The notes under the pieces are model-generated. The model worked only from the letters and a program-made list of their open reading frames with translations. It was not told where the DNA came from and did no database searches. A stretch of DNA of 64,000 nucleotides from Haloterrigena salifodinae (GTDB taxonomy: Archaea; Halobacteriota; Halobacteria; Halobacteriales; Natrialbaceae): NCBI RefSeq assembly GCF_003977755.1, contig NZ_RQWN01000002.1, forward strand, positions 124,001 through 188,000, read 5' to 3'. Position numbers and translations under genes: made by a program. Positions 1 through 64,000 of the stretch are shown here, one piece after another (the stretch's first letter is position 1; every line of letters starts with the position of its first letter).

Positions 1-1
1 C

Positions 2-682
2 GACGAGGCGCCGATCACCGACCCCCTGTCCGATGCCGAGGCAGATGACGCGAACGAGCGCGAACGCGAGGCCATACCGAACCCTATCGAGACCATAGCG
101 AATCTTGAGGACGGCACCTACCGCCCTCGAGCGCACCTCACCGCCGGGCAGCGCGTCACACACGTCGACCGGGATGACGGCGACTCGAGTCGAACCCACA
201 TCGACGATTCCGACCCCACGATCGTCGCCGACAAGGCGGGTGCCACGCGGGCCTCGAGCCAGCACCGGACCGGACTCGCGTCTCTCCAGCAGGTCGGTTT
301 CGGGGCGTGTGTCAGCGGCGTGACCACGTTCTTCGCGTCGATTTTCGTGTCCTCGCTCACCGTCGCCGCGCTGCTCGGCGCTGTGGCAGCTGTCGGCGTG
401 AGTTATCGAGCGGGTGCCACGTTCCTGCGCAGGGACGGCTCCAAACACCGCTCGAGTTCGATCGGGACCGCCGTCGGCATCGGTATCGTTGCCGCCGTCG
501 TCGGGTGGTACGGCGTGACCGGGCCGGCCATCGGGATCGGCGTACAGGGCCTCGGAATTTCTGTGCTGCTGCTCGGGTTCGTCGGCTACGCCGTCCTCGG
601 CGAATACGAGCGGCTGCGGCTGCGCGAGTCGTTCCCCGACCGTGGCGGTTCGCGATCGCGCCCATCATCGCCGACCGAGTGA
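2..682 (+). CDS. Membrane protein, 5'-truncated by the window edge
   Basis: The frame is open from base 2 to the TGA at 680-682, so the true N terminus lies before the window. About 105 hydrophilic residues, acidic at first (DEAPITDPLSDAEADD), are followed by three likely membrane helices at visible residues about 108-134, 152-171 and 175-197, and then a short basic, Ser-rich tail. The acidic part probably sits on one side of the membrane as a soluble region. I do not recognise the family. The hydrolase gene follows 36 bases after the stop on the same strand, so the two may be cotranscribed. The coding frame is supported by strong G/C bias at third codon positions through the visible 226 residues. 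Confidence 0.7.
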   Translation, partial: DEAPITDPLSDAEADDANEREREAIPNPIETIANLEDGTYRPRAHLTAGQRVTHVDRDDGDSSRTHIDDSDPTIVADKAGATRASSQHRTGLASLQQVGFGACVSGVTTFFASIFVSSLTVAALLGAVAAVGVSYRAGATFLRRDGSKHRSSSIGTAVGIGIVAAVVGWYGVTGPAIGIGVQGLGISVLLLGFVGYAVLGEYERLRLRESFPDRGGSRSRPSSPTE

Positions 683-718
683 CGAGCCTTGATTACTGCT
701 CGCAGCCAACTGCTGTCC

Positions 719-1372
719 ATGAGCGACGTCTTGATTCCGGGGGGTCGCGACGTCCGCGGGACGCTCGAGGAACCGCCAGATGGGACCGATGCGATCGTCG
801 TCGCCTGTCCACCCCATCCCCAGCAGGGGGGATCGCGCAGCGACGGGCGCCTCGTGGCGGTCGCAGCGGCGCTTCGCGGGTTGGGAATTGCCAGCCTCCG
901 GTTCGATTACGGCCCGTGGGACGAGGGGTATGGCGAGCGCGAGGACGTGCGCAATGCCGTCCGCTGGGCTCGTAAGAAATACGACGGTGGGGGTTGTAAA
1001 TCGGCCGACGACGGTGAAACGGACGCTGACGCGCTCCCAGTCGGCGTCTTCGGCTACAGTTTCGGCGCGTCGCTGGCGCTACTCGCCGCAGCGGATGTCG
1101 ACCCCGACGCTGTCGTGGTTCTCGCGCCGACAGCGCGACTTGGCAACGATCTCGACACACTGGCCGCGCTCGAGGCCCTCGAGATGCCGATCCACGTCCT
1201 GTACGGCGAGCGGGACACGACTGTCGACTGGGAACCGGTGGCCGAACGCGCTCGTGAACGCGGCGACACGGTCACCGCGCTGGCCGGCGACCACTTCTTC
1301 CTCGGCAAACGCGACGCCATCGCGAGCGAGGTTGCGACGTTCTTCGCGGAGGCGTTTCGCGAGACGACGTAA
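719..1372 (+). CDS. Alpha/beta hydrolase (dienelactone hydrolase-like)
   Basis: This is a 217-residue soluble alpha/beta-hydrolase. The nucleophile elbow G-Y-S-F-G places the catalytic serine near residue 114, the acid is probably the Asp in the GERDTT segment, and the histidine is in AGDHFF close to the C terminus, giving a complete triad in the usual order. An N-terminal PPHPQQGG segment and the FDYGPWDEG stretch resemble the small COG2945-type hydrolases, whose substrates are mostly unknown. I chose ATG 719; an in-frame TTG at 689 would add ten residues but is less likely. The gene follows the truncated membrane-protein gene closely on the same strand. The substrate cannot be predicted. 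Confidence 0.82.
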   Translation: MSDVLIPGGRDVRGTLEEPPDGTDAIVVACPPHPQQGGSRSDGRLVAVAAALRGLGIASLRFDYGPWDEGYGEREDVRNAVRWARKKYDGGGCKSADDGETDADALPVGVFGYSFGASLALLAAADVDPDAVVVLAPTARLGNDLDTLAALEALEMPIHVLYGERDTTVDWEPVAERARERGDTVTALAGDHFFLGKRDAIASEVATFFAEAFRETT

Positions 1373-1476
1373 GGTGGTCGCGTGTACGGTTGCTGCTCGT
1401 CGACTAGTTCACACACGCAACGATGCGGTCGGCGCCCGTCGCCGGCCGATCGAACGTGAGCGGTGTGCTGATCTGA

Positions 1477-1941
1477 TTACTGACTTCGATCACGTTCGCG
1501 CCGTTTCTCTGCCAGGGACCGCTGTTCCTGGTGATCTTGCTGGCGATCCTGCTGTTGCTCGCGGAGCCAGCCCTCGGCGTCGGGCCTGTTATCGAACATG
1601 TGCGACGTGACGTTCGAGCCGACCTCCTGGACGAGGTCGTCGACGGAGAGGTTCGTAATAACGCTCGTTGGCTGAACGATAGCCATGTACGAGAGGTCGG
1701 TCTCGAACGCTCGCGGGTGCCAGTTCTCTTGCGTCCACTGCTGGTCCTCCTGCGAGACGGTCCCGAGGTCCCTGAGATCGGCGAGCCAGTAGCTGGCGTT
1801 TTTCTCTTTCACGAGCGCCAATCCCTTGTCCAGCCCTTCGCGATACTGCTCGCTCCGAGCGAAGTCGTGCCAGTTCATCGTGACCGCTTGCAGTTCTTCG
1901 TCCCACTCGATCGTGAGGACGGGAGATTCGTAGTACTCCAT
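1477..1941 (-). CDS. STAS/SEC14-like domain protein
   Basis: The 154-residue product begins MEYYESPVLTIEWDEE and looks like the haloarchaeal and bacterial group of STAS/SpoIIAA-like (SEC14-related) single-domain proteins: a beta-rich start, a helix containing YREGLDKGLALVKE, then LADLRDLGTVS. The last 35 residues are Gln/Arg/Glu-rich and probably disordered or coiled. Proteins of this kind are thought to bind lipids or to act in signalling, but no specific role is established. The start at 1941 removes an AT-rich 23-residue extension that reads like promoter DNA. The gene is divergent from the SDR gene, with a 163-base AT-rich intergenic region that should hold both promoters. Confidence 0.65.
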   Translation of the reverse strand: MEYYESPVLTIEWDEELQAVTMNWHDFARSEQYREGLDKGLALVKEKNASYWLADLRDLGTVSQEDQQWTQENWHPRAFETDLSYMAIVQPTSVITNLSVDDLVQEVGSNVTSHMFDNRPDAEGWLREQQQDRQQDHQEQRSLAEKRRERDRSQ

Positions 1942-2104
1942 TGTCTCTTCGTGGTAAGTCGCACTATGTAACACTTTCCGCTTCCAGTAAATATAATTAT
2001 ATTCTAACAACTTGCTGAGAGGAATAATTTCATTCCTATATGAATTTCAGAATATCTGGGGTGAATCAGTGCACATATCTGTAGACGGGACGACGGCTTT
2101 GATA

Positions 2105-2863
2105 ATGAAATTAGTCGAGGACCGAGTTGCGGTCGTTACGGGAGCGGCATCCGGAATCGGACGGACGACGGCGAAGACGTTCGCGGACCACGGCGCGTCG
2201 GTCGTTGTCGCCGACGTGGACGCCGACGCCGGCGCGGAGACGGTCGCGGAGATCGCTGACGACGGCGGTGAGGCGACGTTCGTTCAGACGGACGTGTCCG
2301 ACCCCGACGACGCCAAAGCGATGATCGAGACCGCGGTCGACGAATTCGGCGGCATCGACGTCCTCTACAACAATGCCGCCATCGAAGGCCCCGTCGCGCG
2401 ACTCGACGAGTACGAGAACGACGCCTTCGAACAGGTCATCGAGGTGAACCTGAAAGGCGTCTGGTACGGGATGAAGTACGGTATCGAGGCGATGCTGGCC
2501 GACGGCGGCGGATCGATCATCAGCGCCTCCTCGATCGGCGGCGAGGTCGCGGTTCCGCAGTACAGCGGCTACGGGGCGGCGAAAGCAGCCGTCAGCCACC
2601 TCACGAAGTACGCGGCAATCGAGTACGCCGAGGACGGCATCCGCGCCAACGCCGTCGCCCCAGGGATCGTCCGTACGAACATGATCGAGCGGACGATCGA
2701 GGAACACCCCGAGATGGAAGCACAGTTCCTGGAGACCGAGCCGATGCCCGGCCTCGCGGACCCCCAGGAAATCGCGAACGCCGTCCTCTTCCTCGGTTCG
2801 GACCTCTCGTCTCGAGTCACCGGGACCACGCTGCCCGTCGAGGGCGGCTACCTCGCCCAGTGA
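2105..2863 (+). CDS. SDR-family oxidoreductase
   Basis: This 252-residue short-chain dehydrogenase/reductase has the nucleotide-binding TGAASGIG near residues 12-19, an acidic residue after beta-2 (VVADVD) that favours NAD over NADP, the NNA motif, catalytic Ser in SASSIGG, and the YGAAK motif carrying the catalytic Tyr and Lys. It ends with the common TGTTLPVEGGYLAQ tail of the glucose-1-dehydrogenase-like SDRs. The substrate is probably an alcohol or ketone, but cannot be named. ATG 2105 is preferred; an upstream start at 2012 would add 31 residues encoded by AT-rich promoter-like DNA. A second member of the family lies at 35400-36158. Confidence 0.88.
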   Translation: MKLVEDRVAVVTGAASGIGRTTAKTFADHGASVVVADVDADAGAETVAEIADDGGEATFVQTDVSDPDDAKAMIETAVDEFGGIDVLYNNAAIEGPVARLDEYENDAFEQVIEVNLKGVWYGMKYGIEAMLADGGGSIISASSIGGEVAVPQYSGYGAAKAAVSHLTKYAAIEYAEDGIRANAVAPGIVRTNMIERTIEEHPEMEAQFLETEPMPGLADPQEIANAVLFLGSDLSSRVTGTTLPVEGGYLAQ

Positions 2864-2990
2864 CGCGACGACGGGTCGGATCGACGCCGAAGACAGTCTC
2901 GAGCGAGCGATCGTCGACCCCGGCGATGCGGATAATCGTTTTCCCCGCTCGCGGATAAGCCATCGACGTGGCACTGATCCACGACCGAGG

Positions 2991-3911
2991 ATGGCGCGGC
3001 CGCACGCATCGATGACCACCGACAACTCGCTGTCGACCGTCCGCGCCGAATCGTGGGCGGACCTGCAGGAACTGGTCACCGCGGAGATGTGGATGCCCCA
3101 CATCGGCCGGCACCGCTCACCGTTCGTGTTTCGGGGGGTCCCCTCCCAGGACCACACCCTCGAGACCTCGATCAAGCGGTTCGTCGGGGAGTCGGGGAAG
3201 TGGAAACTCGAGTCGTTGCTGTTACGGAACTTCCACCAGTACGCCGTCAGCGAGATCGAGGAACCCGACTCGGTCTGGCACCTGCTCTCGATCGCCGAAC
3301 ACTACGGCCTGCCGACCCGGCTATTGGACTGGTCGTTCTCGCCGCTGGTCGCGACCTACTTCGCGGTCCGGGACGGCGACACCGCCCACGACGGCGCCGT
3401 CTGGGCGGTCGACTACCGGCAACTCCACGACACGCTACCGGAGCACTACCACCGCGTCCTCGAGCGGACCGAGACGGACATGCTCGACGTGCATCTGCTC
3501 TCGAACGCGACCCTTGAGTCCGACGCGGAGGCGGCCGACGCCGCCGACGAGGCGCCGATGCGCGACCTGAACGACGTCTCCCGGCTGGACGATCTCTGGA
3601 GCGAGCGCTGGGGCGTCGACGCCGACGAGGCGGCCGACGACCAGTACGTCGTCTTCTTCCGGCCGCCGGCGATCGACGACCGCATCGCCAACCAGTCGGC
3701 CGTCTTTTCGTTCCAGTCCGATCCCCGACTCGCCCTCGACCGGTGGCTCGAGGATCGCCCGGACTGCTACCGAAAGATCGTGATTCCGGGCGAGCGTAAA
3801 CTCGAGTTCCGCGACAAGCTAGATCAGATGAACGTCAACCACCGGACGCTGTTTCCCGACCTCGAGGGGCTGACGACGTGGCTCAAGCAGTACTATCAGC
3901 CGCAGGGGTGA
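2991..3911 (+). CDS. FRG domain-containing protein
   Basis: The 306-residue protein carries the FRG-domain signature: VFRGVPSQDHTLETS near residue 45, and HYGLPTRLLDWSFSPLVA near residue 104, the H-x-G-x-x-T-R-L-L-D-W hallmark. The C-terminal part is acidic with alanine-rich repeats and then a compact end (RTLFPDLEGLTTWLKQYY). FRG domains are widespread in bacteria, often beside mobile or defence genes, and their biochemical activity is not settled. The start at 2991 (GAGG ahead of the ATG) could instead be ATG 3012. The gene converges with the HerA gene, whose stop lies 36 bases away. Confidence 0.82.
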   Translation: MARPHASMTTDNSLSTVRAESWADLQELVTAEMWMPHIGRHRSPFVFRGVPSQDHTLETSIKRFVGESGKWKLESLLLRNFHQYAVSEIEEPDSVWHLLSIAEHYGLPTRLLDWSFSPLVATYFAVRDGDTAHDGAVWAVDYRQLHDTLPEHYHRVLERTETDMLDVHLLSNATLESDAEAADAADEAPMRDLNDVSRLDDLWSERWGVDADEAADDQYVVFFRPPAIDDRIANQSAVFSFQSDPRLALDRWLEDRPDCYRKIVIPGERKLEFRDKLDQMNVNHRTLFPDLEGLTTWLKQYYQPQG

Positions 3912-3946
3912 GTGGTTCGGCGAACGGATTCGACAACGCGCCGGTT

Positions 3947-5803
3947 TCAATCTCGGCCGTGTCGGGTCAGACACTTCGGGAGCCCGATCAACTCGACGGG
4001 TTCGGAGTTATCCGGCGAGTAGACGACCATCTGTCCCTTCTCCATGTAGGGCACCTTCGACTCGAGGTTGCTCGGGATGTTGACACTCTTAATGGCGTCT
4101 TCGTCGCCGAGATTGAGGACGACGGTAGTGTTGATCTGCTTGAAGACGGCGTCGTGGATGTCCTGCGGGTCCTGGGTAATCAGGAAGAGGCCGAGTCGCT
4201 CCTTGCGGCCCTGCTTGGCGGCCTCGGTGAACTTGTTGATGACCTTCCCGGCCTGGACGCTGTCGGCGTCGGTCAGGAAGTTGTGGGCCTCGTCCATCCC
4301 GAGGACGATCGGCGTCTCCTTGATCCGGTCGTAGAACGGGTCGTTCGAGAGCTTCTGGTCGATGATCAGCGACGAGACCGCGAGCACGATCGCCTCTGTC
4401 GCCCGACTGTCGTTGATGTGGTAGGTCGGAACGACGGTCAGCCCGCCGGGACGGACGAACTCGTGGACGAGGTCAGTGATCGGCCGCGCGTCCTGATCGA
4501 AGACGTGACCGAAGCCGAGCACGCGCCGGCGGACGGCGTCGAACGTCGCCTCGTGGACCCGGCCGGACTCGTCGAGTTCCTCGCGGAGCGCGGGGTCGTC
4601 GAGGAACGTCGTGAACTCCTCGTAGGTGCCGTCGTCGCCGTACTGCTTGCGAAAGCGCGGCAGGAGGACGCTGACCAGCGCGCCGTACTGGTTGTCGTTC
4701 AACCCGCTGCCCGCGACCAGCCACGGGTTGTCGTAGACCATCGAAAACGGGATCGTGAACTCGACCTGGCGCGCGCGGTGGTGGCCCGCGGCGTACGACG
4801 CCGACCCCACCTTGGGGACGAACGCCGTCGTGTCCTCGTGGCCGCCGTAGGCGATCCCCTCGCGCTCGAGGCGCCGACCGAACTCGTCGTCTAAGTCGGG
4901 GTTGTCGTCATGCATCTGGGCGTACTCGTCTTGCGGGTCGAACTGGACCACGGCGGGACGGACCTCGCGGCCGTCGTCCATGGGGTAGGCGCGGTCCTCG
5001 GCGAGGTACTGGCGGAGGATGTTCTTCGCGCCGTGGGTCTTCCCCGACCCCGTCCCGCCGGCGATCAGCGTGTGGCGGAAGACGAGCGGATCGCCCGAGT
5101 CGTAGTCGTCCTTGAGTCGGTAGTCGATCGTCGGCGGGGTGGCCGCGGTCCGGACCTTCTCGCCGCCGACCGAGAGGTGTCCGAGGAAGACGCCGTCGTC
5201 GGGCATCTTCAGCCCGGTCTTGATCTGTTCGGTGTCGTCGGCCTTCCTGACGACCGTCTGGGGTTTGGGGACGCGGTCGGTCATCCGCCGTTTCAGTTCG
5301 CCGTCATCATCATAAAGGACGGCCACCGGCTCGAGCTCCGCGACGAACTTGTAGTCAGCCTCGTCGACCCCGTCGGTCCGCATCGCGCGCCGGGCGTGGA
5401 TCTCCGTCGCGTCGTCGGCGTGGTACTGCTGGGCGTACTCGAGGCCGATGATACGGCAGAAGAGGGTCTCGCCGTCGGGGTAGGGTGCCAGCAGATAGCT
5501 CCCGATGCGGATCGAGGAGCGGTTGCCGCGGGTGATATAGGCGCGCAGCGTCGTTTCGTCGCCGTCCTCGGCGACGCGCAGTCCCTGGGAAACGCAGATC
5601 GCGCCGATGCCGACGTCTTCGCCCCGCGGTTCGACGGGCGTCGGCTCGAAATCGTCGGTCGTTCCGCCGTCCGTACCTGTCGACCCGCCGGCACTCGACG
5701 GGGAGGTCCTCGTCCCGTCGGAACCGGCCGCAGCGTCGTCTCTCCCGCCGGAATCGGCGTCGGACTCGGCGTTGAAATCGCCGAAGTCACCCAGATCGGT
5801 CAT
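3947..5803 (-). CDS. HerA-type ATP-binding protein (FtsK/HerA superfamily)
   Basis: The 618-residue protein has an acidic, low-complexity N-terminal tail of about 70 residues, a small beta-barrel region resembling the HAS-barrel of HerA, and a RecA-like ATPase core. Walker A is GGTGSGKT near residue 245, Walker B is VLGMDEAHNF near residue 500, and TQDPQDI follows as a likely sensor segment. HerA is a hexameric DNA translocase which, with the NurA nuclease, resects DNA ends in archaea. A NurA gene lies on the same strand at 10.5-11.8 kb. Start ATG 5803 is chosen because the nine residues before it read as non-coding. The C-terminal NSEPVELIGLPKCL fits the family. Confidence 0.85.
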   Translation of the reverse strand: MTDLGDFGDFNAESDADSGGRDDAAAGSDGTRTSPSSAGGSTGTDGGTTDDFEPTPVEPRGEDVGIGAICVSQGLRVAEDGDETTLRAYITRGNRSSIRIGSYLLAPYPDGETLFCRIIGLEYAQQYHADDATEIHARRAMRTDGVDEADYKFVAELEPVAVLYDDDGELKRRMTDRVPKPQTVVRKADDTEQIKTGLKMPDDGVFLGHLSVGGEKVRTAATPPTIDYRLKDDYDSGDPLVFRHTLIAGGTGSGKTHGAKNILRQYLAEDRAYPMDDGREVRPAVVQFDPQDEYAQMHDDNPDLDDEFGRRLEREGIAYGGHEDTTAFVPKVGSASYAAGHHRARQVEFTIPFSMVYDNPWLVAGSGLNDNQYGALVSVLLPRFRKQYGDDGTYEEFTTFLDDPALREELDESGRVHEATFDAVRRRVLGFGHVFDQDARPITDLVHEFVRPGGLTVVPTYHINDSRATEAIVLAVSSLIIDQKLSNDPFYDRIKETPIVLGMDEAHNFLTDADSVQAGKVINKFTEAAKQGRKERLGLFLITQDPQDIHDAVFKQINTTVVLNLGDEDAIKSVNIPSNLESKVPYMEKGQMVVYSPDNSEPVELIGLPKCLTRHGRD

Positions 5804-5985
5804 ATCAGGTCCATCAGGCCGGCCCCACAACTACTTTTCGAGGCGACACACTCGAGCGTCGACGCGGGAACGCGCAACTGAGGACAGAACAGAACGGCCG
5901 AGAACTGCAAAATCGATTCGGTTCAGGTGGAGGACCGAGCGAGCCAGCGGTAGACGGCGGCGAGTTCGGCGGTGACGGCGATCGA

Positions 5986-6615
5986 TCAGTGGAGGACCGA
6001 TGTCGTCTGTTCGCCTCGCGTGACCAGGTTGGCGTCGGCGTCGAACTCCAGGGCGCCCGCGTCGGCCAGCACGGGGAGGTGAGCGTGGTAGAGGGAAATC
6101 TTCGCCCGCTCGCGGTCGTCCGCACCGACGTCGCTGGCGACGAGTGCCGACGCGAGCTGCTCGACGGAGACGGTGTGTTCGACGCCCGAGAGCATCCCGA
6201 GGACTCGCATCCGGACGGGGTGGACGATCGCCTCGAGCATCCGCTCTCCCTCCGGACCCTCACAGAGCTCGAGCAGGCCCGCGAGATCCGCGGGGTGGAC
6301 CGGCGGTTCGTCGACCAGTTCGGCGCCGGTCTCGGCGTCGAACTCGACGAGGCCGTACTCGGCCAGTCGGGGAAGGTGGTTGTGGACGAGACTGATGCGG
6401 ACGTCGTGACGGGCCTTGCCGGTCGGAACGTCCAGGTCTTCGTTCTCGACGATCATCGTCGTTAGCTCCATCAGCGACAGCCGCGTGCGGCGGGCGCCGA
6501 GCGTCGCGAGGATGCGAATCCGGCGCGGGTGTCGGAGGACGTCGTAACACTCTTCCGGGACGTCTGTCAGTGGATCCCGCTCGCTGTCACCGCCGATGGA
6601 CGCTTTCGAACTCAT
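5986..6615 (-). CDS. Tandem winged-helix regulator (DUF7344-like)
   Basis: This 209-residue protein holds two related winged-helix units: one around residues 18-95 (CYDVLRHPRRIRILATL ... HNHLPRLAEYGLVEFD) and one around 120-195 (HPVRMRVLGML ... YHAHLPVLADAGALEFD). The H-x-H-L-P-x-L-x-x-x-G signature of each half is typical of the haloarchaeal DUF7344 type of ArsR-like DNA-binding domain. Two such domains in one chain suggest that it binds DNA as a pseudo-dimer. The target is unknown; the neighbouring herA gene and the divergent gene at 6931 are the nearest candidates. Start ATG 6615 is preferred over a start 14 codons upstream. Confidence 0.8.
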   Translation of the reverse strand: MSSKASIGGDSERDPLTDVPEECYDVLRHPRRIRILATLGARRTRLSLMELTTMIVENEDLDVPTGKARHDVRISLVHNHLPRLAEYGLVEFDAETGAELVDEPPVHPADLAGLLELCEGPEGERMLEAIVHPVRMRVLGMLSGVEHTVSVEQLASALVASDVGADDRERAKISLYHAHLPVLADAGALEFDADANLVTRGEQTTSVLH

Positions 6616-6930
6616 TACTAAGAAGCACTGGTGGAACGGGGTTAAGCCCATTTCCAAAAGGATTTGGCTCGGGAACGAATGCTTACTCTCGTAATATTCG
6701 GATTACTGGCTAATCCCCCTCGAAACCCCCTCGAGCGGCAAGAATACCTGCTACTTGACGGTAGGATAATCGTGAAATTCGCCGGTACTAACGGTGTGTC
6801 GACGCTAATCGCCGGGTCGATCGACTCGGGTGACCGCGCGGCGAATTCGATCCGATCTCGAGTCCGAATCCCTGGAAAATCCGACCGCTCGTCCCGCTGT
6901 CTTTTTGCGCGTACGCGCCGAAAGAACGGT

Positions 6931-7272
6931 ATGATACTGATACGCGGTCGTGCCGGCGGCACCGAACTCACCGGCACGCTGTACGAACGGGGCGAACGAG
7001 CGCCCTCGTTTCGCGGCGCGCCAGACGAAGACGCCGCCTACGTCTGGGTCTGCGACGAGTTCTACGAGGTCGATAGCGGCGGCTCGACCCAGCTGGTCGA
7101 CGGCCGCGAAGTGAACCTCGCCTTCGAATCGCCCATGCCCCGCGGCTTCGACACCCGCGAACAGGCCCTCGAGGGCGCCAAAGAACACGTCCGGACGCAG
7201 TTCGCCCGGATCGGGGTCGACCCGAGCAACGTCGAACTCGAAGTCGAGAAAAACGGCGAAACTGACGAGTAA
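6931..7272 (+). CDS. Conserved haloarchaeal protein (DUF7113-like)
   Basis: The 113-residue soluble acidic protein starts MILIRGRAGGTELTGTLYERG and contains DAAYVWVCDEFYEVDSGGS. I recall near-identical short proteins throughout haloarchaea, annotated as DUF7113, but no function is known. It has no signal peptide, membrane helix or metal-binding motif. Its stop lies 8 bases from the convergent stop of the cohesin-like gene. ATG 6931 is the natural start; longer readings begin in AT-rich upstream DNA. Confidence 0.78.
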   Translation: MILIRGRAGGTELTGTLYERGERAPSFRGAPDEDAAYVWVCDEFYEVDSGGSTQLVDGREVNLAFESPMPRGFDTREQALEGAKEHVRTQFARIGVDPSNVELEVEKNGETDE

Positions 7273-7279
7273 CTGACGA

Positions 7280-8149
7280 CTAATCCCGGTCCGAGCCGGC
7301 TCGAACGCCGGTACCGTCGCGCAATCGGCGGGCGACGAGTACCGTTCCGACGACGATCCACGCCGCGACAGGCGTCGAGAGTCCCGGGACGGCGTCCCCG
7401 TCATCTCGCTTCGTTCCGCCATCTCCGCTCTCGCCGTCGGTCTCCGCCGCTGCGTCGTCTTCTCCCGGCGATTCGGATTCCGACCCCGGTTCGGCGCCGG
7501 TAGTTTCGTCGCCGGCGACGGGCGTCGTCTCGAGACCGTCCGGGTCCGGGTGGTCGAACGCCGGCGCCTCGTCGCCGCCGCCGTCAATCGCGACGGTAGC
7601 GCCCATATCGAAGATCGGGATCGGCATCTCGCGGAGGAGTTCGGCGCGGCTCTCCGCGAAGGAAATCGTCGCCTCCGACGGCGGGGCGTCTTCGGCGACC
7701 GCAACCGTGAGCGTCGCGAGTCTCGCGTTCCCTGTTGCGCCGTCGGCGGGCGGATCGCGCCGCTGCTCGAGGACGGCGGTGCCGTCGTTGTGTGCGATCG
7801 CCCGCTCGGCGCGGACGTCCGTTTCCGCGCCCTGCTCGAGCCAGGGGCCTCGTTTGACGTCGGTAATCTCGAGATACTCGGGATTGTACTGAGCGACGAG
7901 GGTAATCGACTCGATGCCTTCGCCGCCGTAGCCGCCGTCGCTTTGCATGACGACGTCGACGGTGATCTCCTCGCCGGGCTCCGCGTCGATCGTCTGCGTC
8001 GACGGGAAGACGGCCGCGGTTCGATCGCCGGCAACGGCCGTCTCGGCGGCGAGGCCGAGCAGCGAGACCGTTAGCAGCGCGAGGACGGCCGCTCCCAGCA
8101 ACAGGCTGCGTCCGGCGGCGGCCGTCCGTCGTTCCGTTGCGGGGCTCAT
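7280..8149 (-). CDS. Secreted cohesin-like domain protein with C-terminal anchor
   Basis: The 289-residue protein has a Sec-type signal peptide (LLLGAAVLALLTVSLLG, cleavage probably after AETAVA near residue 40). A beta-sandwich of about 145 residues follows and resembles cohesin domains: PGEEITVDVVM, then LVAQYNPEYLEITDV, then ARLATLTVAV. An acidic Asp/Glu/Ser/Gly linker leads to a hydrophobic segment near residue 257 (VPGLSTPVAAWIVVGTVLV) and basic residues, similar to but not identical with the PGF-CTERM sorting signal. The protein should be displayed on the outer face of the cell. It lies 81 bases downstream of the secreted nucleotidase gene on the same strand, probably in one transcript. 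Confidence 0.72.
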   Translation of the reverse strand: MSPATERRTAAAGRSLLLGAAVLALLTVSLLGLAAETAVAGDRTAAVFPSTQTIDAEPGEEITVDVVMQSDGGYGGEGIESITLVAQYNPEYLEITDVKRGPWLEQGAETDVRAERAIAHNDGTAVLEQRRDPPADGATGNARLATLTVAVAEDAPPSEATISFAESRAELLREMPIPIFDMGATVAIDGGGDEAPAFDHPDPDGLETTPVAGDETTGAEPGSESESPGEDDAAAETDGESGDGGTKRDDGDAVPGLSTPVAAWIVVGTVLVARRLRDGTGVRAGSDRD

Positions 8150-8230
8150 TGTGCGGTCACACTCGTCGCGCTCATCGACACTCGATCGTCGCGTAGGTAT
8201 GAACGGCAGGTCATGGGTCGCGTCGTTCGA

Positions 8231-10417
8231 TCAGTCGTCGCCGTCGGTCGAGGACTCGGACGTCTCGGCCGGTTCGTCGCCGGCGGAGCGACGGCGCGAG
8301 TAGAGGTAGCCGCCGGCGCTCCCGCCGGCGAGCGCGCCGAGCGGACCGAAGCCGGGCATTCCGTCGTCCGAGCCGTCATCATCTGACTCGTTGCCGCCGC
8401 CGTCCGACTCGTTGCCGTCGGAACCGTTCGAACTGTCGTCACCGGTGAGAGCGGTTGCGCTCACGTCGGCGCGGAGTTGGAAGTACTCGTAGCCGCTCGA
8501 GGTCGGCACGTCGAAGCCGTAGTCCCAGTACTCCTGATCGGGATCGTAGCCGCCGAACAGCCGCAGCGCCGGCTCGTCGACGTCCGAGACGAGACCGCAC
8601 AGGTCGTCGGTAGCGAACGTCACGCCGACGCTGTCGCCGTCAACGGTCGCCGAGGTCGCCTCGAGGTCGGCGCCGGTTCGGATCACGGCTCGGAAGGTGT
8701 CCGGCCGAATCGCCGCGGCGCCGTCCGGAACGTCGACGGTGAGGGTGGTCTCGCCGTCGCCGACGGCGACCGACGCCTCGCCGACCGTCTCGTCGACCCG
8801 GAGCAGCCGGTTCTCGCGCTCGGGCGCGACGGTGTCTCGCTCCTCGAGGCGCTCGAGGACGTAGGGGCCCTGGAACTGGCCGGAGGCGAGGACGACCTCG
8901 GCCTCCGAGAGGACGTCGGAGTTTTCGATCGAGTAGTCGTTGTGCGCGAGGGAGTAGGTCTCGTCGGGGTCGACGGGTTCGCCGCCGACGAAGACGTTCT
9001 TCACCCGGCTCTCGCCGTCGTGGCCCCACCACTCGTAGGAGAGCCCCGAGACCTGGATCGCCGGCTGCGCGCCGTAGTTCTCGGACGGATGGGGGCGGAT
9101 CGCCTCCTCGAGGTACGCGACGACGTCCTCGCCGGTCAGTTCGACGACCTGGATCTCGTTGGGGAACGGAAGGATGTTCATCACGTCGGCGCCCGTGACT
9201 GGGCCGGGGCCGTAGGTCGATCCGCTGCGGATGCCGCCGGCGTTCTGGGCCGCGATGTCGACCTCGATGTCGCCGACCTCGCCGACGGTTCGCATCGCGT
9301 CGGTCATGAGGTTCCCCCAGTTGGTCTCGATCGCGTAGTTGTCGAACGTCGCGTTCAGTTCGACCTCGGTTTCGAAGGCCGTCTGCTCGAGCTCCGCCTC
9401 GAGTTCGGCGGTCCACTCCTCGGCGATAGCGGCGAGGGTCTCGTCTTCCGGGATCTCGTCGGCGTAGCGAACCTCGATCTCCTCGTACTCGTCGGCGGCC
9501 GGCGCGGGATCGGCGTCGGGGGCCAGGAGGTCGGTCCGTCGCCAGTCGACGAGGCTCCCGTCGGCGTCGAGGGTGAGCGAGCCGACGTGGTCGAACTCGT
9601 CGCCGAACTCGCTGATGATCGTCCCGTCGACGACCTCGGGTTCGTCGAAGACGACGTTGGAGTGGGAGCCGACGATCGCGTCGAGGCCCTCGACGCCCTC
9701 GGCGAGCGTGTAGTGGACGCCCGTCGAGACGTGGGAAGCGCAGACGACGACGTCGGCGCCCGCTGCGCGGAGCGCGTCGACGGCTTCCTGTGCTCCTTCG
9801 ACGTAGTCCAGCACCTGCCACTCCGCGGGATAGTCGGTCAGCGAGTGGAAGTTCGTCGAGACGAGGCCGAAGACACCGACCGTCAGGTTCCCCTCCTCGA
9901 ACGTCGTCCACCGCTCGGTTCCGGGAACCGGGTCGCCGGCGTCGTCGAGTAGGTTCGCGACGACCCACGGGAACTCGCTCTCTTCGAAGCGCTCCGTCGC
10001 CACGTCGGCGCCGAAGTCGTACTCGTGGTTGCCGACGCCGTCGACGTCGATGGCCGTCTCGTTTAACGCCTCGATCACGTGTTCGCCCTCGTACTCGAGG
10101 CCGAGCATCGACGGGGCGAGGTCGTCGCCGTTGCCGACGAACAGCGAGTTCGCGGCCGACTCGAGGTGCTCCTCGACGACCGCGTGGTAGCGGGCGAGGC
10201 TCAGTTCGGCCGCCTCGGCGTCCTCGAACCGCCCGTGGAAGTGCGTGTCGTGGACGATCGTAACGGTCTCGTCGTCGGAGTTCGCTCCGACGCTCCCGGT
10301 CGTCGGGAGCACGGCGGCGGCCGACGCTCCCGCGGCCATACCGAGCACCCGACGGCGGCGCGAGTCGATTCCCGGGTCTGTCCCGTCACTGTCGTCACGT
10401 CCGGACGTTCGTGTCAC
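8231..10417 (-). CDS. Secreted UshA-type 5'-nucleotidase / metallophosphatase, PGF-CTERM
   Basis: The 728-residue enzyme has a Tat signal (RRRRVLGMAAGASAAAVLP, near residues 20-38), then a calcineurin-like metallophosphatase domain with the metal-binding series DTHFHGRF, GNGDDLAP, GNHEYDFG, ASHVSTG and GSHSNV. The C-terminal 5'-nucleotidase domain includes NAGGIRSG, part of the nucleotide-binding site. A Ser/Gly/Asp/Asn linker with several N-x-S sites leads to MPGFGPLGALAGG and basic residues, a PGF-CTERM signal for lipid anchoring. The enzyme should cleave extracellular nucleotides or related phosphoesters to release phosphate. Folded export by Tat is usual in haloarchaea. Confidence 0.9.
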   Translation of the reverse strand: MTRTSGRDDSDGTDPGIDSRRRRVLGMAAGASAAAVLPTTGSVGANSDDETVTIVHDTHFHGRFEDAEAAELSLARYHAVVEEHLESAANSLFVGNGDDLAPSMLGLEYEGEHVIEALNETAIDVDGVGNHEYDFGADVATERFEESEFPWVVANLLDDAGDPVPGTERWTTFEEGNLTVGVFGLVSTNFHSLTDYPAEWQVLDYVEGAQEAVDALRAAGADVVVCASHVSTGVHYTLAEGVEGLDAIVGSHSNVVFDEPEVVDGTIISEFGDEFDHVGSLTLDADGSLVDWRRTDLLAPDADPAPAADEYEEIEVRYADEIPEDETLAAIAEEWTAELEAELEQTAFETEVELNATFDNYAIETNWGNLMTDAMRTVGEVGDIEVDIAAQNAGGIRSGSTYGPGPVTGADVMNILPFPNEIQVVELTGEDVVAYLEEAIRPHPSENYGAQPAIQVSGLSYEWWGHDGESRVKNVFVGGEPVDPDETYSLAHNDYSIENSDVLSEAEVVLASGQFQGPYVLERLEERDTVAPERENRLLRVDETVGEASVAVGDGETTLTVDVPDGAAAIRPDTFRAVIRTGADLEATSATVDGDSVGVTFATDDLCGLVSDVDEPALRLFGGYDPDQEYWDYGFDVPTSSGYEYFQLRADVSATALTGDDSSNGSDGNESDGGGNESDDDGSDDGMPGFGPLGALAGGSAGGYLYSRRRSAGDEPAETSESSTDGDD

Positions 10418-10508
10418 AGTGACAGACAGCGAAAGGAACCGCCACTATCGTTGCTATGTGCTGCCCGATTCAGTACGTTTGTCACAGTAACCGACCGATC
10501 CGCCGGCG

Positions 10509-11789
10509 CTAGTACTCCTCCTCCTCCCATCGGTGGTCGTCGTAGGTCCGGTCCTGGCTCGTATCGAACTGCGTCTCGAGGGTCTCGCGCAGCGACGCCT
10601 TCTCCGAGCGGCTGATCCGGGCGAGTTCGTCGGCCTTCTCGACGATCGTCGGCGGACCGTGCGCGACGGCGATATCCTGCAGGACCTGCATCGTCATCGC
10701 CCGCCGCCGTTCGGGCTCTCGAGTGAACGCGTAGGGGGCCTCGATTCGGTAGATCAGATCGTCGCGCGGGTCGTAGACGACGAAGAACGTCACCTCGTAG
10801 GCCTCGAGCGAGAGGTCGCGCTCAACGCCGAGGGCGTCGCCCTCGACCGAGAGCGGGCGATCGACGCCGCCACGGGAGCGAAACCAGTTCGTGTAGGTCA
10901 GCGCCTCGGTGTCGCGCTCCCAGCGCTGGCCGTCGATATCGTCGACGTACTCGCCGCGCTCTAAGAGCCGCGTGAACAGCGCCGAATCGTCGTTCCACGG
11001 GGTGGCCACGTCGACGTTTCGCTTCTGCTTCAGCGTCCGCGTGATGACCCGCGTCGCCGGGTTCTTGACGAAGCCCACGAGCGGCACGTCTCGCTCGACG
11101 AACCGCTCGACCAGTCGGACGTAGTTCTCGAGCACCGTCGTCGGCCGGGGATCCTCGAGCAGGAAGTCCGCGAGATCCGGGTGTTGATCGGCCCAGCGGA
11201 GGAGCCCGCGGGGGTAGATCGGTCCGTCCAGAACGAGCAGGTCGTCGACCACGTCGGCGTTCTCGAGGGCGTGTTTGCTCTCGGCGAGGTAGAGCGCCAG
11301 CGCGTGGACGACCCCCTCGGCGAAGCGGGGCAGCGGCGGGATCTTGACGGCGCGGCTCCGGCTGTACCCCTCGTCGAATTTTCCCCACGACTCGTTGACG
11401 GTCATCGTCTCGTCGTTGGAGTGGACCGTCATCACGGTGGTCCGCGACCGATGGAGGTCGAGGTCGCTCGGCGTGGCGGCCATCGCCGCCTGCGCGATGT
11501 CGATGACGAGCCCGTTTTTGAACGTCGTCGGATTGATGGTTCCCGCATCGAGCCCGTGCTCGCTCGCGAACGGTCGATCGTGGAGCGCGACGTCCTCGCA
11601 GTCGACGTGACGACGATGCTGCTCGCCGACCGGCTCGAGGACGGTTCGGCTATCGTCGTCGACGAGCGGATCGAGGAACTCCGCCCAGACCGTCTCGGCG
11701 AAGGCGCGGCGATCGCGCTCGTCGGCCCCGTGATCGATCCGCCTCGCGAGTTGCGCGATGCCGTCGAAGTGGACCGGATCGAGAGTCAC
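10509..11789 (-). CDS. nurA: DNA repair nuclease NurA
   Basis: The product is a NurA-family nuclease of 426 residues, reading from the GTG at 11789 (TLDPVHFDGIAQLARRI); ATG at 11816 would add nine residues. The segment LLVLDGPIYPRGL carries the conserved acidic residue of the NurA metal site, and the end (IAVAHGPPTIVEKADELARIS) matches the haloarchaeal members that I recall. NurA is a 5'-3' exonuclease that works with the HerA translocase and with Mre11-Rad50 to resect double-strand breaks. Usually nurA and herA are adjacent; here the herA-like gene is 4.7 kb downstream on the same strand. The last residues are very acidic (DDHRWEEEEY). Confidence 0.85.
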   Translation of the reverse strand: MTLDPVHFDGIAQLARRIDHGADERDRRAFAETVWAEFLDPLVDDDSRTVLEPVGEQHRRHVDCEDVALHDRPFASEHGLDAGTINPTTFKNGLVIDIAQAAMAATPSDLDLHRSRTTVMTVHSNDETMTVNESWGKFDEGYSRSRAVKIPPLPRFAEGVVHALALYLAESKHALENADVVDDLLVLDGPIYPRGLLRWADQHPDLADFLLEDPRPTTVLENYVRLVERFVERDVPLVGFVKNPATRVITRTLKQKRNVDVATPWNDDSALFTRLLERGEYVDDIDGQRWERDTEALTYTNWFRSRGGVDRPLSVEGDALGVERDLSLEAYEVTFFVVYDPRDDLIYRIEAPYAFTREPERRRAMTMQVLQDIAVAHGPPTIVEKADELARISRSEKASLRETLETQFDTSQDRTYDDHRWEEEEY

Positions 11790-11925
11790 ACTCGGTGGCT
11801 CCCGTCCCATTCGCAAAAAGACGACGGTCGGCTCGATCGCGCCGGTAGGAATGCATTAACTCGAGGCCGGGTAAAATATTATCAGAAAAATTATATGTGG
11901 TCGGAGGTTGAATCCGGATATCCCG

Positions 11926-12177
11926 ATGTCCAAGCGAGGTCTGGAAGCGGTCGACACCGACGAGGACCCGATCAACTGGCGCCAGGATGGCGCCGACGTG
12001 ACGCTGTACGACGAGACGAACCGCGACGCCTGGATTCAGGTCACGTTCGAGGCCGGCGTCCCCCCGGAACGGCGTCTCTTTATGATCTGCGACGACTGCG
12101 GCGCCGTTTTCGCACAGCGAACCAAACCCGGCCACGGCACGGTCTGTGGCGACTGCGGCGCGACCTTCGACCACTGA
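11926..12177 (+). CDS. Small zinc-ribbon protein
   Basis: The 83-residue protein ends in a four-cysteine zinc ribbon: C-D-D-C near residue 61 and C-G-D-C near residue 77, separated by a short loop with KPGHGTV. The N-terminal 50 residues (NWRQDGADVTLYDETN, AWIQVTF) look like a small beta domain. Such small zinc fingers are frequent in haloarchaea; some regulate development or lipid synthesis, but this one is not characterised as far as I know. ATG 11926 is preferred to an upstream TTG. The gene is divergent from nurA, with AT-rich DNA (GGGTAAAATATTATC) between them. Confidence 0.75.
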   Translation: MSKRGLEAVDTDEDPINWRQDGADVTLYDETNRDAWIQVTFEAGVPPERRLFMICDDCGAVFAQRTKPGHGTVCGDCGATFDH

Positions 12178-12401
12178 CGCGCCCCGTTACGACGCCGTCG
12201 TTGGAGGCTGCTGACTCGAGTCCGGTTCGGTAACGCGGGCCGCCGGACTAGCGTCGACCATCGATCGCTACAGAATTATCAAAACCAATTCATAATGGCG
12301 ACGTGGTTATATTTACCGCTGTCTTCGGAACCCTGTGGAGGAACAGCGTTGCGCCGGCGCCCACCACTCGCCGCACGTGTCAGCCCTCCCGCTAAGATAC
12401 C

Positions 12402-12626
12402 ATGGCATCCGACAGCGGACCCTCCGACTCCGACGTAACTGCGGCCTTCGAACGCGATCTCGAGGCGCTCGTGACGACCGCTTTCGGCCGCGGAGCCGTC
12501 ATCGACGGCGTCTGGGACGTTTCGTCGCCCGTTTCCGCCGCCCCCGAATGGACGATCACGATCGAGCGACGGGATCCCGATCCGGACTCCGATTCAGCCT
12601 TCGAACCGGAGTTCCTCGAAGACTGA
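12402..12626 (+). CDS. Small acidic hypothetical protein
   Basis: This 74-residue acidic protein (MASDSGPSDSDVTAAFERD) has one predicted helix containing FERDLEALVTTAFGRGAV and a beta strand PEWTITIERR, then a run of Asp-rich codons. The pattern is that of a small folded haloarchaeal protein, and third positions are strongly G/C biased, but I do not recognise the family. It stands alone between the zinc-ribbon gene and the HTH gene. An AT-rich stretch about 100 bases upstream (GTGGTTATATTTACC) could be its promoter, which would give a short leader. Confidence 0.55.
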   Translation: MASDSGPSDSDVTAAFERDLEALVTTAFGRGAVIDGVWDVSSPVSAAPEWTITIERRDPDPDSDSAFEPEFLED

Positions 12627-12775
12627 CCGGTAAAAGATCCTTCCGGATTCATTTCTAGTATAAGTCGATTACAACAAAGGTTATGTGGACCCCCTACACA
12701 CTGACACGTGTACTCTGCTGAAGTCGGCCTGCGAGACCCGGTCGGGGAGAGAGCGTAGGTACAGTACGCCCCATT

Positions 12776-13129
12776 ATGACGCCGAAAACACGAAATTCCC
12801 AGGGAGCCGAGATCGACGACGCGGACGTTTCCCCGACGCGACTGTTCAGGGCCTTCGCGGAGACGCGACGACAGTACGCGCTCACCTATCTTGCCCAGAA
12901 GCCGGCGGCGATCCATCTCGGCGATCTCGCCGAGTACATCGCGCTCAAAGAGGCCGCCCCGACGTACGACCAGTACCAGCGGATCCTCGTCGACCTGCAC
13001 CACCAGCATCTCCCCCATCTCCAGGATGCGGGTCTCGTCCGATACGACGAGGCGGCCGAACGCCTCGAGCTGGCGGTCGATCGCGACGTGATCGCGCCGT
13101 ACTTGGACCTCGTCGAAGCCGGACAGTAA
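12776..13129 (+). CDS. Winged-helix DUF7344-like regulator
   Basis: The 117-residue protein is a single winged-helix unit of the same type as the tandem regulator at 5986-6615: it has RLFRAFAETRRQYALTYLAQ for the first helices, then HHQHLPHLQDAGLVRYDE, the H-x-H-L-P signature. It is probably a DNA-binding transcription regulator that binds as a dimer. No ligand or target is apparent. The gene converges with the DCC-family gene, whose stop is 41 bases away. The start at ATG 12776 is supported by sequence alignment with the family rather than by a clear Shine-Dalgarno site. Confidence 0.78.
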   Translation: MTPKTRNSQGAEIDDADVSPTRLFRAFAETRRQYALTYLAQKPAAIHLGDLAEYIALKEAAPTYDQYQRILVDLHHQHLPHLQDAGLVRYDEAAERLELAVDRDVIAPYLDLVEAGQ

Positions 13130-13170
13130 GGTCGCCGATCCGATCGACGCCTCGACCTGGAGCCCCGCCC

Positions 13171-13587
13171 CTACTCGAGAAACCGGTCCCGAACGTTCCC
13201 GGTCGGCAGCATACACTGTTCTTTCTGCCCGAACAGCCGGTAGCGGTGGCGCGCGACGAGGTCGTACGCCCAGTCCCGAAGCCGGCGAGGGAAAAACCGG
13301 CACGGCCCGAGCAGTCGGTAAACGCCGCCCAGTCGCTGGCCGATCCGGATCACCGCGTCGGATTTGACGTACGTGTCGTCGCCCTCGAGCAACACGACCG
13401 AGTCGAGGTCGTGGTCGGCGAGGCCGTGCTCGGCCAGCAGCCGCTGGCCGACGTCGGACTGCAACGACGCGAAGTGAAACTGGCCCTCGGTATCCCGCGG
13501 AACGAGAAACTGTACGAATCCGTGACAGAGGTTGCAGACGCCGTCGAAGAGCACGATCGGATCCTCCTGCGGTACGTCCGTGGCCAT
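13171..13587 (-). CDS. Thiol-disulfide oxidoreductase DCC family protein
   Basis: The 138-residue protein starts with IVLFDGVCNLCHGFVQFL, which holds the C-x-x-C pair of the DCC family (residues about 18-21), and contains the conserved GGVYRLLGPCRFFPRRLRDWAYDLVARHRY block. DCC proteins have a thioredoxin-like fold and are thought to exchange thiols and disulfides, although substrates are unknown. It is next to an HTTM-domain gene on the same strand, 76 bases downstream of it; this pairing is common and suggests that the two act together. The protein looks complete and has no export signal. Confidence 0.88.
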   Translation of the reverse strand: MATDVPQEDPIVLFDGVCNLCHGFVQFLVPRDTEGQFHFASLQSDVGQRLLAEHGLADHDLDSVVLLEGDDTYVKSDAVIRIGQRLGGVYRLLGPCRFFPRRLRDWAYDLVARHRYRLFGQKEQCMLPTGNVRDRFLE

Positions 13588-13663
13588 CGTGATAGCTTCA
13601 GTTGGGAGCCCGACGTGTTCAGCATTCCGGTCGCACGCGGCCGCGGGTCCACAGCACCACGCC

Positions 13664-15223
13664 TCAGGTCGCCGAACACGCCGTTTCGACTCGAGTGACG
13701 TTCCCCGTCGTCGGTTCGCCCCCGTCGGGTTCGATCGATCGGTAGTGGTAGGTGACCTCGATCCGCTCGACGGGCGCGTCGAACTGGTCGGCGGCGCGGT
13801 CGCACATGTACGCTCCGAACCGGTCGGCCCGAGCCTCGTCCTCGTCCAAGGCGTTCATGTACTTGCGCCAGCGGAAGCTCGGAAGCGTGTCCGACGCCTC
13901 CGCCGGCGGTCCGTCCCGGACCGCCCCGTTTCGCAGGACGTCCATCTCCTCGCCGGACTCGAGGTCTGCCTCGACCACGTACCAGCCGTAGCTCGTCGAC
14001 GGGTTCGGGGCGTACATCGTCCACTGGTTGTCGTCGGGATCGACGGCGTCGACCGGTCCGAACGCGTCCGCGTAGCCCAGCAATCCGACGGTCCAGAGGA
14101 CGACGACGATCAATACGCCGCCGAGGAGGATTGTCCGGAGCTGGTGCCGGCGGTTCCTGACCTGCGACGGGAGCGCCGAACGGAGGCTGCGGGGCGGACC
14201 GAGCCGTGACGCGAGCGCGCCGATTCGCGTCCGCAGGCGCTCGAGCGGCCCGATTCGTTCACAGCACACCGCGCTGAGTGCCTCGAGGCGGTCCCAGACG
14301 AACGAGGGCAGGAACAGCACCAGCACCGCCGTCAGCACGGCGGGGAACAGCCCCACGGCCATGCTCAGCCCCAGCCCGGCGACGGCGCCGAGGAACGTCC
14401 CGACGTAGGCGGTCCGGAGCCGCCCGGTCAGCACCAGCAACAGCGGGGCGCCGACGACCATGGCCAGCCAGCCGTAGGTCCCGATCTCGAGGAGCACCGG
14501 GTAGTCGACGACGTAGTCGGCGGCCAGGATCGTCATGTGGTCCTGCCGGAGGGCGTACCCCAGCGCCTCGCCGGTGGTCCAGGTGTCGCCGAGTCGCTTG
14601 TGCTGGCCGTTGTTCGCGAAGAAGCCGACGACGTAGACGAGCACGGCTGCCGTCGCGGGCGTCACCACCTGATTCTCGGCTCTCGTTCTCGTTCCGTTCC
14701 CGGGTTCACGGTCCTGATGGTCGGCACCTTCCCGGTCGTCGCCGAGCGCGTCGACGGCCCACCGCCGCCCGAGCGGCAGGAACAGCCCCAGCAACAGCAC
14801 CTCGCGCAATAGCCTGTCGGCGCCGTTGAGGACCAGCGGGTTGCGGAAGTGGACGGAGACGAGCAGGACCAGCGAGAGGCCGGTGACGAGCCGCGTTCGG
14901 TAGCCGACGATCAGCGCGAGCGCGAGCAGCGCCGCGAGGCCGAAGAGCACGGCCTGCACCCACGGCTCGCCCGAGAGCATGTGCAGCGAGTACCGGCCGG
15001 TCGAGTCCCCGACCGCGAGGCGCAACGCCCGCGGGTACGCGCCGGCGTCGGCGTAGAACGCGACCAGCTCCCGCGACCGGTGGAGGACGTCGAACAACAA
15101 CGTACAGCCGAGGAGGATCCGAAACGCCGCCAGCGCGCGGGCGTCGATGCCGAATCGGCGATCGAGCGCGTCGCGGAGCCGAGCGCGGTCGGGCAGCGTC
15201 GTGAGGGAGAGACGACCGGTCAT
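13664..15223 (-). CDS. HTTM-domain membrane protein (gamma-carboxylase-related)
   Basis: The 519-residue protein has an HTTM-type core: a soluble start, then about eight hydrophobic segments including FRILLGCTLLFDVLHR, the HFRNPLVLNGAD turn and the FFANNGQHKRLGDTW loop. HTTM is the membrane domain also found in vitamin K-dependent gamma-glutamyl carboxylase, but in prokaryotes its role is not known. The C-terminal 150 residues are soluble and acidic and may lie outside (TMYAPNPSTSYGWYVVEADL). Start ATG 15223 (MTGRLSLTTLPDR) is preferred to one 17 codons upstream. The DCC gene follows, so a membrane thiol-exchange pair is likely. Confidence 0.82.
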   Translation of the reverse strand: MTGRLSLTTLPDRARLRDALDRRFGIDARALAAFRILLGCTLLFDVLHRSRELVAFYADAGAYPRALRLAVGDSTGRYSLHMLSGEPWVQAVLFGLAALLALALIVGYRTRLVTGLSLVLLVSVHFRNPLVLNGADRLLREVLLLGLFLPLGRRWAVDALGDDREGADHQDREPGNGTRTRAENQVVTPATAAVLVYVVGFFANNGQHKRLGDTWTTGEALGYALRQDHMTILAADYVVDYPVLLEIGTYGWLAMVVGAPLLLVLTGRLRTAYVGTFLGAVAGLGLSMAVGLFPAVLTAVLVLFLPSFVWDRLEALSAVCCERIGPLERLRTRIGALASRLGPPRSLRSALPSQVRNRRHQLRTILLGGVLIVVVLWTVGLLGYADAFGPVDAVDPDDNQWTMYAPNPSTSYGWYVVEADLESGEEMDVLRNGAVRDGPPAEASDTLPSFRWRKYMNALDEDEARADRFGAYMCDRAADQFDAPVERIEVTYHYRSIEPDGGEPTTGNVTRVETACSAT

Positions 15224-15433
15224 GATCGAGCGGTGGGACGCCGTCGTCGCGGCGACCCGATAGCTGCGCCACATTCTCTAGTTGCGTTGTATATACTTTC
15301 CGTCTGCCACTGGCGTCGGGTCGTCGATCCTCGAGCGGGTCCGGGTGCGAGAACGATCCGCAGTTCGGGACGCCCGTCCGCGAGGCTGCGAGACAACGAC
15401 AGCTAGTTACGAGCGGCTGGCGACCCGTCGCAC

Positions 15434-16957
<1,524 letters not shown>

Positions 16958-16978
16958 GCGGGTCTCCGTTCTCTCGTC

Positions 16979-18502
16979 TCACAGCAGGTTCAACAGCGGG
17001 ACGACGCCGAACCAGACCAGAAACGAAAGCGCGGCGGCCATCAGCCCGTCGATGCGAGCGGGCGTCGTTCGATCCCACAGCCGATCCCGCAGGAGCCAGC
17101 AGAGCCCGAGCGCGTGCGGGACGCTGAGGGCGATCAGCGGGTCGTAGGCGCCGCCGCCGACGTCGAACGCCACCCAGACGAGCGCCGCTAGACAGGCCAG
17201 GCCCGCGGTCGCCGTCGCCACCCTCGCGGCACCGTCGACGCCGAACCGAACCGCGATCGTCTCCTTGTCGGCGGCCCGGTCGGCCTCGCGGTCCGGCACG
17301 CCGGCCAGCGTGATCGACGGGAGCACTGATAGCAGGAACGGGATCGACAGCAGCCACGGGAGCGGGTCGGTCGCACTTCCCCCGAGCAGGACGTACCCGA
17401 CCAGCAGAACCCCGGTGCTGTGGGTGACGGCCACGTCGAGTTCGCCCAGCGTCCGGTAGGATAGCTCGAGCGGCGGCAGCGTGTAGCCGAGCGCCAGCAC
17501 GCCCAGCGTGGCCATGACGGCCGCCCCGGCCACGGGCGAGCCGGGACCGATCGCGAGCGCGGCTGCGCCGGTCCCGACGGCAAGCAGGAGCGCGACGGCG
17601 ATCCCCCGTCTGAGGTCACTGAACTCGAGAACGCCGTCGACCAGCACCTGCGAGCCGCCGGTGAACGGGCCGGCGAACGCGTTTTCGCGGTCCGTCGGGT
17701 AATCGACGTACTCGTTCGACAGCACCGTCGCCGCCTCGAGGAAGAAGAGGAAGGCGAAGCCCAGCCAGTAGGCGGTCGACGAGCCGACGCCGCTCGACCC
17801 CGCGGCCGCCAGCGCGCCGATGCTGTAGGCCACCCACGCCATCGGGTAGAACTGCAGCCGCAGCGCCTTCAGCCACGCCGTCGCCCGCCGGCGGACGCGC
17901 GTCGACCGCGAATCGGGCCCGCTGGCGAGACTCTCGCCAAGTCGAGTCGCCTTCTCGAGCCACCCCCCGCGTTCCTCGGCGGTCGACTCCTCGACGGGGC
18001 CGAGATTGGTGATCCGCGTAGTCCGGATTCCCGCATAGCCGAGCGTCGCGCGCTTGACGGCGTTGTTGCCCGGCTGGCGGTAAATCCAGCGGTAGACCCA
18101 CGGCGGCATGTCCATCGTGACGATCAGCTCGGCGGTTTTGTCGTCCAGTAGCCCCTCGTGTCCCGCGCCCTCTCCCTCGTCGTACTCGACGAACGCGAAG
18201 CCGGGCGTGAAGACCCGATCAAAGAAGCCCTTGAGCCGCGCCGGCATCGTCCCCCACCAGTTCGGGTAGACGAAGACGAGGTGGTCGGCCCACTCGATCG
18301 AGTCCCGGGCCTCCCGCAGGTCAGGCTCCAGTGGCTGGTCGGTCGGCGAGACCTCGCGAACGTCGGGATCGAACTCGCAATCGGCGACGACGAGCTTCCG
18401 CACCTCGAGACCGGCCTCGAGCGCCCCGTCGCGGTAGGCGTCGGCCAGCGCGCCACAGAGGCTGTCGGTTCGGGGGTGCCCGAGGACGATCAGGACGTTC
18501 AT
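16979..18502 (-). CDS. Fusion of flavodoxin-fold NAD(P)H:quinone reductase and UbiA prenyltransferase
   Basis: The single 507-residue chain has two parts. Residues 1-195 form an NQO1/Kef-ancillary-type flavodoxin fold (MNVLIVLGHPRTDSLCGAL, then VFVYPNWWGTMPARLKGFFDR). Residues about 210-507 form a UbiA/MenA-like membrane prenyltransferase, with the first Asp-rich motif in NEYVDYPTDRENAF and the second in PDREADRAADKETIAVRFG, plus about nine hydrophobic helices. UbiA enzymes attach polyprenyl chains to aromatic acceptors; NQO enzymes reduce quinones. Together they may make and reduce a quinone, but the acceptor is not known. ATG 18502 is preferred, since the 45 residues upstream are Arg-rich and look non-coding. 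Confidence 0.85.
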   Translation of the reverse strand: MNVLIVLGHPRTDSLCGALADAYRDGALEAGLEVRKLVVADCEFDPDVREVSPTDQPLEPDLREARDSIEWADHLVFVYPNWWGTMPARLKGFFDRVFTPGFAFVEYDEGEGAGHEGLLDDKTAELIVTMDMPPWVYRWIYRQPGNNAVKRATLGYAGIRTTRITNLGPVEESTAEERGGWLEKATRLGESLASGPDSRSTRVRRRATAWLKALRLQFYPMAWVAYSIGALAAAGSSGVGSSTAYWLGFAFLFFLEAATVLSNEYVDYPTDRENAFAGPFTGGSQVLVDGVLEFSDLRRGIAVALLLAVGTGAAALAIGPGSPVAGAAVMATLGVLALGYTLPPLELSYRTLGELDVAVTHSTGVLLVGYVLLGGSATDPLPWLLSIPFLLSVLPSITLAGVPDREADRAADKETIAVRFGVDGAARVATATAGLACLAALVWVAFDVGGGAYDPLIALSVPHALGLCWLLRDRLWDRTTPARIDGLMAAALSFLVWFGVVPLLNLL

Positions 18503-18690
18503 CCGGAGTCGTTGACGGTCGTAACGACGACGGCGGCCTAAAAAGCGCGGCCTGAGGCCGGCGGACGATCGCGGGGAAACCCGAGACCGACCGCGCCGGT
18601 ATCCCAGTAGCCCTACCGACCGCTCACGAGCGGACAATAGTCCTCATATCAACGTTCAATACTGTTTCAGCCTCGAATGGATCCACGGAA

Positions 18691-19101
18691 ATGTCCACGT
18701 CCGACCCCGCCCCCGAAACAGCCGATCGGGTCGTCGAGGAGTACGTTCTCGACGTCCGTATCGTCGACGACGACACCGACGAGCGCTACCGGTTCGAAGC
18801 GCCCGAACACACCGATATCGCCTTCGACAGTCTCACGGATGCCCGCCTGTACGCCGACGTCTACTTCGACGTGAACGGCTTCGTCGAGGAGGGTACCGGC
18901 GAGCGCGGCGTCCCGCCGGAGGTCGTCCAGGCGGGCAAGGACACTCTCGCCGCCTACCTCATGACGCTGCCGTGGGCCGACCGTGACTGGGTCGCCTCCT
19001 TCTTCGGATCGACGCCGACGGAGATCGAGCGCTACCTCACGTGGGTCCGTGACCGTGCCGACGAGGTCCGGACCGAAGTGAAGACGCACGGTCTCGACTG
19101 A
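18691..19101 (+). CDS. Conserved haloarchaeal hypothetical protein
   Basis: This acidic soluble protein has 136 residues. It has a beta-rich first half (EYVLDVRIVDDDTDERYRF, AFDSLTDARLYADVYFDV) and a helical second half (AAYLMTLPWADRDWVASFFG, EIERYLTWVRDRADEVRTEV). I recognise the general type as a conserved haloarchaeal protein but can assign no function. No Cys/His metal site, signal peptide or membrane helix is present. The start codon ATG 18691 is preceded by AT-rich DNA (CATATCAACGTTCAATACTG). The gene stands alone, divergent from the reductase-UbiA fusion. Confidence 0.65.
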   Translation: MSTSDPAPETADRVVEEYVLDVRIVDDDTDERYRFEAPEHTDIAFDSLTDARLYADVYFDVNGFVEEGTGERGVPPEVVQAGKDTLAAYLMTLPWADRDWVASFFGSTPTEIERYLTWVRDRADEVRTEVKTHGLD

Positions 19102-19420
19102 CGACCGCTCGGATCGCCGCTGCCGTTCGACACCCTTGTTCCCTTTTCTTCGGCAGTTCCGCCGTCCGCTGCCGGAGCTGTGCTGACGCCGTGATCGGCG
19201 CGTTCCTGTCTCGAATTACTCGACCCACGCCCCGTCGGGTCTTCGACTCGTCCCGCGACGCCGGGTCGGCTATGTACTCTCCCTCCCGTCTGCGTATCAA
19301 TCAATAGACGTCAGAGTGCTATGTTCGGTATCTTTCCGTTAATTTCGATTTGTTATCTACAATATCTCACTTCCATCTATTATAAATTCTCATTACTTCC
19401 TCGAATATTGATTCTACTGC
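19102..19420. other. Intergenic region with AT-rich promoter segment
   Basis: No gene is supported here. The first 220 bases have ordinary composition and no ORF with haloarchaeal codon bias; antisense readings are Arg/Ser-rich shadows. From about 19321 to 19420 the DNA becomes clearly AT-rich (for example ATCTATTATAAATTCTCATT near 19374-19393), which is typical for haloarchaeal promoters. It lies directly ahead of the PhoX gene and probably carries its control elements. I could not make out a specific operator. Confidence 0.5.
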
Positions 19421-22066
19421 ATGGTCGAATTTACCAGGCGGAATCTGATGGCATCGTCGGCGGCAGCGGCAGTCGGCGCGGGGACAGTTGGTCTCGTGGG
19501 GGCGGACGAGGATCCCGAGGAACACGACACGCTCGAGGCGCCGTACGTCAAGGGGAACATCGATCGGTTTTCGACGACGGCCTTCGGCGCTGAAGTAACG
19601 GGACCATTCGTCTTCGATACGGGGGAACTCCTTTACAGTCTCCAAGGCCCGCACGATGACAACCTCGAGCCCTTCAACGCGGGCGGGGTCGGCATCTTCG
19701 ACGACTTCCGGTTCACGTTCAACGGCAAGAACGACGAGTTCGACGAGCTCGAGCCGCCGCGAACGGACCGCGAGGAACAGCAGGTCCTCTCGGCGGCCGG
19801 CGAGTACCGGCTGCTCGTCCAGACGGGCGACGAGATCAACGGCGGGACCGAGCGGTTCGGCCACCCGCAGACGCCGGACGGGCAGGAACTCGTCGACGTT
19901 TCCGAGGACGGGTACGACGGTATCGGCGACCAGGCCGACATGAACTTCTTCGTCTCGACGGACGAGGAGGGGCTTGAAGGCTACCTCTTCACCAACAACG
20001 AGATCCGACCGGGCGGAATCACGCGAACGCCCCTCTACCGGGACGAGGACGGCTACCTGCAGGCCGATCTCGAGAACGCGATGGAACTCGAGAACACCGA
20101 ACCGTTCCGCGAGATTGGCGGGACGAAGGTCAACTGTTACGGCGACCTGAGTCCGTGGGAGACGCCATTGTCGGCTGAAGAGGAGTACGGCCATCCGCGC
20201 GTCAACGGGCTCGCGACGGTTAGCGATATCGTCGAGCAGGGGAGCGGCGTCGGTCTCCGCGGCGGCAGCGAGTTCTGGAATCGACCCAACATTCTCGAGG
20301 TCGACTCCTCGCTCCAGGAGCTATTCGGCGACGAGCACGAGTACCCGATGGGGCTGCACAACAACCGGAACACCGAGAAACACGCCTATCACCTCGGCGT
20401 CGAGCCGATCGATCAGAACGAGGTCGAGGGCGAGGATGGGCTCGAGACCGCGAACACGCCCCGTCCCATCGGCGACGAGGCGTTCCCGAACCGCTACCGC
20501 TACGGTAAGATCGTCGAGGTCACCGAGCCGACCGCCGACGTGCCGACCCCGGTCAAGCACCATGTCTTCGGTCGCGCCGCGTGGGAGTGCCCCGAGGTGT
20601 TGCCCGACGAACGGACGGTCTATCTCGCCTCCGACGGCGGTGCGAAGGGCATCTACAAGTTCGTCGCCGAGAAGCCGATTTCGGAGTGCGACGACCGGAT
20701 GGACGTCCGCGGCACGCTGTACGCCATGAATGCAACCGAGGTCAGCGAGGGACCGGTCGCCGAGACTGATCTCGACATCGAGTGGCTCCCGCTCGGAACG
20801 GCGAGCAACGCCGAAGTCGAGGCCTGGATCAGCGACTACGACGACGTCACGCAGGTCGACTACCTCGAGACCCACGCCGAGACCGACTGGGCCGACGACC
20901 TCGACCAGGCACTGATGGAAGCGGACGAGGAGGTCGCCATCAACGGCAACCAGGATTACATCACCGACGAGGAGATCGTCGAGTGGGCTGAGCAGTACGA
21001 GGAACGCGGCCCCGACGGCGTCGACGAGGATCTGCGTCGCGTCCCCTTCCTCGAGACCCGCGCGGCCGCCAAGGAGATCGGCGCCAGCATCGAGTTCAAC
21101 AAGGCCGAAGGGATCGACGCCCACGACGAGGCCGAACCCGGCGACTTCATCTACTTCGGCATCTCCTCGCTCGGCGGCTCCATGGCCGACGAGCACGGCG
21201 AGCTTCGGTTCGACGAGGTCCAGACCGGCGTCCTCTACCGGGCCGAACTCGAGGAGGATTACAACGTCTCCCGACTCGAACCGGTTGTCGTCGGCCCGAA
21301 CGAGAGCGATCCCACGTCGATCCTCGACGAGTCGCTGATCAACGTCGACAACGTGATGGTCATGGACGACGGTCGAGTCATCCTCTGTGAGGACAAAGGT
21401 ACCTTCGGTCGCACGTACGAGAACGACGCGCTGTGGGTCTACGAGCCGCCGGCGGTCCTGCGCGCCGACTCGGTCGCCGTCAGCCACGGCGCGACCGGCG
21501 AGGTCGACCTGACGCTCTCGTCGATCCCCGACGGCCTCGCAGGCGGTCGCGTCACCGTCTCTGTAGAGCACGCCGACGTCGCTGAGATCACCGACGCCAG
21601 CTACCACGACGCGCTCGAACTGACCTCGGGGCCGTCGATCGACGGTGACGGCTCGAGCGTCGAGTTCCGCTTTGCCGACCTCGAAGACGAGATCGGCGCG
21701 ACGCTGGACGACGTCACGCTCGCGACGCTCGAACTCGAGGGCGTCGGGACCGGGACGACCGATATTACGATCGAGGTCCACTCGCTGGACGACGACGACG
21801 GGATGGCGATCGACACCCAGCCTCGCCCGGGCGTCGTGGTCGTTGGTCCGTCGCCGGTCGGCGAGGGCCGCGCTCCGACGGACCTCGACGGCGACGGACT
21901 CTTCGAGGACGTCAACGGCAATGGCCGACTCGACTACCAGGACGTTACCCTGCTGTTCGAGAACCTCGAGGGTGACGCCGTCCAGCTCAACGAGGCGGCG
22001 TTCGACTTCAACGACAACGGTCGCATCGACTACGACGACGTCGTCGCCCTCTACGACGAACTATAA
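19421..22066 (+). CDS. Tat-exported PhoX-type alkaline phosphatase with cohesin-like and dockerin domains
   Basis: The 881-residue protein starts with a Tat signal (FTRRNLMASSAAAAVGAG). Residues about 40-670 match the PhoX/DUF839 phosphatase family, including FTNNEIRPGGITR, KVNCYGDLSPWETPLSAEEE and VYLASDGGAKGIYKFV. Known PhoX enzymes are Ca/Fe-dependent phosphomonoesterases. Residues about 682-800 form a cohesin-like beta domain related to the one in the next gene. Residues about 820-881 are a dockerin: DVNGNGRLDYQDV and DFNDNGRIDYDDV are the paired calcium loops. The enzyme is therefore likely to be secreted folded and docked on a partner. The next gene begins 3 bases after the stop. Confidence 0.88.
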   Translation: MVEFTRRNLMASSAAAAVGAGTVGLVGADEDPEEHDTLEAPYVKGNIDRFSTTAFGAEVTGPFVFDTGELLYSLQGPHDDNLEPFNAGGVGIFDDFRFTFNGKNDEFDELEPPRTDREEQQVLSAAGEYRLLVQTGDEINGGTERFGHPQTPDGQELVDVSEDGYDGIGDQADMNFFVSTDEEGLEGYLFTNNEIRPGGITRTPLYRDEDGYLQADLENAMELENTEPFREIGGTKVNCYGDLSPWETPLSAEEEYGHPRVNGLATVSDIVEQGSGVGLRGGSEFWNRPNILEVDSSLQELFGDEHEYPMGLHNNRNTEKHAYHLGVEPIDQNEVEGEDGLETANTPRPIGDEAFPNRYRYGKIVEVTEPTADVPTPVKHHVFGRAAWECPEVLPDERTVYLASDGGAKGIYKFVAEKPISECDDRMDVRGTLYAMNATEVSEGPVAETDLDIEWLPLGTASNAEVEAWISDYDDVTQVDYLETHAETDWADDLDQALMEADEEVAINGNQDYITDEEIVEWAEQYEERGPDGVDEDLRRVPFLETRAAAKEIGASIEFNKAEGIDAHDEAEPGDFIYFGISSLGGSMADEHGELRFDEVQTGVLYRAELEEDYNVSRLEPVVVGPNESDPTSILDESLINVDNVMVMDDGRVILCEDKGTFGRTYENDALWVYEPPAVLRADSVAVSHGATGEVDLTLSSIPDGLAGGRVTVSVEHADVAEITDASYHDALELTSGPSIDGDGSSVEFRFADLEDEIGATLDDVTLATLELEGVGTGTTDITIEVHSLDDDDGMAIDTQPRPGVVVVGPSPVGEGRAPTDLDGDGLFEDVNGNGRLDYQDVTLLFENLEGDAVQLNEAAFDFNDNGRIDYDDVVALYDEL

Positions 22067-22069
22067 CTG

Positions 22070-22957
22070 ATGGTATATGACGCCGACACGTCGATGTCCG
22101 GAACCGAATCGCGCCGTCGAGTACGGGACCGCTCGGCTCTCCGCAGGCGCGCGTTCCGAGCGCTCGCCGTCGCACTCGTGATTGCGACGGTCCTCGGAAC
22201 GGTCGCGCTCGGTTCGGCCGGCGCCGCGACGACGCCCGCCGAGGAGCCGCCGACGACCGAACCGAGTCCGGCGATGACCGACGGGGCCGCATCGGCCGAC
22301 AGTGCCGCACCGGCCAACGGCGCCTCGAGCGGCGATGAGCCCGCGCTGGTCGTCTCCGACACGACGGTCGAGCCCGATTCGACCGGGAGTCTCCGCGTCT
22401 CGCTGACCGACGCCCCCGACGGACTCGCCGGGTTCAAGATCGCACTTGCCGTCGACGACGGCGACGTCGCGACCGTCACGAACGCCAGCTACCCGGATCA
22501 CTTCGGGCTGACGACCGACCCCGCCGTGGGCGCCGACGGGGAGACCATCACCGTCGAAGCCGCCGACCTCGACGACGCGGTCACGGCCGGCGATGCGAAC
22601 GTCACGCTGGCGATGATCGACGTGGCCGGCGCCGACGCCAGTCAAACGGACCTGCGCGTTACGTCGATGCAGGTCGACAACGACGACGGCGGCGCCGTCG
22701 ACCCGTCGCTCGAGGCGGGAACGCTGACCGTCGGCGACGACGCCGGTATCGAGGACTCGGATCCCAACGGCTCCGAATCCGGCGGTAACGACTCCGAACC
22801 CGGCGGCAACGACTCCGAATCCGACGACGACGGCTCCCCGTCAGACGACGGGGCGGACGGCGACGGCTCGGACGACGGGATGCCCGGCTTCGCCGCCGGC
22901 TCCGCGCTCGCCGCGATCGCCGTCCTCGTGGCCGCCGTGCTCGCGCAACTCCACTAA
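22070..22957 (+). CDS. PGF-CTERM surface protein with cohesin-like domain
   Basis: The 295-residue protein has a basic start and signal peptide (ALAVALVIATVLGTVALG, cleavage near residue 54). A cohesin-like beta-sandwich covers residues about 92-222 (VVSDTTVEPDSTGSLRVSL, DGLAGFKIALAV, VTNASYPDHFGL). An acidic linker with repeated GGNDSE units and several N-x-S glycosylation sites leads to GMPGFAAGSALAAIAVL, a PGF-CTERM sorting signal for lipid attachment. Unusually, no Arg cluster follows the hydrophobic stretch; the chain ends AQLH. The protein lies 3 bases after the dockerin-bearing phosphatase, so it is a strong candidate for its surface scaffold. ATG 22094 is an alternative start. Confidence 0.82.
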   Translation: MVYDADTSMSGTESRRRVRDRSALRRRAFRALAVALVIATVLGTVALGSAGAATTPAEEPPTTEPSPAMTDGAASADSAAPANGASSGDEPALVVSDTTVEPDSTGSLRVSLTDAPDGLAGFKIALAVDDGDVATVTNASYPDHFGLTTDPAVGADGETITVEAADLDDAVTAGDANVTLAMIDVAGADASQTDLRVTSMQVDNDDGGAVDPSLEAGTLTVGDDAGIEDSDPNGSESGGNDSEPGGNDSESDDDGSPSDDGADGDGSDDGMPGFAAGSALAAIAVLVAAVLAQLH

Positions 22958-22970
22958 CCACTCCAACTCG

Positions 22971-22982
22971 GTTCGTTTTTTC
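22971..22982 (+). terminator. T-run terminator after the phosphatase-cohesin unit
   Basis: A run of six T residues (22976-22981) lies 19 bases after the stop of the cohesin-like gene, in GTTCGTTTTTTCG. Short T-runs downstream of stop codons are the usual intrinsic termination signal in archaea. It would separate this unit from metY, which begins 78 bases further on. Confidence 0.5.
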
Positions 22983-23059
22983 GCTGCGCGGCTCGTGCGT
23001 CGGAATCCCGAACATGATCGTCTCCCAGTTTTACCTTCACGGCTGCCAATGGGTCGGGT

Positions 23060-24346
23060 ATGGGAGACACTCCTGACGAGAACAAGTTCGCCACGAACAG
23101 CGTCCACGCCGGCCAGGTAGCCGATCCGACGACGGGTGCCCGAGCGCCGCCGCTGTATCAGACCACCTCCTACGAGTTCGAGGACACCGAGCACGCCGCC
23201 GCCCTGTTCGGCTTAGAGGAGACCGGAAACATCTACTCGCGGATCATGAACCCGACGAACGCGATGCTCGAGGAGCGCATCGCGACGCTCGAGGGCGGCG
23301 TCGGCGCGCTCGCCACGTCGTCGGGGATGGCCGCGTTCGACCTCGCGACGTTCATCCTCGCGGACGTCGGCGACAACATCGTCTCCTCGTCGTCGCTGTA
23401 CGGCGGCACGTACACCTACCTCACCCACACCGTCGCGAAGCGGGGTATCGAGACGAACTTCGTCGACACCCTCGATTACGAGGCGTACGCAGAGGCGATC
23501 GACGACGACACCGCGTTCGTCCACCTCGAGACGATCGGTAATCCGGCGCTCGTGACGCCGGATATCGAGCGCATCGCGGACATCGCCCACGACCACGACG
23601 TGCCCCTGTTCGTCGACAACACGTTCGCGACGCCGTACCTGTGCCGCCCGCTCGAGCACGGCGCCGACCTCGTCTGGAACTCCACGACCAAGTGGCTCCA
23701 CGGCGCGGGATCGACGGTCGGCGGCGTACTGGTCGACGGCGGCTCCTTCCCGTGGCCGGAGGGCGACTATCCCGAGATTACGGAGCCGAATCCCGCGTAC
23801 CACGGCGTGAACTTCTTCGAGACGTTCGGCGAGGCGGCCTTCTCGGTCGTCGCGCGGACTCGCGGGCTGCGCGATCTGGGCAACCAGCAGTCGCCGTTCG
23901 ACGCCTGGGTCACCCTCCAGAAACTCGAGTCGCTGCCGCTGCGGATGGAGAAACACTGCAAGAACGCGATGGCCGTCGCGGAGTACCTCGAGGACCATCC
24001 GAAGGTCTCCTGGGTTAACTACCCCGGCCTCGAGAGCCACGAGACCCACGAGAACGCCCGGGAGTACTTGGAGGGCGGCTACGGCGGGATGATCACGTTC
24101 GGCCTCGAGGACGGGTACGACGCCGCAGAAACGGTCTGTAACGAGGTCGACCTGACGAGTTTGCTGGCGAATGTCGGCGACGCGAAGACCCTGATCATCC
24201 ACCCCGCGAGCACGACCCACCAGCAGCTCACCGAGGAGGAGAAACTGGCCAGCGGCGTCACCGACGACCTCGTGCGACTCTCGATTGGCATCGAGGACGT
24301 CGACGACGTGATCGCGGATCTCGATCGGGCGATCGACGCGATCTGA
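23060..24346 (+). CDS. metY: O-acetylhomoserine aminocarboxypropyltransferase/cysteine synthase
   Basis: The 428-residue PLP enzyme belongs to the Cys/Met metabolism family and fits MetY best by length and by landmarks: HAGQVADPTTGARAPPLYQT, YSRIMNPTNAMLEERIATLE, DNTFATPYLCRPLEHGADL, and the PLP lysine in NSTTKWLHGAG at residue 211. MetY makes homocysteine from O-acetylhomoserine and sulfide. The end carries the HPASTTHQQLTEEE segment typical of the family. In many haloarchaea metX follows directly, but the next gene here is an unrelated small protein. Other enzymes of the family, such as cystathionine gamma-synthase, cannot be wholly excluded. Confidence 0.92.
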   Translation: MGDTPDENKFATNSVHAGQVADPTTGARAPPLYQTTSYEFEDTEHAAALFGLEETGNIYSRIMNPTNAMLEERIATLEGGVGALATSSGMAAFDLATFILADVGDNIVSSSSLYGGTYTYLTHTVAKRGIETNFVDTLDYEAYAEAIDDDTAFVHLETIGNPALVTPDIERIADIAHDHDVPLFVDNTFATPYLCRPLEHGADLVWNSTTKWLHGAGSTVGGVLVDGGSFPWPEGDYPEITEPNPAYHGVNFFETFGEAAFSVVARTRGLRDLGNQQSPFDAWVTLQKLESLPLRMEKHCKNAMAVAEYLEDHPKVSWVNYPGLESHETHENAREYLEGGYGGMITFGLEDGYDAAETVCNEVDLTSLLANVGDAKTLIIHPASTTHQQLTEEEKLASGVTDDLVRLSIGIEDVDDVIADLDRAIDAI

Positions 24347-24506
24347 TCGCTCGCCGTCGTCGCGTCAGTGACGGCGCTCGAGGACAGAACGACGTTTGGT
24401 AGTAGAACAGCGTTCGACGGTGAAACAGCGCTCGGCGGTGAACGCCGTTTTCAGCGAGTCGAACCAGCCCCTTGTCGTTAAGGTCACCCGGTTCGATTTA
24501 TCCGGT

Positions 24507-24896
24507 ATGCCTACCGGGTTGCTCACGGACGAGGCTGCGGAACAGATCGTCACCACCTGTCGGACGGCGATCGGCGACAGCCTCCGTTCTGTCACCTACT
24601 TTACGCGCGACGACTTCGAGCAGGTGTACCTGCGCGAGGACTTAGAGCGCGACGCCGATCTGTCGACCTTTATCGGCCACGAGTGGCGCGGCTTCAAGAC
24701 GGCCCAGACGGCCTACGACAACTCCGAACTCGGCGACTACAACTACACCATTCGCGTCTTCGACAACGGCTTTCTCGTCAGAGTAACCAGCGACAGCGAC
24801 GGGATCTTCGTCACGACCGACGGACTCACCGTCAAGGATTTCGAAGAAGTCGCGACGGCGATCAACGTGTTCCTCAACGATCGCGAGATCGAGTAG
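24507..24896 (+). CDS. Conserved haloarchaeal protein (DUF7522-like)
   Basis: The 129-residue soluble acidic protein begins MPTGLLTDEAAEQIVTTCRT and continues LRSVTYFTRDDFEQVYLRED. The C-terminal half is beta-rich (YTIRVFDNGFLVRVTSD) and ends in a helix with FEEVATAINVFLNDREIE. It resembles the haloarchaeal family that I recall as DUF7522, often stress- or signalling-associated, but its role is unknown. ATG 24507 is preferred; a longer reading from 24396 runs through sequence without the right codon bias. The 3' end overlaps the convergent small ORF by 23 bases. Confidence 0.72.
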   Translation: MPTGLLTDEAAEQIVTTCRTAIGDSLRSVTYFTRDDFEQVYLREDLERDADLSTFIGHEWRGFKTAQTAYDNSELGDYNYTIRVFDNGFLVRVTSDSDGIFVTTDGLTVKDFEEVATAINVFLNDREIE

Positions 24897-25068
24897 CGGG
24901 TTCCTCGTCGGGCGATCGGTCGGCATCCCGTTCGCGATGATCGCTGTCGTTCTTCTCCTCGGTCCGACTCGAGGGCGTTCCGATCGGCAGCCCGGAGCCG
25001 AGTTCCCCGTCGATGCCGAGGAGGCGTGCGAACCGGCGGCGTTCGGCGGCGTGTCTATCGAGACTCAT
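24874..25068 (-). CDS. Small hydrophilic protein, doubtful
   Basis: This possible 64-residue protein starts MSLDRHAAERRRFARLLGID and continues GELGSGLPIGTPSSRTEEKN, then turns into a very charged, probably disordered tail. The first 35 residues look like a plausible amphipathic haloarchaeal N terminus, and third codon positions there are G/C rich. However, its end overlaps the convergent gene by 23 bases, and I know no family for it. It could be a real small protein or a chance reading frame. Confidence 0.4.
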   Translation of the reverse strand: MSLDRHAAERRRFARLLGIDGELGSGLPIGTPSSRTEEKNDSDHRERDADRSPDEEPATRSRDR

Positions 25069-25262
25069 GCCGTCGAAAAACGGCAATATCCGTTGTAGTA
25101 ATGCATGTCATTTATCGTGGAAACGGCTGATTACGTTCGTGAAACAATCCCGCCGCACTCGGGCGATTACCTGCCTGTAACGGTCCCATTCAATAGTCAA
25201 CGACCGTGACAGACTGCGCGACAGCGTAACACCCTTTTCGCTCACCGCCGTTCGAAGGAACG

Positions 25263-25802
25263 ATGACCGATCTTCCCGATCCCGTCGCCCGCGAACTCGA
25301 GTCCCACGACGCATTCGTCCCGCGCGAGGACGGCGCCGGATACGACCTCGAGACGACCGTCTTCGACGCCACCGTCACCGCCGACGACGCCGAGGGGAAA
25401 CGGGACGGCGAGTTTCACATCACCGTCACCCTCCCGACGCTCGACGCCGCCGTCGCCGACGAGACCGTCGCCTCGGTCGTCGAGGACGGCTGGTTTGAAA
25501 CCCTAGAGCGCCGTCTCGAGGACACCTTCACAGTGGCCCACACGAGCACCCACGAGGGCCCCGCCGTCGACCGCAGCGCCGCCACTGTTACCGTCACACT
25601 CGAGTACATCGCCTGGGACGCCGCAGAGGGCGTCGAAGACGCCAAGGCCCTCATCGAGTTCGTCGAGGGGACGTTCGCCCAGGGGATCATCCCCGGCTAC
25701 GAGTACCAGGGCGCGGCCGCGACGCTGCTCGAGAACGCCCAGAACCGCGGCCAGCAGGCCGCAGACAGTAATGATGGGAGCAGCGGCGGAATGCCCCTAT
25801 AG
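25263..25802 (+). CDS. DUF5813 family protein
   Basis: The 179-residue acidic protein starts MTDLPDPVARELESHDAFVP and contains the conserved blocks HITVTLPTLDAAVADETVA, VEDGWFETLERRLEDTF and EFVEGTFAQGIIPGYEYQG. I recall this as the haloarchaeal family DUF5813, for which no function is known. It is soluble and the C-terminal 20 residues are Gln/Ser/Gly-rich. A TATA-like or leader element could lie in the AT-richer DNA upstream. The hairpin-rich region follows immediately after the stop codon. Confidence 0.8.
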   Translation: MTDLPDPVARELESHDAFVPREDGAGYDLETTVFDATVTADDAEGKRDGEFHITVTLPTLDAAVADETVASVVEDGWFETLERRLEDTFTVAHTSTHEGPAVDRSAATVTVTLEYIAWDAAEGVEDAKALIEFVEGTFAQGIIPGYEYQGAAATLLENAQNRGQQAADSNDGSSGGMPL

Positions 25803-26261
25803 AACGAAGTTTTGCGCTGCGTGCGGTCGCGTAGGACCACACTCGGCAAAAATTCGATTAAAAGCACTCCTCCCTCCGTTTCGGCCTCTTCGAGGCCTCC
25901 ACATCGGTCGTCGGCCCGCTCGCTCGGCCTTCGGCCTCGCTCGCGGTCAATGACAGGGGGACGGCCTGCCCTTCCCCGGGTCGCGCGACTCTCACATCTG
26001 CTCGAGTCGCGCTTCCGGCCATCTTCGTAGTTTGGGAACTTCGAACGAACGATCGGGATGATACCCGGAGACCATTTCACCGGCGTAGCATCAGCGAGCG
26101 AGCGGTTCGAAGAACCCGAGCGATGCTGTTCACCGAGCGCTTCGCGCTCGGGCCGACGACTGACATGGAACGAACGAAGTGAGTGAAATGGAAGGAGGAG
26201 TGCTTTTCATCCAAGTTTTGCCGAGGGCCAGCTTGCTGGCCCGCAGCGCAAAAGTTGGGTT
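25803..26261. repeat. Hairpin-rich intergenic region with long-range inverted arms
   Basis: No gene is supported in this 459-base stretch. The two ends are complementary in three separate blocks: 25810-25821 with 26242-26253 (TTTTGCGCTGCG), 25842-25851 with 26216-26225 (CTCGGCAAAA), and 25860-25873 with 26194-26207 (AAAAGCACTCCTCC), in nested order. Local perfect hairpins lie between them, such as 25883-25897 (GGCCTCTTCGAGGCC) and 26133-26151. The motif GAACGAACGAAGTGAGTGAA at 26168-26187 belongs to a type common between haloarchaeal genes. It may be a MITE-like element, a structured RNA or a double terminator between the convergent genes. Confidence 0.6.
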
Positions 26262-26492
26262 CTAGTCCATTGCGATGTACGTCTGGGTGTTCTCGACGCC
26301 GTCGATACCCTGGATCTTGGTGGCCGCGATTTCCTTTACGGCGGCGGGAGTTTCGACCTGCGCTTTGGCGATGATGTCGACGTCGCCGGCGACGATGTAG
26401 GCCGACTGAACGCCGTCGATCGTCTCGATGCTGTCTTGGAGTCGATCCGCCTCGCCCGTGTTCGCCTTGATCATGATGAATGCCGTAACCAT
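26262..26492 (-). CDS. Stand-alone Lrp/AsnC ligand-binding (RAM) domain protein
   Basis: The 76-residue protein consists of one RAM (Lrp/AsnC C-terminal) domain without the DNA-binding HTH: VTAFIMIKANTGEADRLQD, then GVQSAYIVAGDVDIIAKAQV, then TQTYIAMD. Such domains form ring-like oligomers that bind amino acids or other small molecules. Its ATG overlaps the TGA of the trkA gene (TGATG at 26490-26494), so the two are translationally coupled. The likely role is to couple a metabolite signal to the TrkA protein. A paralogue of the same length lies upstream at 27449-27679. Confidence 0.88.
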   Translation of the reverse strand: MVTAFIMIKANTGEADRLQDSIETIDGVQSAYIVAGDVDIIAKAQVETPAAVKEIAATKIQGIDGVENTQTYIAMD

Positions 26493-27238
26493 CAGTTGAC
26501 ACCTCCGGTATCAGTCTCCGACGACAGGTCCGTCGCCGCGGAACTCGAGCCCGTCCCCGCGTTCGTGGCCGCCTGGGCCGCCGATTCGCCGACCAGGAGC
26601 TGGCGGACCTCGCTCAGGACGTCGAAGTCCGCGAGGACGATGAGCCGGTCGCCGTCCTCGAGCGAGAGGTCCGCGTCGGGGAGCCCGAGGTCCCGGCCGC
26701 GCTTGCCGAACGCGAGGACGGTCGCGTCGGCGGGGAGTTGCAGTTCGCTGATCGTGTAGCCGTTGACGGGGGCCGCGTCGGTGATCGTGAGTTCGACGAC
26801 CTGCAGGTGGGGGGCGATGTCCGCGATCGCGCGGATCGTGCCGCCCAGCAGGGCGTTTTTCGCGCCGATCGCGCCGAGGCGCTCCGGGTAGATCACCTCG
26901 TCGACCTGATCGGCGTACTTGCGGTAGATCCCCTCGCGGTAGGCCTCGTCGATGCGCATGATCGTCCGACAGTCGTAGTGTTTGGCGATCATGCAGGCAG
27001 TGAAGTTGACGTTCAGATCGCCCGTCAGCGCGCCCAACGCGTCGGCGTCGCGGATGCCGGCGTCCTCGAGGATGTCCTCACGAGAGCCGTCGCCCTCGAC
27101 GACGGGGAACTCCTGGTCGCGAGCGCGGCGAACTCTCGCCTCGTCGCGTTCGATCATCGTTACCTCGTGGCCCTCGTCGCGCAAGACGCGCGCCGTGCGC
27201 AGGCCGACCCGTCCTGCCCCGATAATCACGAACCGCAT
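26492..27238 (-). CDS. trkA: TrkA-type NAD-binding potassium uptake regulator
   Basis: The 248-residue cytosolic protein has a TrkA-N (RCK) Rossmann domain, MRFVIIGAGRVGLRTARVL with the G-x-G-x-x-G pattern and the acidic ERD after beta-2, followed by a TrkA-C domain (VVELTITDAAPVNGYTISEL to DGDRLIVLADFD). The tail is a Ser/Thr/Ala-rich linker. RCK proteins gate K+ channels or transporters in response to NAD(H) or nucleotides. The transport subunit is not in this window next to it; the SLC13 permease with TrkA-C domains lies on the other strand. Downstream gene overlap is 3 bases. Confidence 0.88.
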   Translation of the reverse strand: MRFVIIGAGRVGLRTARVLRDEGHEVTMIERDEARVRRARDQEFPVVEGDGSREDILEDAGIRDADALGALTGDLNVNFTACMIAKHYDCRTIMRIDEAYREGIYRKYADQVDEVIYPERLGAIGAKNALLGGTIRAIADIAPHLQVVELTITDAAPVNGYTISELQLPADATVLAFGKRGRDLGLPDADLSLEDGDRLIVLADFDVLSEVRQLLVGESAAQAATNAGTGSSSAATDLSSETDTGGVN

Positions 27239-27448
27239 GAACAGGGGTACGCTCGCCCCCGTGAATAAGTTTGTCCCCGAGTACCATGGTAGTTGTTCGA
27301 TAGCCGCAACCGCGGGACTACGCGTTCGTCACTCTGGCTCGGGCAATCGACCGCGGCGAGCGATGGTCGGAGACGGCACGCCCCCGTACGGAAACGGGCT
27401 GTCGTCCTGCCGGGTTCGAGTCGCCGTCGCGCGGCTCGGCCGCTCGTC

Positions 27449-27679
27449 TCACCCCATCGCGATGTACGTTTTCGTGTCGCTGACGCCGCCGAGTCCCTGA
27501 ACGCTCGAGGAAACGGTCTCGAGAACATCGTAGACCTCCTGGCCGTCGACCTCCGCGATGATGTCGTAGTTGCCGGCGACGATGTGGGCGTCGATCACCG
27601 ACTCGAGGCCCCTGATCTCCGCGAGTAGCCCCTCGGACTCTCCGGCGGCCGTCTTCACCATGATGAACGCGTGGACCAT
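27449..27679 (-). CDS. Second stand-alone RAM-domain protein
   Basis: The 76-residue protein is a paralogue of the product at 26262-26492: VHAFIMVKTAAGESEGLLA, then VIDAHIVAGNYDIIAEVDG, then SDTKTYIAMG. It has only the ligand-binding domain of the Lrp/AsnC family. It lies 210 bases upstream of trkA on the same strand, so it may be read in the same transcript or have its own; the spacer shows no conserved ORF. Its start is divergent from the SLC13 permease gene, which suggests that the two share a regulatory region. Confidence 0.86.
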   Translation of the reverse strand: MVHAFIMVKTAAGESEGLLAEIRGLESVIDAHIVAGNYDIIAEVDGQEVYDVLETVSSSVQGLGGVSDTKTYIAMG

Positions 27680-27878
27680 CGATAGTGTGGTACTCTATGG
27701 CACGACTAAAGCCTTTGCCCGACGCCGACTCGAGCTTCCTTTGCACCCGATGGACGGCGAACGCGCGGTCGGCGCCGGAGATGAAGACGCAATGACGGGA
27801 GGCAGCCGCCGTCGCTCGATTCGCACCTCCGAATCGGGAGCTTCAAGCGGGGTCGGTCGAGAGTCAGGGACGTCAACC

Positions 27879-29828
27879 GTGTTCGGTCAGGTTCTCCACA
27901 GCGACGGCGTCGTTGGACTGCCCGCTCAGACCGGCGGGCTCGGGGTGACGCCCGAGATGGTGGTCGTGTTCGGGATCATTCTACTTGCGCTCGTCCTCTT
28001 CGTTACCGAACTGCTGCCGATCGACGTGACCGCGATCCTCGTCATGGTGCTGTTGATGGTACTCGGCGCCGATGGCGTGGTGAACTTCACGCAGATCTCG
28101 ACCGCGGAGGGAACCTCCGGGTTCTCGAACTCGGCGACGATCACCGTGCTGGCGATGTTGATCCTCAGTTCGGGGATCAGCCGCACCGGCGTCGTCCAGA
28201 TCGTCGGTCGGAAGATGTCGGCGTTCGCGGGTGAGGATCTCGACAAACAACTGCTCGCGACGATCGGCGTCAGTGGTCCTATCTCCGGGTTCATCAACAA
28301 CACACCGGTCGTCGCCATCCTCGTCCCGGTCGTCTCGGACATCGCTCACAAGGGGAAGACGTCGCCCTCGAAACTCCTGATTCCGCTCTCCTACGCGTCG
28401 ATGTTCGGCGGGATGCTCACCCTCATCGGGACCTCGACGAACATCCTCGCGAGCGACGTCTCCGCGCGCCTGCTCGACCACCCGTTCTCGATGTTCGAGT
28501 TCACCAAGCTCGGCATTATCGTGCTGCTCGTCGGCAGCGCCTATCTCATGACCGTCGGCCACCGACTGTTGCCCGAGCGCGTCCCCGTCGAGGAGGACTA
28601 CGTTCAGGAGTACGCGATCGAGGAGTACCTGACCGAGGTCGTCGTCAACGACGACTCGCCGATTGTCGGGACGACCGTCGAGGAAGCCATCGATCACGTC
28701 GAGTTCGACGCCGACATCCTGCAGGTCGTCCGCAACGACGAGGAGTTCATCGAACCCATCGGCCAGAAGACGATCCGAGCCGGCGATCTGCTCCGGTTGC
28801 GCGCCGACCGCGACACCGTCCGGCAGTTCGTCGACCGGGAGACGCTCACACTCTCGGGCAGCCCCGAGACCGCCGCCGAGTTAGAGCCCGACGAAGTACC
28901 GGATCGGACCCTCGTCGAAGTGGTCGTCCCGCGCGGCTCGTTTCTCGTCGGCGAGTCCCTCGAGAGTTCGACGTTTCGACAGCGCTACGACGCGACCGTT
29001 CTGGCGTTCCGCAGTCGGGGCGAGACGGTTCGCGAGGACATGGACGAGCGCCGGATCCGCGTCGGCGACACGCTGCTGGTCCAGGCGGCGCCGGACAGCG
29101 TCGATCGTCTCTCGAAGAACGACGACTTCATCGTCGCACACGAACCCGAGGAACCGGACTACCGGAGCGAGAAGATCCCGCACGCGGTCGCGATCATGGC
29201 CGGCGTCGTCGGCTTCGTCGCCGTTCCCTGGGGGGCGGTCGGCGCCGCCCTCGCCGGCGCAACCGGCGTCGCGGCGTTCGAGGTGATGTCGGCCCTTTCG
29301 CTCCCGATTCTCGTGACCGCGCTCGCGGGCGTCGTGGCGATGGTCGCGACGGGCGTCCTCAAGCCGACCGAGATCTACGACGCCGTCGAGTGGGACGTGA
29401 TCTTCCTGCTCGCCGGCATCATCCCCCTCGGGATGGCCTTAGAGCAAACCGGGGGTGCGGATCTGCTCGGGAGTCTCGTCGCCGCGACGGGCGCCTATCT
29501 GCCGGTTCTCGGCGTCCTCTGGGTGTTCTACCTCGCGACCGGGCTCATAACGGGGGTCATCTCCAACAACGCGAGCGTCGTGTTGATGCTTCCCGTCGCC
29601 GTCGAGACCGCGAATCAGATCGGTGCGAACCCCTTCGCGTTCGTACTCGCGGTGACCTTCGCGGCCTCGACGGCGTTTCTCACGCCCGTCGGCTACCAGA
29701 CGAATCTCTTCGTCTACGGTCCGGGCGGCTACAAGTTCACCGACTTCGTCCGCGTCGGCGCGCCGCTGCAGTTGCTGCTCTCGGTGGTGACGGTGCTCGG
29801 CATCGAATTCTTCTGGGGCGTCGCCTGA
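27879..29828 (+). CDS. SLC13-family permease with two TrkA-C domains
   Basis: The 649-residue membrane protein of the SLC13/DASS (ArsB-NhaD) superfamily has paired repeats: an N-terminal set of about five helices containing GFINNTPVVAILVPV and GGMLTLIGTSTNILAS, a soluble middle with two TrkA-C (RCK_C) domains (residues about 240-430), and a C-terminal set containing ISNNASVVLMLPVAV and TPVGYQTNLFVYGPGGY. Such proteins move sulfate, dicarboxylates or other anions with Na+; the substrate is not clear. Start GTG 27879 is a guess; ATG 27792 or 27750 would add a hydrophilic N terminus, and ATG 27957 would remove 26 residues. Confidence 0.86.
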   Translation: MFGQVLHSDGVVGLPAQTGGLGVTPEMVVVFGIILLALVLFVTELLPIDVTAILVMVLLMVLGADGVVNFTQISTAEGTSGFSNSATITVLAMLILSSGISRTGVVQIVGRKMSAFAGEDLDKQLLATIGVSGPISGFINNTPVVAILVPVVSDIAHKGKTSPSKLLIPLSYASMFGGMLTLIGTSTNILASDVSARLLDHPFSMFEFTKLGIIVLLVGSAYLMTVGHRLLPERVPVEEDYVQEYAIEEYLTEVVVNDDSPIVGTTVEEAIDHVEFDADILQVVRNDEEFIEPIGQKTIRAGDLLRLRADRDTVRQFVDRETLTLSGSPETAAELEPDEVPDRTLVEVVVPRGSFLVGESLESSTFRQRYDATVLAFRSRGETVREDMDERRIRVGDTLLVQAAPDSVDRLSKNDDFIVAHEPEEPDYRSEKIPHAVAIMAGVVGFVAVPWGAVGAALAGATGVAAFEVMSALSLPILVTALAGVVAMVATGVLKPTEIYDAVEWDVIFLLAGIIPLGMALEQTGGADLLGSLVAATGAYLPVLGVLWVFYLATGLITGVISNNASVVLMLPVAVETANQIGANPFAFVLAVTFAASTAFLTPVGYQTNLFVYGPGGYKFTDFVRVGAPLQLLLSVVTVLGIEFFWGVA

Positions 29829-29877
29829 TGCGGGCTCGTCCGGTTCCGGACCGACTGATACGGCCGGAACCGCTGGC

Positions 29878-30495
29878 TTAGAGCGACTCGAGGTCCGAAT
29901 CCTCGAGCGCCGATTCGAGCGTGGACAATACCGCTTCGAGAACCGCGTCCGGCTCCTGGGTCGCGTCGACGCGGACGAATCGATCGGGCTCGCGCTCGAG
30001 AAGTCGCTCGTAGTTATCGCGGACCGACTCGAGGTAGTCAGCGCGTTCGAACTTGTTCGTCGCGCCCGCGCGTTCGGCGGCCGTCTCGGGATCGACGTCG
30101 AGGTAGATCGTCAGGTCCGGCGGGATCGAGAACGGTTCGTGGACGTCGACGACGTACTCGAGCGGGTCGTCGACGGCGAGGCGGTCGGACGCCTCGAGGG
30201 TCGCCCCCTGATAGGCGAACCGGGAGTCGGAGTACCGATCGGAGATCACGAGGTCGTCCCGCTCGAGGGCGGGTTCGATCACCCGCGAGAGGTGGTCGGC
30301 GTGGTCGGCCGTGTAGAGGAACAGTTCCGCCAGGGAGTCGGCATCGTCGTCGCCGATCGAGCGGTAGACCGCGTCGCCGTACCAGGAGTCGTTCGTGGGC
30401 TCCCGCGTGAAGACCGCGTCCGGATAGCGCTCCTGTAGCGTCTCCCAGACCGTCGTCTTGCCGCTCCCGTCCAGTCCCTCGAGCGTGACCAGCAT
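29878..30495 (-). CDS. tmk: dTMP kinase
   Basis: The 205-residue thymidylate kinase starts [20 protein letters not shown] with the P-loop at about residues 7-14, and has the TREP segment ([11 protein letters not shown]) contacting the nucleotide, [18 protein letters not shown] for the DRY and Q-G signature, and a LID-like stretch. It phosphorylates dTMP to dTDP in the cytosol. Length and motif order are normal for the family. It converges with the SLC13 gene (49 bases between stops) and is divergent from the NDUFA9-like gene. Confidence 0.93.
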
Positions 30496-30594
30496 ACGTC
30501 CACGTCGTCGGGTGGGCTATTACAATCCATCGAGACCGACCGCCAAACCACGGAGGCGATCAATTATTTATCGCTGCGGCGTCATCTTTCGGGC

Positions 30595-31515
30595 ATGAAG
30601 ATCCTCGTCGCCGGCGGTACCGGTTTCATCGGCACGCCCCTCTGTACGGAGCTCCACGAGCGGGGTCACGAGGTGACGGCGCTGTCTCGCGATCCCAGCA
30701 ACGCCGATCTTCCCGCAGGCGTCGATCGGGTCGCGGGCGACATCAGTGCTTACGACTCGATCGCCGAGACGGTCGCGGGTCACGACGCCGTCGTCAACCT
30801 CGTCTCGCTCTCGCCGCTGTACCAGCCTCCCGACGAGGACGCCCACGAGCGGGTTCACCTCGGGGGCACGGCGAATCTCGTCCGGGCGGCCGAAGACGGC
30901 GGCGTCAATCGATTCCTCCAGATGAGCGGGCTCGGGGCCGATCCGGACGCCGACACCGAGTTCCTCCGCACCAAGGGTGCTGCCGAGGACGTCGTCACCG
31001 AGTCGCGGCTCGCGTGGACCATCGTCCGTCCCTCCGTCGTGTTCGGTGACGACGCCGAGTTCCTCGAGTTCACGAAACAGTTGACGACGCCGTACGTGAC
31101 GGGGCTTCCCGGCGGCGGAAAGACGCGGTTCCAGCCGATCTGGGTCGGCGATCTGGTTCCGATGCTCGCCGATGTCCTTGACGACGATACCCACGTCGGC
31201 GAGACCTACGAGATCGCCGGTCCCCAGATCGTCACGCTCGCGGACGCGACCGAACTGTCCTACGCGGCTGAGGGGAAATCCGTCTCCATCGTCTCGATCC
31301 CCATGTCGCTGGCGAAATTCGGACTCTCCGCGATCGATCCCGTCCCGTTCCTCCCGTTCGGCGCGGATCAGGCCCGGTCGCTCGAGATAAACAACACCGT
31401 CGTCACCAACGACGTCTCCGCGTTCGGCGTCTCCGAGGACGAACTGACAACGCTCGGGTCGTATCTCGGCGTCGACGCGGCCGGCCGACGGCAGGCGTCC
31501 CGACCGTCGCCGTGA
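30595..31515 (+). CDS. Complex I NDUFA9-like NAD(P)-binding protein
   Basis: The 306-residue protein is an atypical extended SDR. It begins MKILVAGGTGFIGTPLCTEL with a G-x-x-G-x-x-G dinucleotide site, and contains VVNLVSLSPLYQPPDEDAHE and FLQMSGLGADPDADTEFLRT, then FQPIWVGDLVPMLADVLDD. These fit the NDUFA9-like family, members of which bind NADPH and, in some species, associate with respiratory complex I; the archaeal role is open. The Tyr-Lys catalytic pair of ordinary SDRs is not evident, in keeping with a binding role. Confidence 0.85.
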   Translation: MKILVAGGTGFIGTPLCTELHERGHEVTALSRDPSNADLPAGVDRVAGDISAYDSIAETVAGHDAVVNLVSLSPLYQPPDEDAHERVHLGGTANLVRAAEDGGVNRFLQMSGLGADPDADTEFLRTKGAAEDVVTESRLAWTIVRPSVVFGDDAEFLEFTKQLTTPYVTGLPGGGKTRFQPIWVGDLVPMLADVLDDDTHVGETYEIAGPQIVTLADATELSYAAEGKSVSIVSIPMSLAKFGLSAIDPVPFLPFGADQARSLEINNTVVTNDVSAFGVSEDELTTLGSYLGVDAAGRRQASRPSP

Positions 31516-31768
31516 TCCGCGCCCGAGCCGAGATCGCCGTCCGGCGATTGCCCCCCTGATTTACGGCTGGACCAGTCGGCCCAAACATTTAATATAAAAC
31601 ACAGTCGCTTCATCGCTCACGATGCGTTTCTCTCGTGAAAACTCGCAGTCGAGACCGACGCCTGCTTGCGATTTTCGCGAACCCCGAAGAAGAAGAGAAA
31701 TTCAGCTCAACAAAAGACTTATGTCCTTAATCACTCTGTACCAATTCAACGGAGCCCCCTGACAAACT

Positions 31769-32947
31769 ATGAAGCTGGCGATGATCGGATTCGGACAGGC
31801 TGGTGGCAAGATCGTCGATCGATTCCTCGATTACGACGATCGGACGGGTAGCGGAATCGTCCGCGCGGCGATTGCCGTTAACTCCGCGAAAGCGGACCTC
31901 ATGGGCCTGAAGAATATACCACAGGAGAATCGAGTACTCATCGGCCAGGCCCGGGTAAAGGGCCACGGCGTGGGTGCAGACAACGAGCTCGGCGCGGAAG
32001 TCGCCGAGGAAGACATCGACGAGGTGCAAAACGCCATCGACGCGATTCCGACCCACGAGGTCGACGCGTTTCTGGTTGTCGCCGGGATGGGCGGCGGAAC
32101 CGGATCCGGCGGCGCCCCGGTGCTCGCGAAACATCTCAAGCGAATCTACACGATCCCCGTCTACGGACTCGGCGTCCTGCCGGGTACGGACGAAGGCGGC
32201 ATCTACACGCTCAACGCGGCCCGTTCGTTCCAGACGTTCGTCCGCGAGGTGGACAACCTCATGGTCTTCGACAATGACTCGTGGCGACAGACGGGCGAGT
32301 CCGTCGAAGGCGGCTACGAGCAGATCAACGAGGAGATTGTCCGGCGATTCGGCATCCTCTTCGGCGCCGGCGAGGTCGGCGACGGCCAGGAGGTGGCCGA
32401 ATCCGTGGTCGACTCCTCCGAGATCATTAACACGCTCTCGGGCGGGGGCGTCTCCACGGTCGGCTTCGCCAGCGAAGAAGTCGACCTGAACACCGGCGGA
32501 GGCCTGCTCTCCCGGTTTACCGGCGACGGCGGCGGCGACGACAATCTCGACGCCGCGAACACGACCAACCGCATCACGAGCCTCGTCCGCAAGGCCGCAC
32601 TCGGACGGCTGACGCTGCCCTGCGAGATCGAAGGCACCGAGCGAGCGCTGCTCGTACTCGCCGGCCCCTCGGAGTATCTCAACCGGAAAGGCATTGAACG
32701 CGGGCGGAAGTGGCTCGAAGAGGAAACCGGCAGCATGGAAGTCCGCGGCGGCGACTACCCCCGCGAGGAGCCGGAGGTCGCCGCGGCGATCCTGCTCTCG
32801 GGCGTGACGAACGTTCCCCGGATCAAGCGCCTCCAGCAGGTCGCCATCGAGGCCCAGGACAACATCGACGACATCCAGCAGGAAAGCGAGGAGAACTTAG
32901 AGGAACTCGTCGAGGACGACGAGGACGAACTCGAGCCGCTGTTCTAG
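31769..32947 (+). CDS. cetZ: CetZ-type tubulin/FtsZ-superfamily cytoskeletal GTPase
   Basis: The 392-residue protein starts MKLAMIGFGQAGGKIVDRFL and carries the tubulin signature GMGGGTGSGGAP near residue 109, plus AVNSAKADLMGLKNIP, LPGTDEGGIYTLNAARSFQ and a T7-like loop. These are features of CetZ proteins, the archaeal tubulin-like family that controls cell shape and motility (CetZ1 of Haloferax). The last 40 residues are highly acidic (EELVEDDEDELEPLF). Which CetZ subgroup it is cannot be fixed without alignment. A 253-base upstream region has an AT-rich stretch at 31587-31600, and a T4 run follows the stop. Confidence 0.93.
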   Translation: MKLAMIGFGQAGGKIVDRFLDYDDRTGSGIVRAAIAVNSAKADLMGLKNIPQENRVLIGQARVKGHGVGADNELGAEVAEEDIDEVQNAIDAIPTHEVDAFLVVAGMGGGTGSGGAPVLAKHLKRIYTIPVYGLGVLPGTDEGGIYTLNAARSFQTFVREVDNLMVFDNDSWRQTGESVEGGYEQINEEIVRRFGILFGAGEVGDGQEVAESVVDSSEIINTLSGGGVSTVGFASEEVDLNTGGGLLSRFTGDGGGDDNLDAANTTNRITSLVRKAALGRLTLPCEIEGTERALLVLAGPSEYLNRKGIERGRKWLEEETGSMEVRGGDYPREEPEVAAAILLSGVTNVPRIKRLQQVAIEAQDNIDDIQQESEENLEELVEDDEDELEPLF

Positions 32948-33101
32948 GCTCGCTTTTCTTTCGACACTCGACGGCGCCAGCGATCGCACTCGTGTCGGGG
33001 GGCACGACGGGGGACACTGGCCCCGTCGGCGCGCTCGACCCGAGCCGGACTCGAGCCCGAGTTCGACGTGCTTTTGCCTCCGTCCGGCCTAGCGACCGTC
33101 G

Positions 33102-33776
33102 ATGCAGGTCGTCGTCCCGTTCGCCGCGACGGAGCCGAAGACCCGGCTCGCCGACGTCCTCACGCCCCCGGAGCGGTCGGCGTTCGCGCGCGCCATGCTC
33201 GCGGACGTTCTGACCGCGGTCGTCGAGGCGGGCCACGAGCCGATGGTCCTCGCGACGGCGCCGCTCGACCCCGCGACGCTCGACCTCGAGGCCGACGTCC
33301 GGGACGCGGTTGCGGTCGCGGTCGACGAACGGCCGCTCACCGAAGCGGTCAACGCGCGGCTGCCCGAGCGCGGTGACGATGACCCCGTGGCCGTCGTCAT
33401 GGCCGATCTCGCGCTGACGACCGCCGTCGCGCTCGAGGCGCTGTTCGCCGTCGCGGCCGACGTCGCGGTCGTCCCGGGTCGGGGCGCCGGGACGAACGCG
33501 CTCGTCGTCGACCACCCCGAGTTTCGCGTCGACTACCACGGCGCGTCCTACCTCGATCACCGCGAGATCGCCCGCGACGTCGGGGCGACCCTCGAGACGG
33601 TCGATTCGTTCCGGCTGGGGACCGACGTCGACGAGCCCGCGGACCTCGTCGAGGTGCTCGTCCACGGGACCGAGACCGACCGCGCGCCCGCCCGGCTCCG
33701 CGAGTTCGGGTTCGAACTCGAGCGAACCGACGGCCGCGTGACCGTCGCACGACTCGAAGAATCCTGTCCAGAGTAA
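33102..33776 (+). CDS. cofC: 2-phospho-L-lactate guanylyltransferase
   Basis: The 224-residue cytosolic enzyme makes the activated phospholactate precursor of coenzyme F420. It begins MQVVVPFAATEPKTRLADVL, with the K-T-R-L nucleotide-binding motif, and has VAVVMADLALTTAVALEAL for the metal-binding Asp, VVPGRGAGTNALVV and FRLGTDVDEPADLVEVL. These agree with CofC. The gene begins 154 bases after cetZ and is followed by cofG on the same strand, with a small antisense membrane-protein gene between; cofH lies beyond cofG, so most F420 genes of the FO and CofC steps are grouped here. Confidence 0.93.
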   Translation: MQVVVPFAATEPKTRLADVLTPPERSAFARAMLADVLTAVVEAGHEPMVLATAPLDPATLDLEADVRDAVAVAVDERPLTEAVNARLPERGDDDPVAVVMADLALTTAVALEALFAVAADVAVVPGRGAGTNALVVDHPEFRVDYHGASYLDHREIARDVGATLETVDSFRLGTDVDEPADLVEVLVHGTETDRAPARLREFGFELERTDGRVTVARLEESCPE

Positions 33777-33844
33777 CGCAGTCGACGGACGGCGTTGCTA
33801 CTCGGTGACGGATAACACTCGAAAATAGACGACCGAGACGGCCG

Positions 33845-34003
33845 TCACTCGGTCGTCGGCTCGGTTTCGGGACGGAACCGCGCACGGATCCGATCCGAGT
33901 ACGCGCTGAGGCCGAGCCCCGAGATAAACGTCAGGAGGCTGGGAACGAGGATCCACAGGAGGTCGGGATGTTCTGTACCGGTGTGAAGTGCGATATCGAG
34001 CAT
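33845..34003 (-). CDS. Small single-pass membrane protein
   Basis: The 52-residue protein starts MLDIALHTGTEHPDLLWILV and has one predicted helix, LLWILVPSLLTFISGLGLSAY, followed by a basic and then acidic tail (SDRIRARFRPETEPTTE). It is likely to sit in the cytoplasmic membrane with the tail inside. It lies between cofC and cofG on the opposite strand. I recall similar small ORFs beside cofC in other haloarchaea, but not a function. The start at 34003 gives the best N terminus; 22 further residues upstream look unrelated. Confidence 0.62.
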   Translation of the reverse strand: MLDIALHTGTEHPDLLWILVPSLLTFISGLGLSAYSDRIRARFRPETEPTTE

Positions 34004-34159
34004 ACGGATCTCCCTTTGCTGGACCACTGACGTAATACAATCGATTGCCGCCCTTCTCGCCGCCTGCAACTGCGATCGGTCGACGCCTCTACCCTCGCCG
34101 GCTCGGTGAGCCGTCCGGAAGTGAAGAGCTTATGTATCGAGCGCCGGGATTCGGAGGTA

Positions 34160-35341
34160 ATGTTCCCCGGGGCGAGCGAGTACGGCGTCGACATCGCGGT
34201 CGACGACGCGGCGGTCGAGGACCTCCTCGAGGTCACGCCCGCCGACGTCGACGCGCCGCCCGCGCTGACCTTCTCGCGAAACGTCTTCGTGCCGCTGACG
34301 ACGGCCTGCCGCTACACCTGTACCTACTGCACGTACTTCGATCCACCCGGACAGGCCTCGCTGCTCTCGCTCGAGGAGGTCCGCGAGATCTGCCAGCGGG
34401 GGGCCGACGCGGGCTGTACCGAGGCGCTGTTCACCTTCGGCGACGACCCCGACGACCGCTACACCGAGATCCACGCGCAACTCGAGGAGTGGGGCCACGA
34501 CTCGATTCACGGCTACCTGCGCGAGGCCTGCGAGGTCGCCCTCGAGGAGGGGCTGCTTCCCCACGCCAATCCGGGCGATCAGACCCGCGAGCAGATGGCC
34601 GAAGTGGCGGACGTCAACGCCAGCATGGGTGTGATGCTCGAGACGACCACCGAGGTTCAGGCCCACGGCGGCCCGCGCAGCAAGGAACCGGGCCAGCGCC
34701 TGCGAACGATCGAGAACGCCGGGAAACTCGACGTCGCCTTCACGACCGGCATCCTCGTGGGGATCGGCGAATCGTGGCGCGACCGAGCCGAGAGCCTGCT
34801 CGCGATCCGCGAACTGCACGAGCGCTACGACCACATCCAGGAAGTGATCGTCCAGCCCGTCGTCGACAACGAGCGCTGGTCGGAGGGCTCGCCCGACCTC
34901 GCGACGATGCGCCACGTGACGGCGATGGCTCGCGTCGCCCTCCCCGAGGAGATCTCGGTTCAGGTGCCGCCGAACCTCGCGCCCGCAAAGGAACTGATCG
35001 ACTGCGGCGTCGACGATCTGGGCGGGGTCTCGCCCGTGACGGACGACCACATCAACCCCGAGTACGAGTGGCCCGCCCTACGCGAACTCGAGGAGATCGC
35101 CGACTCGGCGGAGCTGCCGCTGGGGGAGCGACTCCCGGTCTACGAGCGGTTCCTGCCCGAGGAGCTTCGAACCGACGAGTTCGACGGCGTCGCCGCCGAC
35201 GGGACCGCGGGCGCCGCGGGCGACCGCGATCCGAACGCCGATCGCGAGTGGATCTCGCCGACGATCCGCGACGCCCTCGCGGCCGACGACGAGGCCGGAC
35301 GGCGGTATCGGGCGGTGCTCAAGTCGGCCGTCGGCCGCTGA
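34160..35341 (+). CDS. cofG: FO synthase subunit CofG (radical SAM)
   Basis: The 393-residue enzyme is the first half of the FO synthase (7,8-didemethyl-8-hydroxy-5-deazariboflavin synthase). The radical SAM cluster motif CRYTCTYC places Cys at residues 50, 54 and 57. Also seen are MGVMLETTTEVQAHGGPRS and GILVGIGESWRDRAESLLA, typical for CofG. It acts with CofH on tyrosine and a pyrimidine to form FO. ATG 34160 has a GGAGGT directly ahead of it, though spacing is short; GTG 34106 is an alternative. The C-terminal 40 residues carry an acidic Ala/Gly linker. Confidence 0.93.
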   Translation: MFPGASEYGVDIAVDDAAVEDLLEVTPADVDAPPALTFSRNVFVPLTTACRYTCTYCTYFDPPGQASLLSLEEVREICQRGADAGCTEALFTFGDDPDDRYTEIHAQLEEWGHDSIHGYLREACEVALEEGLLPHANPGDQTREQMAEVADVNASMGVMLETTTEVQAHGGPRSKEPGQRLRTIENAGKLDVAFTTGILVGIGESWRDRAESLLAIRELHERYDHIQEVIVQPVVDNERWSEGSPDLATMRHVTAMARVALPEEISVQVPPNLAPAKELIDCGVDDLGGVSPVTDDHINPEYEWPALRELEEIADSAELPLGERLPVYERFLPEELRTDEFDGVAADGTAGAAGDRDPNADREWISPTIRDALAADDEAGRRYRAVLKSAVGR

Positions 35342-35399
35342 TTGTCGCCGCGGCGAACGCCGCGCCGACGCTCGAGAGCGATTCGACGCCGAATCCCGG

Positions 35400-36158
35400 T
35401 TACGAACAGGAGAAGCCGCCGTCGACGACCAGCGCCTGGCCGGTGATCCAGTCGGCCTCGTCGCTCGCCAGGAACAGCATCGCGTTGGCGATGTCCTCGG
35501 GTCTCCCGAGGCGCTTGAGCGGATAGTAGCGAGCCATCTCTTCCTTGGCGGTCTCCCACTCAGCCTCAGTGCGGTTCTTCCGGGGCATCGCCGTATCCGT
35601 CACGCCCGGACAGACCGCGTTCGCCCGGACGCCGGCCGGGCCGACCTCCGCCGCGACCGTCCGCGTGAAGTTGACGACCGCGCCCTTCGACAGCGAGTAG
35701 GCGCCGAGTTCCGGCGCGCCGATGACGCCCGCCAGCGACGCGGTGTTGACGATCGCGCCCGACCCCTGCTCCTTGAAGTGCGGAATCGCGGCGTGACAGC
35801 CGTTCCAGACGCCCTTGACGTTGACGTCGATGACCCGATCGCGCTCGCTCTCGTCGATCTCCTCGATCTTCGTGCGCTGGTGGCTCACGCCCGCGTTGTT
35901 GACCACGATATCGAGGCCGAACTCCTCGACCGCCTCGTCGACGGTCGCGTGGACCGCGTCCGCGTCGCGGACGTCTAGTTCGACGGCGGCTCCGTCCTGG
36001 CCTGCTTCTTCCACTTGATCAACTGTCTCCTCGGCGCTCTCGAGGTCGATATCGGCGGCGACGATCGTCGCTCCCTCCTCGGCGAACCGCGTCGCCGCTT
36101 CGCGGCCGAGGCCGGATCCCGCGCCCGTGATAAATGCCGTCTTGTTATCGAGTCGCAT
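35400..36158 (-). CDS. SDR-family oxidoreductase (FabG-like)
   Basis: The 252-residue short-chain dehydrogenase begins MRLDNKTAFITGAGSGLGRE, with T-G-x-x-x-G-x-G, an acidic residue after beta-2 (VAADIDLES) suggesting NAD, the NNAGVSH motif, and YSLSKGAV with the catalytic Tyr and Lys after VNTASLAG. It ends TGQALVVDGGFSC. The substrate cannot be inferred; membership of the F420 group is positional only, as it sits between the convergent genes cofG and cofH and could simply be a bystander. It is a separate lineage from the SDR at 2105-2863. Confidence 0.87.
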   Translation of the reverse strand: MRLDNKTAFITGAGSGLGREAATRFAEEGATIVAADIDLESAEETVDQVEEAGQDGAAVELDVRDADAVHATVDEAVEEFGLDIVVNNAGVSHQRTKIEEIDESERDRVIDVNVKGVWNGCHAAIPHFKEQGSGAIVNTASLAGVIGAPELGAYSLSKGAVVNFTRTVAAEVGPAGVRANAVCPGVTDTAMPRKNRTEAEWETAKEEMARYYPLKRLGRPEDIANAMLFLASDEADWITGQALVVDGGFSCS

Positions 36159-36224
36159 ACGGGCGCCACACCGAGACGGAAAATAAGTGCTGTGCCGCGC
36201 GCAGTCGGCGGTCGAGTCGTCGAC

Positions 36225-37604
36225 TCAGTCGTCGGCCGGTAGCGCCCGCTCGGCGCGTTCGTCCGCGGTGAGCAGTGGCGTGCCGTCGGCCTTCGGCCCG
36301 AGTTGCGGACCGAACGGCGGGTCCTCGGGGTCGATGACCCGTCGCGTCTCGTAATCGGTCGATCGCTCGACCGGGACGCGGCCGATCGAGGTGATCATCT
36401 CGACGTAGTCCTCGAACGAGCGGAACTCGCCGTGCTCGCCGCCGGCGCGGGTCGTGATCTCCTCGGAGAGGATCGTTCCCATGTAGTCGTCGGCGCCGCA
36501 GGAGAGCATCTTCAGCCCCTGTTCGTCGCCGTACTTGACCCACGAGGACTGGACGTGGTCGACGTTGTCGAGGAAGAGCCGCGAGACGGCGATCATCAGT
36601 TCGTCCTCGTCGATGCTCGCGCCGCTCGAGACCACGTCGTGTTCGAACAGCGGCGTGTTCTGGTGGATAAAGGAGAGGGGGACGAACTCGGTGATGTTCC
36701 CCGTCCGGTCCTGCAGATCGCGGATCCGTTTCAGGTGCAGGGCGCGGTGGGCTTCGTTCTCGACGTGGCCGTACATGATCGTCGCCGTCATTCCGAGGCC
36801 GACGTTGGCGGCGGCCTCCATCGCCTCGAGCCACTCCTCGGTGCCGATCTTGCCGGGACAGATGACGTCGCGAACCTCCTCGACGAGAATCTCGGCGGCC
36901 GTCCCGGGAACGGTGTCGAGGCCGGCGTCTTTCAGCCGTCGGAAGACCTCCTCGTAGGACCAGTCGGTCCCGCGGCGGGCGTGGTAGGCCTCTTCGGGGG
37001 TCATCGAGTGGACGTGGACGCCGTCGACGCTCATCGCCGCGATCTGGTCGGTGTAGGTGCCGGGGCTCGTGTCGTAGCGTTCGGGCGGCTTGTAGTTGAT
37101 CTCCTTGGGCTCGGGGTGGGCCTCGAGGATCTCGCGGTGTTCCGCGTCGAGCGCGAATGCGGGGTGGAGACCGGAGACCGAAGTGACCTCGTAGATGCCT
37201 CGATCGACGGCGTCGGCGACGATTTCACGGGACTCGTCGGGCGTCTTCGTGAAGCCGGCGGTCTCGACCTCGGCGTCGCTCTCGAAGGTGTGGGCGGCGT
37301 CCTTGAAGTTACAGAACAGACAGCCCACGTTGCAGGCGGTCGTGACGTTGTTGTTCAGGTTGGCGACGAAGGTAACCTCCTCGCCGACGACCTCGGCGCG
37401 CCGGCGGTCGGCGGCCTCGAGGACTCGCTCCTTGCGCCGCTGGTCGATGCCCTCGCTGTCGGTGCCAGTCGTGAACAGCTCGATGGCGTCGTCGACGGTG
37501 AGCCGGTCGCCGTCGCGGGCTTTTTCGAGTGCGTTCTCGAAGGACTGGTCGGTCTGGGGGACGTGGTCGAACGTGAGGTCGGCCTCGGTCACCGGTCGCT
37601 CCAT
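36225..37604 (-). CDS. cofH: FO synthase subunit CofH (radical SAM)
   Basis: The 459-residue radical SAM enzyme is the second half of FO synthase. The cluster motif CNVGCLFC puts Cys at residues 91, 95 and 98, and it contains EINYKPPERYDTSPGTY, HSMTPEEAYHARRGTDWSY, GMTATIMYGHVE and PLSFIHQNTPLF, all typical of CofH. It transfers a tyrosine-derived radical onto the diaminouracil substrate, and CofG closes the ring. It is transcribed toward cofG with an SDR gene between. The protein looks complete, and F420 is needed by haloarchaeal oxidoreductases. Confidence 0.94.
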   Translation of the reverse strand: MERPVTEADLTFDHVPQTDQSFENALEKARDGDRLTVDDAIELFTTGTDSEGIDQRRKERVLEAADRRRAEVVGEEVTFVANLNNNVTTACNVGCLFCNFKDAAHTFESDAEVETAGFTKTPDESREIVADAVDRGIYEVTSVSGLHPAFALDAEHREILEAHPEPKEINYKPPERYDTSPGTYTDQIAAMSVDGVHVHSMTPEEAYHARRGTDWSYEEVFRRLKDAGLDTVPGTAAEILVEEVRDVICPGKIGTEEWLEAMEAAANVGLGMTATIMYGHVENEAHRALHLKRIRDLQDRTGNITEFVPLSFIHQNTPLFEHDVVSSGASIDEDELMIAVSRLFLDNVDHVQSSWVKYGDEQGLKMLSCGADDYMGTILSEEITTRAGGEHGEFRSFEDYVEMITSIGRVPVERSTDYETRRVIDPEDPPFGPQLGPKADGTPLLTADERAERALPADD

Positions 37605-37874
37605 CGGCGTATGAATGCCGGTACAGTGAGAAAAACATGATGGATTCGCGAATCGGTGGGAATTCGAACCGGCGCTCGCGTCGTTTCGCTACCACCGGGA
37701 GTCGAGTCGATCGTCATCGGCTGCCGCGAGCCGGGTACTCACGTCGTTTCGTTCAGCGTCGAGCCGGAAGCCATTCCGTCCTGACTCTGTGTCCTTCGAT
37801 ATCGCCGCTTCGTCGACCCCCAATCCGTCGAACGCAGGTCGCGTTCTTATCGGCGGCGACCGCGAAGGGCGCCC

Positions 37875-38165
37875 ATGAGCTCACGGACACCGACGGAGTG
37901 CGTCGAACTCGCCCTCGACGACGGCGCCGACGAGGAGCGCCGCGCCGGTGCGATTCGCGAACTGAAAACGGCGAACGAGTGCGACGAACTCGCGGCGCTC
38001 GCCCGCACGGAGCGCATCGCCGATCGGTACCGGCGACAGGCGCTCGAGGCGCTGGCGACGTCCCAGTGCGATTCGGCCCTTCGCGGCCTCGTCGAGGAGG
38101 AGGGCCTCGAGGAACCGCTCCAGCAGACGGCAACAGAGTTGCTCGCGACCGTCGACGGTGACTGA
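37875..38165 (+). CDS. Small HEAT-like helical protein
   Basis: The 96-residue protein is almost wholly helical: ECVELALDDGADEERRAGAI, then CDELAALARTERIADRYRRQ, then LEALATSQCDSALRGLVEEE and LQQTATELLATVDGD. The spacing resembles two to three short HEAT-type repeats, usually a protein-protein binding module. I do not know a function. It is the first gene after cofH on the other strand, followed by the tiny ORFs and purC after 112 bases. GCGCCC precedes ATG 37875; no strong Shine-Dalgarno site is visible, so it may be leaderless. Confidence 0.65.
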   Translation: MSSRTPTECVELALDDGADEERRAGAIRELKTANECDELAALARTERIADRYRRQALEALATSQCDSALRGLVEEEGLEEPLQQTATELLATVDGD

Positions 38166-38277
38166 GCGGACCCTCGACTCCCGCTCCGGACGCCGGTTTG
38201 AAACCGCAGCGTCATCGACCGCGGATCTCCTGCCCGATACTGAAACCTTCTTAGGGGCCGACCACGGCAACTGGGAT

Positions 38278-38319
38278 ATGAACTGCGGCGGCGGACACGT
38301 CCTGAGGTGTCGCGTATGA
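38278..38319 (+). CDS. Upstream ORF 1 of purC, 13 residues
   Basis: The tiny frame reads [13 protein letters not shown] and ends at TGA 38317-38319, which overlaps the ATG of the next tiny ORF by the ATGA arrangement. A TATA-like TTCTTA stretch near 38248-38253 would place the transcription start at or just before the ATG, so it may be leaderless. It is too short for a folded protein and is probably a coupling or leader peptide, with two Cys and two Arg codons. It is supported by the chain of overlaps rather than by any family. Confidence 0.5.
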
Positions 38320-38381
38320 CTACTCTCACAGCGAAGCTGTTCGAACGTCACGCTCGCCACCATCGGAGGTGTCTCACGTGA
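38316..38381 (+). CDS. Upstream ORF 2 of purC, 21 residues, rich in His and Arg
   Basis: The frame starts at ATG 38316 within uORF1, 7 bases after the Shine-Dalgarno-like GAGGT (38304-38308), and ends at TGA 38379-38381, which overlaps the GTG start of purC (GTGA). Its peptide is [20 protein letters not shown] plus Thr, with three His and four Arg among the residues after Glu10. The GGAGGT for purC lies inside its own coding region. It should therefore couple translation of purC to that of the leader. No homologue is known to me. Confidence 0.55.
38365..38370 (+). promoter_or_regulatory. Shine-Dalgarno site that sets the purC start
   Basis: The perfect GGAGGT is 7 bases ahead of GTG 38378 and would be too close to the in-frame GTG at 38369, which it overlaps. 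This decides the start of purC in favour of 38378 and lies within uORF2. Confidence 0.7.
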
Positions 38382-39397
38382 CGAGCGTCAAGGAGTTCCG
38401 GATCGAGGAGGAAGCGACCGACGAGGAACTCGGCGCGGGGTCGTTTGTCTTCACCGACGCCTACTCCGTCTTCGACTGGGGCCAGATGCCCGATCGCATC
38501 CCCGACAAGGGCGCCAGCCTCTGTACGATGGGCGCCTTTAACTTCGAACTGCTCGAGTCAGAGGGCGTTCCGACCCACTACCGCGGAGTCGTCGAATCGG
38601 GCGAGGTCGTCCCGCTCGAGGAGACCTCGAGCCCACCCTGGGAGATGGCCATCGACCTCACGCAGGTCCCCGATCTCCCCCACGAGGGCCGGAGCTACGA
38701 CTACGACAGCTACCACGACGCCGCGGGATCGAACTACCTCGTCCCGCTTGAGATCGTTTTCCGGAACCGCGTCCCCGTCGGCTCGAGCCTGCGCCGCCGG
38801 ACCGAGCCCGCGGACCACGGCCTCGCGTTCGACGAGTGGCCAGACGAGGCCGTCGACCTCGAGGAGCCGATCGTCGAGTTCACGACGAAGTACGAGGAGA
38901 GCGACCGCCAACTCGACCGCGCCGAGGCCGACGAGATCGCCGGCCGGGCCGATATCGAGGAGCTCGAGTCCCTCGCCCGCGAGGTCAACCGGATCGTCAC
39001 CGAGCAGGCTGAATCGGCCGGACTGACCCACGAGGACGGCAAGATCGAGTGTCTCTACTACGACGGCGAGATCCGCGTGGGCGACGTCGTCGGCACGTTC
39101 GACGAGAACCGCTTCAGCTACGAGGGTACCCAGCTCTCGAAGGAGGTCCTCCGGCAGTACCACAAGCGTACCCAGCCCGACTGGGTCGAGGCCGTCGACG
39201 CCGCCAAGGCCGAGGCCAAACGGACCGACGTCGCCGACTGGAAGTCCCTGTGCGACGAGGAGCCCGAACCGCTCGACGACGGCGTCATCGAGACCGCCCG
39301 CGACCTCTACTGCGCCGGCGCGAACGCGTACACCGGTCGGGAACTGTTCGACGCGCCGCCGCTCTCGAGCGCGATCGGCGCGGTCAGGCGGCTCTGA
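38378..39397 (+). CDS. purC: Phosphoribosylaminoimidazole-succinocarboxamide synthase
   Basis: The 339-residue cytosolic enzyme adds aspartate to CAIR in purine synthesis. Starting at GTG, it reads [18 protein letters not shown], and carries [20 protein letters not shown] for the ATP-binding start, [20 protein letters not shown], and [20 protein letters not shown] ahead of the C-terminal helices. The blocks fit haloarchaeal PurC. The start overlaps the stop of the tiny upstream ORF. PurS, PurQ and the deformylase PurU also lie in the window (42.5-51 kb), though not contiguous with it. Confidence 0.93.
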
Positions 39398-39534
39398 GTC
39401 GTCGTCGTTCGGCGGCCGTCGATTCGATTGCGACTCGGTACTCTCTCGACTACGTCCCTCGATATCGTTTCACATTCGCCGGACGACAGAGCAACCCTCA
39501 TATGCCGGGACGAGTAACCTCCGATTGTCCGTCA

Positions 39535-39747
39535 ATGAGCCTCGCTACCAGCGGTATCGTCGCAAGTATCGTCCCGTCCGGACTGACCGGTAGTATCGCG
39601 ACCGTCGCGACCGGGATGCTAGCCGTCTTCGTGCTCGCGATCGTCGCCTTCGCCGTCGCATCGATCGTCTCCTCGTCGTGGACCGGCCAGTCGACCGCGA
39701 CGTCGTCGACGCCCGCCGCCAGCGGCGCCGAACCCGGCGACGACTGA
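39535..39747 (+). CDS. Small single-pass membrane protein
   Basis: The 70-residue protein starts MSLATSGIVASIVPSGLTGS, has one strongly hydrophobic helix MLAVFVLAIVAFAVASIVSS (residues about 28-47), and ends with a Ser/Thr/Ala-rich, finally acidic tail (SSTPAASGAEPGDD). I do not know a function; small proteins of this type are common in haloarchaeal membranes. ATG 39535 is chosen; ATG 39502 is in frame and would add eleven residues. It follows purC by 137 bases and precedes the SAMP-like gene on the same strand. Confidence 0.6.
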   Translation: MSLATSGIVASIVPSGLTGSIATVATGMLAVFVLAIVAFAVASIVSSSWTGQSTATSSTPAASGAEPGDD

Positions 39748-39870
39748 TTTTCCAGCCGTCACCCGTTCTGTTTCTTCGACTCGAGTCGGATCCCTCGTCC
39801 GCCAGCCGTTCGCAATTCTCGAGCGGACGCGGCGGAAGCGGCTTTGTCGGTTCGCGTCCATCGTCGAACC

Positions 39871-40137
39871 ATGGAGATCACGGTGTACGGTCCGGTGCGG
39901 AGCGCGACCGGCGCGAAGACGGTTTCGCTCGAGTTCGACGGCGGGACCGTCGCCGACGCCGTCGCGGCGTTCGTCGACGCCTACCCGCGGGCGGAACCGC
40001 ACCTCTACACTGACGGCGACGAACTGCGCTCGAGCGTCAGGGTGACGGTCGACGGCGAGCGTGCTACGATGGAGGATCGGGTTCCGACGGACGCGTCGCT
40101 GACGCTGATGCCCGCGGTACAGGGCGGTTCTCGGTAG
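39871..40137 (+). CDS. Ubiquitin-like small modifier (SAMP/MoaD-like) ending in GGSR
   Basis: The 88-residue beta-grasp protein starts MEITVYGPVRSATGAKTVSL and ends LTLMPAVQGGSR. MoaD/ThiS-type proteins and archaeal SAMPs act as sulfur carriers or protein modifiers through a C-terminal Gly-Gly that is adenylated by the E1-like enzyme UbaA. Here two residues, Ser-Arg, follow the Gly-Gly, so activation would need removal of the tail by a JAMM protease, or the protein is not used for conjugation. ATG 39871 gives a normal MoaD-type N terminus. Near neighbours are a small membrane protein and the acetamidase gene. Confidence 0.82.
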   Translation: MEITVYGPVRSATGAKTVSLEFDGGTVADAVAAFVDAYPRAEPHLYTDGDELRSSVRVTVDGERATMEDRVPTDASLTLMPAVQGGSR

Positions 40138-40372
40138 TCAATCGCGCAGGTTCGATAGAGCCCGGCCGCCTCGTGTGCTTGACTACCGTGAGCGGAAACG
40201 AGCGTTTCCTCGCGTGGCAACGAAGAGAGCCACTCCCTCCCCAACCGATTCGTTCGGTCACTTCGTTCCTTCACTCATCCCTCGCGCGATATCGAATCGG
40301 GGTTCGTCGTTGACTCACCCCGTTCAGCACGCGCCATCGTGGGATGACTGGCGAGTCGATTTGTCGTCGTCA
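40138..40372. other. Intergenic region with haloarchaeal hairpin-type motif
   Basis: No gene is supported in these 235 bases between convergent genes. It contains CACTTCGTTCCTTCACTC (40259-40276), related on the reverse strand to the GAACGAACGAAGTGAG motif in the hairpin region at 25803-26261, and short imperfect hairpins around 40192-40215 (GGAAACGAGCGTTTCC). It may act as a bidirectional terminator. No tRNA-like folding was found. Confidence 0.45.
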
Positions 40373-41689
40373 CTACAGCCCGTACTGATCGCGCACCAGG
40401 TGGGACATCCCGCGGTCCTCGAGCACGTCCATCGGCGCGAGCATGTCCAGTTGGACGACGCCCGGCAGACGTCCGATCTGGACGCCGCCGGTGAACGTAC
40501 ACCGCGAGCGGACCTCGCCCTCGCTCATGTCCAGCAGTTTCGTGGCGCGGTCGAAGGCGTTCTGCGTGGCGTCGTTGACCGTCGCGCCGGAGCCGATCAC
40601 CTGGATCGGGCCCATGTCGTCCTCGATATCGACGCCGTGTTCGGTGCCGAGTTCACGACCCGCCTCGCGTTCGTCCTCGCTGTAGGGTTTGCTGATAAAG
40701 GGCAGGTCCTCCTCCGGTGGGAGCAGGACGGGCCCGTCTAACTCGAGGTCCTCGATGACTTCCACGTCCATCGTGACGTTCCCGCTCACGTCGGTCGTGT
40801 GCAGGGAGAGTTCGCCGTCGCCCTGATTCGCGTGGAGGTCGCCGACGTAGACCCCGGCGCCGTCGATCTTGACGGGACAGATCAGAGTCGCGCCCGGGCG
40901 CACTTGGGGGATATCCATGTGACCGTCCGTACGGGCCTCGAGTTCCTCCTCGCTCTCGACGCCGTAGTCGTGTTCGGCGCCGATGAGGTACTGGCCGAAG
41001 TCGCCCGCGTTGTGCGAGTCGGGCATCGTGATCGACGGCGTCGTCCCGACATTCCCGATGAACGGCCGCAAGCGACCCAGCGTGCCGGGCATCTCGCCGG
41101 GCTCGTACAGCAGGATGGGATGTTGGCGGGAGTTCTCGGGGATGTCCATCACTTCGTCGGCGTTCTCGGCGAGTTCGTGGGCGGCGTCCTCGTCGAGCGT
41201 GATCCCGACGCTGTGGTCGTCGTCGAAGGCGACGGTGTAGCCGTACTCGAAGCCGAAGGAGGAGGCGTTCGCGCCGCACTCGGCGCACTTGATCGCCTCC
41301 TCGCCGGTGCCCTCGACGACCGTCTCCGGCCACTCGGTGCCACACTCCGGACAGCGGTGGTCGACGAATGGGTCGTCGTAGAAGGCGTCCTCGCGTTCGG
41401 CCATCGACCCCGTGCTCGTCGCCATGCTCGTCACCTTGACGTCCCGGATGTGCAAGGCGACGGCGTCGCCGACTTCGGCGCCCTCGACGCGGATCGGTCG
41501 CGTGACCTCGTGGCCGCCCCGGAACTCGGGTGTCACCATGGGTCCCCAGCAGCCCGGCGGCGTGTACGTCTCGATCGTCCCCCCGTCCGCGACGGTCCCC
41601 GCCCACTCCTGATCGGGTCCGACGAGGCCGAGCGTGTACTGGTCGACGGACAGTTCCTCTCGGACTTCTCGCTCGTCTTGTTGTGACAT
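40373..41689 (-). CDS. Acetamidase/formamidase family amidase with zinc-ribbon insertion
   Basis: The 438-residue enzyme belongs to the FmdA/AmdA amidase family (hydrolysis of formamide, acetamide or similar short amides to ammonia). Landmarks are YTPPGCWGPMVTPEFRGGHE, GDAVALHIRDVKVTSMATST, GNVGTTPSITMPDSHNAGDF and DLHANQGDGELS, in the normal order. Between them is an insertion with two C-P-E-C and C-A-E-C pairs about 25 residues apart, which look like a zinc ribbon. The TATA-like start is clear, and MSQQDEREVREELS is preferred at 41689. It converges with the SAMP-like gene across the 235-base spacer. The exact amide substrate is not known. Confidence 0.9.
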   Translation of the reverse strand: MSQQDEREVREELSVDQYTLGLVGPDQEWAGTVADGGTIETYTPPGCWGPMVTPEFRGGHEVTRPIRVEGAEVGDAVALHIRDVKVTSMATSTGSMAEREDAFYDDPFVDHRCPECGTEWPETVVEGTGEEAIKCAECGANASSFGFEYGYTVAFDDDHSVGITLDEDAAHELAENADEVMDIPENSRQHPILLYEPGEMPGTLGRLRPFIGNVGTTPSITMPDSHNAGDFGQYLIGAEHDYGVESEEELEARTDGHMDIPQVRPGATLICPVKIDGAGVYVGDLHANQGDGELSLHTTDVSGNVTMDVEVIEDLELDGPVLLPPEEDLPFISKPYSEDEREAGRELGTEHGVDIEDDMGPIQVIGSGATVNDATQNAFDRATKLLDMSEGEVRSRCTFTGGVQIGRLPGVVQLDMLAPMDVLEDRGMSHLVRDQYGL

Positions 41690-41854
41690 ACCATACAAAA
41701 CTACGACGGAGACCGCGATAAGCCTACTGTCGCCGGAAGCGGCATTTCGGACCCGTTACTCCTTGATTTTGATAGTCTCGGCCCACGCTCGCAATCCATG
41801 GCGGGACCACATCACTAGCGGTCGGGGTGACCAAAATGGACGAATTCGACGTTC

Positions 41855-42184
41855 GTGAGCGCCGCCGCGACGCTCGGCGAGACGCTGACCGGCGGCGAGG
41901 CCGAGGACGTCGCCGCCCAGTTGCCCGACGAACTGGCGTGGGTCCTCGAGGACGCCGACCACGACGGCGCCGGCTATGACCGCGGGGCGTTCGTCGACCG
42001 CGTCGGCGAACATCTCCGCGACATCGACGTCGAACCCGACGACGCCGAGCAGTTCGCCGAGGCGGTCACCGACGCCGTCGCCGCCGCGCTCACGGGCGGC
42101 GAGGTCCGGGATCTCATGTCCCAGCTCGATGACGACCTCCACCCGCTGTTCGAGGACGTGACGGTCCATCCCGACCAGCTCTGA
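41855..42184 (+). CDS. DUF2267-like protein, N-terminally short, possible frameshift
   Basis: The 109-residue frame from GTG 41855 reads AATLGETLTGGEAEDVAAQL and AALTGGEVRDLMSQLDDDLH, the twin blocks of DUF2267 proteins, which are found in haloarchaea and other organisms but have no known function. Usual members begin about 30 residues earlier with a start like MDYDEF. Here such a start (ATG 41836, MDEFDV) exists 19 bases upstream but in another frame, and an in-frame stop lies at 41828-41830. The gene either has lost its 5' part, carries a frameshift, or uses the GTG. Confidence 0.6.
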   Translation: MSAAATLGETLTGGEAEDVAAQLPDELAWVLEDADHDGAGYDRGAFVDRVGEHLRDIDVEPDDAEQFAEAVTDAVAAALTGGEVRDLMSQLDDDLHPLFEDVTVHPDQL

Positions 42185-42290
42185 GCGGTATTTTCGCCGT
42201 TAGATGGCTTCAACGGACGGATCTATCGGCCGGTGGCCGTATCAGCCGCGATAGGTGCGTTCAAGTGGGTCTTGTCCCTTCAGTCACCTA

Positions 42291-42449
42291 ATGGCTGATT
42301 CGACGGACGAGGACTCACAGGAGTGTCGAGTGTGTGGCGACACCGTTGCATCGTCTGCTAACCACCGCGTCGTGACCGCCGTCGAGGACGGCGAGACGGT
42401 CTACGAACACTTCTGTAGCGACGACTGCCTCGAGATCTGGGAGTCGTAG
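42291..42449 (+). CDS. Small zinc-finger protein
   Basis: The 52-residue protein has two metal-binding pairs: C-R-V-C-G-D-T near residues 12-15, and H-F-C-S-D-D-C-L near residues 43-48, separated by HRVVTAVEDGETVYE. The C-x2-C ... C-x3-C layout resembles TRASH- or MYM-like treble-clef fingers common as small haloarchaeal proteins. Function is unknown; such fingers often bind zinc and assist protein contacts. A longer in-frame start at 42255 lacks support. The gene is followed by purU on the other strand. Confidence 0.72.
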   Translation: MADSTDEDSQECRVCGDTVASSANHRVVTAVEDGETVYEHFCSDDCLEIWES

Positions 42450-42536
42450 CTCGCGGACTCGAGAACGAAACCTGAATCGGACTGCGGACGGATGGGGGTG
42501 GGGAACGTCCCGTCGACTTCCACCCGATCCGACTCG

Positions 42537-43487
42537 CTACTGTTCCTTCGCGACGACGTCGCCGATGCCGTCGACCGGTCGGTCCGGCGTGACCTCGTCG
42601 ATCTCCTCGGGGAGGCCGAGCTGGTACTCGCTCCCGTTCTCCCGGACCGAGGTCCGGCCGCGGTGGACCGAGACGTCGCCGTTGAGGTGGAGTTTCACCG
42701 CCTCGAGCAAGGCGTCGGCTTCGAGGGGCTGGCCGCGGCGTTTCATCTCGTCCAGATCGGCGTCGTCGGGGACGTCGAACGCGCGCTGGGTGATGATCGG
42801 CCCCTGGTCTAAGTCGGTCGTCACGTAGTGGGCGGTGACGCCCGCGACACGAACGCCCCCCTCGAGCGCCTGCCGGTACGCTTCGGCCCCGGGGAACGCG
42901 GGCAGCAGCGAGGGATGGACGTTGATGATGCGATCCTCGTAGCGGAAGACCACGTTAGGAGAGAGGATGCGCATGTACCGCGCGAGCACGATTAGGTCGA
43001 CGTCGTACTCGGCGAGCACGTCGAGCAGTTCGTCCTCGTTTTGCTGGCCCTTCTCGTCGCCGATGTCGTGGAAGGGGACGTCGTAGTGTTCCGCGAGCGG
43101 CTGGAGGTCGTCGTGGTTGCCGATGACGACCCCGATGTCGGCGCCGAGTTCGTCGTTGGCCCACGCCTCGAAGATCGCCTCGAGACAGTGGCTCTCTTTC
43201 GTGCCGAGAACGGCGATCTGCTGGGTCTCGCGGTCGGCGGGGAATCGGACCTGAACGTCGAGTCCAAGGTCGTCGCCAAGTTCGTGGAGGTCCTCGCGGA
43301 GCGTCTCCTCGGTACAGACCATCTCGGAGGTGTCGACGGCTATATACATCCGGAAAACGCCGTCGCGAACCGCCTGATCGAGGTCCTCGATGTTGACTCC
43401 GCGCTCGAACAGGAGGCTGGTCACGTTGGCGACCAGTCCCGTATCGTCGTCTCCGATCACGGTGATTTCGGTAATGTCGGTCGTCAT
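42537..43487 (-). CDS. purU: Formyltetrahydrofolate deformylase
   Basis: The 316-residue enzyme has an N-terminal ACT domain (ITVIGDDDTGLVANVTSLLF) and a C-terminal formyltransferase-like domain with the hallmark NVHPSLLPAFPGAEAYRQAL, DLIVLARYMRILSP and VTTDLDQGPIITQ. PurU hydrolyses 10-formyl-THF to formate and THF, supplying formate to PurT or balancing one-carbon pools. It starts at ATG 43487, which has GGAGGT 7 bases ahead on the minus strand, so three residues of a longer reading are dropped. Catalytic Asn, His and Asp are present in the usual order. Confidence 0.93.
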   Translation of the reverse strand: MTTDITEITVIGDDDTGLVANVTSLLFERGVNIEDLDQAVRDGVFRMYIAVDTSEMVCTEETLREDLHELGDDLGLDVQVRFPADRETQQIAVLGTKESHCLEAIFEAWANDELGADIGVVIGNHDDLQPLAEHYDVPFHDIGDEKGQQNEDELLDVLAEYDVDLIVLARYMRILSPNVVFRYEDRIINVHPSLLPAFPGAEAYRQALEGGVRVAGVTAHYVTTDLDQGPIITQRAFDVPDDADLDEMKRRGQPLEADALLEAVKLHLNGDVSVHRGRTSVRENGSEYQLGLPEEIDEVTPDRPVDGIGDVVAKEQ

Positions 43488-43628
43488 CGGGACCACCTCC
43501 GCTCGAGCGAAATTGGATTCATCACTACGTGCTTCAGTCTACCTGTCGCCAAAAGTCCTGCTTTCCGTGGATGTGTCTGAGAACGACTGCATAATATATT
43601 GCCCATCATAGTTGTGGCTAGTTAGCAG

Positions 43629-43659
43629 AATATGAACCAATATTATTAACACCGTGGCG
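43629..43659 (+). promoter_or_regulatory. Promoter block of the first flavoprotein gene
   Basis: AATATGAACCAAT (43629-43641) and ATTATTAACACCGTGGCG (43642-43659) lie directly ahead of the flavoprotein gene. The second part starts 35 bases before ATG 43677, so a TATA box at ATTATTAA would give a start at or near the ATG (leaderless). The same two parts recur upstream of the feoB-like unit (46830-46843 and 46875-46892), with 16 of 18 bases identical in the second part and the same distance to the ATG. Confidence 0.6.
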
Positions 43660-43676
43660 GCGAGTACTAGGCTCGC

Positions 43677-44969
43677 ATGACGTTACCAGGAACGCTCGAC
43701 GTCGCGATCGTTGGTGCCGGCCCCGCGGGGATCGGTACCGCAGTCGCGCTCGAGTCCCTCGAGATTGAGTACGCCGTCCTCGAGCGCGATTGCATCGGTT
43801 CGTCGTTCCGACAGTGGCCCGACGAGATGCGACTGCTGACGCCGTCGTTTCCCGCCACGGCCTTCGGCACCCGCGATCTGAACGCGATCACGCCCGACAC
43901 CTCGCCGGCACTGGCGCTGGACCGCGAGCATCCGACCGGCGAGCAGTACGCCGACTACCTCGAGGCCGTCGCCGCGTTTCACGAGGTGCCCGTCTACGGC
44001 GACGTCGACGTCGACCGCGTCGTCCCCGGTGACGCTACGGAAACTGAACCGGGCGAGACGGACGTCGAGACCGACGGTTTCTCCCTCCAGACCAGCGCTG
44101 GCCCGCTCGAGGCCGACTACGTCGTCTGGGCCGCGGGCGAGTACCAGTATCCGGCGGACGGCTCGTTTCCGGGCGCGGAGCACTCGGTCCACGTCTCGAC
44201 GGTGGACTCGTGGGTGGCCTACGCCGACCGGTGGTCGCCGGACGGCGCCGAGACGGCCTTCGACCGCGAATCTTCGGACGCCGACGCAGAGCCGTCCGCA
44301 CGCGTCGCGGCCGACGGCGCCGGCTCGACCGGCCCCGTCACGGACGACGTCGTGATCGTCGGCGGCGCCGAGAGCGGCATCGACGCGGCGCTCGGTCTCG
44401 CCGATGCCGGCTGCTCGGTCGCCGTGCTCGACGCCGACGGCCCGTGGCAGTACCGCAGTCCCGACCCCAGCGAGGTGCTCTCGCCGCGGACGAGCGAGCG
44501 ACTCGAGCGAGCGCTGATCGAGGGACGCCCGATCGATCTCGTTACCGACGCGCGCGTTGCGAGTATCGAGTGCGTGCAGGCGGGCCCGGTACGCGCCGAC
44601 GACGGCTACGTCCTCCGGACGACCGACGGTGATCGATTCCGCTCGCGGGCGCCGCCGCTGCTCGCCACCGGGTTCGAGGGGAGTCTCGCCGTCGTCGACG
44701 ACCTGTTCGCGTTCGACGGCGACGCGCCAGCGTTGACCGACCGCGACGAGTCGACCGAGACGCCGGGGCTCTTCCTGGTCGGCCCGCAGGTCGCCCACGA
44801 TGGGCAGCAGTTCTGCTTCATCTACAAGTTCCGCCAGCGCTTCGCCGTCGTCGCCGAGACGATCGCCGACCGACTCGGCGTCGATACCGACCCGCTCGAG
44901 GCCTACCGGGAACGAGGGATGTTCCTCGACGACCTCGAGTGCTGCGAGCCGGCGTACTGCGACTGCTGA
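43677..44969 (+). CDS. FAD/NAD(P)-dependent flavoprotein monooxygenase-like (CzcO-like)
   Basis: The 430-residue protein has the FAD site AIVGAGPAGIGTAVALESL at residues about 9-27, an RQWPDEMRLLTPSFPATAFG segment as in CzcO/FMO-like flavoproteins, and a second, NAD(P)-binding fold with VVIVGGAESGIDAALGLADA. It ends LFLVGPQVAHDGQQFCFIYK and then a Cys-rich tail (DLECCEPAYCDC), which could bind a metal. The family includes hydroxylating and quinone-linked enzymes, so the substrate cannot be named. Position beside CobW and FeoB-like genes and a promoter block shared with the feoB-like unit suggest a role in metal handling. Confidence 0.83.
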   Translation: MTLPGTLDVAIVGAGPAGIGTAVALESLEIEYAVLERDCIGSSFRQWPDEMRLLTPSFPATAFGTRDLNAITPDTSPALALDREHPTGEQYADYLEAVAAFHEVPVYGDVDVDRVVPGDATETEPGETDVETDGFSLQTSAGPLEADYVVWAAGEYQYPADGSFPGAEHSVHVSTVDSWVAYADRWSPDGAETAFDRESSDADAEPSARVAADGAGSTGPVTDDVVIVGGAESGIDAALGLADAGCSVAVLDADGPWQYRSPDPSEVLSPRTSERLERALIEGRPIDLVTDARVASIECVQAGPVRADDGYVLRTTDGDRFRSRAPPLLATGFEGSLAVVDDLFAFDGDAPALTDRDESTETPGLFLVGPQVAHDGQQFCFIYKFRQRFAVVAETIADRLGVDTDPLEAYRERGMFLDDLECCEPAYCDC

Positions 44970-45267
44970 GGCGCGACCGGACCGGAACCCTCTCGACGGC
45001 GTTCAGTCACGCGTCCACGTTCGAGACAATGACTCGAGTGAACGTATTCGGGGAGTTCGTCGGTCTCGTCGACCAAACCGTCACAGACGGCACCGGTATT
45101 GTGATCGAGCGCGACGCGCTGGGTGACGCTGGCCGCGGACTGGACCGACTCGTCGCAGTTCGAACTCGAGCGACCGTCGGACGTGATTCCGGCCCACGTC
45201 CGCGGGTAGTTACGCAGGTCGTGGCCGGAGTTTCTCGGGTATCGGTCGAATCGATCGGCACGATCGG
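44970..45267. other. Intergenic region with possible degraded gene
   Basis: No intact gene is supported in these 298 bases. The plus strand holds a possible broken reading (see the next entry), and the minus-strand readings are Arg/Ser-rich shadows of the neighbours. The sequence keeps a haloarchaeal composition throughout, so it is either an old coding remnant or a spacer. No terminator hairpin or promoter stands out. Confidence 0.4.
45029..45209 (+). pseudogene. Possible frameshifted small gene remnant
   Basis: From ATG 45029 the frame reads MTRVNVFGEFVGLVDQTVTD and continues to IVIERDA; from about 45120 a different frame continues with strong haloarchaeal codon bias as WVTLAADWTDSSQFELERPS and ends SDVIPAHVRG at TAG 45207-45209. 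Joining the two would need a one-base shift. Together they would form a protein of roughly 60 residues. I know no matching family, so this is weak evidence: it may be a frameshifted small gene, or chance. Confidence 0.28.
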
Positions 45268-45513
45268 TCACCGCGCATCGTCTCGAGAGACGAATGCTGC
45301 ACCGATCGCGCGAACCCACGTCTCTTCGAAGTCGCCCGTCGTCACGTCCGAGTAGATCGTACAGACGTCCGGGCGGTCGTCGTTGCGCTCGACGTAGGCC
45401 TTGTAACACGGCGAGAGTTCGCTGTCCGCCGGTTGCGAGTCCGGCGACGCGGCTTCTTCGGCGAGCGTCTCGACGTCGATATCGGCGTCGGTGTCGGAAT
45501 CTCGTTCGGTCAC
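45268..45513 (-). CDS. Small DUF7511-like protein
   Basis: The 81-residue acidic protein reads from GTG 45513 as TERDSDTDADIDVETLAEEA and has the block DDRPDVCTIYSDVTTGDFEE with TWVRAIGAAFVS, matching the haloarchaeal DUF7511 type that I recall. No function is known. Its start lies 5 bases after the TGA of the CobW gene at 45519, so it is in the same operon and probably translated by coupling. No ATG is available nearby in the frame. A link with metal handling is possible but based on position alone. Confidence 0.68.
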   Translation of the reverse strand: MTERDSDTDADIDVETLAEEAASPDSQPADSELSPCYKAYVERNDDRPDVCTIYSDVTTGDFEETWVRAIGAAFVSRDDAR

Positions 45514-45518
45514 GGTAG

Positions 45519-46820
45519 TCAATCCGCGATCCCGAGTTCCGTCGCGTGATCGCGATCCTCGTCGGCGTCGTCCGTCTCCTCGTCGTCCGTCTCCTCGTCG
45601 TCCTCGAGTTCCTCTTCGAGCGGCTCGAACCGCGGGAATCGATCCCCGAGCGTTTCGGGGTCGGCTTCGAGATCGGCGTCGGTCGCCAGACACGACTTCA
45701 GGTCGCTGCGCAGCGACTCGCGGTCCATCTCGGTGCCGATCAGGACCAGCCGGACGTTCCGGTCGCCCCATCGGTCGTGCCAGACCGCCTCGAGTTCGGC
45801 GTCTTCGGTGAGGTGCTCGCGGCGTTCGTCTTCGGGAAGCGCGGCGACCCACGTCCCGCCGGGACCGACGCGAACCGACTGACCGGCGACGTTGAGTGTG
45901 AACGCCTCGTCGCGGCGGGTGGCGATCCAGAAGTGGCCCTTCACGCGGACGACGGTGTCGGGGAACTCGTCGAGCAGGTCGGCGAACCGTTCGGGGTGAA
46001 ACGGGCGGCGCGCCTCGAAGACGAACGAAGAGACGCCGTGTTCCTCCTCGGCCGACTCGTGGGGCTCCTGAAGTTCCCGAACCCAGCCCGCAGATCGCCT
46101 GGCCGCCTCGAAGTCGAACCGATCAGTGTCGACGACGTCGTCGGGATCAACTCGACCGTGTTCGGTACGGACGATCTCGGCGCGGGGCTGGAGCACCTCG
46201 AGCGTCGCTTCGATCTCCGCGAGCGTCTCCTCCTCGACGAGGTCGCACTTGTTCACCAGGAGGACGTCGCAGAACTCGACCTGTTCGACGACGAGATCCC
46301 CGAGGTGTTTCTCGGTGCCGTCGTCGTCGAGCAGTTCGTCGGATTTCATCGCCGTCCGGAACTGGTGGGCGTCGACGACCGTAACGGTCGTATCGAGGTG
46401 ACAGCCCTCGAGCGGTTCGATTCCGGTTTCCGCGTAGAACTCGGTGGGGTCGAGATCGGCCTGATCGAAGCCGAGCGTCAGGGTCTGAGCAACGGGTAGC
46501 GGCTCCGCAACGCCGGTCGATTCGACGACGATCCCGTCGAACTCCCGATCCGACGCGGTGAGTTCGCCGACGGCGTCGAGCAAGTCGCCCCGCAGTTCAC
46601 AGCAGATGCAACCGTTCGAGAGTTCTATCAGTTCCTCGTCCTCGTCGGCGATGTCCGAGGACTCGGCGACGAGTTCGGCGTCGATATTGACCTCGCCCAT
46701 GTCGTTAACGAGGACGGCGAGGTCGCGGTCAGTCTCTCGCAGCACGTGGTTGAGCGTCGTCGTCTTCCCAGCGCCGAGGACGCCGGAGAGCACCGTGACG
46801 GGAATCGAGCTATCGGGCAT
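45519..46820 (-). CDS. CobW/COG0523-family GTPase (zinc chaperone-like)
   Basis: The 433-residue P-loop GTPase begins IPVTVLSGVLGAGKTTTLNH (P-loop at residues 13-21) and contains the family's metal-binding C-I-C-C (Cys at 71, 73 and 74, in NGCICCEL), LVNKCDLV as the G4 motif, and a C-terminal CobW_C domain (FVFEARRPFHPERFADLLDE). The last 50 residues are extremely acidic. COG0523 proteins insert or deliver metals, often zinc under zinc limitation. It is divergent from the feoB-like unit across 89 bases that hold a shared motif. The exact metal cannot be told. Confidence 0.9.
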   Translation of the reverse strand: MPDSSIPVTVLSGVLGAGKTTTLNHVLRETDRDLAVLVNDMGEVNIDAELVAESSDIADEDEELIELSNGCICCELRGDLLDAVGELTASDREFDGIVVESTGVAEPLPVAQTLTLGFDQADLDPTEFYAETGIEPLEGCHLDTTVTVVDAHQFRTAMKSDELLDDDGTEKHLGDLVVEQVEFCDVLLVNKCDLVEEETLAEIEATLEVLQPRAEIVRTEHGRVDPDDVVDTDRFDFEAARRSAGWVRELQEPHESAEEEHGVSSFVFEARRPFHPERFADLLDEFPDTVVRVKGHFWIATRRDEAFTLNVAGQSVRVGPGGTWVAALPEDERREHLTEDAELEAVWHDRWGDRNVRLVLIGTEMDRESLRSDLKSCLATDADLEADPETLGDRFPRFEPLEEELEDDEETDDEETDDADEDRDHATELGIAD

Positions 46821-46909
46821 TCTGTTAACAATATGAACTCAATCATAATAGTAGTTATTATCTGACAAAGAAAAATTATTAAAACGGTGGCGCCATAGCC
46901 AACTCGAGC
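46821..46909. promoter_or_regulatory. Shared bidirectional promoter of cobW and feoB-like units
   Basis: This AT-rich spacer separates divergent starts. AATATGAACTCAAT (46830-46843) matches 43629-43641 apart from one extra base, and ATTATTAAAACGGTGGCG (46875-46892) matches 43642-43659 in 16 of 18 bases. Both are 35 bases from the following ATG (here 46910). A further ATTATTAT-like run lies nearer the cobW start. These are candidates for an operator and a TATA/BRE box. The regulator is unknown; no gene for it is apparent here. Confidence 0.6.
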
Positions 46910-46996
46910 ATGCGAACGTCATCGCTGTGGCCGACACAGAGGGGATCGTCCGCTGACCGAACCGCGCGACGCGACAGGGTGATCGGCGCCGAATGA
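46910..46996 (+). CDS. Leader ORF overlapping the feoB-like gene, 28 residues
   Basis: The frame reads MRTSSLWPTQRGSSADRTAR and continues RDRVIGAE, ending at TGA 46994-46996, which overlaps ATG 46993 of the transporter gene by ATGA. Its ATG stands 35 bases after the shared ATTATTAA block, exactly where the flavoprotein gene starts after its own copy, so the transcript probably begins at this ATG. GGTGATC (46978-46984), complementary to seven bases of the 16S rRNA 3' end, lies 8 bases before the transporter ATG. It looks like a translated leader coupled to the transporter. Confidence 0.58.
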   Translation: MRTSSLWPTQRGSSADRTARRDRVIGAE

Positions 46997-48720
46997 CCGA
47001 CGCGGAACCTGCTCGGCGCTACTCGGAGCCCAACCGTGCCGTCTTGATCGGCAAGGAGAGCGTCGGGAAGTCCGCCCTCGCGGCGGGACTCACCGGCGCG
47101 GCGCCGGCCGCCGAGAACGTCGACGGCGCGACGGTCTCGAACGAGGTCTACCGGGGCGGCGACCTCGAGGTGATCGACACGCCCGGGATCACTCTCGAGG
47201 CGGACACCGAGACGACCCGCGAGGCGCTGGCTGCGCTCGAGGGTGCCGAAACGGTCGTCCTCGTCGTTCCGGCGTCGGCCATCGCCCGTGACCTCGGCGA
47301 CCTCTTGCCGCTCGTCCGGGGTCGGACCGGTGCGGTGATTGTCACTCATTGGGACCGCGTCGAGGCGATCGACGAGACCGAGCGACGTCGCGCTGTCGCC
47401 GACCTCGAATCGGACCTCGGCGTTCCCGTCGTCCCGGTCGACGCGCGCTCCCTCGAGCGCGATCGGGTCGCGGCGGACGGCGGTCCCCGAGGCGGAACCA
47501 CCGGCACGGACGGCGACCGTTCGATGACCCCGGCCGACGGCCGTGCGGTTCGCGCCGCGCTGGCCCACGCGGCTGAGTTGCCCGGCGACACCGCAGTGGA
47601 AATCGACTGGGATCTCGAGCCGCCCGAACGCGTTTTCGACCGGCCGTATCTCGGTCCCGTGGCGAGCGCGCTCGTTCTTCTGCTTCCCGCAGTCGTCGCC
47701 GTCTGGTTCGCCAACGCCGTCGCGGCCGAGCTGGATCCGCGCGTCGGCGCCGCCCTCGAGCCCGCCGTTCGCTGGACGACGTCGCTTCCCGGACCGCTCG
47801 CGGCCGTGCTCGGCGGCGACTACGGCCTGCTCGCGATGGGGCCGTTCCTGTTCGTCTGGGCGCTGCCGACGATGCTGATCTTCGCGCTGTTCACGGGCGC
47901 GTACGCGGCGAGCGGGCTGACGATGCGCGTGACGACGGCGCTGCATCCGATCGTGCGCCGCGTCGGACTCACCGGCCGGGATCTCGTCCGGGTCGTGATG
48001 GGCTTCGGCTGTAACGTCCCCGCGGTCACGAGCACGCGGGCTTGTTCGGACTGCACCCGCTGTACGACGATCTCGGCCGTCTCCTTCGGCGCGGCCTGCT
48101 CCTACCAGTTCCCCGCCACGCTGGCGGTGTTCGCCGCCGTCGGGATGCCGTGGCTCGTCGGCCCCTACCTCGCCGTTCTCGTCGCGACGACGCTGCTCTA
48201 CGTCCGCCTGATCGCGCCGCCCGAAGCGCGCACGGCCGCCCTCGCCGTCGACCGACGCACCCGCCTCGAGCGGCCCCGTCCTCGTGCCATCTGGCGAGAG
48301 GCCCGCAGTTCGCTCGCGAGCTTCGTCACGACCGCGCTCCCCGTCTTCGCCGCCATCTGCGTCGTCGCCGCGCTGTTCGAGTACGTGGGCGCGCTCGAGC
48401 GCCTCGGCGCCGTCCTCGAGCCGGCGATGGCCGCCTTCGCCCTTCCAGCCGAGGCGGCGCTGCCGATCGTCCTCGCGGCGATCCGGAAGGACGGGATCGC
48501 ACTCCTGACGGCCGAGTCGGCCGCGCTCGAGGCCCTCTCGCCGGTCGAGGTGCTGGTCGCCGTCTACCTCGCCGGCGTCTTGCTGCCCTGTCTCGTCACG
48601 GCGATTACGGTCGCCCGCGAGGTTTCGGTGCGGTTCGTCGCCGGGATGCTCGCGCGACAGGCCGCCGCAGCGGTTGGATTTGCGTTCGCTATCGCCTGGA
48701 CGGGACGGCTCCTGTTCTGA
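46993..48720 (+). CDS. FeoB-like metal transporter
   Basis: The 575-residue protein has an N-terminal G domain (G1 GKESVGKS at residues 20-27; G3 DTPG near 62) and a membrane part with Gate-type repeats, the first being GFGCNVPAVTSTR (Cys 340), followed by an unusual C-S-D-C-T-R-C cluster (Cys 351, 354, 357). The G4 motif reads T-H-W-D where NKxD is normal. FeoB proteins move Fe2+, some other metals, using GTP. No FeoA gene is present. Neighbours include a CobW GTPase and two flavoproteins, so zinc or iron uptake is plausible, but the metal is not proved. Confidence 0.83.
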   Translation: MTDAEPARRYSEPNRAVLIGKESVGKSALAAGLTGAAPAAENVDGATVSNEVYRGGDLEVIDTPGITLEADTETTREALAALEGAETVVLVVPASAIARDLGDLLPLVRGRTGAVIVTHWDRVEAIDETERRRAVADLESDLGVPVVPVDARSLERDRVAADGGPRGGTTGTDGDRSMTPADGRAVRAALAHAAELPGDTAVEIDWDLEPPERVFDRPYLGPVASALVLLLPAVVAVWFANAVAAELDPRVGAALEPAVRWTTSLPGPLAAVLGGDYGLLAMGPFLFVWALPTMLIFALFTGAYAASGLTMRVTTALHPIVRRVGLTGRDLVRVVMGFGCNVPAVTSTRACSDCTRCTTISAVSFGAACSYQFPATLAVFAAVGMPWLVGPYLAVLVATTLLYVRLIAPPEARTAALAVDRRTRLERPRPRAIWREARSSLASFVTTALPVFAAICVVAALFEYVGALERLGAVLEPAMAAFALPAEAALPIVLAAIRKDGIALLTAESAALEALSPVEVLVAVYLAGVLLPCLVTAITVAREVSVRFVAGMLARQAAAAVGFAFAIAWTGRLLF

Positions 48721-48810
48721 TCGCAGTCGTCCGGTTTCGACGGTCGCTCGAGAACCAGTTGCTCGGGTATCAGCGGCGGGCGGTTCTATGAATATTGGAT
48801 GTCTCGATAG

Positions 48811-48826
48811 CATTTATTAATAATAC
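48811..48826 (+). promoter_or_regulatory. TATA-like element of the second flavoprotein gene
   Basis: CATTTATTAATAATAC lies about 34 bases before ATG 48846, similar in position to the ATTATTAA blocks upstream of the other two units, so a leaderless start at 48846 is likely. A further AATATTGG stretch at 48791-48798 (its complement is CCAATATT) resembles the CCAATATT in the 43629-43646 region. The match is shorter than that between the other two and may be chance. Confidence 0.45.
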
Positions 48827-48845
48827 GAAGAACTAAAGTAATAAT

Positions 48846-50117
48846 ATGGCGTATCGCGGTTCGATGTACGACTGTGTCATCGTCGGCGGCGGCGTCCACG
48901 GCACCTACTGCTGTCAGCGGCTGCTCGAGGACACCGCCCTCGAGAGCGAGGACCTCTTGCTCGTCGATCCGCACGACCGACTACTCGCGTCGTTTCGTCG
49001 GAAGGCGGCGGCCTGCGGGATGGCGGAACTCCGATCGACGTTCGTCCAGCACGTCGGTACCGAGCCGTTCGGTCTGGAGTCGTTCGCCGAGAGCCGCGGC
49101 CGCGAGGGCGAACTCCGGCCGACGCCGGGGTATCCGCCGCGGCCGACGCTGTCGCTGTTTCTGGACTTCGCCGACTACGTGATCGAACGCAAGGGACTCG
49201 CCGACCGCCACCGGCGGGCCGCCGTCGAGTCGATTCGCCGTTCGGCCGCAGGCGACGGCTCGCTGGTCCTCGAGACGGCCGCGGGCGACGAAGACGAAAC
49301 CGGAATCGAGAACAGAACCGGCGACTCGAGCGGAGGGCAAATCCGAACGCGGACCTGCGTGCTGGCGATCGGTCACGGCGGTCGCTACCGGTATCCGCCG
49401 TGGGCCGACGGCGTTGACGCGATCACGCACGTCTGGGACGGGTTCGCTCCCGAGCGCCGCGCCGAGGAGACGGTCGTCGTCGGCGGCGGGATCACCGCGG
49501 TCCAGCTCGCGACCGCGCTGGCCGAGCGCGAGCGGGTGACGCTGTGTCCGCGCGACGGCTTCGAGGAAGCGACGATCGAGGCCGATCCGCGCTGGATCAA
49601 CTGGAACCACATCGAAAAACACCTCCATCGCCACCCGCCCGGATCGCGAGCGCGCGCCGAGACGGTCAGCGAGGCGCGCAACGACGGCACCGTTCCGCCG
49701 CGACTGCTCGAGCACCTCGAGCGGGACGACGACGGCGACCTCTCCGTCCGTCGTAGCGACGTCCGCTCCGCCCGCGAGATCGACGATCGCGTTCGGCTGC
49801 TGCTCGAGAACGGCGGCTGTTGCTCGGCCGAGCGTGCCGTTCTGGCGACGGGGTTCGCTCCCGTCTTCGAGCACCCGTTCGTCGACCGCGTCGCCGCGTC
49901 GCTCGACCTCGAGCGCGGCTACCGCGGGATGCCGATACTCGACGACGAGACGCTGGCCTGGCGCGACGCGACCGGGTCGGAGACGCCGCTGTTCGTTATG
50001 GGCGCGCTCGCGGCGGGAACCGTCGGTCCGCTGGCGGGCAACGTCGCCGGCGCGCGGCGCGCGGCCGACCGGATCGTACGCGCGATCGAGGCGCGTCGAC
50101 CGACCGTTCCGGCCTGA
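48846..50117 (+). CDS. FAD/NAD(P)-binding protein (SidA/PvdA-like monooxygenase)
   Basis: The 423-residue flavoprotein starts with an FAD site, VIVGGGVHGTYCCQRLL, and has LLVDPHDRLLASFRRKAAAC, GYPPRPTLSLFLDFADYVIE, then a second dinucleotide fold EETVVVGGGITAVQLATAL. The order of sites resembles the L-ornithine/L-lysine N-hydroxylase (SidA/IucD/PvdA) superfamily, some of which make siderophores, but no other siderophore gene is present. Residues about 155-170 hold an acidic insertion. ATG 48846 fits the promoter spacing; ATG 48864 would remove six residues. It ends the metal-related group. Confidence 0.78.
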   Translation: MAYRGSMYDCVIVGGGVHGTYCCQRLLEDTALESEDLLLVDPHDRLLASFRRKAAACGMAELRSTFVQHVGTEPFGLESFAESRGREGELRPTPGYPPRPTLSLFLDFADYVIERKGLADRHRRAAVESIRRSAAGDGSLVLETAAGDEDETGIENRTGDSSGGQIRTRTCVLAIGHGGRYRYPPWADGVDAITHVWDGFAPERRAEETVVVGGGITAVQLATALAERERVTLCPRDGFEEATIEADPRWINWNHIEKHLHRHPPGSRARAETVSEARNDGTVPPRLLEHLERDDDGDLSVRRSDVRSAREIDDRVRLLLENGGCCSAERAVLATGFAPVFEHPFVDRVAASLDLERGYRGMPILDDETLAWRDATGSETPLFVMGALAAGTVGPLAGNVAGARRAADRIVRAIEARRPTVPA

Positions 50118-50195
50118 CGCGAGCGGGTATCCACAAACGTGTATTACGAATCCGAGTCGAAAGCGTTTTTGAGCACGGATACGGGGATTCAGGTA

Positions 50196-50447
50196 ATGAC
50201 CGCCTACACCGCGACGGTGACCGTTCGGCTCAAACACGGCGTCCTCGATCCCGAGGCCGAGACGACCCAGCAGGCCTTAGAGCGACTGGGCTTCGACCTC
50301 GAGGACCTGCGTTCGGCGGATCGCTTCGAGGTCGATCTCGAGGCCGAATCGGCCGAGAGCGCCCGCGAACGCGCGGACGAGATGGCAGAGCGACTGCTGG
50401 CGAACCCGACCATCCACGACTACGACGTGGAGGTCGACGAGCGGTAG
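50196..50447 (+). CDS. purS: Phosphoribosylformylglycinamidine synthase subunit PurS
   Basis: The 83-residue protein starts MTAYTATVTVRLKHGVLDPE and has the typical ATQQALERLGFDLEDLRSAD and LLANPTIHDYDVEV segments of PurS, the small subunit that lets PurQ and PurL form the FGAM synthase. Its stop TAG 50445-50447 is followed directly by ATG 50448 of purQ. GCAGGTA precedes the start; a longer reading from 50139 lacks family support. PurL is not in this window. Confidence 0.93.
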   Translation: MTAYTATVTVRLKHGVLDPEAETTQQALERLGFDLEDLRSADRFEVDLEAESAESARERADEMAERLLANPTIHDYDVEVDER

Positions 50448-51140
50448 ATGACGGTTTCGATCATCCGATTCGGCGGCTCGAACTGCGACCGAGACGCCGA
50501 GCGAGCCCTCGAGCACCTCGAGATCGACGCCGAGATCGTCTGGCACGAGGACGGCCTGCCCGCGGACACCTCGGGGATCGTCCTGCCTGGCGGGTTCTCC
50601 TACGGGGACTACCTGCGCGCGGGAGCGATGGCCGCGCGCTCGCCGATCATGGCCGAGGTCCGCGAGGCCGCGGCCGAGGGCACGCCCGTCCTCGGCGTCT
50701 GTAACGGCGCCCAGATCGGCTGCGAGTCGGGGCTCACCGAGGGCGCCTTTACCACCAACGAGAGCGCCCGCTTCCAGTGCGAACACGTCTACCTGCGCGT
50801 CGAGCGCGACGACACGCCGTGGACGGCGGCCTACGACGAGGGCGACGTCATCGAAATCCCCATCGCCCACGGCGAGGGCCGCTACGAGATCGACGACGAC
50901 CGCCTCGACGAACTCGAGGACGAGGATCGGATCCTCTTTCGCTACTGCGACGAGAACGGCGAGACCGGGCCGGACGTGAATCCGAACGGCTCGAAACACA
51001 ACGTCGCGGGCGTCCTCGGCGAGAGCGAGGCCGTCGCCGTGTTGATGCCCCACCCCGAGCGGGCGACGCTGCCCGACGTCGGTCCGACCGACGGACAGGG
51101 GATCCTCCGCGGCTTCGAACTGGCCGAGACGGAAGCGTAG
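50448..51140 (+). CDS. purQ: Phosphoribosylformylglycinamidine synthase subunit PurQ
   Basis: The 230-residue glutaminase subunit supplies ammonia from glutamine to PurL. It begins MTVSIIRFGGSNCDRDAERA, with IVLPGGFSYGDYLRAGAMAA, the nucleophile Cys in VLGVCNGAQIGCESGL and the triad His-x-Glu in MPHPERA near the C terminus. Residue order matches class I glutaminases. It begins immediately after purS, a common arrangement. A T5 run lies 23 bases after the stop (51163-51167), a likely terminator. Confidence 0.95.
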   Translation: MTVSIIRFGGSNCDRDAERALEHLEIDAEIVWHEDGLPADTSGIVLPGGFSYGDYLRAGAMAARSPIMAEVREAAAEGTPVLGVCNGAQIGCESGLTEGAFTTNESARFQCEHVYLRVERDDTPWTAAYDEGDVIEIPIAHGEGRYEIDDDRLDELEDEDRILFRYCDENGETGPDVNPNGSKHNVAGVLGESEAVAVLMPHPERATLPDVGPTDGQGILRGFELAETEA

Positions 51141-51162
51141 ACGTCCGCTGGCTCGTCTTCTC

Positions 51163-51167
51163 GTTTT
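51163..51167 (+). terminator. T-run after purQ
   Basis: Five T residues in CTCGTTTTTGCG follow the purQ stop by 22 bases and precede the next gene by 117 bases. Such short T-runs usually end archaeal transcripts, though the strength of this one cannot be judged. Confidence 0.4.
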
Positions 51168-51284
51168 TGCGACCGTCCCCGCAGAACCGCCGATCGCGTC
51201 ACGACTCAATTCGTGAGTCGAGTCAAACAGTAATGACATGGCAGTTCGTTGAAGTCGGTGTATCCAACTGGAGGGGACGAGCGC

Positions 51285-54200
51285 ATGGGATCTGAAACGG
51301 GGGTCGTCTACGTCTGCCCCGCTGCCGACGGGACCGTCCGGGAACTGCGCGAACGCGTCGGTCGAGTCGCGGCCGGCGACAGCGTCGCGGACCTGACAGC
51401 CGCTTGCTCGAGTGCCGACTGCGCCGTCGTCGGCGACGGGTCGCCCGACGCCGATCCGGTCGAGTGTTGTCGCCGACTCCGGACCCGGTGGCCCGATCTT
51501 CCGGTAATCGTCTTTCCGGCCGACGGCAGCGAGTCGCTGGCCGGCGCGGTCGTCGCCGCCGGCGCCGACGGCTACGTTCCCCGCGCCGACGGCGTCGACG
51601 CGCTCGCGAGCCGCATCGACGCCCTCCTCGCGGACGACGGAATCGAGGCGCCGCCCGCCGACTCCTCCGGATCCGATTCGGCGACCGCGCTCTCGAGTCA
51701 ACTCGAGTCGTTGATCGACCAATCGCCGTTCGCCATGATCGAGTGGTCCCTCGAGTTCGACGTCGTGAGCTGGAATCCGGCGGCGACGGAGCTATTCGGC
51801 TACGCGGCGTCAGAGGCCCGCGGTCGGTCCGCGACCGAACTGATCGTTCCCGCCGACATTCGAGACGAGATCCGCGAGCACTGGGAGCGCCTACTCGACG
51901 GGGAGTTCGACGGGAACTCCACGTGGCGGACCGACGAGAACGTTCGCAAGGACGGAACGACGATCACCTGCGAGTGGGTCAACACGCCGTTGACCGACGC
52001 CGACGGTGCGGTCGTCAGCGTCCTCTCGTTCGTTCGGGACGTCACCGCCGAACGCAAGCGCGCGAACGCCCTCGAGGCGCTTCAGAAGACGACCCGCGAA
52101 CTGATGCGCGCCGAGTCGCCCGACGAGATCGCCGCGATCGTGACCGACGCGACCGAACACGTTATCGACCGTCCGCTCGCCGCGGTCCGAATCTACGACG
52201 CGGACCGCGGGACGCTCGAACTCGCGGCGGTCAGCGAGTCCCTCGACGCGATCACGAGCGACATCTCCTCGATCGCACCGGACGAGGGAGTGCTCTGGAA
52301 AACCTACGCGGAGGGCGATCCGTCCGTCATCGAGGACGTCAGGTCCGAGCAACTCCCCTACGATCTCAGGATCGACGTCGGGAACGCCGTCGTCCACCCG
52401 CTCGGTGACCACGGGTTGCTGACGGTGGCGTCGGCGGACGACGCCGACCTCGATACCGCGGAGATCCACCTCGTTCACGTCCTCGCCGCGACGGCCGAGG
52501 TCGCGCTCGACCGAGCGACCCGGCAGCGCGAACTCGAGCGGACCCAGACGATCGTCGAGACGGTCGGCGACTGCGTCTATCAGCTCGACACCGAGGGCCG
52601 GTTCGTCGCCGTCAACGACACGATGGCGAATATGTGTAACTACGGTCGCGACGAACTCGTCGGTGAGCACATCTCGACGGTCCTCACCGACGAGAGCGTC
52701 GAGCGCGGATGGCGCCGCGTTCGCCGCCTCCTCTCGGACGACCGACGCGTTGCGACCTACGAGGTGACGCTGGTGGGGCGCGACGGCGAGCGCACACCGG
52801 CCGAGGTCAACACGGCCCTGTTGCGCTCGGACGGCGAAATCGCGGGCTCGGTCGGCATCATTCGCGATATCAGCGAGCGCAAGCGGATGGAACGGGAACT
52901 GGTCGAACGGAAGGCGAAGATCGAGCGCCTCCACGAGGTCGCCTCCCGCCTCGAGAACTGCCGGACCCGACGGGAGATTTACGACTGCACCGTCGAGGCG
53001 GCCGAAGACGTCCTGAACTTCGACGTCTGCGTCGTCAAGCGCCTCGAGGGCGATCACCTCGTCACGGCGGCCCTCTCTTCGAAACTCGATGCCGAGTTCG
53101 ACCGGCGGATGGGAATTGACGAGGGGATCGCCGGCAAGACGTATCGAACGGGGGAGACATACCGGATCGACGACCTCCGGACGGCGCCCGACGCCGCGCC
53201 GGTCGACGGCACGCTGCGCTCCGTGCTGTCCGTCCCGATCGGCAAACGGGGCGTGTTTCAGACGGTCTCGACGGCGGTCGGCTCGTTCAGTCGGGAGGAC
53301 GAGGAGCTGGCGGAGCTCCTGTTGTCACACGTCACCGACGCGCTCGATCGACTCGCGTTCGAGGAGCAGTTGCGGGCGGAACGCGACCGGTTCGCGGCGC
53401 TGTTCGAGAACGTCCCCGACGCCGTCGTCAGCGCGCGCCAGACCGCCGGCGACGCAATCGTCGAGGCGGTCAATCCGGCGTTCGAACGGACGTTCGGCTA
53501 CGAGGAGTCGGCGGTCGTCGGTCGGTCCCTCGATCAGATCATCGTACCCGCGAACAGGAGCGCGGAGGCGGAAGCGCTCACCCGCCGCGGCGGCGACGGC
53601 GAGACCGTCGAGACCGAGGTCAAGCGGCGGACCGACGACGGGCTGCGCGATTTCATGATGCGGATCGTTCCCGTCGACCGTGGCGAGTCGACCGACCACA
53701 CGTTCGGCCTCTACACCGATATAACCGACCAGAAACAGCGCCAGAAGCGCGTCGAAATTCTAAACCGCGTCCTGCGCCACGACATGCGAAACGGCATGAA
53801 CATCATCGACGGCTGCGCCGAGATGCTCGCCGACGCCGTCGGCGACGACGCTATCGAGTACGCGACGACCATTCAGCAGCGGGCCGGCGAACTCGTCTCG
53901 CTCGCCGAGAAGACCCGCACCGTCGAGCGCGTTCTGGAGCGCGAGCCGACGACGACGGGCCCGACCGACGTCGCCCGGACGATCGCGGCAACCGTCGATC
54001 GCCTCGAGGCCGAGTACCCCGCTGTCACCGTCTCCTGTTCGGTTCCCGACCGGCTGTTCGTCCGGATCGACGCCTCGCTCGAGACCATCCTCTACCAAGT
54101 GCTCGAGAATGCCGTCGAACACCACGACGGGGCGGCGCCGACGATCGAGGTCTCGGTCTGCCACCGGAGCGACGACGGGATGCTCTCGCTGTCGGTCGCC

Positions 54201-54443
54201 GACGACGGTCCCGGAATGCCCGACGAGGAGCGGGAACTGCTCCAGGGCGACCGGGAGATCACGCAACTGCGCCACGCCAGCGGGCTCGGTCTCTGGCTCG
54301 TCAACCTCGTCGTCACGCAGGCCGGCGGCCAGCTGTCCTTCGACGCGAACGAGCCGCGGGGGACCGTCGTCACGCTCGAGATTCCGCGCGCCGACACGGA
54401 ATCGGTGCGACCGACCGGCGATGAGGCGGCTACCGGCGACTGA
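51285..54443 (+). CDS. Multi-domain sensor histidine kinase (REC-like, PAS, GAF, PAS, GAF, PAS, HisKA, HATPase)
   Basis: The 1052-residue soluble kinase starts at ATG 51285 with GGAGGGG 9 bases ahead. Domain order: a receiver-like fold lacking a clear phospho-Asp (residues 1-120, ending ADGYVPRADG), PAS (about 145-265), GAF (about 270-410), PAS (about 415-540), GAF (about 550-690), PAS (about 695-820), then HisKA with the phospho-His at 832 in LRHDMRNGMN and HATPase with the N-box ENAVEHHDG and G-boxes DDGPGMPDEE and HASGLGLWLVN. It has no transmembrane segments, so it senses an intracellular or diffusible signal. No response regulator is next to it. The gene is separate from purQ and ends at the hairpin region. 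Confidence 0.9.
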   Translation: MGSETGVVYVCPAADGTVRELRERVGRVAAGDSVADLTAACSSADCAVVGDGSPDADPVECCRRLRTRWPDLPVIVFPADGSESLAGAVVAAGADGYVPRADGVDALASRIDALLADDGIEAPPADSSGSDSATALSSQLESLIDQSPFAMIEWSLEFDVVSWNPAATELFGYAASEARGRSATELIVPADIRDEIREHWERLLDGEFDGNSTWRTDENVRKDGTTITCEWVNTPLTDADGAVVSVLSFVRDVTAERKRANALEALQKTTRELMRAESPDEIAAIVTDATEHVIDRPLAAVRIYDADRGTLELAAVSESLDAITSDISSIAPDEGVLWKTYAEGDPSVIEDVRSEQLPYDLRIDVGNAVVHPLGDHGLLTVASADDADLDTAEIHLVHVLAATAEVALDRATRQRELERTQTIVETVGDCVYQLDTEGRFVAVNDTMANMCNYGRDELVGEHISTVLTDESVERGWRRVRRLLSDDRRVATYEVTLVGRDGERTPAEVNTALLRSDGEIAGSVGIIRDISERKRMERELVERKAKIERLHEVASRLENCRTRREIYDCTVEAAEDVLNFDVCVVKRLEGDHLVTAALSSKLDAEFDRRMGIDEGIAGKTYRTGETYRIDDLRTAPDAAPVDGTLRSVLSVPIGKRGVFQTVSTAVGSFSREDEELAELLLSHVTDALDRLAFEEQLRAERDRFAALFENVPDAVVSARQTAGDAIVEAVNPAFERTFGYEESAVVGRSLDQIIVPANRSAEAEALTRRGGDGETVETEVKRRTDDGLRDFMMRIVPVDRGESTDHTFGLYTDITDQKQRQKRVEILNRVLRHDMRNGMNIIDGCAEMLADAVGDDAIEYATTIQQRAGELVSLAEKTRTVERVLEREPTTTGPTDVARTIAATVDRLEAEYPAVTVSCSVPDRLFVRIDASLETILYQVLENAVEHHDGAAPTIEVSVCHRSDDGMLSLSVADDGPGMPDEERELLQGDREITQLRHASGLGLWLVNLVVTQAGGQLSFDANEPRGTVVTLEIPRADTESVRPTGDEAATGD

Positions 54444-54888
54444 ACACCGAACTTTTTCCGCCTCGTGTTCGCTCGCGCTCACGGCTTCGCCGTTCGCATT
54501 GGCGCGGTTCTCGCTCACTCCGTTCGCTCCGAACCGCGCGACGCTCACTCACCGCTCGTTCTGCTCACGGGCGCGAAGCGCCCTCTGCTTACGGCCTCGG
54601 GCCGTTCGCATGGTATGCGAGATCAGAGGTCTCGCACTATTCGCACGGCTCGCGGGACCGCTGGTCGCGCGCTGGCGCAAAAACGCCCTCAGAAATCTTC
54701 GATTTCTGATGAGCCCGCGAGAGCTCTGCTCTCGCGGACTTCGATGAAAAAGGCCGACAGTTCGGCCGTTAGCCTCGCCGTCGGTCAACCGCTCGCTTCG
54801 CGAACGGATGCTATACCTGTTCGGAGGGGACGTTCGGCCCTCGACTGAGCGGAGACTCGAGTCCGTTCCGCGCTCGAGACGATCGTCG
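54444..54888. repeat. Hairpin array between convergent genes
   Basis: No gene is supported in this 445-base stretch. It contains several perfect hairpins: 54569-54583 (GGGCGCGAAGCGCCC), 54690-54708 (CAGAAATCTTCGATTTCTG) and 54716-54736 (CGCGAGAGCTCTGCTCTCGCG), and less regular ones around 54508-54537 (GCGGTTC with GAACCGC). GCTCACTCCGTTCGCTCC at 54513-54530 is related to the motif in the 25.8 kb region. Such arrays are common in haloarchaeal intergenic regions; this one may end both convergent transcripts. Translated in any frame it gives low-complexity Ser/Arg/Ala strings. Confidence 0.6.
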
Positions 54889-55986
54889 CTACCGCGTCAG
54901 CGGCTGGTTGAAACTGCGATCGCGCTCCATGACGGTCTCCCAGGTCAGTTCGCACTCGCAGGAGACCTGCTCGAACACGGAGGGATCCTGCCGGAGGTCG
55001 AAGTCCTTGATCGCCTTCTGGACGAGGTCGTCACACTCCGTGCAGTTGTGCGGGCCGCGATCGGAGCCGTGGCCGACCGGATCGGAGACGACGATGGCGT
55101 CGGTGTCGGCGGTCTCCTCGAGGACGTGGGCGACCGACCAGAGCCACGGCGGGCGGTAGCCGTCGTTGAAGTAGAGCTCGTCGACCATCGTGTAGCGCTG
55201 GACGTTACAGGGGTTCATTGAGACGGTGTGACAGCCCTCGACGTCGGCGCAGCGCTCGATCGAGGAGATCATGTCCTCGACGGCCTCGGACTCGGTGAGG
55301 AACGGCGGCTTCATCAGGAGGTAGGCCTTGATGCCGGCCTCGGCGTCGTCGGCCTCGGTGTCCGCCGTCGCGGCCTCGGTACAGGCGTCCTCGAAGTCCG
55401 CGAAGTCGAAGTACTTGTTCACGCAGTCGTGGCGGACGCGGTCGGTCGCCGTCTCGAGGCCGATCGCGATGTCCGTGTCGATCCCGTGCCCGGTGAAGTC
55501 GCCGATTTTCTCCCGGTCGACGAAGTCAGGCAGGGACTCGAGGACGATCCGGTCGCGGTCGGCGAACGTCTCGGCGATGGCGCGGCGGGTCTCGGCGCCG
55601 ACCTCGCGCTCGTCGAGGAAGGAGCCGGAGGTGTAGATCTTGATGAGCTCGGCCGGCTCGTCAGCATTTTCGTTTTCGTGTTCCAGACAGACGTCGATCT
55701 GGTCCATCAGGGCCCCGTGGGAGACGCTGCCGCCGTCGACGCTCTCCGCGACGTAGCCGCACATCGTACAGCCGCCGGCGCGGGCCCACCGGCAGCCCCC
55801 CGTGTTCAGAATGATCGTCAGGCTCCGCTTGACGCCGCCGGGAGTGTTGTCCTCGTCGAGCCAGACGCGGGTGGGCTCGTGGGGATCGTAGCTGGCCTCC
55901 TTGCGCGAGCGGATCTCGCGCATAACCTGATTGTGGGCGTCCATGCCCTTGCCCTGCTCGTAGACATCGGGGCTCGGTTTGCTCAT
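54889..55986 (-). CDS. Archaeosine biosynthesis radical SAM protein RaSEA
   Basis: The 365-residue radical SAM enzyme has Cys 65, 73 and 76 in the C-x7-C-x2-C pattern (GGCRWARAGGCTMCGY), which is typical of RaSEA, and contains IKIYTSGSFLDEREVG, GIDTDIAIGLETATDRVRHD, KAYLLMKPPFLTESEAVED and VSMNPCNVQRYTMVDELY. Together with ArcS, RaSEA converts preQ0-lysine-tRNA to archaeosine (G+) at position 15 of tRNA. Additional Cys near the C terminus (HNCTECDDL) may bind zinc. The start ATG 55986 is preferred over one four codons upstream. Confidence 0.93.
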   Translation of the reverse strand: MSKPSPDVYEQGKGMDAHNQVMREIRSRKEASYDPHEPTRVWLDEDNTPGGVKRSLTIILNTGGCRWARAGGCTMCGYVAESVDGGSVSHGALMDQIDVCLEHENENADEPAELIKIYTSGSFLDEREVGAETRRAIAETFADRDRIVLESLPDFVDREKIGDFTGHGIDTDIAIGLETATDRVRHDCVNKYFDFADFEDACTEAATADTEADDAEAGIKAYLLMKPPFLTESEAVEDMISSIERCADVEGCHTVSMNPCNVQRYTMVDELYFNDGYRPPWLWSVAHVLEETADTDAIVVSDPVGHGSDRGPHNCTECDDLVQKAIKDFDLRQDPSVFEQVSCECELTWETVMERDRSFNQPLTR

Positions 55987-56073
55987 TACGAGGGGCAAGC
56001 AGTCCGGCGCGTAAAGCGCCTTCGTCTGGGGTGGGTCGTGACGGCGTTCGCACCGACCGGTTTCGGGACGTCG

Positions 56074-56349
56074 TTAGGACTCGACGACGATATCGCCGTC
56101 CGCGTCGACGCGGACGTCGTAACCGTAGTACGTGAACTGTACCGCCCCCGTGGTCTGCGGGCCGTCGGTGCTCGAGGACTGAAAGAGGGAATCCAGCGCG
56201 TCGGGATCGACGGCGTCGTACAGCGGCGGCAACGATAGCGGATCCGTTCCGTCCAGCGCGGCGACTCGTTCGATGATCGCTAGGCTCGGCTGTCCCTCCG
56301 AAACCGATGTGACGCTGCTTGGTTCATGCATTACCAGACTAGCACGCAT
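56074..56349 (-). CDS. HalOD1 output domain protein
   Basis: The 91-residue protein contains the HalOD1 signature: SLAIIERVAALDGTDPLSL, then YDAVDPDALDSLFQSSST, then VQFTYYGYDVRVDADGD. HalOD1 domains are found as output modules in haloarchaeal signal transduction, but their binding partner is unknown. ATG 56349 or 56331 (six residues shorter) are both possible starts. The gene shares its strand with the Bat-type regulator 89 bases upstream and lies in a group of signalling genes. Confidence 0.8.
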   Translation of the reverse strand: MRASLVMHEPSSVTSVSEGQPSLAIIERVAALDGTDPLSLPPLYDAVDPDALDSLFQSSSTDGPQTTGAVQFTYYGYDVRVDADGDIVVES

Positions 56350-56438
56350 CGACGGCTTCGAACCTATCGTCGTACTCTTCTCCCCTTCATATGGGGGAAC
56401 GTATCTTCGGCGGACGATCGCGGTGCCGGCGATCGGTT

Positions 56439-57107
56439 TCAACCGTCGAACAGGTGTCGAAACACTTTGGCCATAATCCGCCGCAGATGTGTCGACAGCG
56501 TCGACTGCGAGATTCCGAGTTCGTCGGCGACGGCCGCCGCGCTGGCACCCTCCGGTTCGTAGTATCCCATCCGGGCCGCGGTCCGAGCGACCTCCCGCTG
56601 GCGGTCGGTAAGGGGGACCTCGGCGTCGTCGTCGTAGATGGACTGCGCTTTCGGTCCGGTGCTGTACAGTTTCACGAGGTCCCAGCGAATGCCCTCCTCG
56701 CGACAAAACTGCCAGTAGTCGCCGAGGCGCTCCCGATCGGGGGCGTGTAGTCGCAGGTGCCAGCCGCGGTCGGTGTTCCGAATAGAGAGCACTCGCAGCC
56801 CGAGATCGGCGATCTCCGGGGTCGTGAACTTTGCGGCCGAACTGAGGTAGATCTGATACGCGCGACGGTCCGAGAACTCCATCGTCACGTCCCAGTCGTC
56901 GACCGTGTGATCGTCCTCGAGGGCAGATTCGAACGCCGGAAAACTGCAGTTCGAAACCGAATAGAACATGATCGGCCCGGCCCGATCGGACGACCGTAAC
57001 GGTTGTGACTCCGCGGTCAGGTCCACGTCCTCGAGCGTTCGGATCGTCGGTGTCAGCGGGAGATCCGCGTGGGAGATGTTCATCTCGGCGACGAAGCTTC
57101 GCGTCAT
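56439..57107 (-). CDS. Bat-type HTH transcription regulator
   Basis: The 222-residue protein ends in a helix-turn-helix of the bacterioopsin-activator type: LTDRQREVARTAARMGYYEP, then AAAVADELGISQSTLSTHLR, then IMAKVFRHLFDG. The N-terminal 150 residues are a sensory beta/alpha domain found in the same family (SVSNCSFPAFESALEDDHTV, LRLHAPDRERLGDYWQFCRE). It is probably a one-component regulator; ligand and targets are unknown. The start may be at 57107 or at ATG 57083 eight codons later. The HalOD1 gene follows it on the same strand. Confidence 0.84.
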   Translation of the reverse strand: MTRSFVAEMNISHADLPLTPTIRTLEDVDLTAESQPLRSSDRAGPIMFYSVSNCSFPAFESALEDDHTVDDWDVTMEFSDRRAYQIYLSSAAKFTTPEIADLGLRVLSIRNTDRGWHLRLHAPDRERLGDYWQFCREEGIRWDLVKLYSTGPKAQSIYDDDAEVPLTDRQREVARTAARMGYYEPEGASAAAVADELGISQSTLSTHLRRIMAKVFRHLFDG

Positions 57108-57227
57108 CGGTCTTGCCTCGTTGTATCGGGCGCGGGACGGGAACGTGCCGGGCCGTCGCGTCGAGACGCGGCGATGACACTCGGGTTCCCGAAGCAGCCT
57201 CCGGCTGGCCGTCCGTCGGCGACCGTC

Positions 57228-57416
57228 CTAGCCGAGTCGCATCTCCCGGGTTTCGATCGCGTCACAGGCCGGACAGACGAACTGGTAGGTGACGCGGCTC
57301 CCGGTCGTCCGGACGCGCCAGCCCCCTTCCGTGTCCACATAGCCACACGCCGGACATTTAGGGTCAGAATCGAACTTCGCCTTGAGTTGTTCGAAGGGTG
57401 ACCGATAGGTAGACAT
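57228..57416 (-). CDS. HVO_0649-like small zinc-finger protein
   Basis: The 62-residue protein reads MSTYRSPFEQLKAKFDSDPK and then C-P-A-C at about 21-24, followed by GGWRVRTTGSRVTYQFV and a second C-P-A-C near 48-51. The two pairs should bind one zinc ion. It resembles the family I recall as HVO_0649-type zinc fingers, which are widespread in haloarchaea and sometimes influence development or gene expression. ATG 57416 is chosen; the nine residues upstream do not fit. It is divergent from the LOV-Bat gene. Confidence 0.82.
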   Translation of the reverse strand: MSTYRSPFEQLKAKFDSDPKCPACGYVDTEGGWRVRTTGSRVTYQFVCPACDAIETREMRLG

Positions 57417-57526
57417 GTGTTTATCTATGCCGTGGCAACACATAACAACCTAGGGTAGCAGTCCGATCGTTGAACCGTCGGGCCGAGCACCGCGGTTCTT
57501 ACGGCGTTGCCGTTCGAAGGAGGGCT

Positions 57527-59458
57527 ATGAAGAACGCCGATGCGGCGGAGAACGAGGGTCGAGTCGCGCCCGCAGTCGCTGCGCTCGAGGCCGTCGTCGA
57601 CCCCGTCGTCGCCGTCGTCGACGGGACGATCACGTACGCGAACGACGCGGCGCGGACGGCGCTCGACTTGACGTCGTCCGAGGGCGAACGCGGGGCCGGC
57701 GAGTGGGACGCGGCGAGCGCGCTCGAGTCGTGGCCGCGACTCGAGGCGGCCGTCGACGAGACGACCGTCGGGACGGTCCGCCGGGTCCCGCTCGAGGACG
57801 AGCCGTATGACGCGCACGTTCACCGGGACGCCGATGTGGCGACGATCACGTTCGACCGCGAGCGGGAGGACGCCGCAACCGGCGGATCGGAGGGGGAAAC
57901 CGACGGGACGGCGCTCGGCGAGCGCGACCGGACGGTTAAGGATCGCGCGATCAACGAGGCGCCGGTCGGGATCACCATCTCCGATCCGGACCGCGAGGAC
58001 AACCCGCTCGTCTACGTCAACGACGCCTACCAGAAGATCACCGGCTATCACTACGACGAGGTCGTCGGCCGGAACTGCCGGTTCCTGCAGGGCGAGGACT
58101 CTCAGGAGGTCGCCGTCGCCGAGATGGCCGCGGCCATCGACGAGGAGCGACCGGTCACCGTCGAACTGAAGAACTACCGCAAGGACGGCACCGAGTTCTG
58201 GAACGAAGTGACGATTGCCCCCGTCCGCGACGAGGACGGGACGGTCACCAACTACGTCGGCTTCCAGAACGACGTCACGGCGCGCAAGGAGGCCGAACTC
58301 GCCCTCGAGCGCCGCACCGAAGAGCTCGACGACCTCCTGGAGCGCGTGGAGGGGCTAATCCAGGACGTCACGGACGTCGTCGCAAGCTCGACGAACCGTT
58401 CGGAACTCGAGGCCGCGGTCTGTGAGCGGATCGCCGCGGAGGCGGGCTACGACGGCGCGTGGATCGGCGAGCGCAACCCCGCAACGGGATCGATCGACGT
58501 CCGGGCGAGCGCCGGCGCGTGCGACGACCCAGACGGCCCGCCGATCGACGCCGACCACCCCGCCGCCGCGGCCCTCGAGGAGCGCGCCGCCACGACCGAC
58601 GCGCACGAGGGGCGGACTCGCGCCGCGTTCCCGTTGTCGTACAACGGCATCGAGTACGGCGTGCTCACCGTCCGCACCGACCGGGACCGCGAGATCGACG
58701 AGCGAGAGCGGGTAATTCTCTCGGCGCTGGCCCGCGCGGTCGCCAGCGGTGTCAACGCCCGCGAGACCAGCCGCGTGCTCGAGACCGACGCTGTCGTCGC
58801 CGTCGAACTCACGCTGACCGATCGCTCGGTCGCGCCCGTCGCGCTCACCGCGGCTGCCGATTGCCGACTCGAGTACCGCCGGTCGGTCCACCGGACTGAC
58901 GACGAGACCGCGTCGCTGTGTACTGTTACGGGCCCTGAGGCCACCGCGTCCGACCTCGTCGCGGCGGCCGACGCCGCCGACTTGGACTGCCGGGTCGTCC
59001 TCGAGCGCGAGGGGGAGTGTCTGGTCGAACTCGCCGGCGGCGACGACCTCGTCGGCTGGCTCTCCGAGCGGGGTGTTCGCCTCCAGTCGATCGAGAGCGA
59101 GGACGGCCGGGCCCGCGTCACCCTCGAGATCCCGCGCTCGGCCAACGTCCGGTCGATCGTGGAGGCCCTCGAGGACCGCTACCGCGGCACCGACGTCATC
59201 TCCTTCCAGCAGCGCGAGCGCGAGGGCGAGACCCGCCAGGAGTTCGCGGCCCGCCTCGAGCGGGACCTGACCGAGCGTCAGTTCGCCGCGCTGCAGCGGG
59301 CGTACCTGAGCGGTTATTTCGAGTGGCCGCGCCCGACGACGGGCGAGGATCTCGCCCAGTCGATGGGTGTCTCCCGGCCGACGTTCCACGAACACCTCCG
59401 AACGGCCGAAGCGAAGCTGTGTCGGGCGTTCTTCGGAGACACTGAGTCTTCGGGCTGA
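57527..59458 (+). CDS. LOV-domain Bat-type transcription regulator (PAS, LOV, GAF, HTH)
   Basis: The 643-residue protein starts at ATG 57527 after GGAGG. Domains: a short PAS-like region (about 20-100), a LOV domain (about 137-262), GAF (about 285-425), a Bat beta domain (about 425-580), and a Bat-type HTH (LTERQFAALQRAYLSGYFEW, AQSMGVSRPTFHEHLRTAE). The LOV motif GRNCRFLQG has the flavin-reactive Cys at 184, and Asn in LKNYRKDG and FWNEVTIAP and Gln in GFQNDVTARK are in the expected places. It should bind FMN and respond to blue light by forming a Cys adduct, then regulate transcription. The targets are unknown. Confidence 0.9.
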   Translation: MKNADAAENEGRVAPAVAALEAVVDPVVAVVDGTITYANDAARTALDLTSSEGERGAGEWDAASALESWPRLEAAVDETTVGTVRRVPLEDEPYDAHVHRDADVATITFDREREDAATGGSEGETDGTALGERDRTVKDRAINEAPVGITISDPDREDNPLVYVNDAYQKITGYHYDEVVGRNCRFLQGEDSQEVAVAEMAAAIDEERPVTVELKNYRKDGTEFWNEVTIAPVRDEDGTVTNYVGFQNDVTARKEAELALERRTEELDDLLERVEGLIQDVTDVVASSTNRSELEAAVCERIAAEAGYDGAWIGERNPATGSIDVRASAGACDDPDGPPIDADHPAAAALEERAATTDAHEGRTRAAFPLSYNGIEYGVLTVRTDRDREIDERERVILSALARAVASGVNARETSRVLETDAVVAVELTLTDRSVAPVALTAAADCRLEYRRSVHRTDDETASLCTVTGPEATASDLVAAADAADLDCRVVLEREGECLVELAGGDDLVGWLSERGVRLQSIESEDGRARVTLEIPRSANVRSIVEALEDRYRGTDVISFQQREREGETRQEFAARLERDLTERQFAALQRAYLSGYFEWPRPTTGEDLAQSMGVSRPTFHEHLRTAEAKLCRAFFGDTESSG

Positions 59459-59556
59459 CACTGCAGGGCTGAATGCCCGTCTTAACCGACTGTAGCCCGG
59501 CGCTAGCGGTTGGACGGTCGCCGAGGTTTATCTGTCCCTTCGTGATAGACCGGCGT

Positions 59557-59748
59557 ATGTTCCACCTCGTAACGTCGGTACCGCTTCAGGCTGGCGGCGG
59601 GTTCCTGTACTGGGCAGTGATCTTCTTCGTCCTGGCGATCGTCGCGGCCGCCGTCGGCGCTCGCGGTGTCGCGGGGATCTCCATGGAGGTCGCGCGGATC
59701 TTCGTGCTGATCTTCATCATCCTCGCGATCGTCTCCTTGCTCCTGTAG
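59557..59748 (+). CDS. DUF1328 small membrane protein
   Basis: The 63-residue protein starts [20 protein letters not shown] and has two hydrophobic helices, [20 protein letters not shown] and then [19 protein letters not shown], joined by a glycine-rich turn (AGISMEVA). This is the DUF1328/YtjA type found in bacteria and haloarchaea, of unknown function and often stress-induced. It follows the LOV-Bat gene by 98 bases on the same strand, so it is a candidate target, but the spacing and the intervening region suggest an independent start. Confidence 0.82.
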
Positions 59749-59977
59749 CGGGCGTCGGGCGCCGCGAAATCGGCGGTTCCGGCCGCCGACTCGAGTAGTG
59801 TCAGTTACGACGCCGCAGTATTTGCGACCGCCGATCAATCCGGTACGGTAAGCACGTTGTCCGGACGGCTCCTGACCGCTCGAGCGACGTCGCGATCGAG
59901 CACGTAACCAAATCTGGTTATATTGGGGTGAGAACGACTAACACTGTAGGCGACTAATTGAACGGTGTGGAGTTATC

Positions 59978-61900
59978 ATGACTGATATCGGTGGATTCCA
60001 GGACCACGTCGCCCGCATCGATCTCTCGGAGGAGTCGGTCGGCTACGAGCCGATCGACGACGAAGACGCGGAGAAGTATATCGGGGCGCGCGGCCTCGGT
60101 GTGAAGTACGTCTTCGAACAGGGACCGGACGTCGACCCGCTCGGGCCGGACAACCTCCTGGCCTTCATGAACGGGCCGCTGTCAGGAACCCAGACGACGA
60201 TGAGCGGTCGGATCGCCGTCTGTACGAAGTCGCCGCTGACGGGCACCGTCACGGACAGCCACCACGGCGGCTGGTCGGGAGCCCGGCTGAAGTGGGCGGG
60301 CTTCGACGGGCTGCTGGTCGAAGGGGAGGCCGACGAGCCGGTCTACGCCTATATCGAAGATGGCGAGGTCGAACTCCGGGACGCCTCCCACCTCTGGGGC
60401 GAGGGCTTCCACGACACGCGCGACGCGATCGAGGAGGAGGTCGAGGGGGCCTACGGGAAGAACCTCTCGATCATGGGGATCGGTCCCGGCGGCGAGAACG
60501 GCGTCAAGTACGCCTGCATTATGAACGAGGACGACCGGGCCTCCGGCCGCGGTGGCACCGGCTGCGTCATGGGGTCGAAGAACCTCAAGGCGATCGTCAT
60601 CAAGTCCGGGACGAAGATGCCCAAACCGGCGGACAAGGAGACGTTCATGGAGGGCCACCAGCAGGCGATGCAGGCCATCCAGGAGTCGGAAGTCACCGCG
60701 CCCAACGAGGGCGGCCTCTCGATGTACGGGACTAACGTCCTCATGAACATCGGCGAGGAGATGGACGGCCTCCCGACGAAGAACGGCCGGTACACCTCGA
60801 CCGAGAGCATGCGCGACGCGGAGGGCGTCGACATCGACGCCGAGCGCGTCTCCGGCGAGAACGTCCGCGAGAACATCCTCGTCGACGAGCCAACCTGTCA
60901 CTCCTGTCCGGTCGCCTGTAAGAAGGAAGTCGAGGTCACGGCGATGCACAAGGGCGAGGAGATGAACGTCCGCACCGAGTCCTACGAGTACGAGTCGGCC
61001 TACGCGCTCGGCCCGAACTCCGGGCACACCGAGCGCGACGACATCGCCCTCATGATCGACCGGTGTAACGACATGGGCGTCGACACCATCGACACCGGGA
61101 ACATGCTCGCGATGGCCATGGAGATGACCGAGGAGGGCAAACTCGAGGACGAAGGCGGACTCGACTGGGGCGACTCCGAGACGATGATCGAGATGATCGA
61201 GCGGATCGCCCATCGCGAGGACGACCTCGCGGACCTGCTCGCCGAGGGCCCGAAGCGCGTCGCCGACCGCAAGGACGCCGAGGAGAACTCGCTCGCGGTC
61301 AAGGGCCAGACCATCGCCGCCTACGACCCCCGCTGCATGAAGGGGATGGGAATCGGCTACGCCACCTCGAACCGCGGGGCCTGCCACCTGCGCGGGTACA
61401 CGCCGGCCGCCGAAATCCTCGGGATCCCCGAGAAGGTCGACCCCTACGAGTACGAAGGGAAGGGCGAACTGACGGCTCAGTTCCAGGACCTGCACGCGAT
61501 CTCGGACAGCTTCGACATCTGCAAGTTCAACGCCTTCGCCGAAGGCATCGAGGAGTACGTCACCCAGTACAACGGGATGACCGGCCGCGACGTCACCGAG
61601 GACGAACTCCTCCAAGCCGGGGAACGGGTCTACAACTTAGAGCGCTACTACAACAACCTCGTGGGCTTCGACGGCAGCGACGACTCGCTGCCCGAGCGCT
61701 TCCTCGAGGACGGCATCCCCGGACAGGGCGCCTCGGAGGGTGAGTACTGCGAGCTTGAGGAGATGAAAGACGAGTACTACGACCACCGCGGCTGGGTCGA
61801 CGGCGTCGTCCCCGACGAGAAACTCGACGAGTTGGGCATCGACATCGGCCCCGGCACGGGCGTCTCCGCGGGCGACTCGCCGGCACCGGCTGACGACTGA
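59978..61900 (+). CDS. Aldehyde ferredoxin oxidoreductase family tungstoenzyme
   Basis: The 640-residue protein has the N-terminal AOR domain (ARGLGVKYVFEQGPDVDPLG), the central region binding two molybdopterin molecules, and the 4Fe-4S ligands C-H-S-C-P-V-A-C (Cys 307, 310 and 314) with the fourth at Cys 515 (DICKFNAF). AOR-family enzymes use tungsten to oxidise aldehydes to acids with ferredoxin as acceptor. Other conserved segments are GWSGARLKWAGFDGLLVEG and RGGTGCVMGSKNLKAIVIK. GGAGTTATC precedes the ATG. It may detoxify or use aldehydes; which ones are not known. Confidence 0.92.
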   Translation: MTDIGGFQDHVARIDLSEESVGYEPIDDEDAEKYIGARGLGVKYVFEQGPDVDPLGPDNLLAFMNGPLSGTQTTMSGRIAVCTKSPLTGTVTDSHHGGWSGARLKWAGFDGLLVEGEADEPVYAYIEDGEVELRDASHLWGEGFHDTRDAIEEEVEGAYGKNLSIMGIGPGGENGVKYACIMNEDDRASGRGGTGCVMGSKNLKAIVIKSGTKMPKPADKETFMEGHQQAMQAIQESEVTAPNEGGLSMYGTNVLMNIGEEMDGLPTKNGRYTSTESMRDAEGVDIDAERVSGENVRENILVDEPTCHSCPVACKKEVEVTAMHKGEEMNVRTESYEYESAYALGPNSGHTERDDIALMIDRCNDMGVDTIDTGNMLAMAMEMTEEGKLEDEGGLDWGDSETMIEMIERIAHREDDLADLLAEGPKRVADRKDAEENSLAVKGQTIAAYDPRCMKGMGIGYATSNRGACHLRGYTPAAEILGIPEKVDPYEYEGKGELTAQFQDLHAISDSFDICKFNAFAEGIEEYVTQYNGMTGRDVTEDELLQAGERVYNLERYYNNLVGFDGSDDSLPERFLEDGIPGQGASEGEYCELEEMKDEYYDHRGWVDGVVPDEKLDELGIDIGPGTGVSAGDSPAPADD

Positions 61901-61974
61901 CCGCCGACGAAAGCCAGTCGGCCCGGTCGTCGGGTCGTTCGGACGACGGCTTTTCGGCGGTAGCGGTTCGGACG

Positions 61975-62739
61975 ATGGCTTCGCGATACAACTTCGGCGT
62001 CTATCACTGGCGGCGACGATTCCGTTCGATAGCCGCCGCGCTCGTCGCCGCCGTCCTCGGCGTCGCCGTTCGACGGCGGACGAACGACGCTCGAGTTCGG
62101 CTGACCGCGGCCGGAGCGACAATCGGCGCGGCCGTTTACGCTGTCCGCGTGCTGCGACGCCTCCTGTCGCCGCCACCGTGGGCGCTCGAGCGAGCCAAGT
62201 ACGACGCGCTGGCGGTCCGCCTCCCCCTCGCCGACGCCGATCGGGTGCTCGACGTCGGCTGTGGCACCGGCCGGTCGCTCGTGGGTCTCGCACCGTACGT
62301 CTCGCCCGACGCGGACGTGCTCGGGTTCGACGTCTTCGACGATCGAGTCATCCTCGGGAACGGCCCCGTGCTCGTCCGCCGGAACGGGACCCGCGCCGGC
62401 CTCGCGGTGACGCCGGTCGCCGGCGACGCGGCGGCGCTGCCGTTCGCCGACGACTCGATTCCAGTCGTCACCGCCTGTCGCGTCCTCCACGATCTCGAGG
62501 CGCCGGCTGCGGATCGAACGCTACGCGAGATCCGACGCGTCTGCGACCCCGACGGCGCGCTCGGGGTGCTCGAGTTGCCGTTGACTCCCGACGGCGTTTC
62601 CCGTCACCCCGAGTCCTACTGGACGGATCGCATCACCGCGGCGGGCTTCCGGATCGAGTCGCTCGAGCGACTCGAACGCGATACCGGGAACCACTATCTT
62701 GTGATCGTCGCGACGCCGCGAATCGGGAGCGACGGGTAG
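61975..62739 (+). CDS. Membrane-anchored class I SAM-dependent methyltransferase
   Basis: The 254-residue protein has two probable membrane helices in the first 60 residues (FRSIAAALVAAVLGVAV, LTAAGATIGAAVYAVRVL), then a methyltransferase domain with motif I VLDVGCGTGRSLVGL at residues about 89-103, GFDVFDDRVILG and VAGDAAALPFADDSIPVVTA (motif III-like). The acceptor is not predictable; membrane location suggests a lipid, quinone or membrane-bound substrate. The gene follows the AOR gene by 74 bases on the same strand and could belong to the same operon, though a functional link is not evident. Confidence 0.83.
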   Translation: MASRYNFGVYHWRRRFRSIAAALVAAVLGVAVRRRTNDARVRLTAAGATIGAAVYAVRVLRRLLSPPPWALERAKYDALAVRLPLADADRVLDVGCGTGRSLVGLAPYVSPDADVLGFDVFDDRVILGNGPVLVRRNGTRAGLAVTPVAGDAAALPFADDSIPVVTACRVLHDLEAPAADRTLREIRRVCDPDGALGVLELPLTPDGVSRHPESYWTDRITAAGFRIESLERLERDTGNHYLVIVATPRIGSDG

Positions 62740-62875
62740 CCCGCCCGCCGTCGGCTCCCGTCGGCCGGACCGCCGGCAGGCATCGCCTCGAGACGGTCAC
62801 CGGAAACGGACTACTTAACGGAACGTACAAATCCTTTATTCCGGGGTTCGTGGTTAGCACTCGTTGTGGGAGATA

Positions 62876-63955
62876 ATGCCAAACACATGCTGCGATCGCC
62901 GCCGGTTCCTCGCTGTCGCGGGGGGCGTGACTGCGACCGTCGCAGGCTGTCTCGGCGGTCCGGGTGGGAGCGACTCGGGCGATACCGCCGACGGCGAGCC
63001 CGCCGTCACCGACGTCTCGCTGCTGCTCAACTGGCGGATCAGCGGGCTGCACGCGCCCTACGTCGCGGCCCGTGAGAACGGATTTTACGCGGACGAGGGG
63101 TTCGAGAGCGTTGATATCGAGAGCGGGGACGGCTCGGACTTCGCCGCGAACCAGGCCGGACTGGGGAACGTCGAGTTCGCGATCACGAGCGCCGATCAAC
63201 TGTTGAACGTCAACAGCCGCGGGCTCTCACCGCGCTGCGTCGCGGTCGTCATGCAGCGCAACCCGAACGTCGTCTTCGCGACCCGCGACGGATTCGGCGA
63301 GCTAACCGACCCCGAACAACTCGAGGGCGCGACCGTCGGCAGCGGTCCCGGCATGGTCCGCCAGATGACCGAGGCGTACCTCGAGCACCACGGCGTCCTC
63401 GAGAGCGTCGACTACGTCGACGCCGGCTTCGACACCGTCCAGCAGTTGCTCGCGGGTGACCTCGACGCCGTCGGCGGCGTCTTCGGCGACGTCGTGGATG
63501 CCGAGCACCAGGGCGCGACCGTCGATGTGCTCTCGATCGACGAGACGATTCGCTCGTACGGCCACCTCGTCGCGACCGACGCGAAGTTCGCCGAATCGAA
63601 CGAGACGACCGTCAGTTCGTTTCTCCGCGCGACCGCGAGAGGCGCCGTCTGGGCGAGTACCAACCCCGCTGACGCGATCGCTCTCCTCGTCGACGCCCAG
63701 CCCGAACTCGAGGAGGTCCGCGAGAACCAGACCGACAAGTGGGACCGGATGCACGCTGAGTACATGTTCTCAGAGACCGTCCGCGAGCGCGGCTGGGGAT
63801 ACAGCGAATCGGGACCGTGGGCGGAGACCTACGAGACGCTCGCGGCGGCCGACGTCTTCGAGGACGACGTCGATCCCGAAACGGTGTGGACGAACGACTA
63901 CCTCGACGATGAGTCCGAATACATCGCCGACTACGCGGCGCGGGTCGAGTCGTAA
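62876..63955 (+). CDS. ABC transporter substrate-binding protein, NMT1/THI5-like lipoprotein
   Basis: The 359-residue protein has a twin-arginine signal ending in a lipobox (DRRRFLAVAGGVTATVAGC), so it should be Tat-exported and lipid-anchored. The mature part matches the NMT1/THI5-like family: LLLNWRISGLHAPYVAARE, NGFYADEGFESVDIESGDGS, GNVEFAITSADQLL, and the segments GATVGSGPGMVRQMTEAYLE and AGFDTVQQLLAGDLDAVGGV. These proteins bind pyrimidine precursors of thiamine, or related aromatic acids. ABC permease and ATPase genes should follow just beyond the window. ATG 62876 is preferred over a start four codons upstream. Confidence 0.88.
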   Translation: MPNTCCDRRRFLAVAGGVTATVAGCLGGPGGSDSGDTADGEPAVTDVSLLLNWRISGLHAPYVAARENGFYADEGFESVDIESGDGSDFAANQAGLGNVEFAITSADQLLNVNSRGLSPRCVAVVMQRNPNVVFATRDGFGELTDPEQLEGATVGSGPGMVRQMTEAYLEHHGVLESVDYVDAGFDTVQQLLAGDLDAVGGVFGDVVDAEHQGATVDVLSIDETIRSYGHLVATDAKFAESNETTVSSFLRATARGAVWASTNPADAIALLVDAQPELEEVRENQTDKWDRMHAEYMFSETVRERGWGYSESGPWAETYETLAAADVFEDDVDPETVWTNDYLDDESEYIADYAARVES

Positions 63956-64000
63956 CCGCCCGCGCGTCTCGAGGCGAACTGTGAACTGGCGGCCGACCGA

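Follow-up and report, generated by a model that had tools for sequence, protein, structure and literature searches.

A predicted leaderless mini-cistron overlaps the start of a FeoB-like transporter gene in Haloterrigena salifodinae and its relatives

In the stretch of H. salifodinae DNA that we analyzed (64,000 nucleotides, hereafter the window), the gene for a FeoB-like transporter is preceded by a 28-codon open reading frame whose stop codon overlaps the start codon of the transporter. We propose, with a probability of about 0.77, that this ORF is a leaderless mini-cistron that acts as a ribosome-delivery device and feeds the FeoB-like gene by termination-reinitiation. In this model, the 5'-terminal AUG at 46910 would take the initiating ribosome, which would read 28 codons and terminate at the UGA inside the AUGA. 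The terminated ribosome would be held near the SD-like GGUGAUC and would then reinitiate at the AUG of the overlap, now translating the transporter, and the peptide encoded by the mini-cistron would be a by-product. From the sequence, we infer that the mini-cistron is translated and that reinitiation follows. By analogy with gene pairs tested in Haloferax volcanii, synthesis of the transporter would depend strictly on the mini-cistron: nine of nine overlapping pairs were strictly coupled, and the SD motif contributed to reinitiation to a degree that was gene-specific (PMC6728339). SD motifs in H. volcanii do not drive de novo initiation at leaders (PMC3986360).

Position and promoter of the mini-cistron

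The original prediction was of a 28-residue ORF that overlaps the transporter's ATG, and we confirmed this ORF at 46910-46996, with the ATGA at 46993-46996 (Table 1). Counted from its first T, a strong TATA box (TTATTAAAA) lies 34 nt ahead of the ATG of the ORF. The flavoprotein gene, which had been said to start at the same distance from its own copy of the box, begins at 48846, or 33 nt past TTTATTA (48813), so the two distances agree to within 1 nt. The GGTGATC within the ORF was also present as described, with its 8-base spacing. It had been presented as a match to the 3' end of the 16S rRNA. There is no recognizable 16S gene in the organism's own assembly, so the 3' end could not be read there; the anti-SD sequence that we used is instead general knowledge of haloarchaea.

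Table 1. Features of the window. Coordinates here and in the text are positions in the window unless another contig or locus is named.
Feature	Positions	Strand	Notes
Leaderless mini-cistron, 28 codons, MRTSSLWPTQRGSSADRTARRDRVIGAE	46910..46996	+	Predicted to open the mRNA; placement and stop overlap conserved, peptide not
TATA box TTATTAAAA of the leader-ORF/feoB transcript	46876..46884	+	A-rich, BRE-like GAAAAA just upstream; promoter PWM
SD-like GGTGATC within the mini-cistron	46978..46984	+	8 nt to the FeoB ATG
ATGA stop/start overlap	46993..46996	+	Read from the sequence: TGA of the mini-cistron at 46994-46996, ATG of the FeoB-like gene at 46993
FeoB-like transporter gene, 575 aa, downstream cistron	46993..48720	+	Pfam FeoB_N and two Gate domains
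CobW/ZigA-like GTPase gene, divergent	45519..46820	-	Pfam cobW and CobW_C; ZigA model 405 bits, below the cut-off of 600
Dyad TAATAGTAGTTATTA between the divergent promoters	46846..46860		Candidate metal-regulator operator; overlaps the expected cobW TATA region
purC mini-cistron 1, 13 codons	38278..38319	+	30 nt past TATA-like TTCTTAG (38248); promoter score 9.5
purC mini-cistron 2, 21 codons	38316..38381	+	ATGA-coupled to the first, GTGA-coupled to purC
PurU-like mini-cistron, 12 codons, MNPISLERRWSR with GGAGGTGG	43484..43522	-	ATGA-coupled to the PurU-like gene
PurU-like gene	42537..43487	-	ACT and formyltransferase domains; below the PurU equivalog cut-off

We built a promoter profile and a PWM from 193 leading genes of the same genome. 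Relative to the start codon, the profile has a TATA element at -30 to -25, A at -35/-34, and A at -11/-10, which is the signature of leaderless genes. The PWM score is 13.5 at the start of the small ORF and -6.4 at the FeoB start (the background levels are 2.6 for 95% and 6.1 for 99%). In the orthologs described below, the scores range from 9 to 14 at the small ORF versus -11 to +1.5 at the FeoB start. We rejected the idea that the FeoB start has a promoter of its own, as its score is under the 95% background level in all of the orthologs. As judged by these scores, the predicted promoter is positioned for 5'-terminal initiation on the small ORF rather than on FeoB. The spacing between the TATA box, measured from its first T, and the ATG (34 nt here and 29-35 nt in the orthologs, compared with about 30 in this genome's leaderless genes) implies a leader of about 0-5 nt, or about 4 nt in this case, which falls within what has been defined as leaderless in H. 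volcanii (PMC4983044). Transcription would thus be expected to start about 0-5 nt before 46910.

On the opposite strand, an antisense ORF of 644 aa (46879-48813) spans most of the FeoB-like gene. It probably results from the GC-rich codon usage.

Conservation of the architecture and alternative readings

We gathered orthologs by searching genome contigs and whole genomes across the family. The sample comprises 28 distinct species with this form of the feoB leader, nearly all of which have the cobW neighbor; these species are related, and counts among them are not fully independent. The original prediction had called for a check of whether the ORF is conserved. When we ran it, 27 of the 28 species, from 12 of 12 genera, proved to have the ORF, which begins 29-35 nt past the TATA box (counted from its first T) and terminates at the start of FeoB. 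Of these leader ORFs, 24 open with ATG and three with GTG, and their lengths range from 16 to 34 codons. The overlap with the FeoB start is 4 nt in 20 of the 27 and 8 or 14 nt in three; in the other four, the TGA and the ATG are adjacent. An automatic scan identified TATA-anchored ORFs that end at FeoB in 25 of the 28 leaders, versus 1.5 expected from dinucleotide-shuffled leaders (23 versus 0.63 if only ATG starts are considered). Alignment by hand added two more (loci L099 and L115), which gives the total of 27. The one clear loss is at L096, where the site reads only ATG ATC TGA; that species can therefore do without the coupled ORF.

The sequence of the ORF, by contrast with its placement, is hardly kept. 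Between genera, the DNA of the ORF is 55% identical, versus 52% for shuffled partners, and the peptides are 28% identical; among close species, the mix of synonymous and nonsynonymous changes is near neutral. Across the 27 leader ORFs, the architecture is conserved without conservation of the peptide, a pattern that would be expected if selection acts on position and frame and not on the peptide. We also scored the leaders for a possible SD motif (5 nt or more matching AGGAGGTGATCC, no farther than 18 nt from the start of FeoB). Such a motif is present in 19 of the 28 orthologs, versus 2.7 expected from shuffling.

These comparisons also bear on the other ways in which the ORF might be explained. 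Short ORFs are frequent in GC-rich DNA, and the antisense ORF at the same location shows that frames stay open easily, so the ORF might have arisen by chance and be untranslated; FeoB would then be translated from a leadered message or through a separate start of its own farther downstream. We consider this quite improbable, given the result of the shuffle test (25 of 28 versus 1.5) and the lack of a promoter at the FeoB start in every ortholog. Furthermore, haloarchaea rely mainly on a 5'-terminal AUG to initiate translation, and 72% of transcripts are leaderless in H. volcanii (PMC4983044). The retention of an in-frame ORF in nearly all of the orthologs could also mean that its product is a functional small protein, but the peptide identity between genera (28%), the DNA identity near the shuffled level, the near-neutral changes in close species, and the spread in length (16-34 codons) all argue against this. 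Because of the sequence divergence, we rejected the small protein, which we view as the least probable of the explanations.

A regulatory role is somewhat easier to imagine, although we still think it unlikely. The progress of the ribosome along the leader ORF, or its reinitiation, might sense metal or metabolic state and set the output of FeoB, either in the manner of an attenuator or by control of reinitiation. The metal-transport setting and the conserved dyad (Table 1) suggest tight regulation, and mini-cistrons recur at metabolic genes (see below). However, regulation based on the dyad would operate at transcription, and the 27 peptides, which are arginine-rich and variable, share no conserved codons or residues. 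In particular, the 27 leader ORFs have no conserved run of codons for a sensed amino acid and no TTTT run, and neither they nor the fold test gave any sign of a terminator or of alternative structures. The RNA fold of the leader is not unusual (z of +1.0, or no stronger than shuffles), and Rfam gave no match. We therefore rejected a riboswitch or an attenuator, given the lack of an Rfam match, an unusual fold, or a T-run. Returning to ribosome delivery, the mini-cistron's position is kept and its peptide sequence is not, so supplying ribosomes to the transporter gene is most likely all that it does.

Neighbors of the FeoB-like gene and similar arrangements at other genes

The FeoB-like gene is present in a single copy in the genome. 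The encoded protein has the expected domains but scores 105.8 bits against TIGR00437, below the cut-off for the FeoB equivalog (315.65), and so "FeoB-like" seems an apt label and we do not assign the transported metal. The gene is apparently frame-split or only partly matched in several relatives, G002, G004, G108, and G109 (loci L113, L114, L119, and L118, respectively); these copies are possibly pseudogenes or assembly errors. The CobW/ZigA-like gene starts at 46820 on the opposite strand from the FeoB-like gene. The dyad TAATAGTAGTTATTA is found in all 26 aligned cobW-feoB leaders, with minor variation, and its pattern (AATARNARTTATTA) has a single match in the genome. The obvious guess is that the dyad is the operator of a metal-responsive regulator.

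The FeoB-like gene of many other haloarchaea is internal and lies directly after a flavoprotein gene or a small S14-like gene, often with an overlapping stop and start. In the window's family, the FeoB-like gene has its own promoter upstream, and the mini-cistron occupies the place of the upstream gene. The mini-cistron may thus allow the gene, which has come to lead its transcript, to go on being started by reinitiation.

The S14-like gene encodes a small ribosomal protein (as classified by Pfam) in which some of the usual zinc-binding cysteines are missing (L022:2323-2508; similar in L024-L026, L029, L034, L036, and L037). It sits between the flavoprotein and FeoB-like genes and overlaps the FeoB start by 8 nt. 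This arrangement suggests a zinc-starvation operon, and the S14-like protein together with the ZigA-like GTPase would favor zinc over iron.

According to the original prediction, purC has the same design, and overlapping leader ORFs are a recurrent mode of control in this genome. The purC gene starts with a GTG at 38378 and is preceded by two mini-cistrons in tandem (Table 1); the TTCTTAG upstream of them lies within GAAACCTTCTTAG. Among relatives, 29 of 30 have a small ORF (mostly 12-18 codons) that overlaps the start of purC in an RTGA, which bears out the similarity. The tandem form is seen in this genome and in a few relatives, and most of the others have a single ORF.

The PurU-like gene is a third case within the window, which the original prediction did not include. 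All 30 family members have the overlapping mini-ORF. So do all 24 of the loci from eight other families of the order; the ORF usually has 8-13 codons there, and in most of these loci it is preceded, at about 25-30 nt, by a CTTTT-like box. Outside of the family, the peptides show no conservation. Because this case spans haloarchaeal families, existing data on start sites and ribosome profiling in H. volcanii are probably suited to it. We also observed a 22-codon mini-ORF with a strong promoter that is GTGA-coupled to a methyltransferase gene (G000:C2:527042, or L169:7042). The nearest orthologs (L231-L233) share this form, and more distant homologs do not.

Within sampled stretches that cover 464 kb of this genome, we found no general excess of promoter-anchored coupled small ORFs: 15 genes have one at the right distance from the promoter, versus 8-18 genes if the promoter is shifted. 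For the high-scoring subset, there are 10 genes versus an average of about 4 with the promoter shifted, but this excess is only suggestive. We therefore rejected the genome-wide abundance of the design. It is real and repeated, if "recurrent" is taken to mean at least three or four genes and not the whole genome. In this sense the recurrence holds, as seen for purC and the PurU-like gene, but the "control" finds no support, given the unconserved peptides and the absence of an unusual fold or a T-run.

In a broader view, haloarchaea might maintain a class of peptide-less leaderless mini-cistrons, some of them order-wide (as with the PurU-like gene), as dedicated start devices, with the efficiency of reinitiation, including at the tandem mini-cistrons of purC, setting or regulating the output of purine, one-carbon, and metal genes. 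We offer this tentatively and think it more doubtful than probable.

Most haloarchaeal genes are started without a leader, and SD motifs in leaders are not used. A conserved mini-cistron that converts a leaderless start into an SD-assisted reinitiation would be a concrete answer to how some of the genes with short leaders are started. Such mini-ORFs are missed by gene callers, and promoters and start codons may be misplaced.

Comparison with known systems

In the open-access literature that we searched, we did not find an account of short leaderless mini-cistrons with stop/start overlaps in haloarchaea. The architecture is already known from mycobacteria. Mycobacteria have leaderless coupled small ORFs, including one example in which the architecture is kept but the peptide is not (Shell et al. 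2015, PMC4633059). The feoB mini-cistron resembles these in its 5'-terminal RTG start (predicted in our case), its RTGA overlap with the annotated gene, and its unconserved peptide. Two features of a coupled small ORF are found here: there is an RTGA overlap, and the architecture but not the peptide is conserved. As for the beginning of the transcript, the position of the promoter predicts a leader of 0-5 nt. Unlike in mycobacteria, the promoter and the ribosome are archaeal. Relative to the mycobacterial case, conservation here extends across 12 genera for feoB and across nine families (its own and eight others) for the PurU-like gene. The mycobacterial ORFs are backed by start mapping and Ribo-seq, whereas the feoB mini-cistron is predicted from sequence.

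Within the same archaeal class, the reinitiation pairs of H. volcanii (Huber et al. 2019, PMC6728339) share the ATGA overlap and the intragenic SD motif; as expected for termination-reinitiation, the SD-like motif at feoB lies in the upstream cistron near the overlap. The H. volcanii pairs are existing genes in operons, whereas the upstream cistron here is a 28-codon ORF without a conserved product. Small ORFs of 15-31 aa have also been described upstream of H. volcanii genes (Babski et al. 2016, PMC4983044). That search considered only 5'-UTRs of 150-250 nt, and the leader here would be about 85 nt. The H. volcanii uORF peptides have a low isoelectric point, while the feoB mini-cistron encodes an arginine-rich peptide, and an overlap with the downstream gene was not described for them. 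None of purC, PurU, or FeoB is named among the 16 uORF genes listed in that study.

Ribosome delivery has been proposed as a function of short ORFs in a recent review (PMC12548453). In an engineered leaderless bicistronic design for Corynebacterium glutamicum, a leaderless fore-cistron with an SD motif feeds the gene of interest (PMC10367133). That design is synthetic and bacterial, and the feoB mini-cistron would be its natural counterpart.
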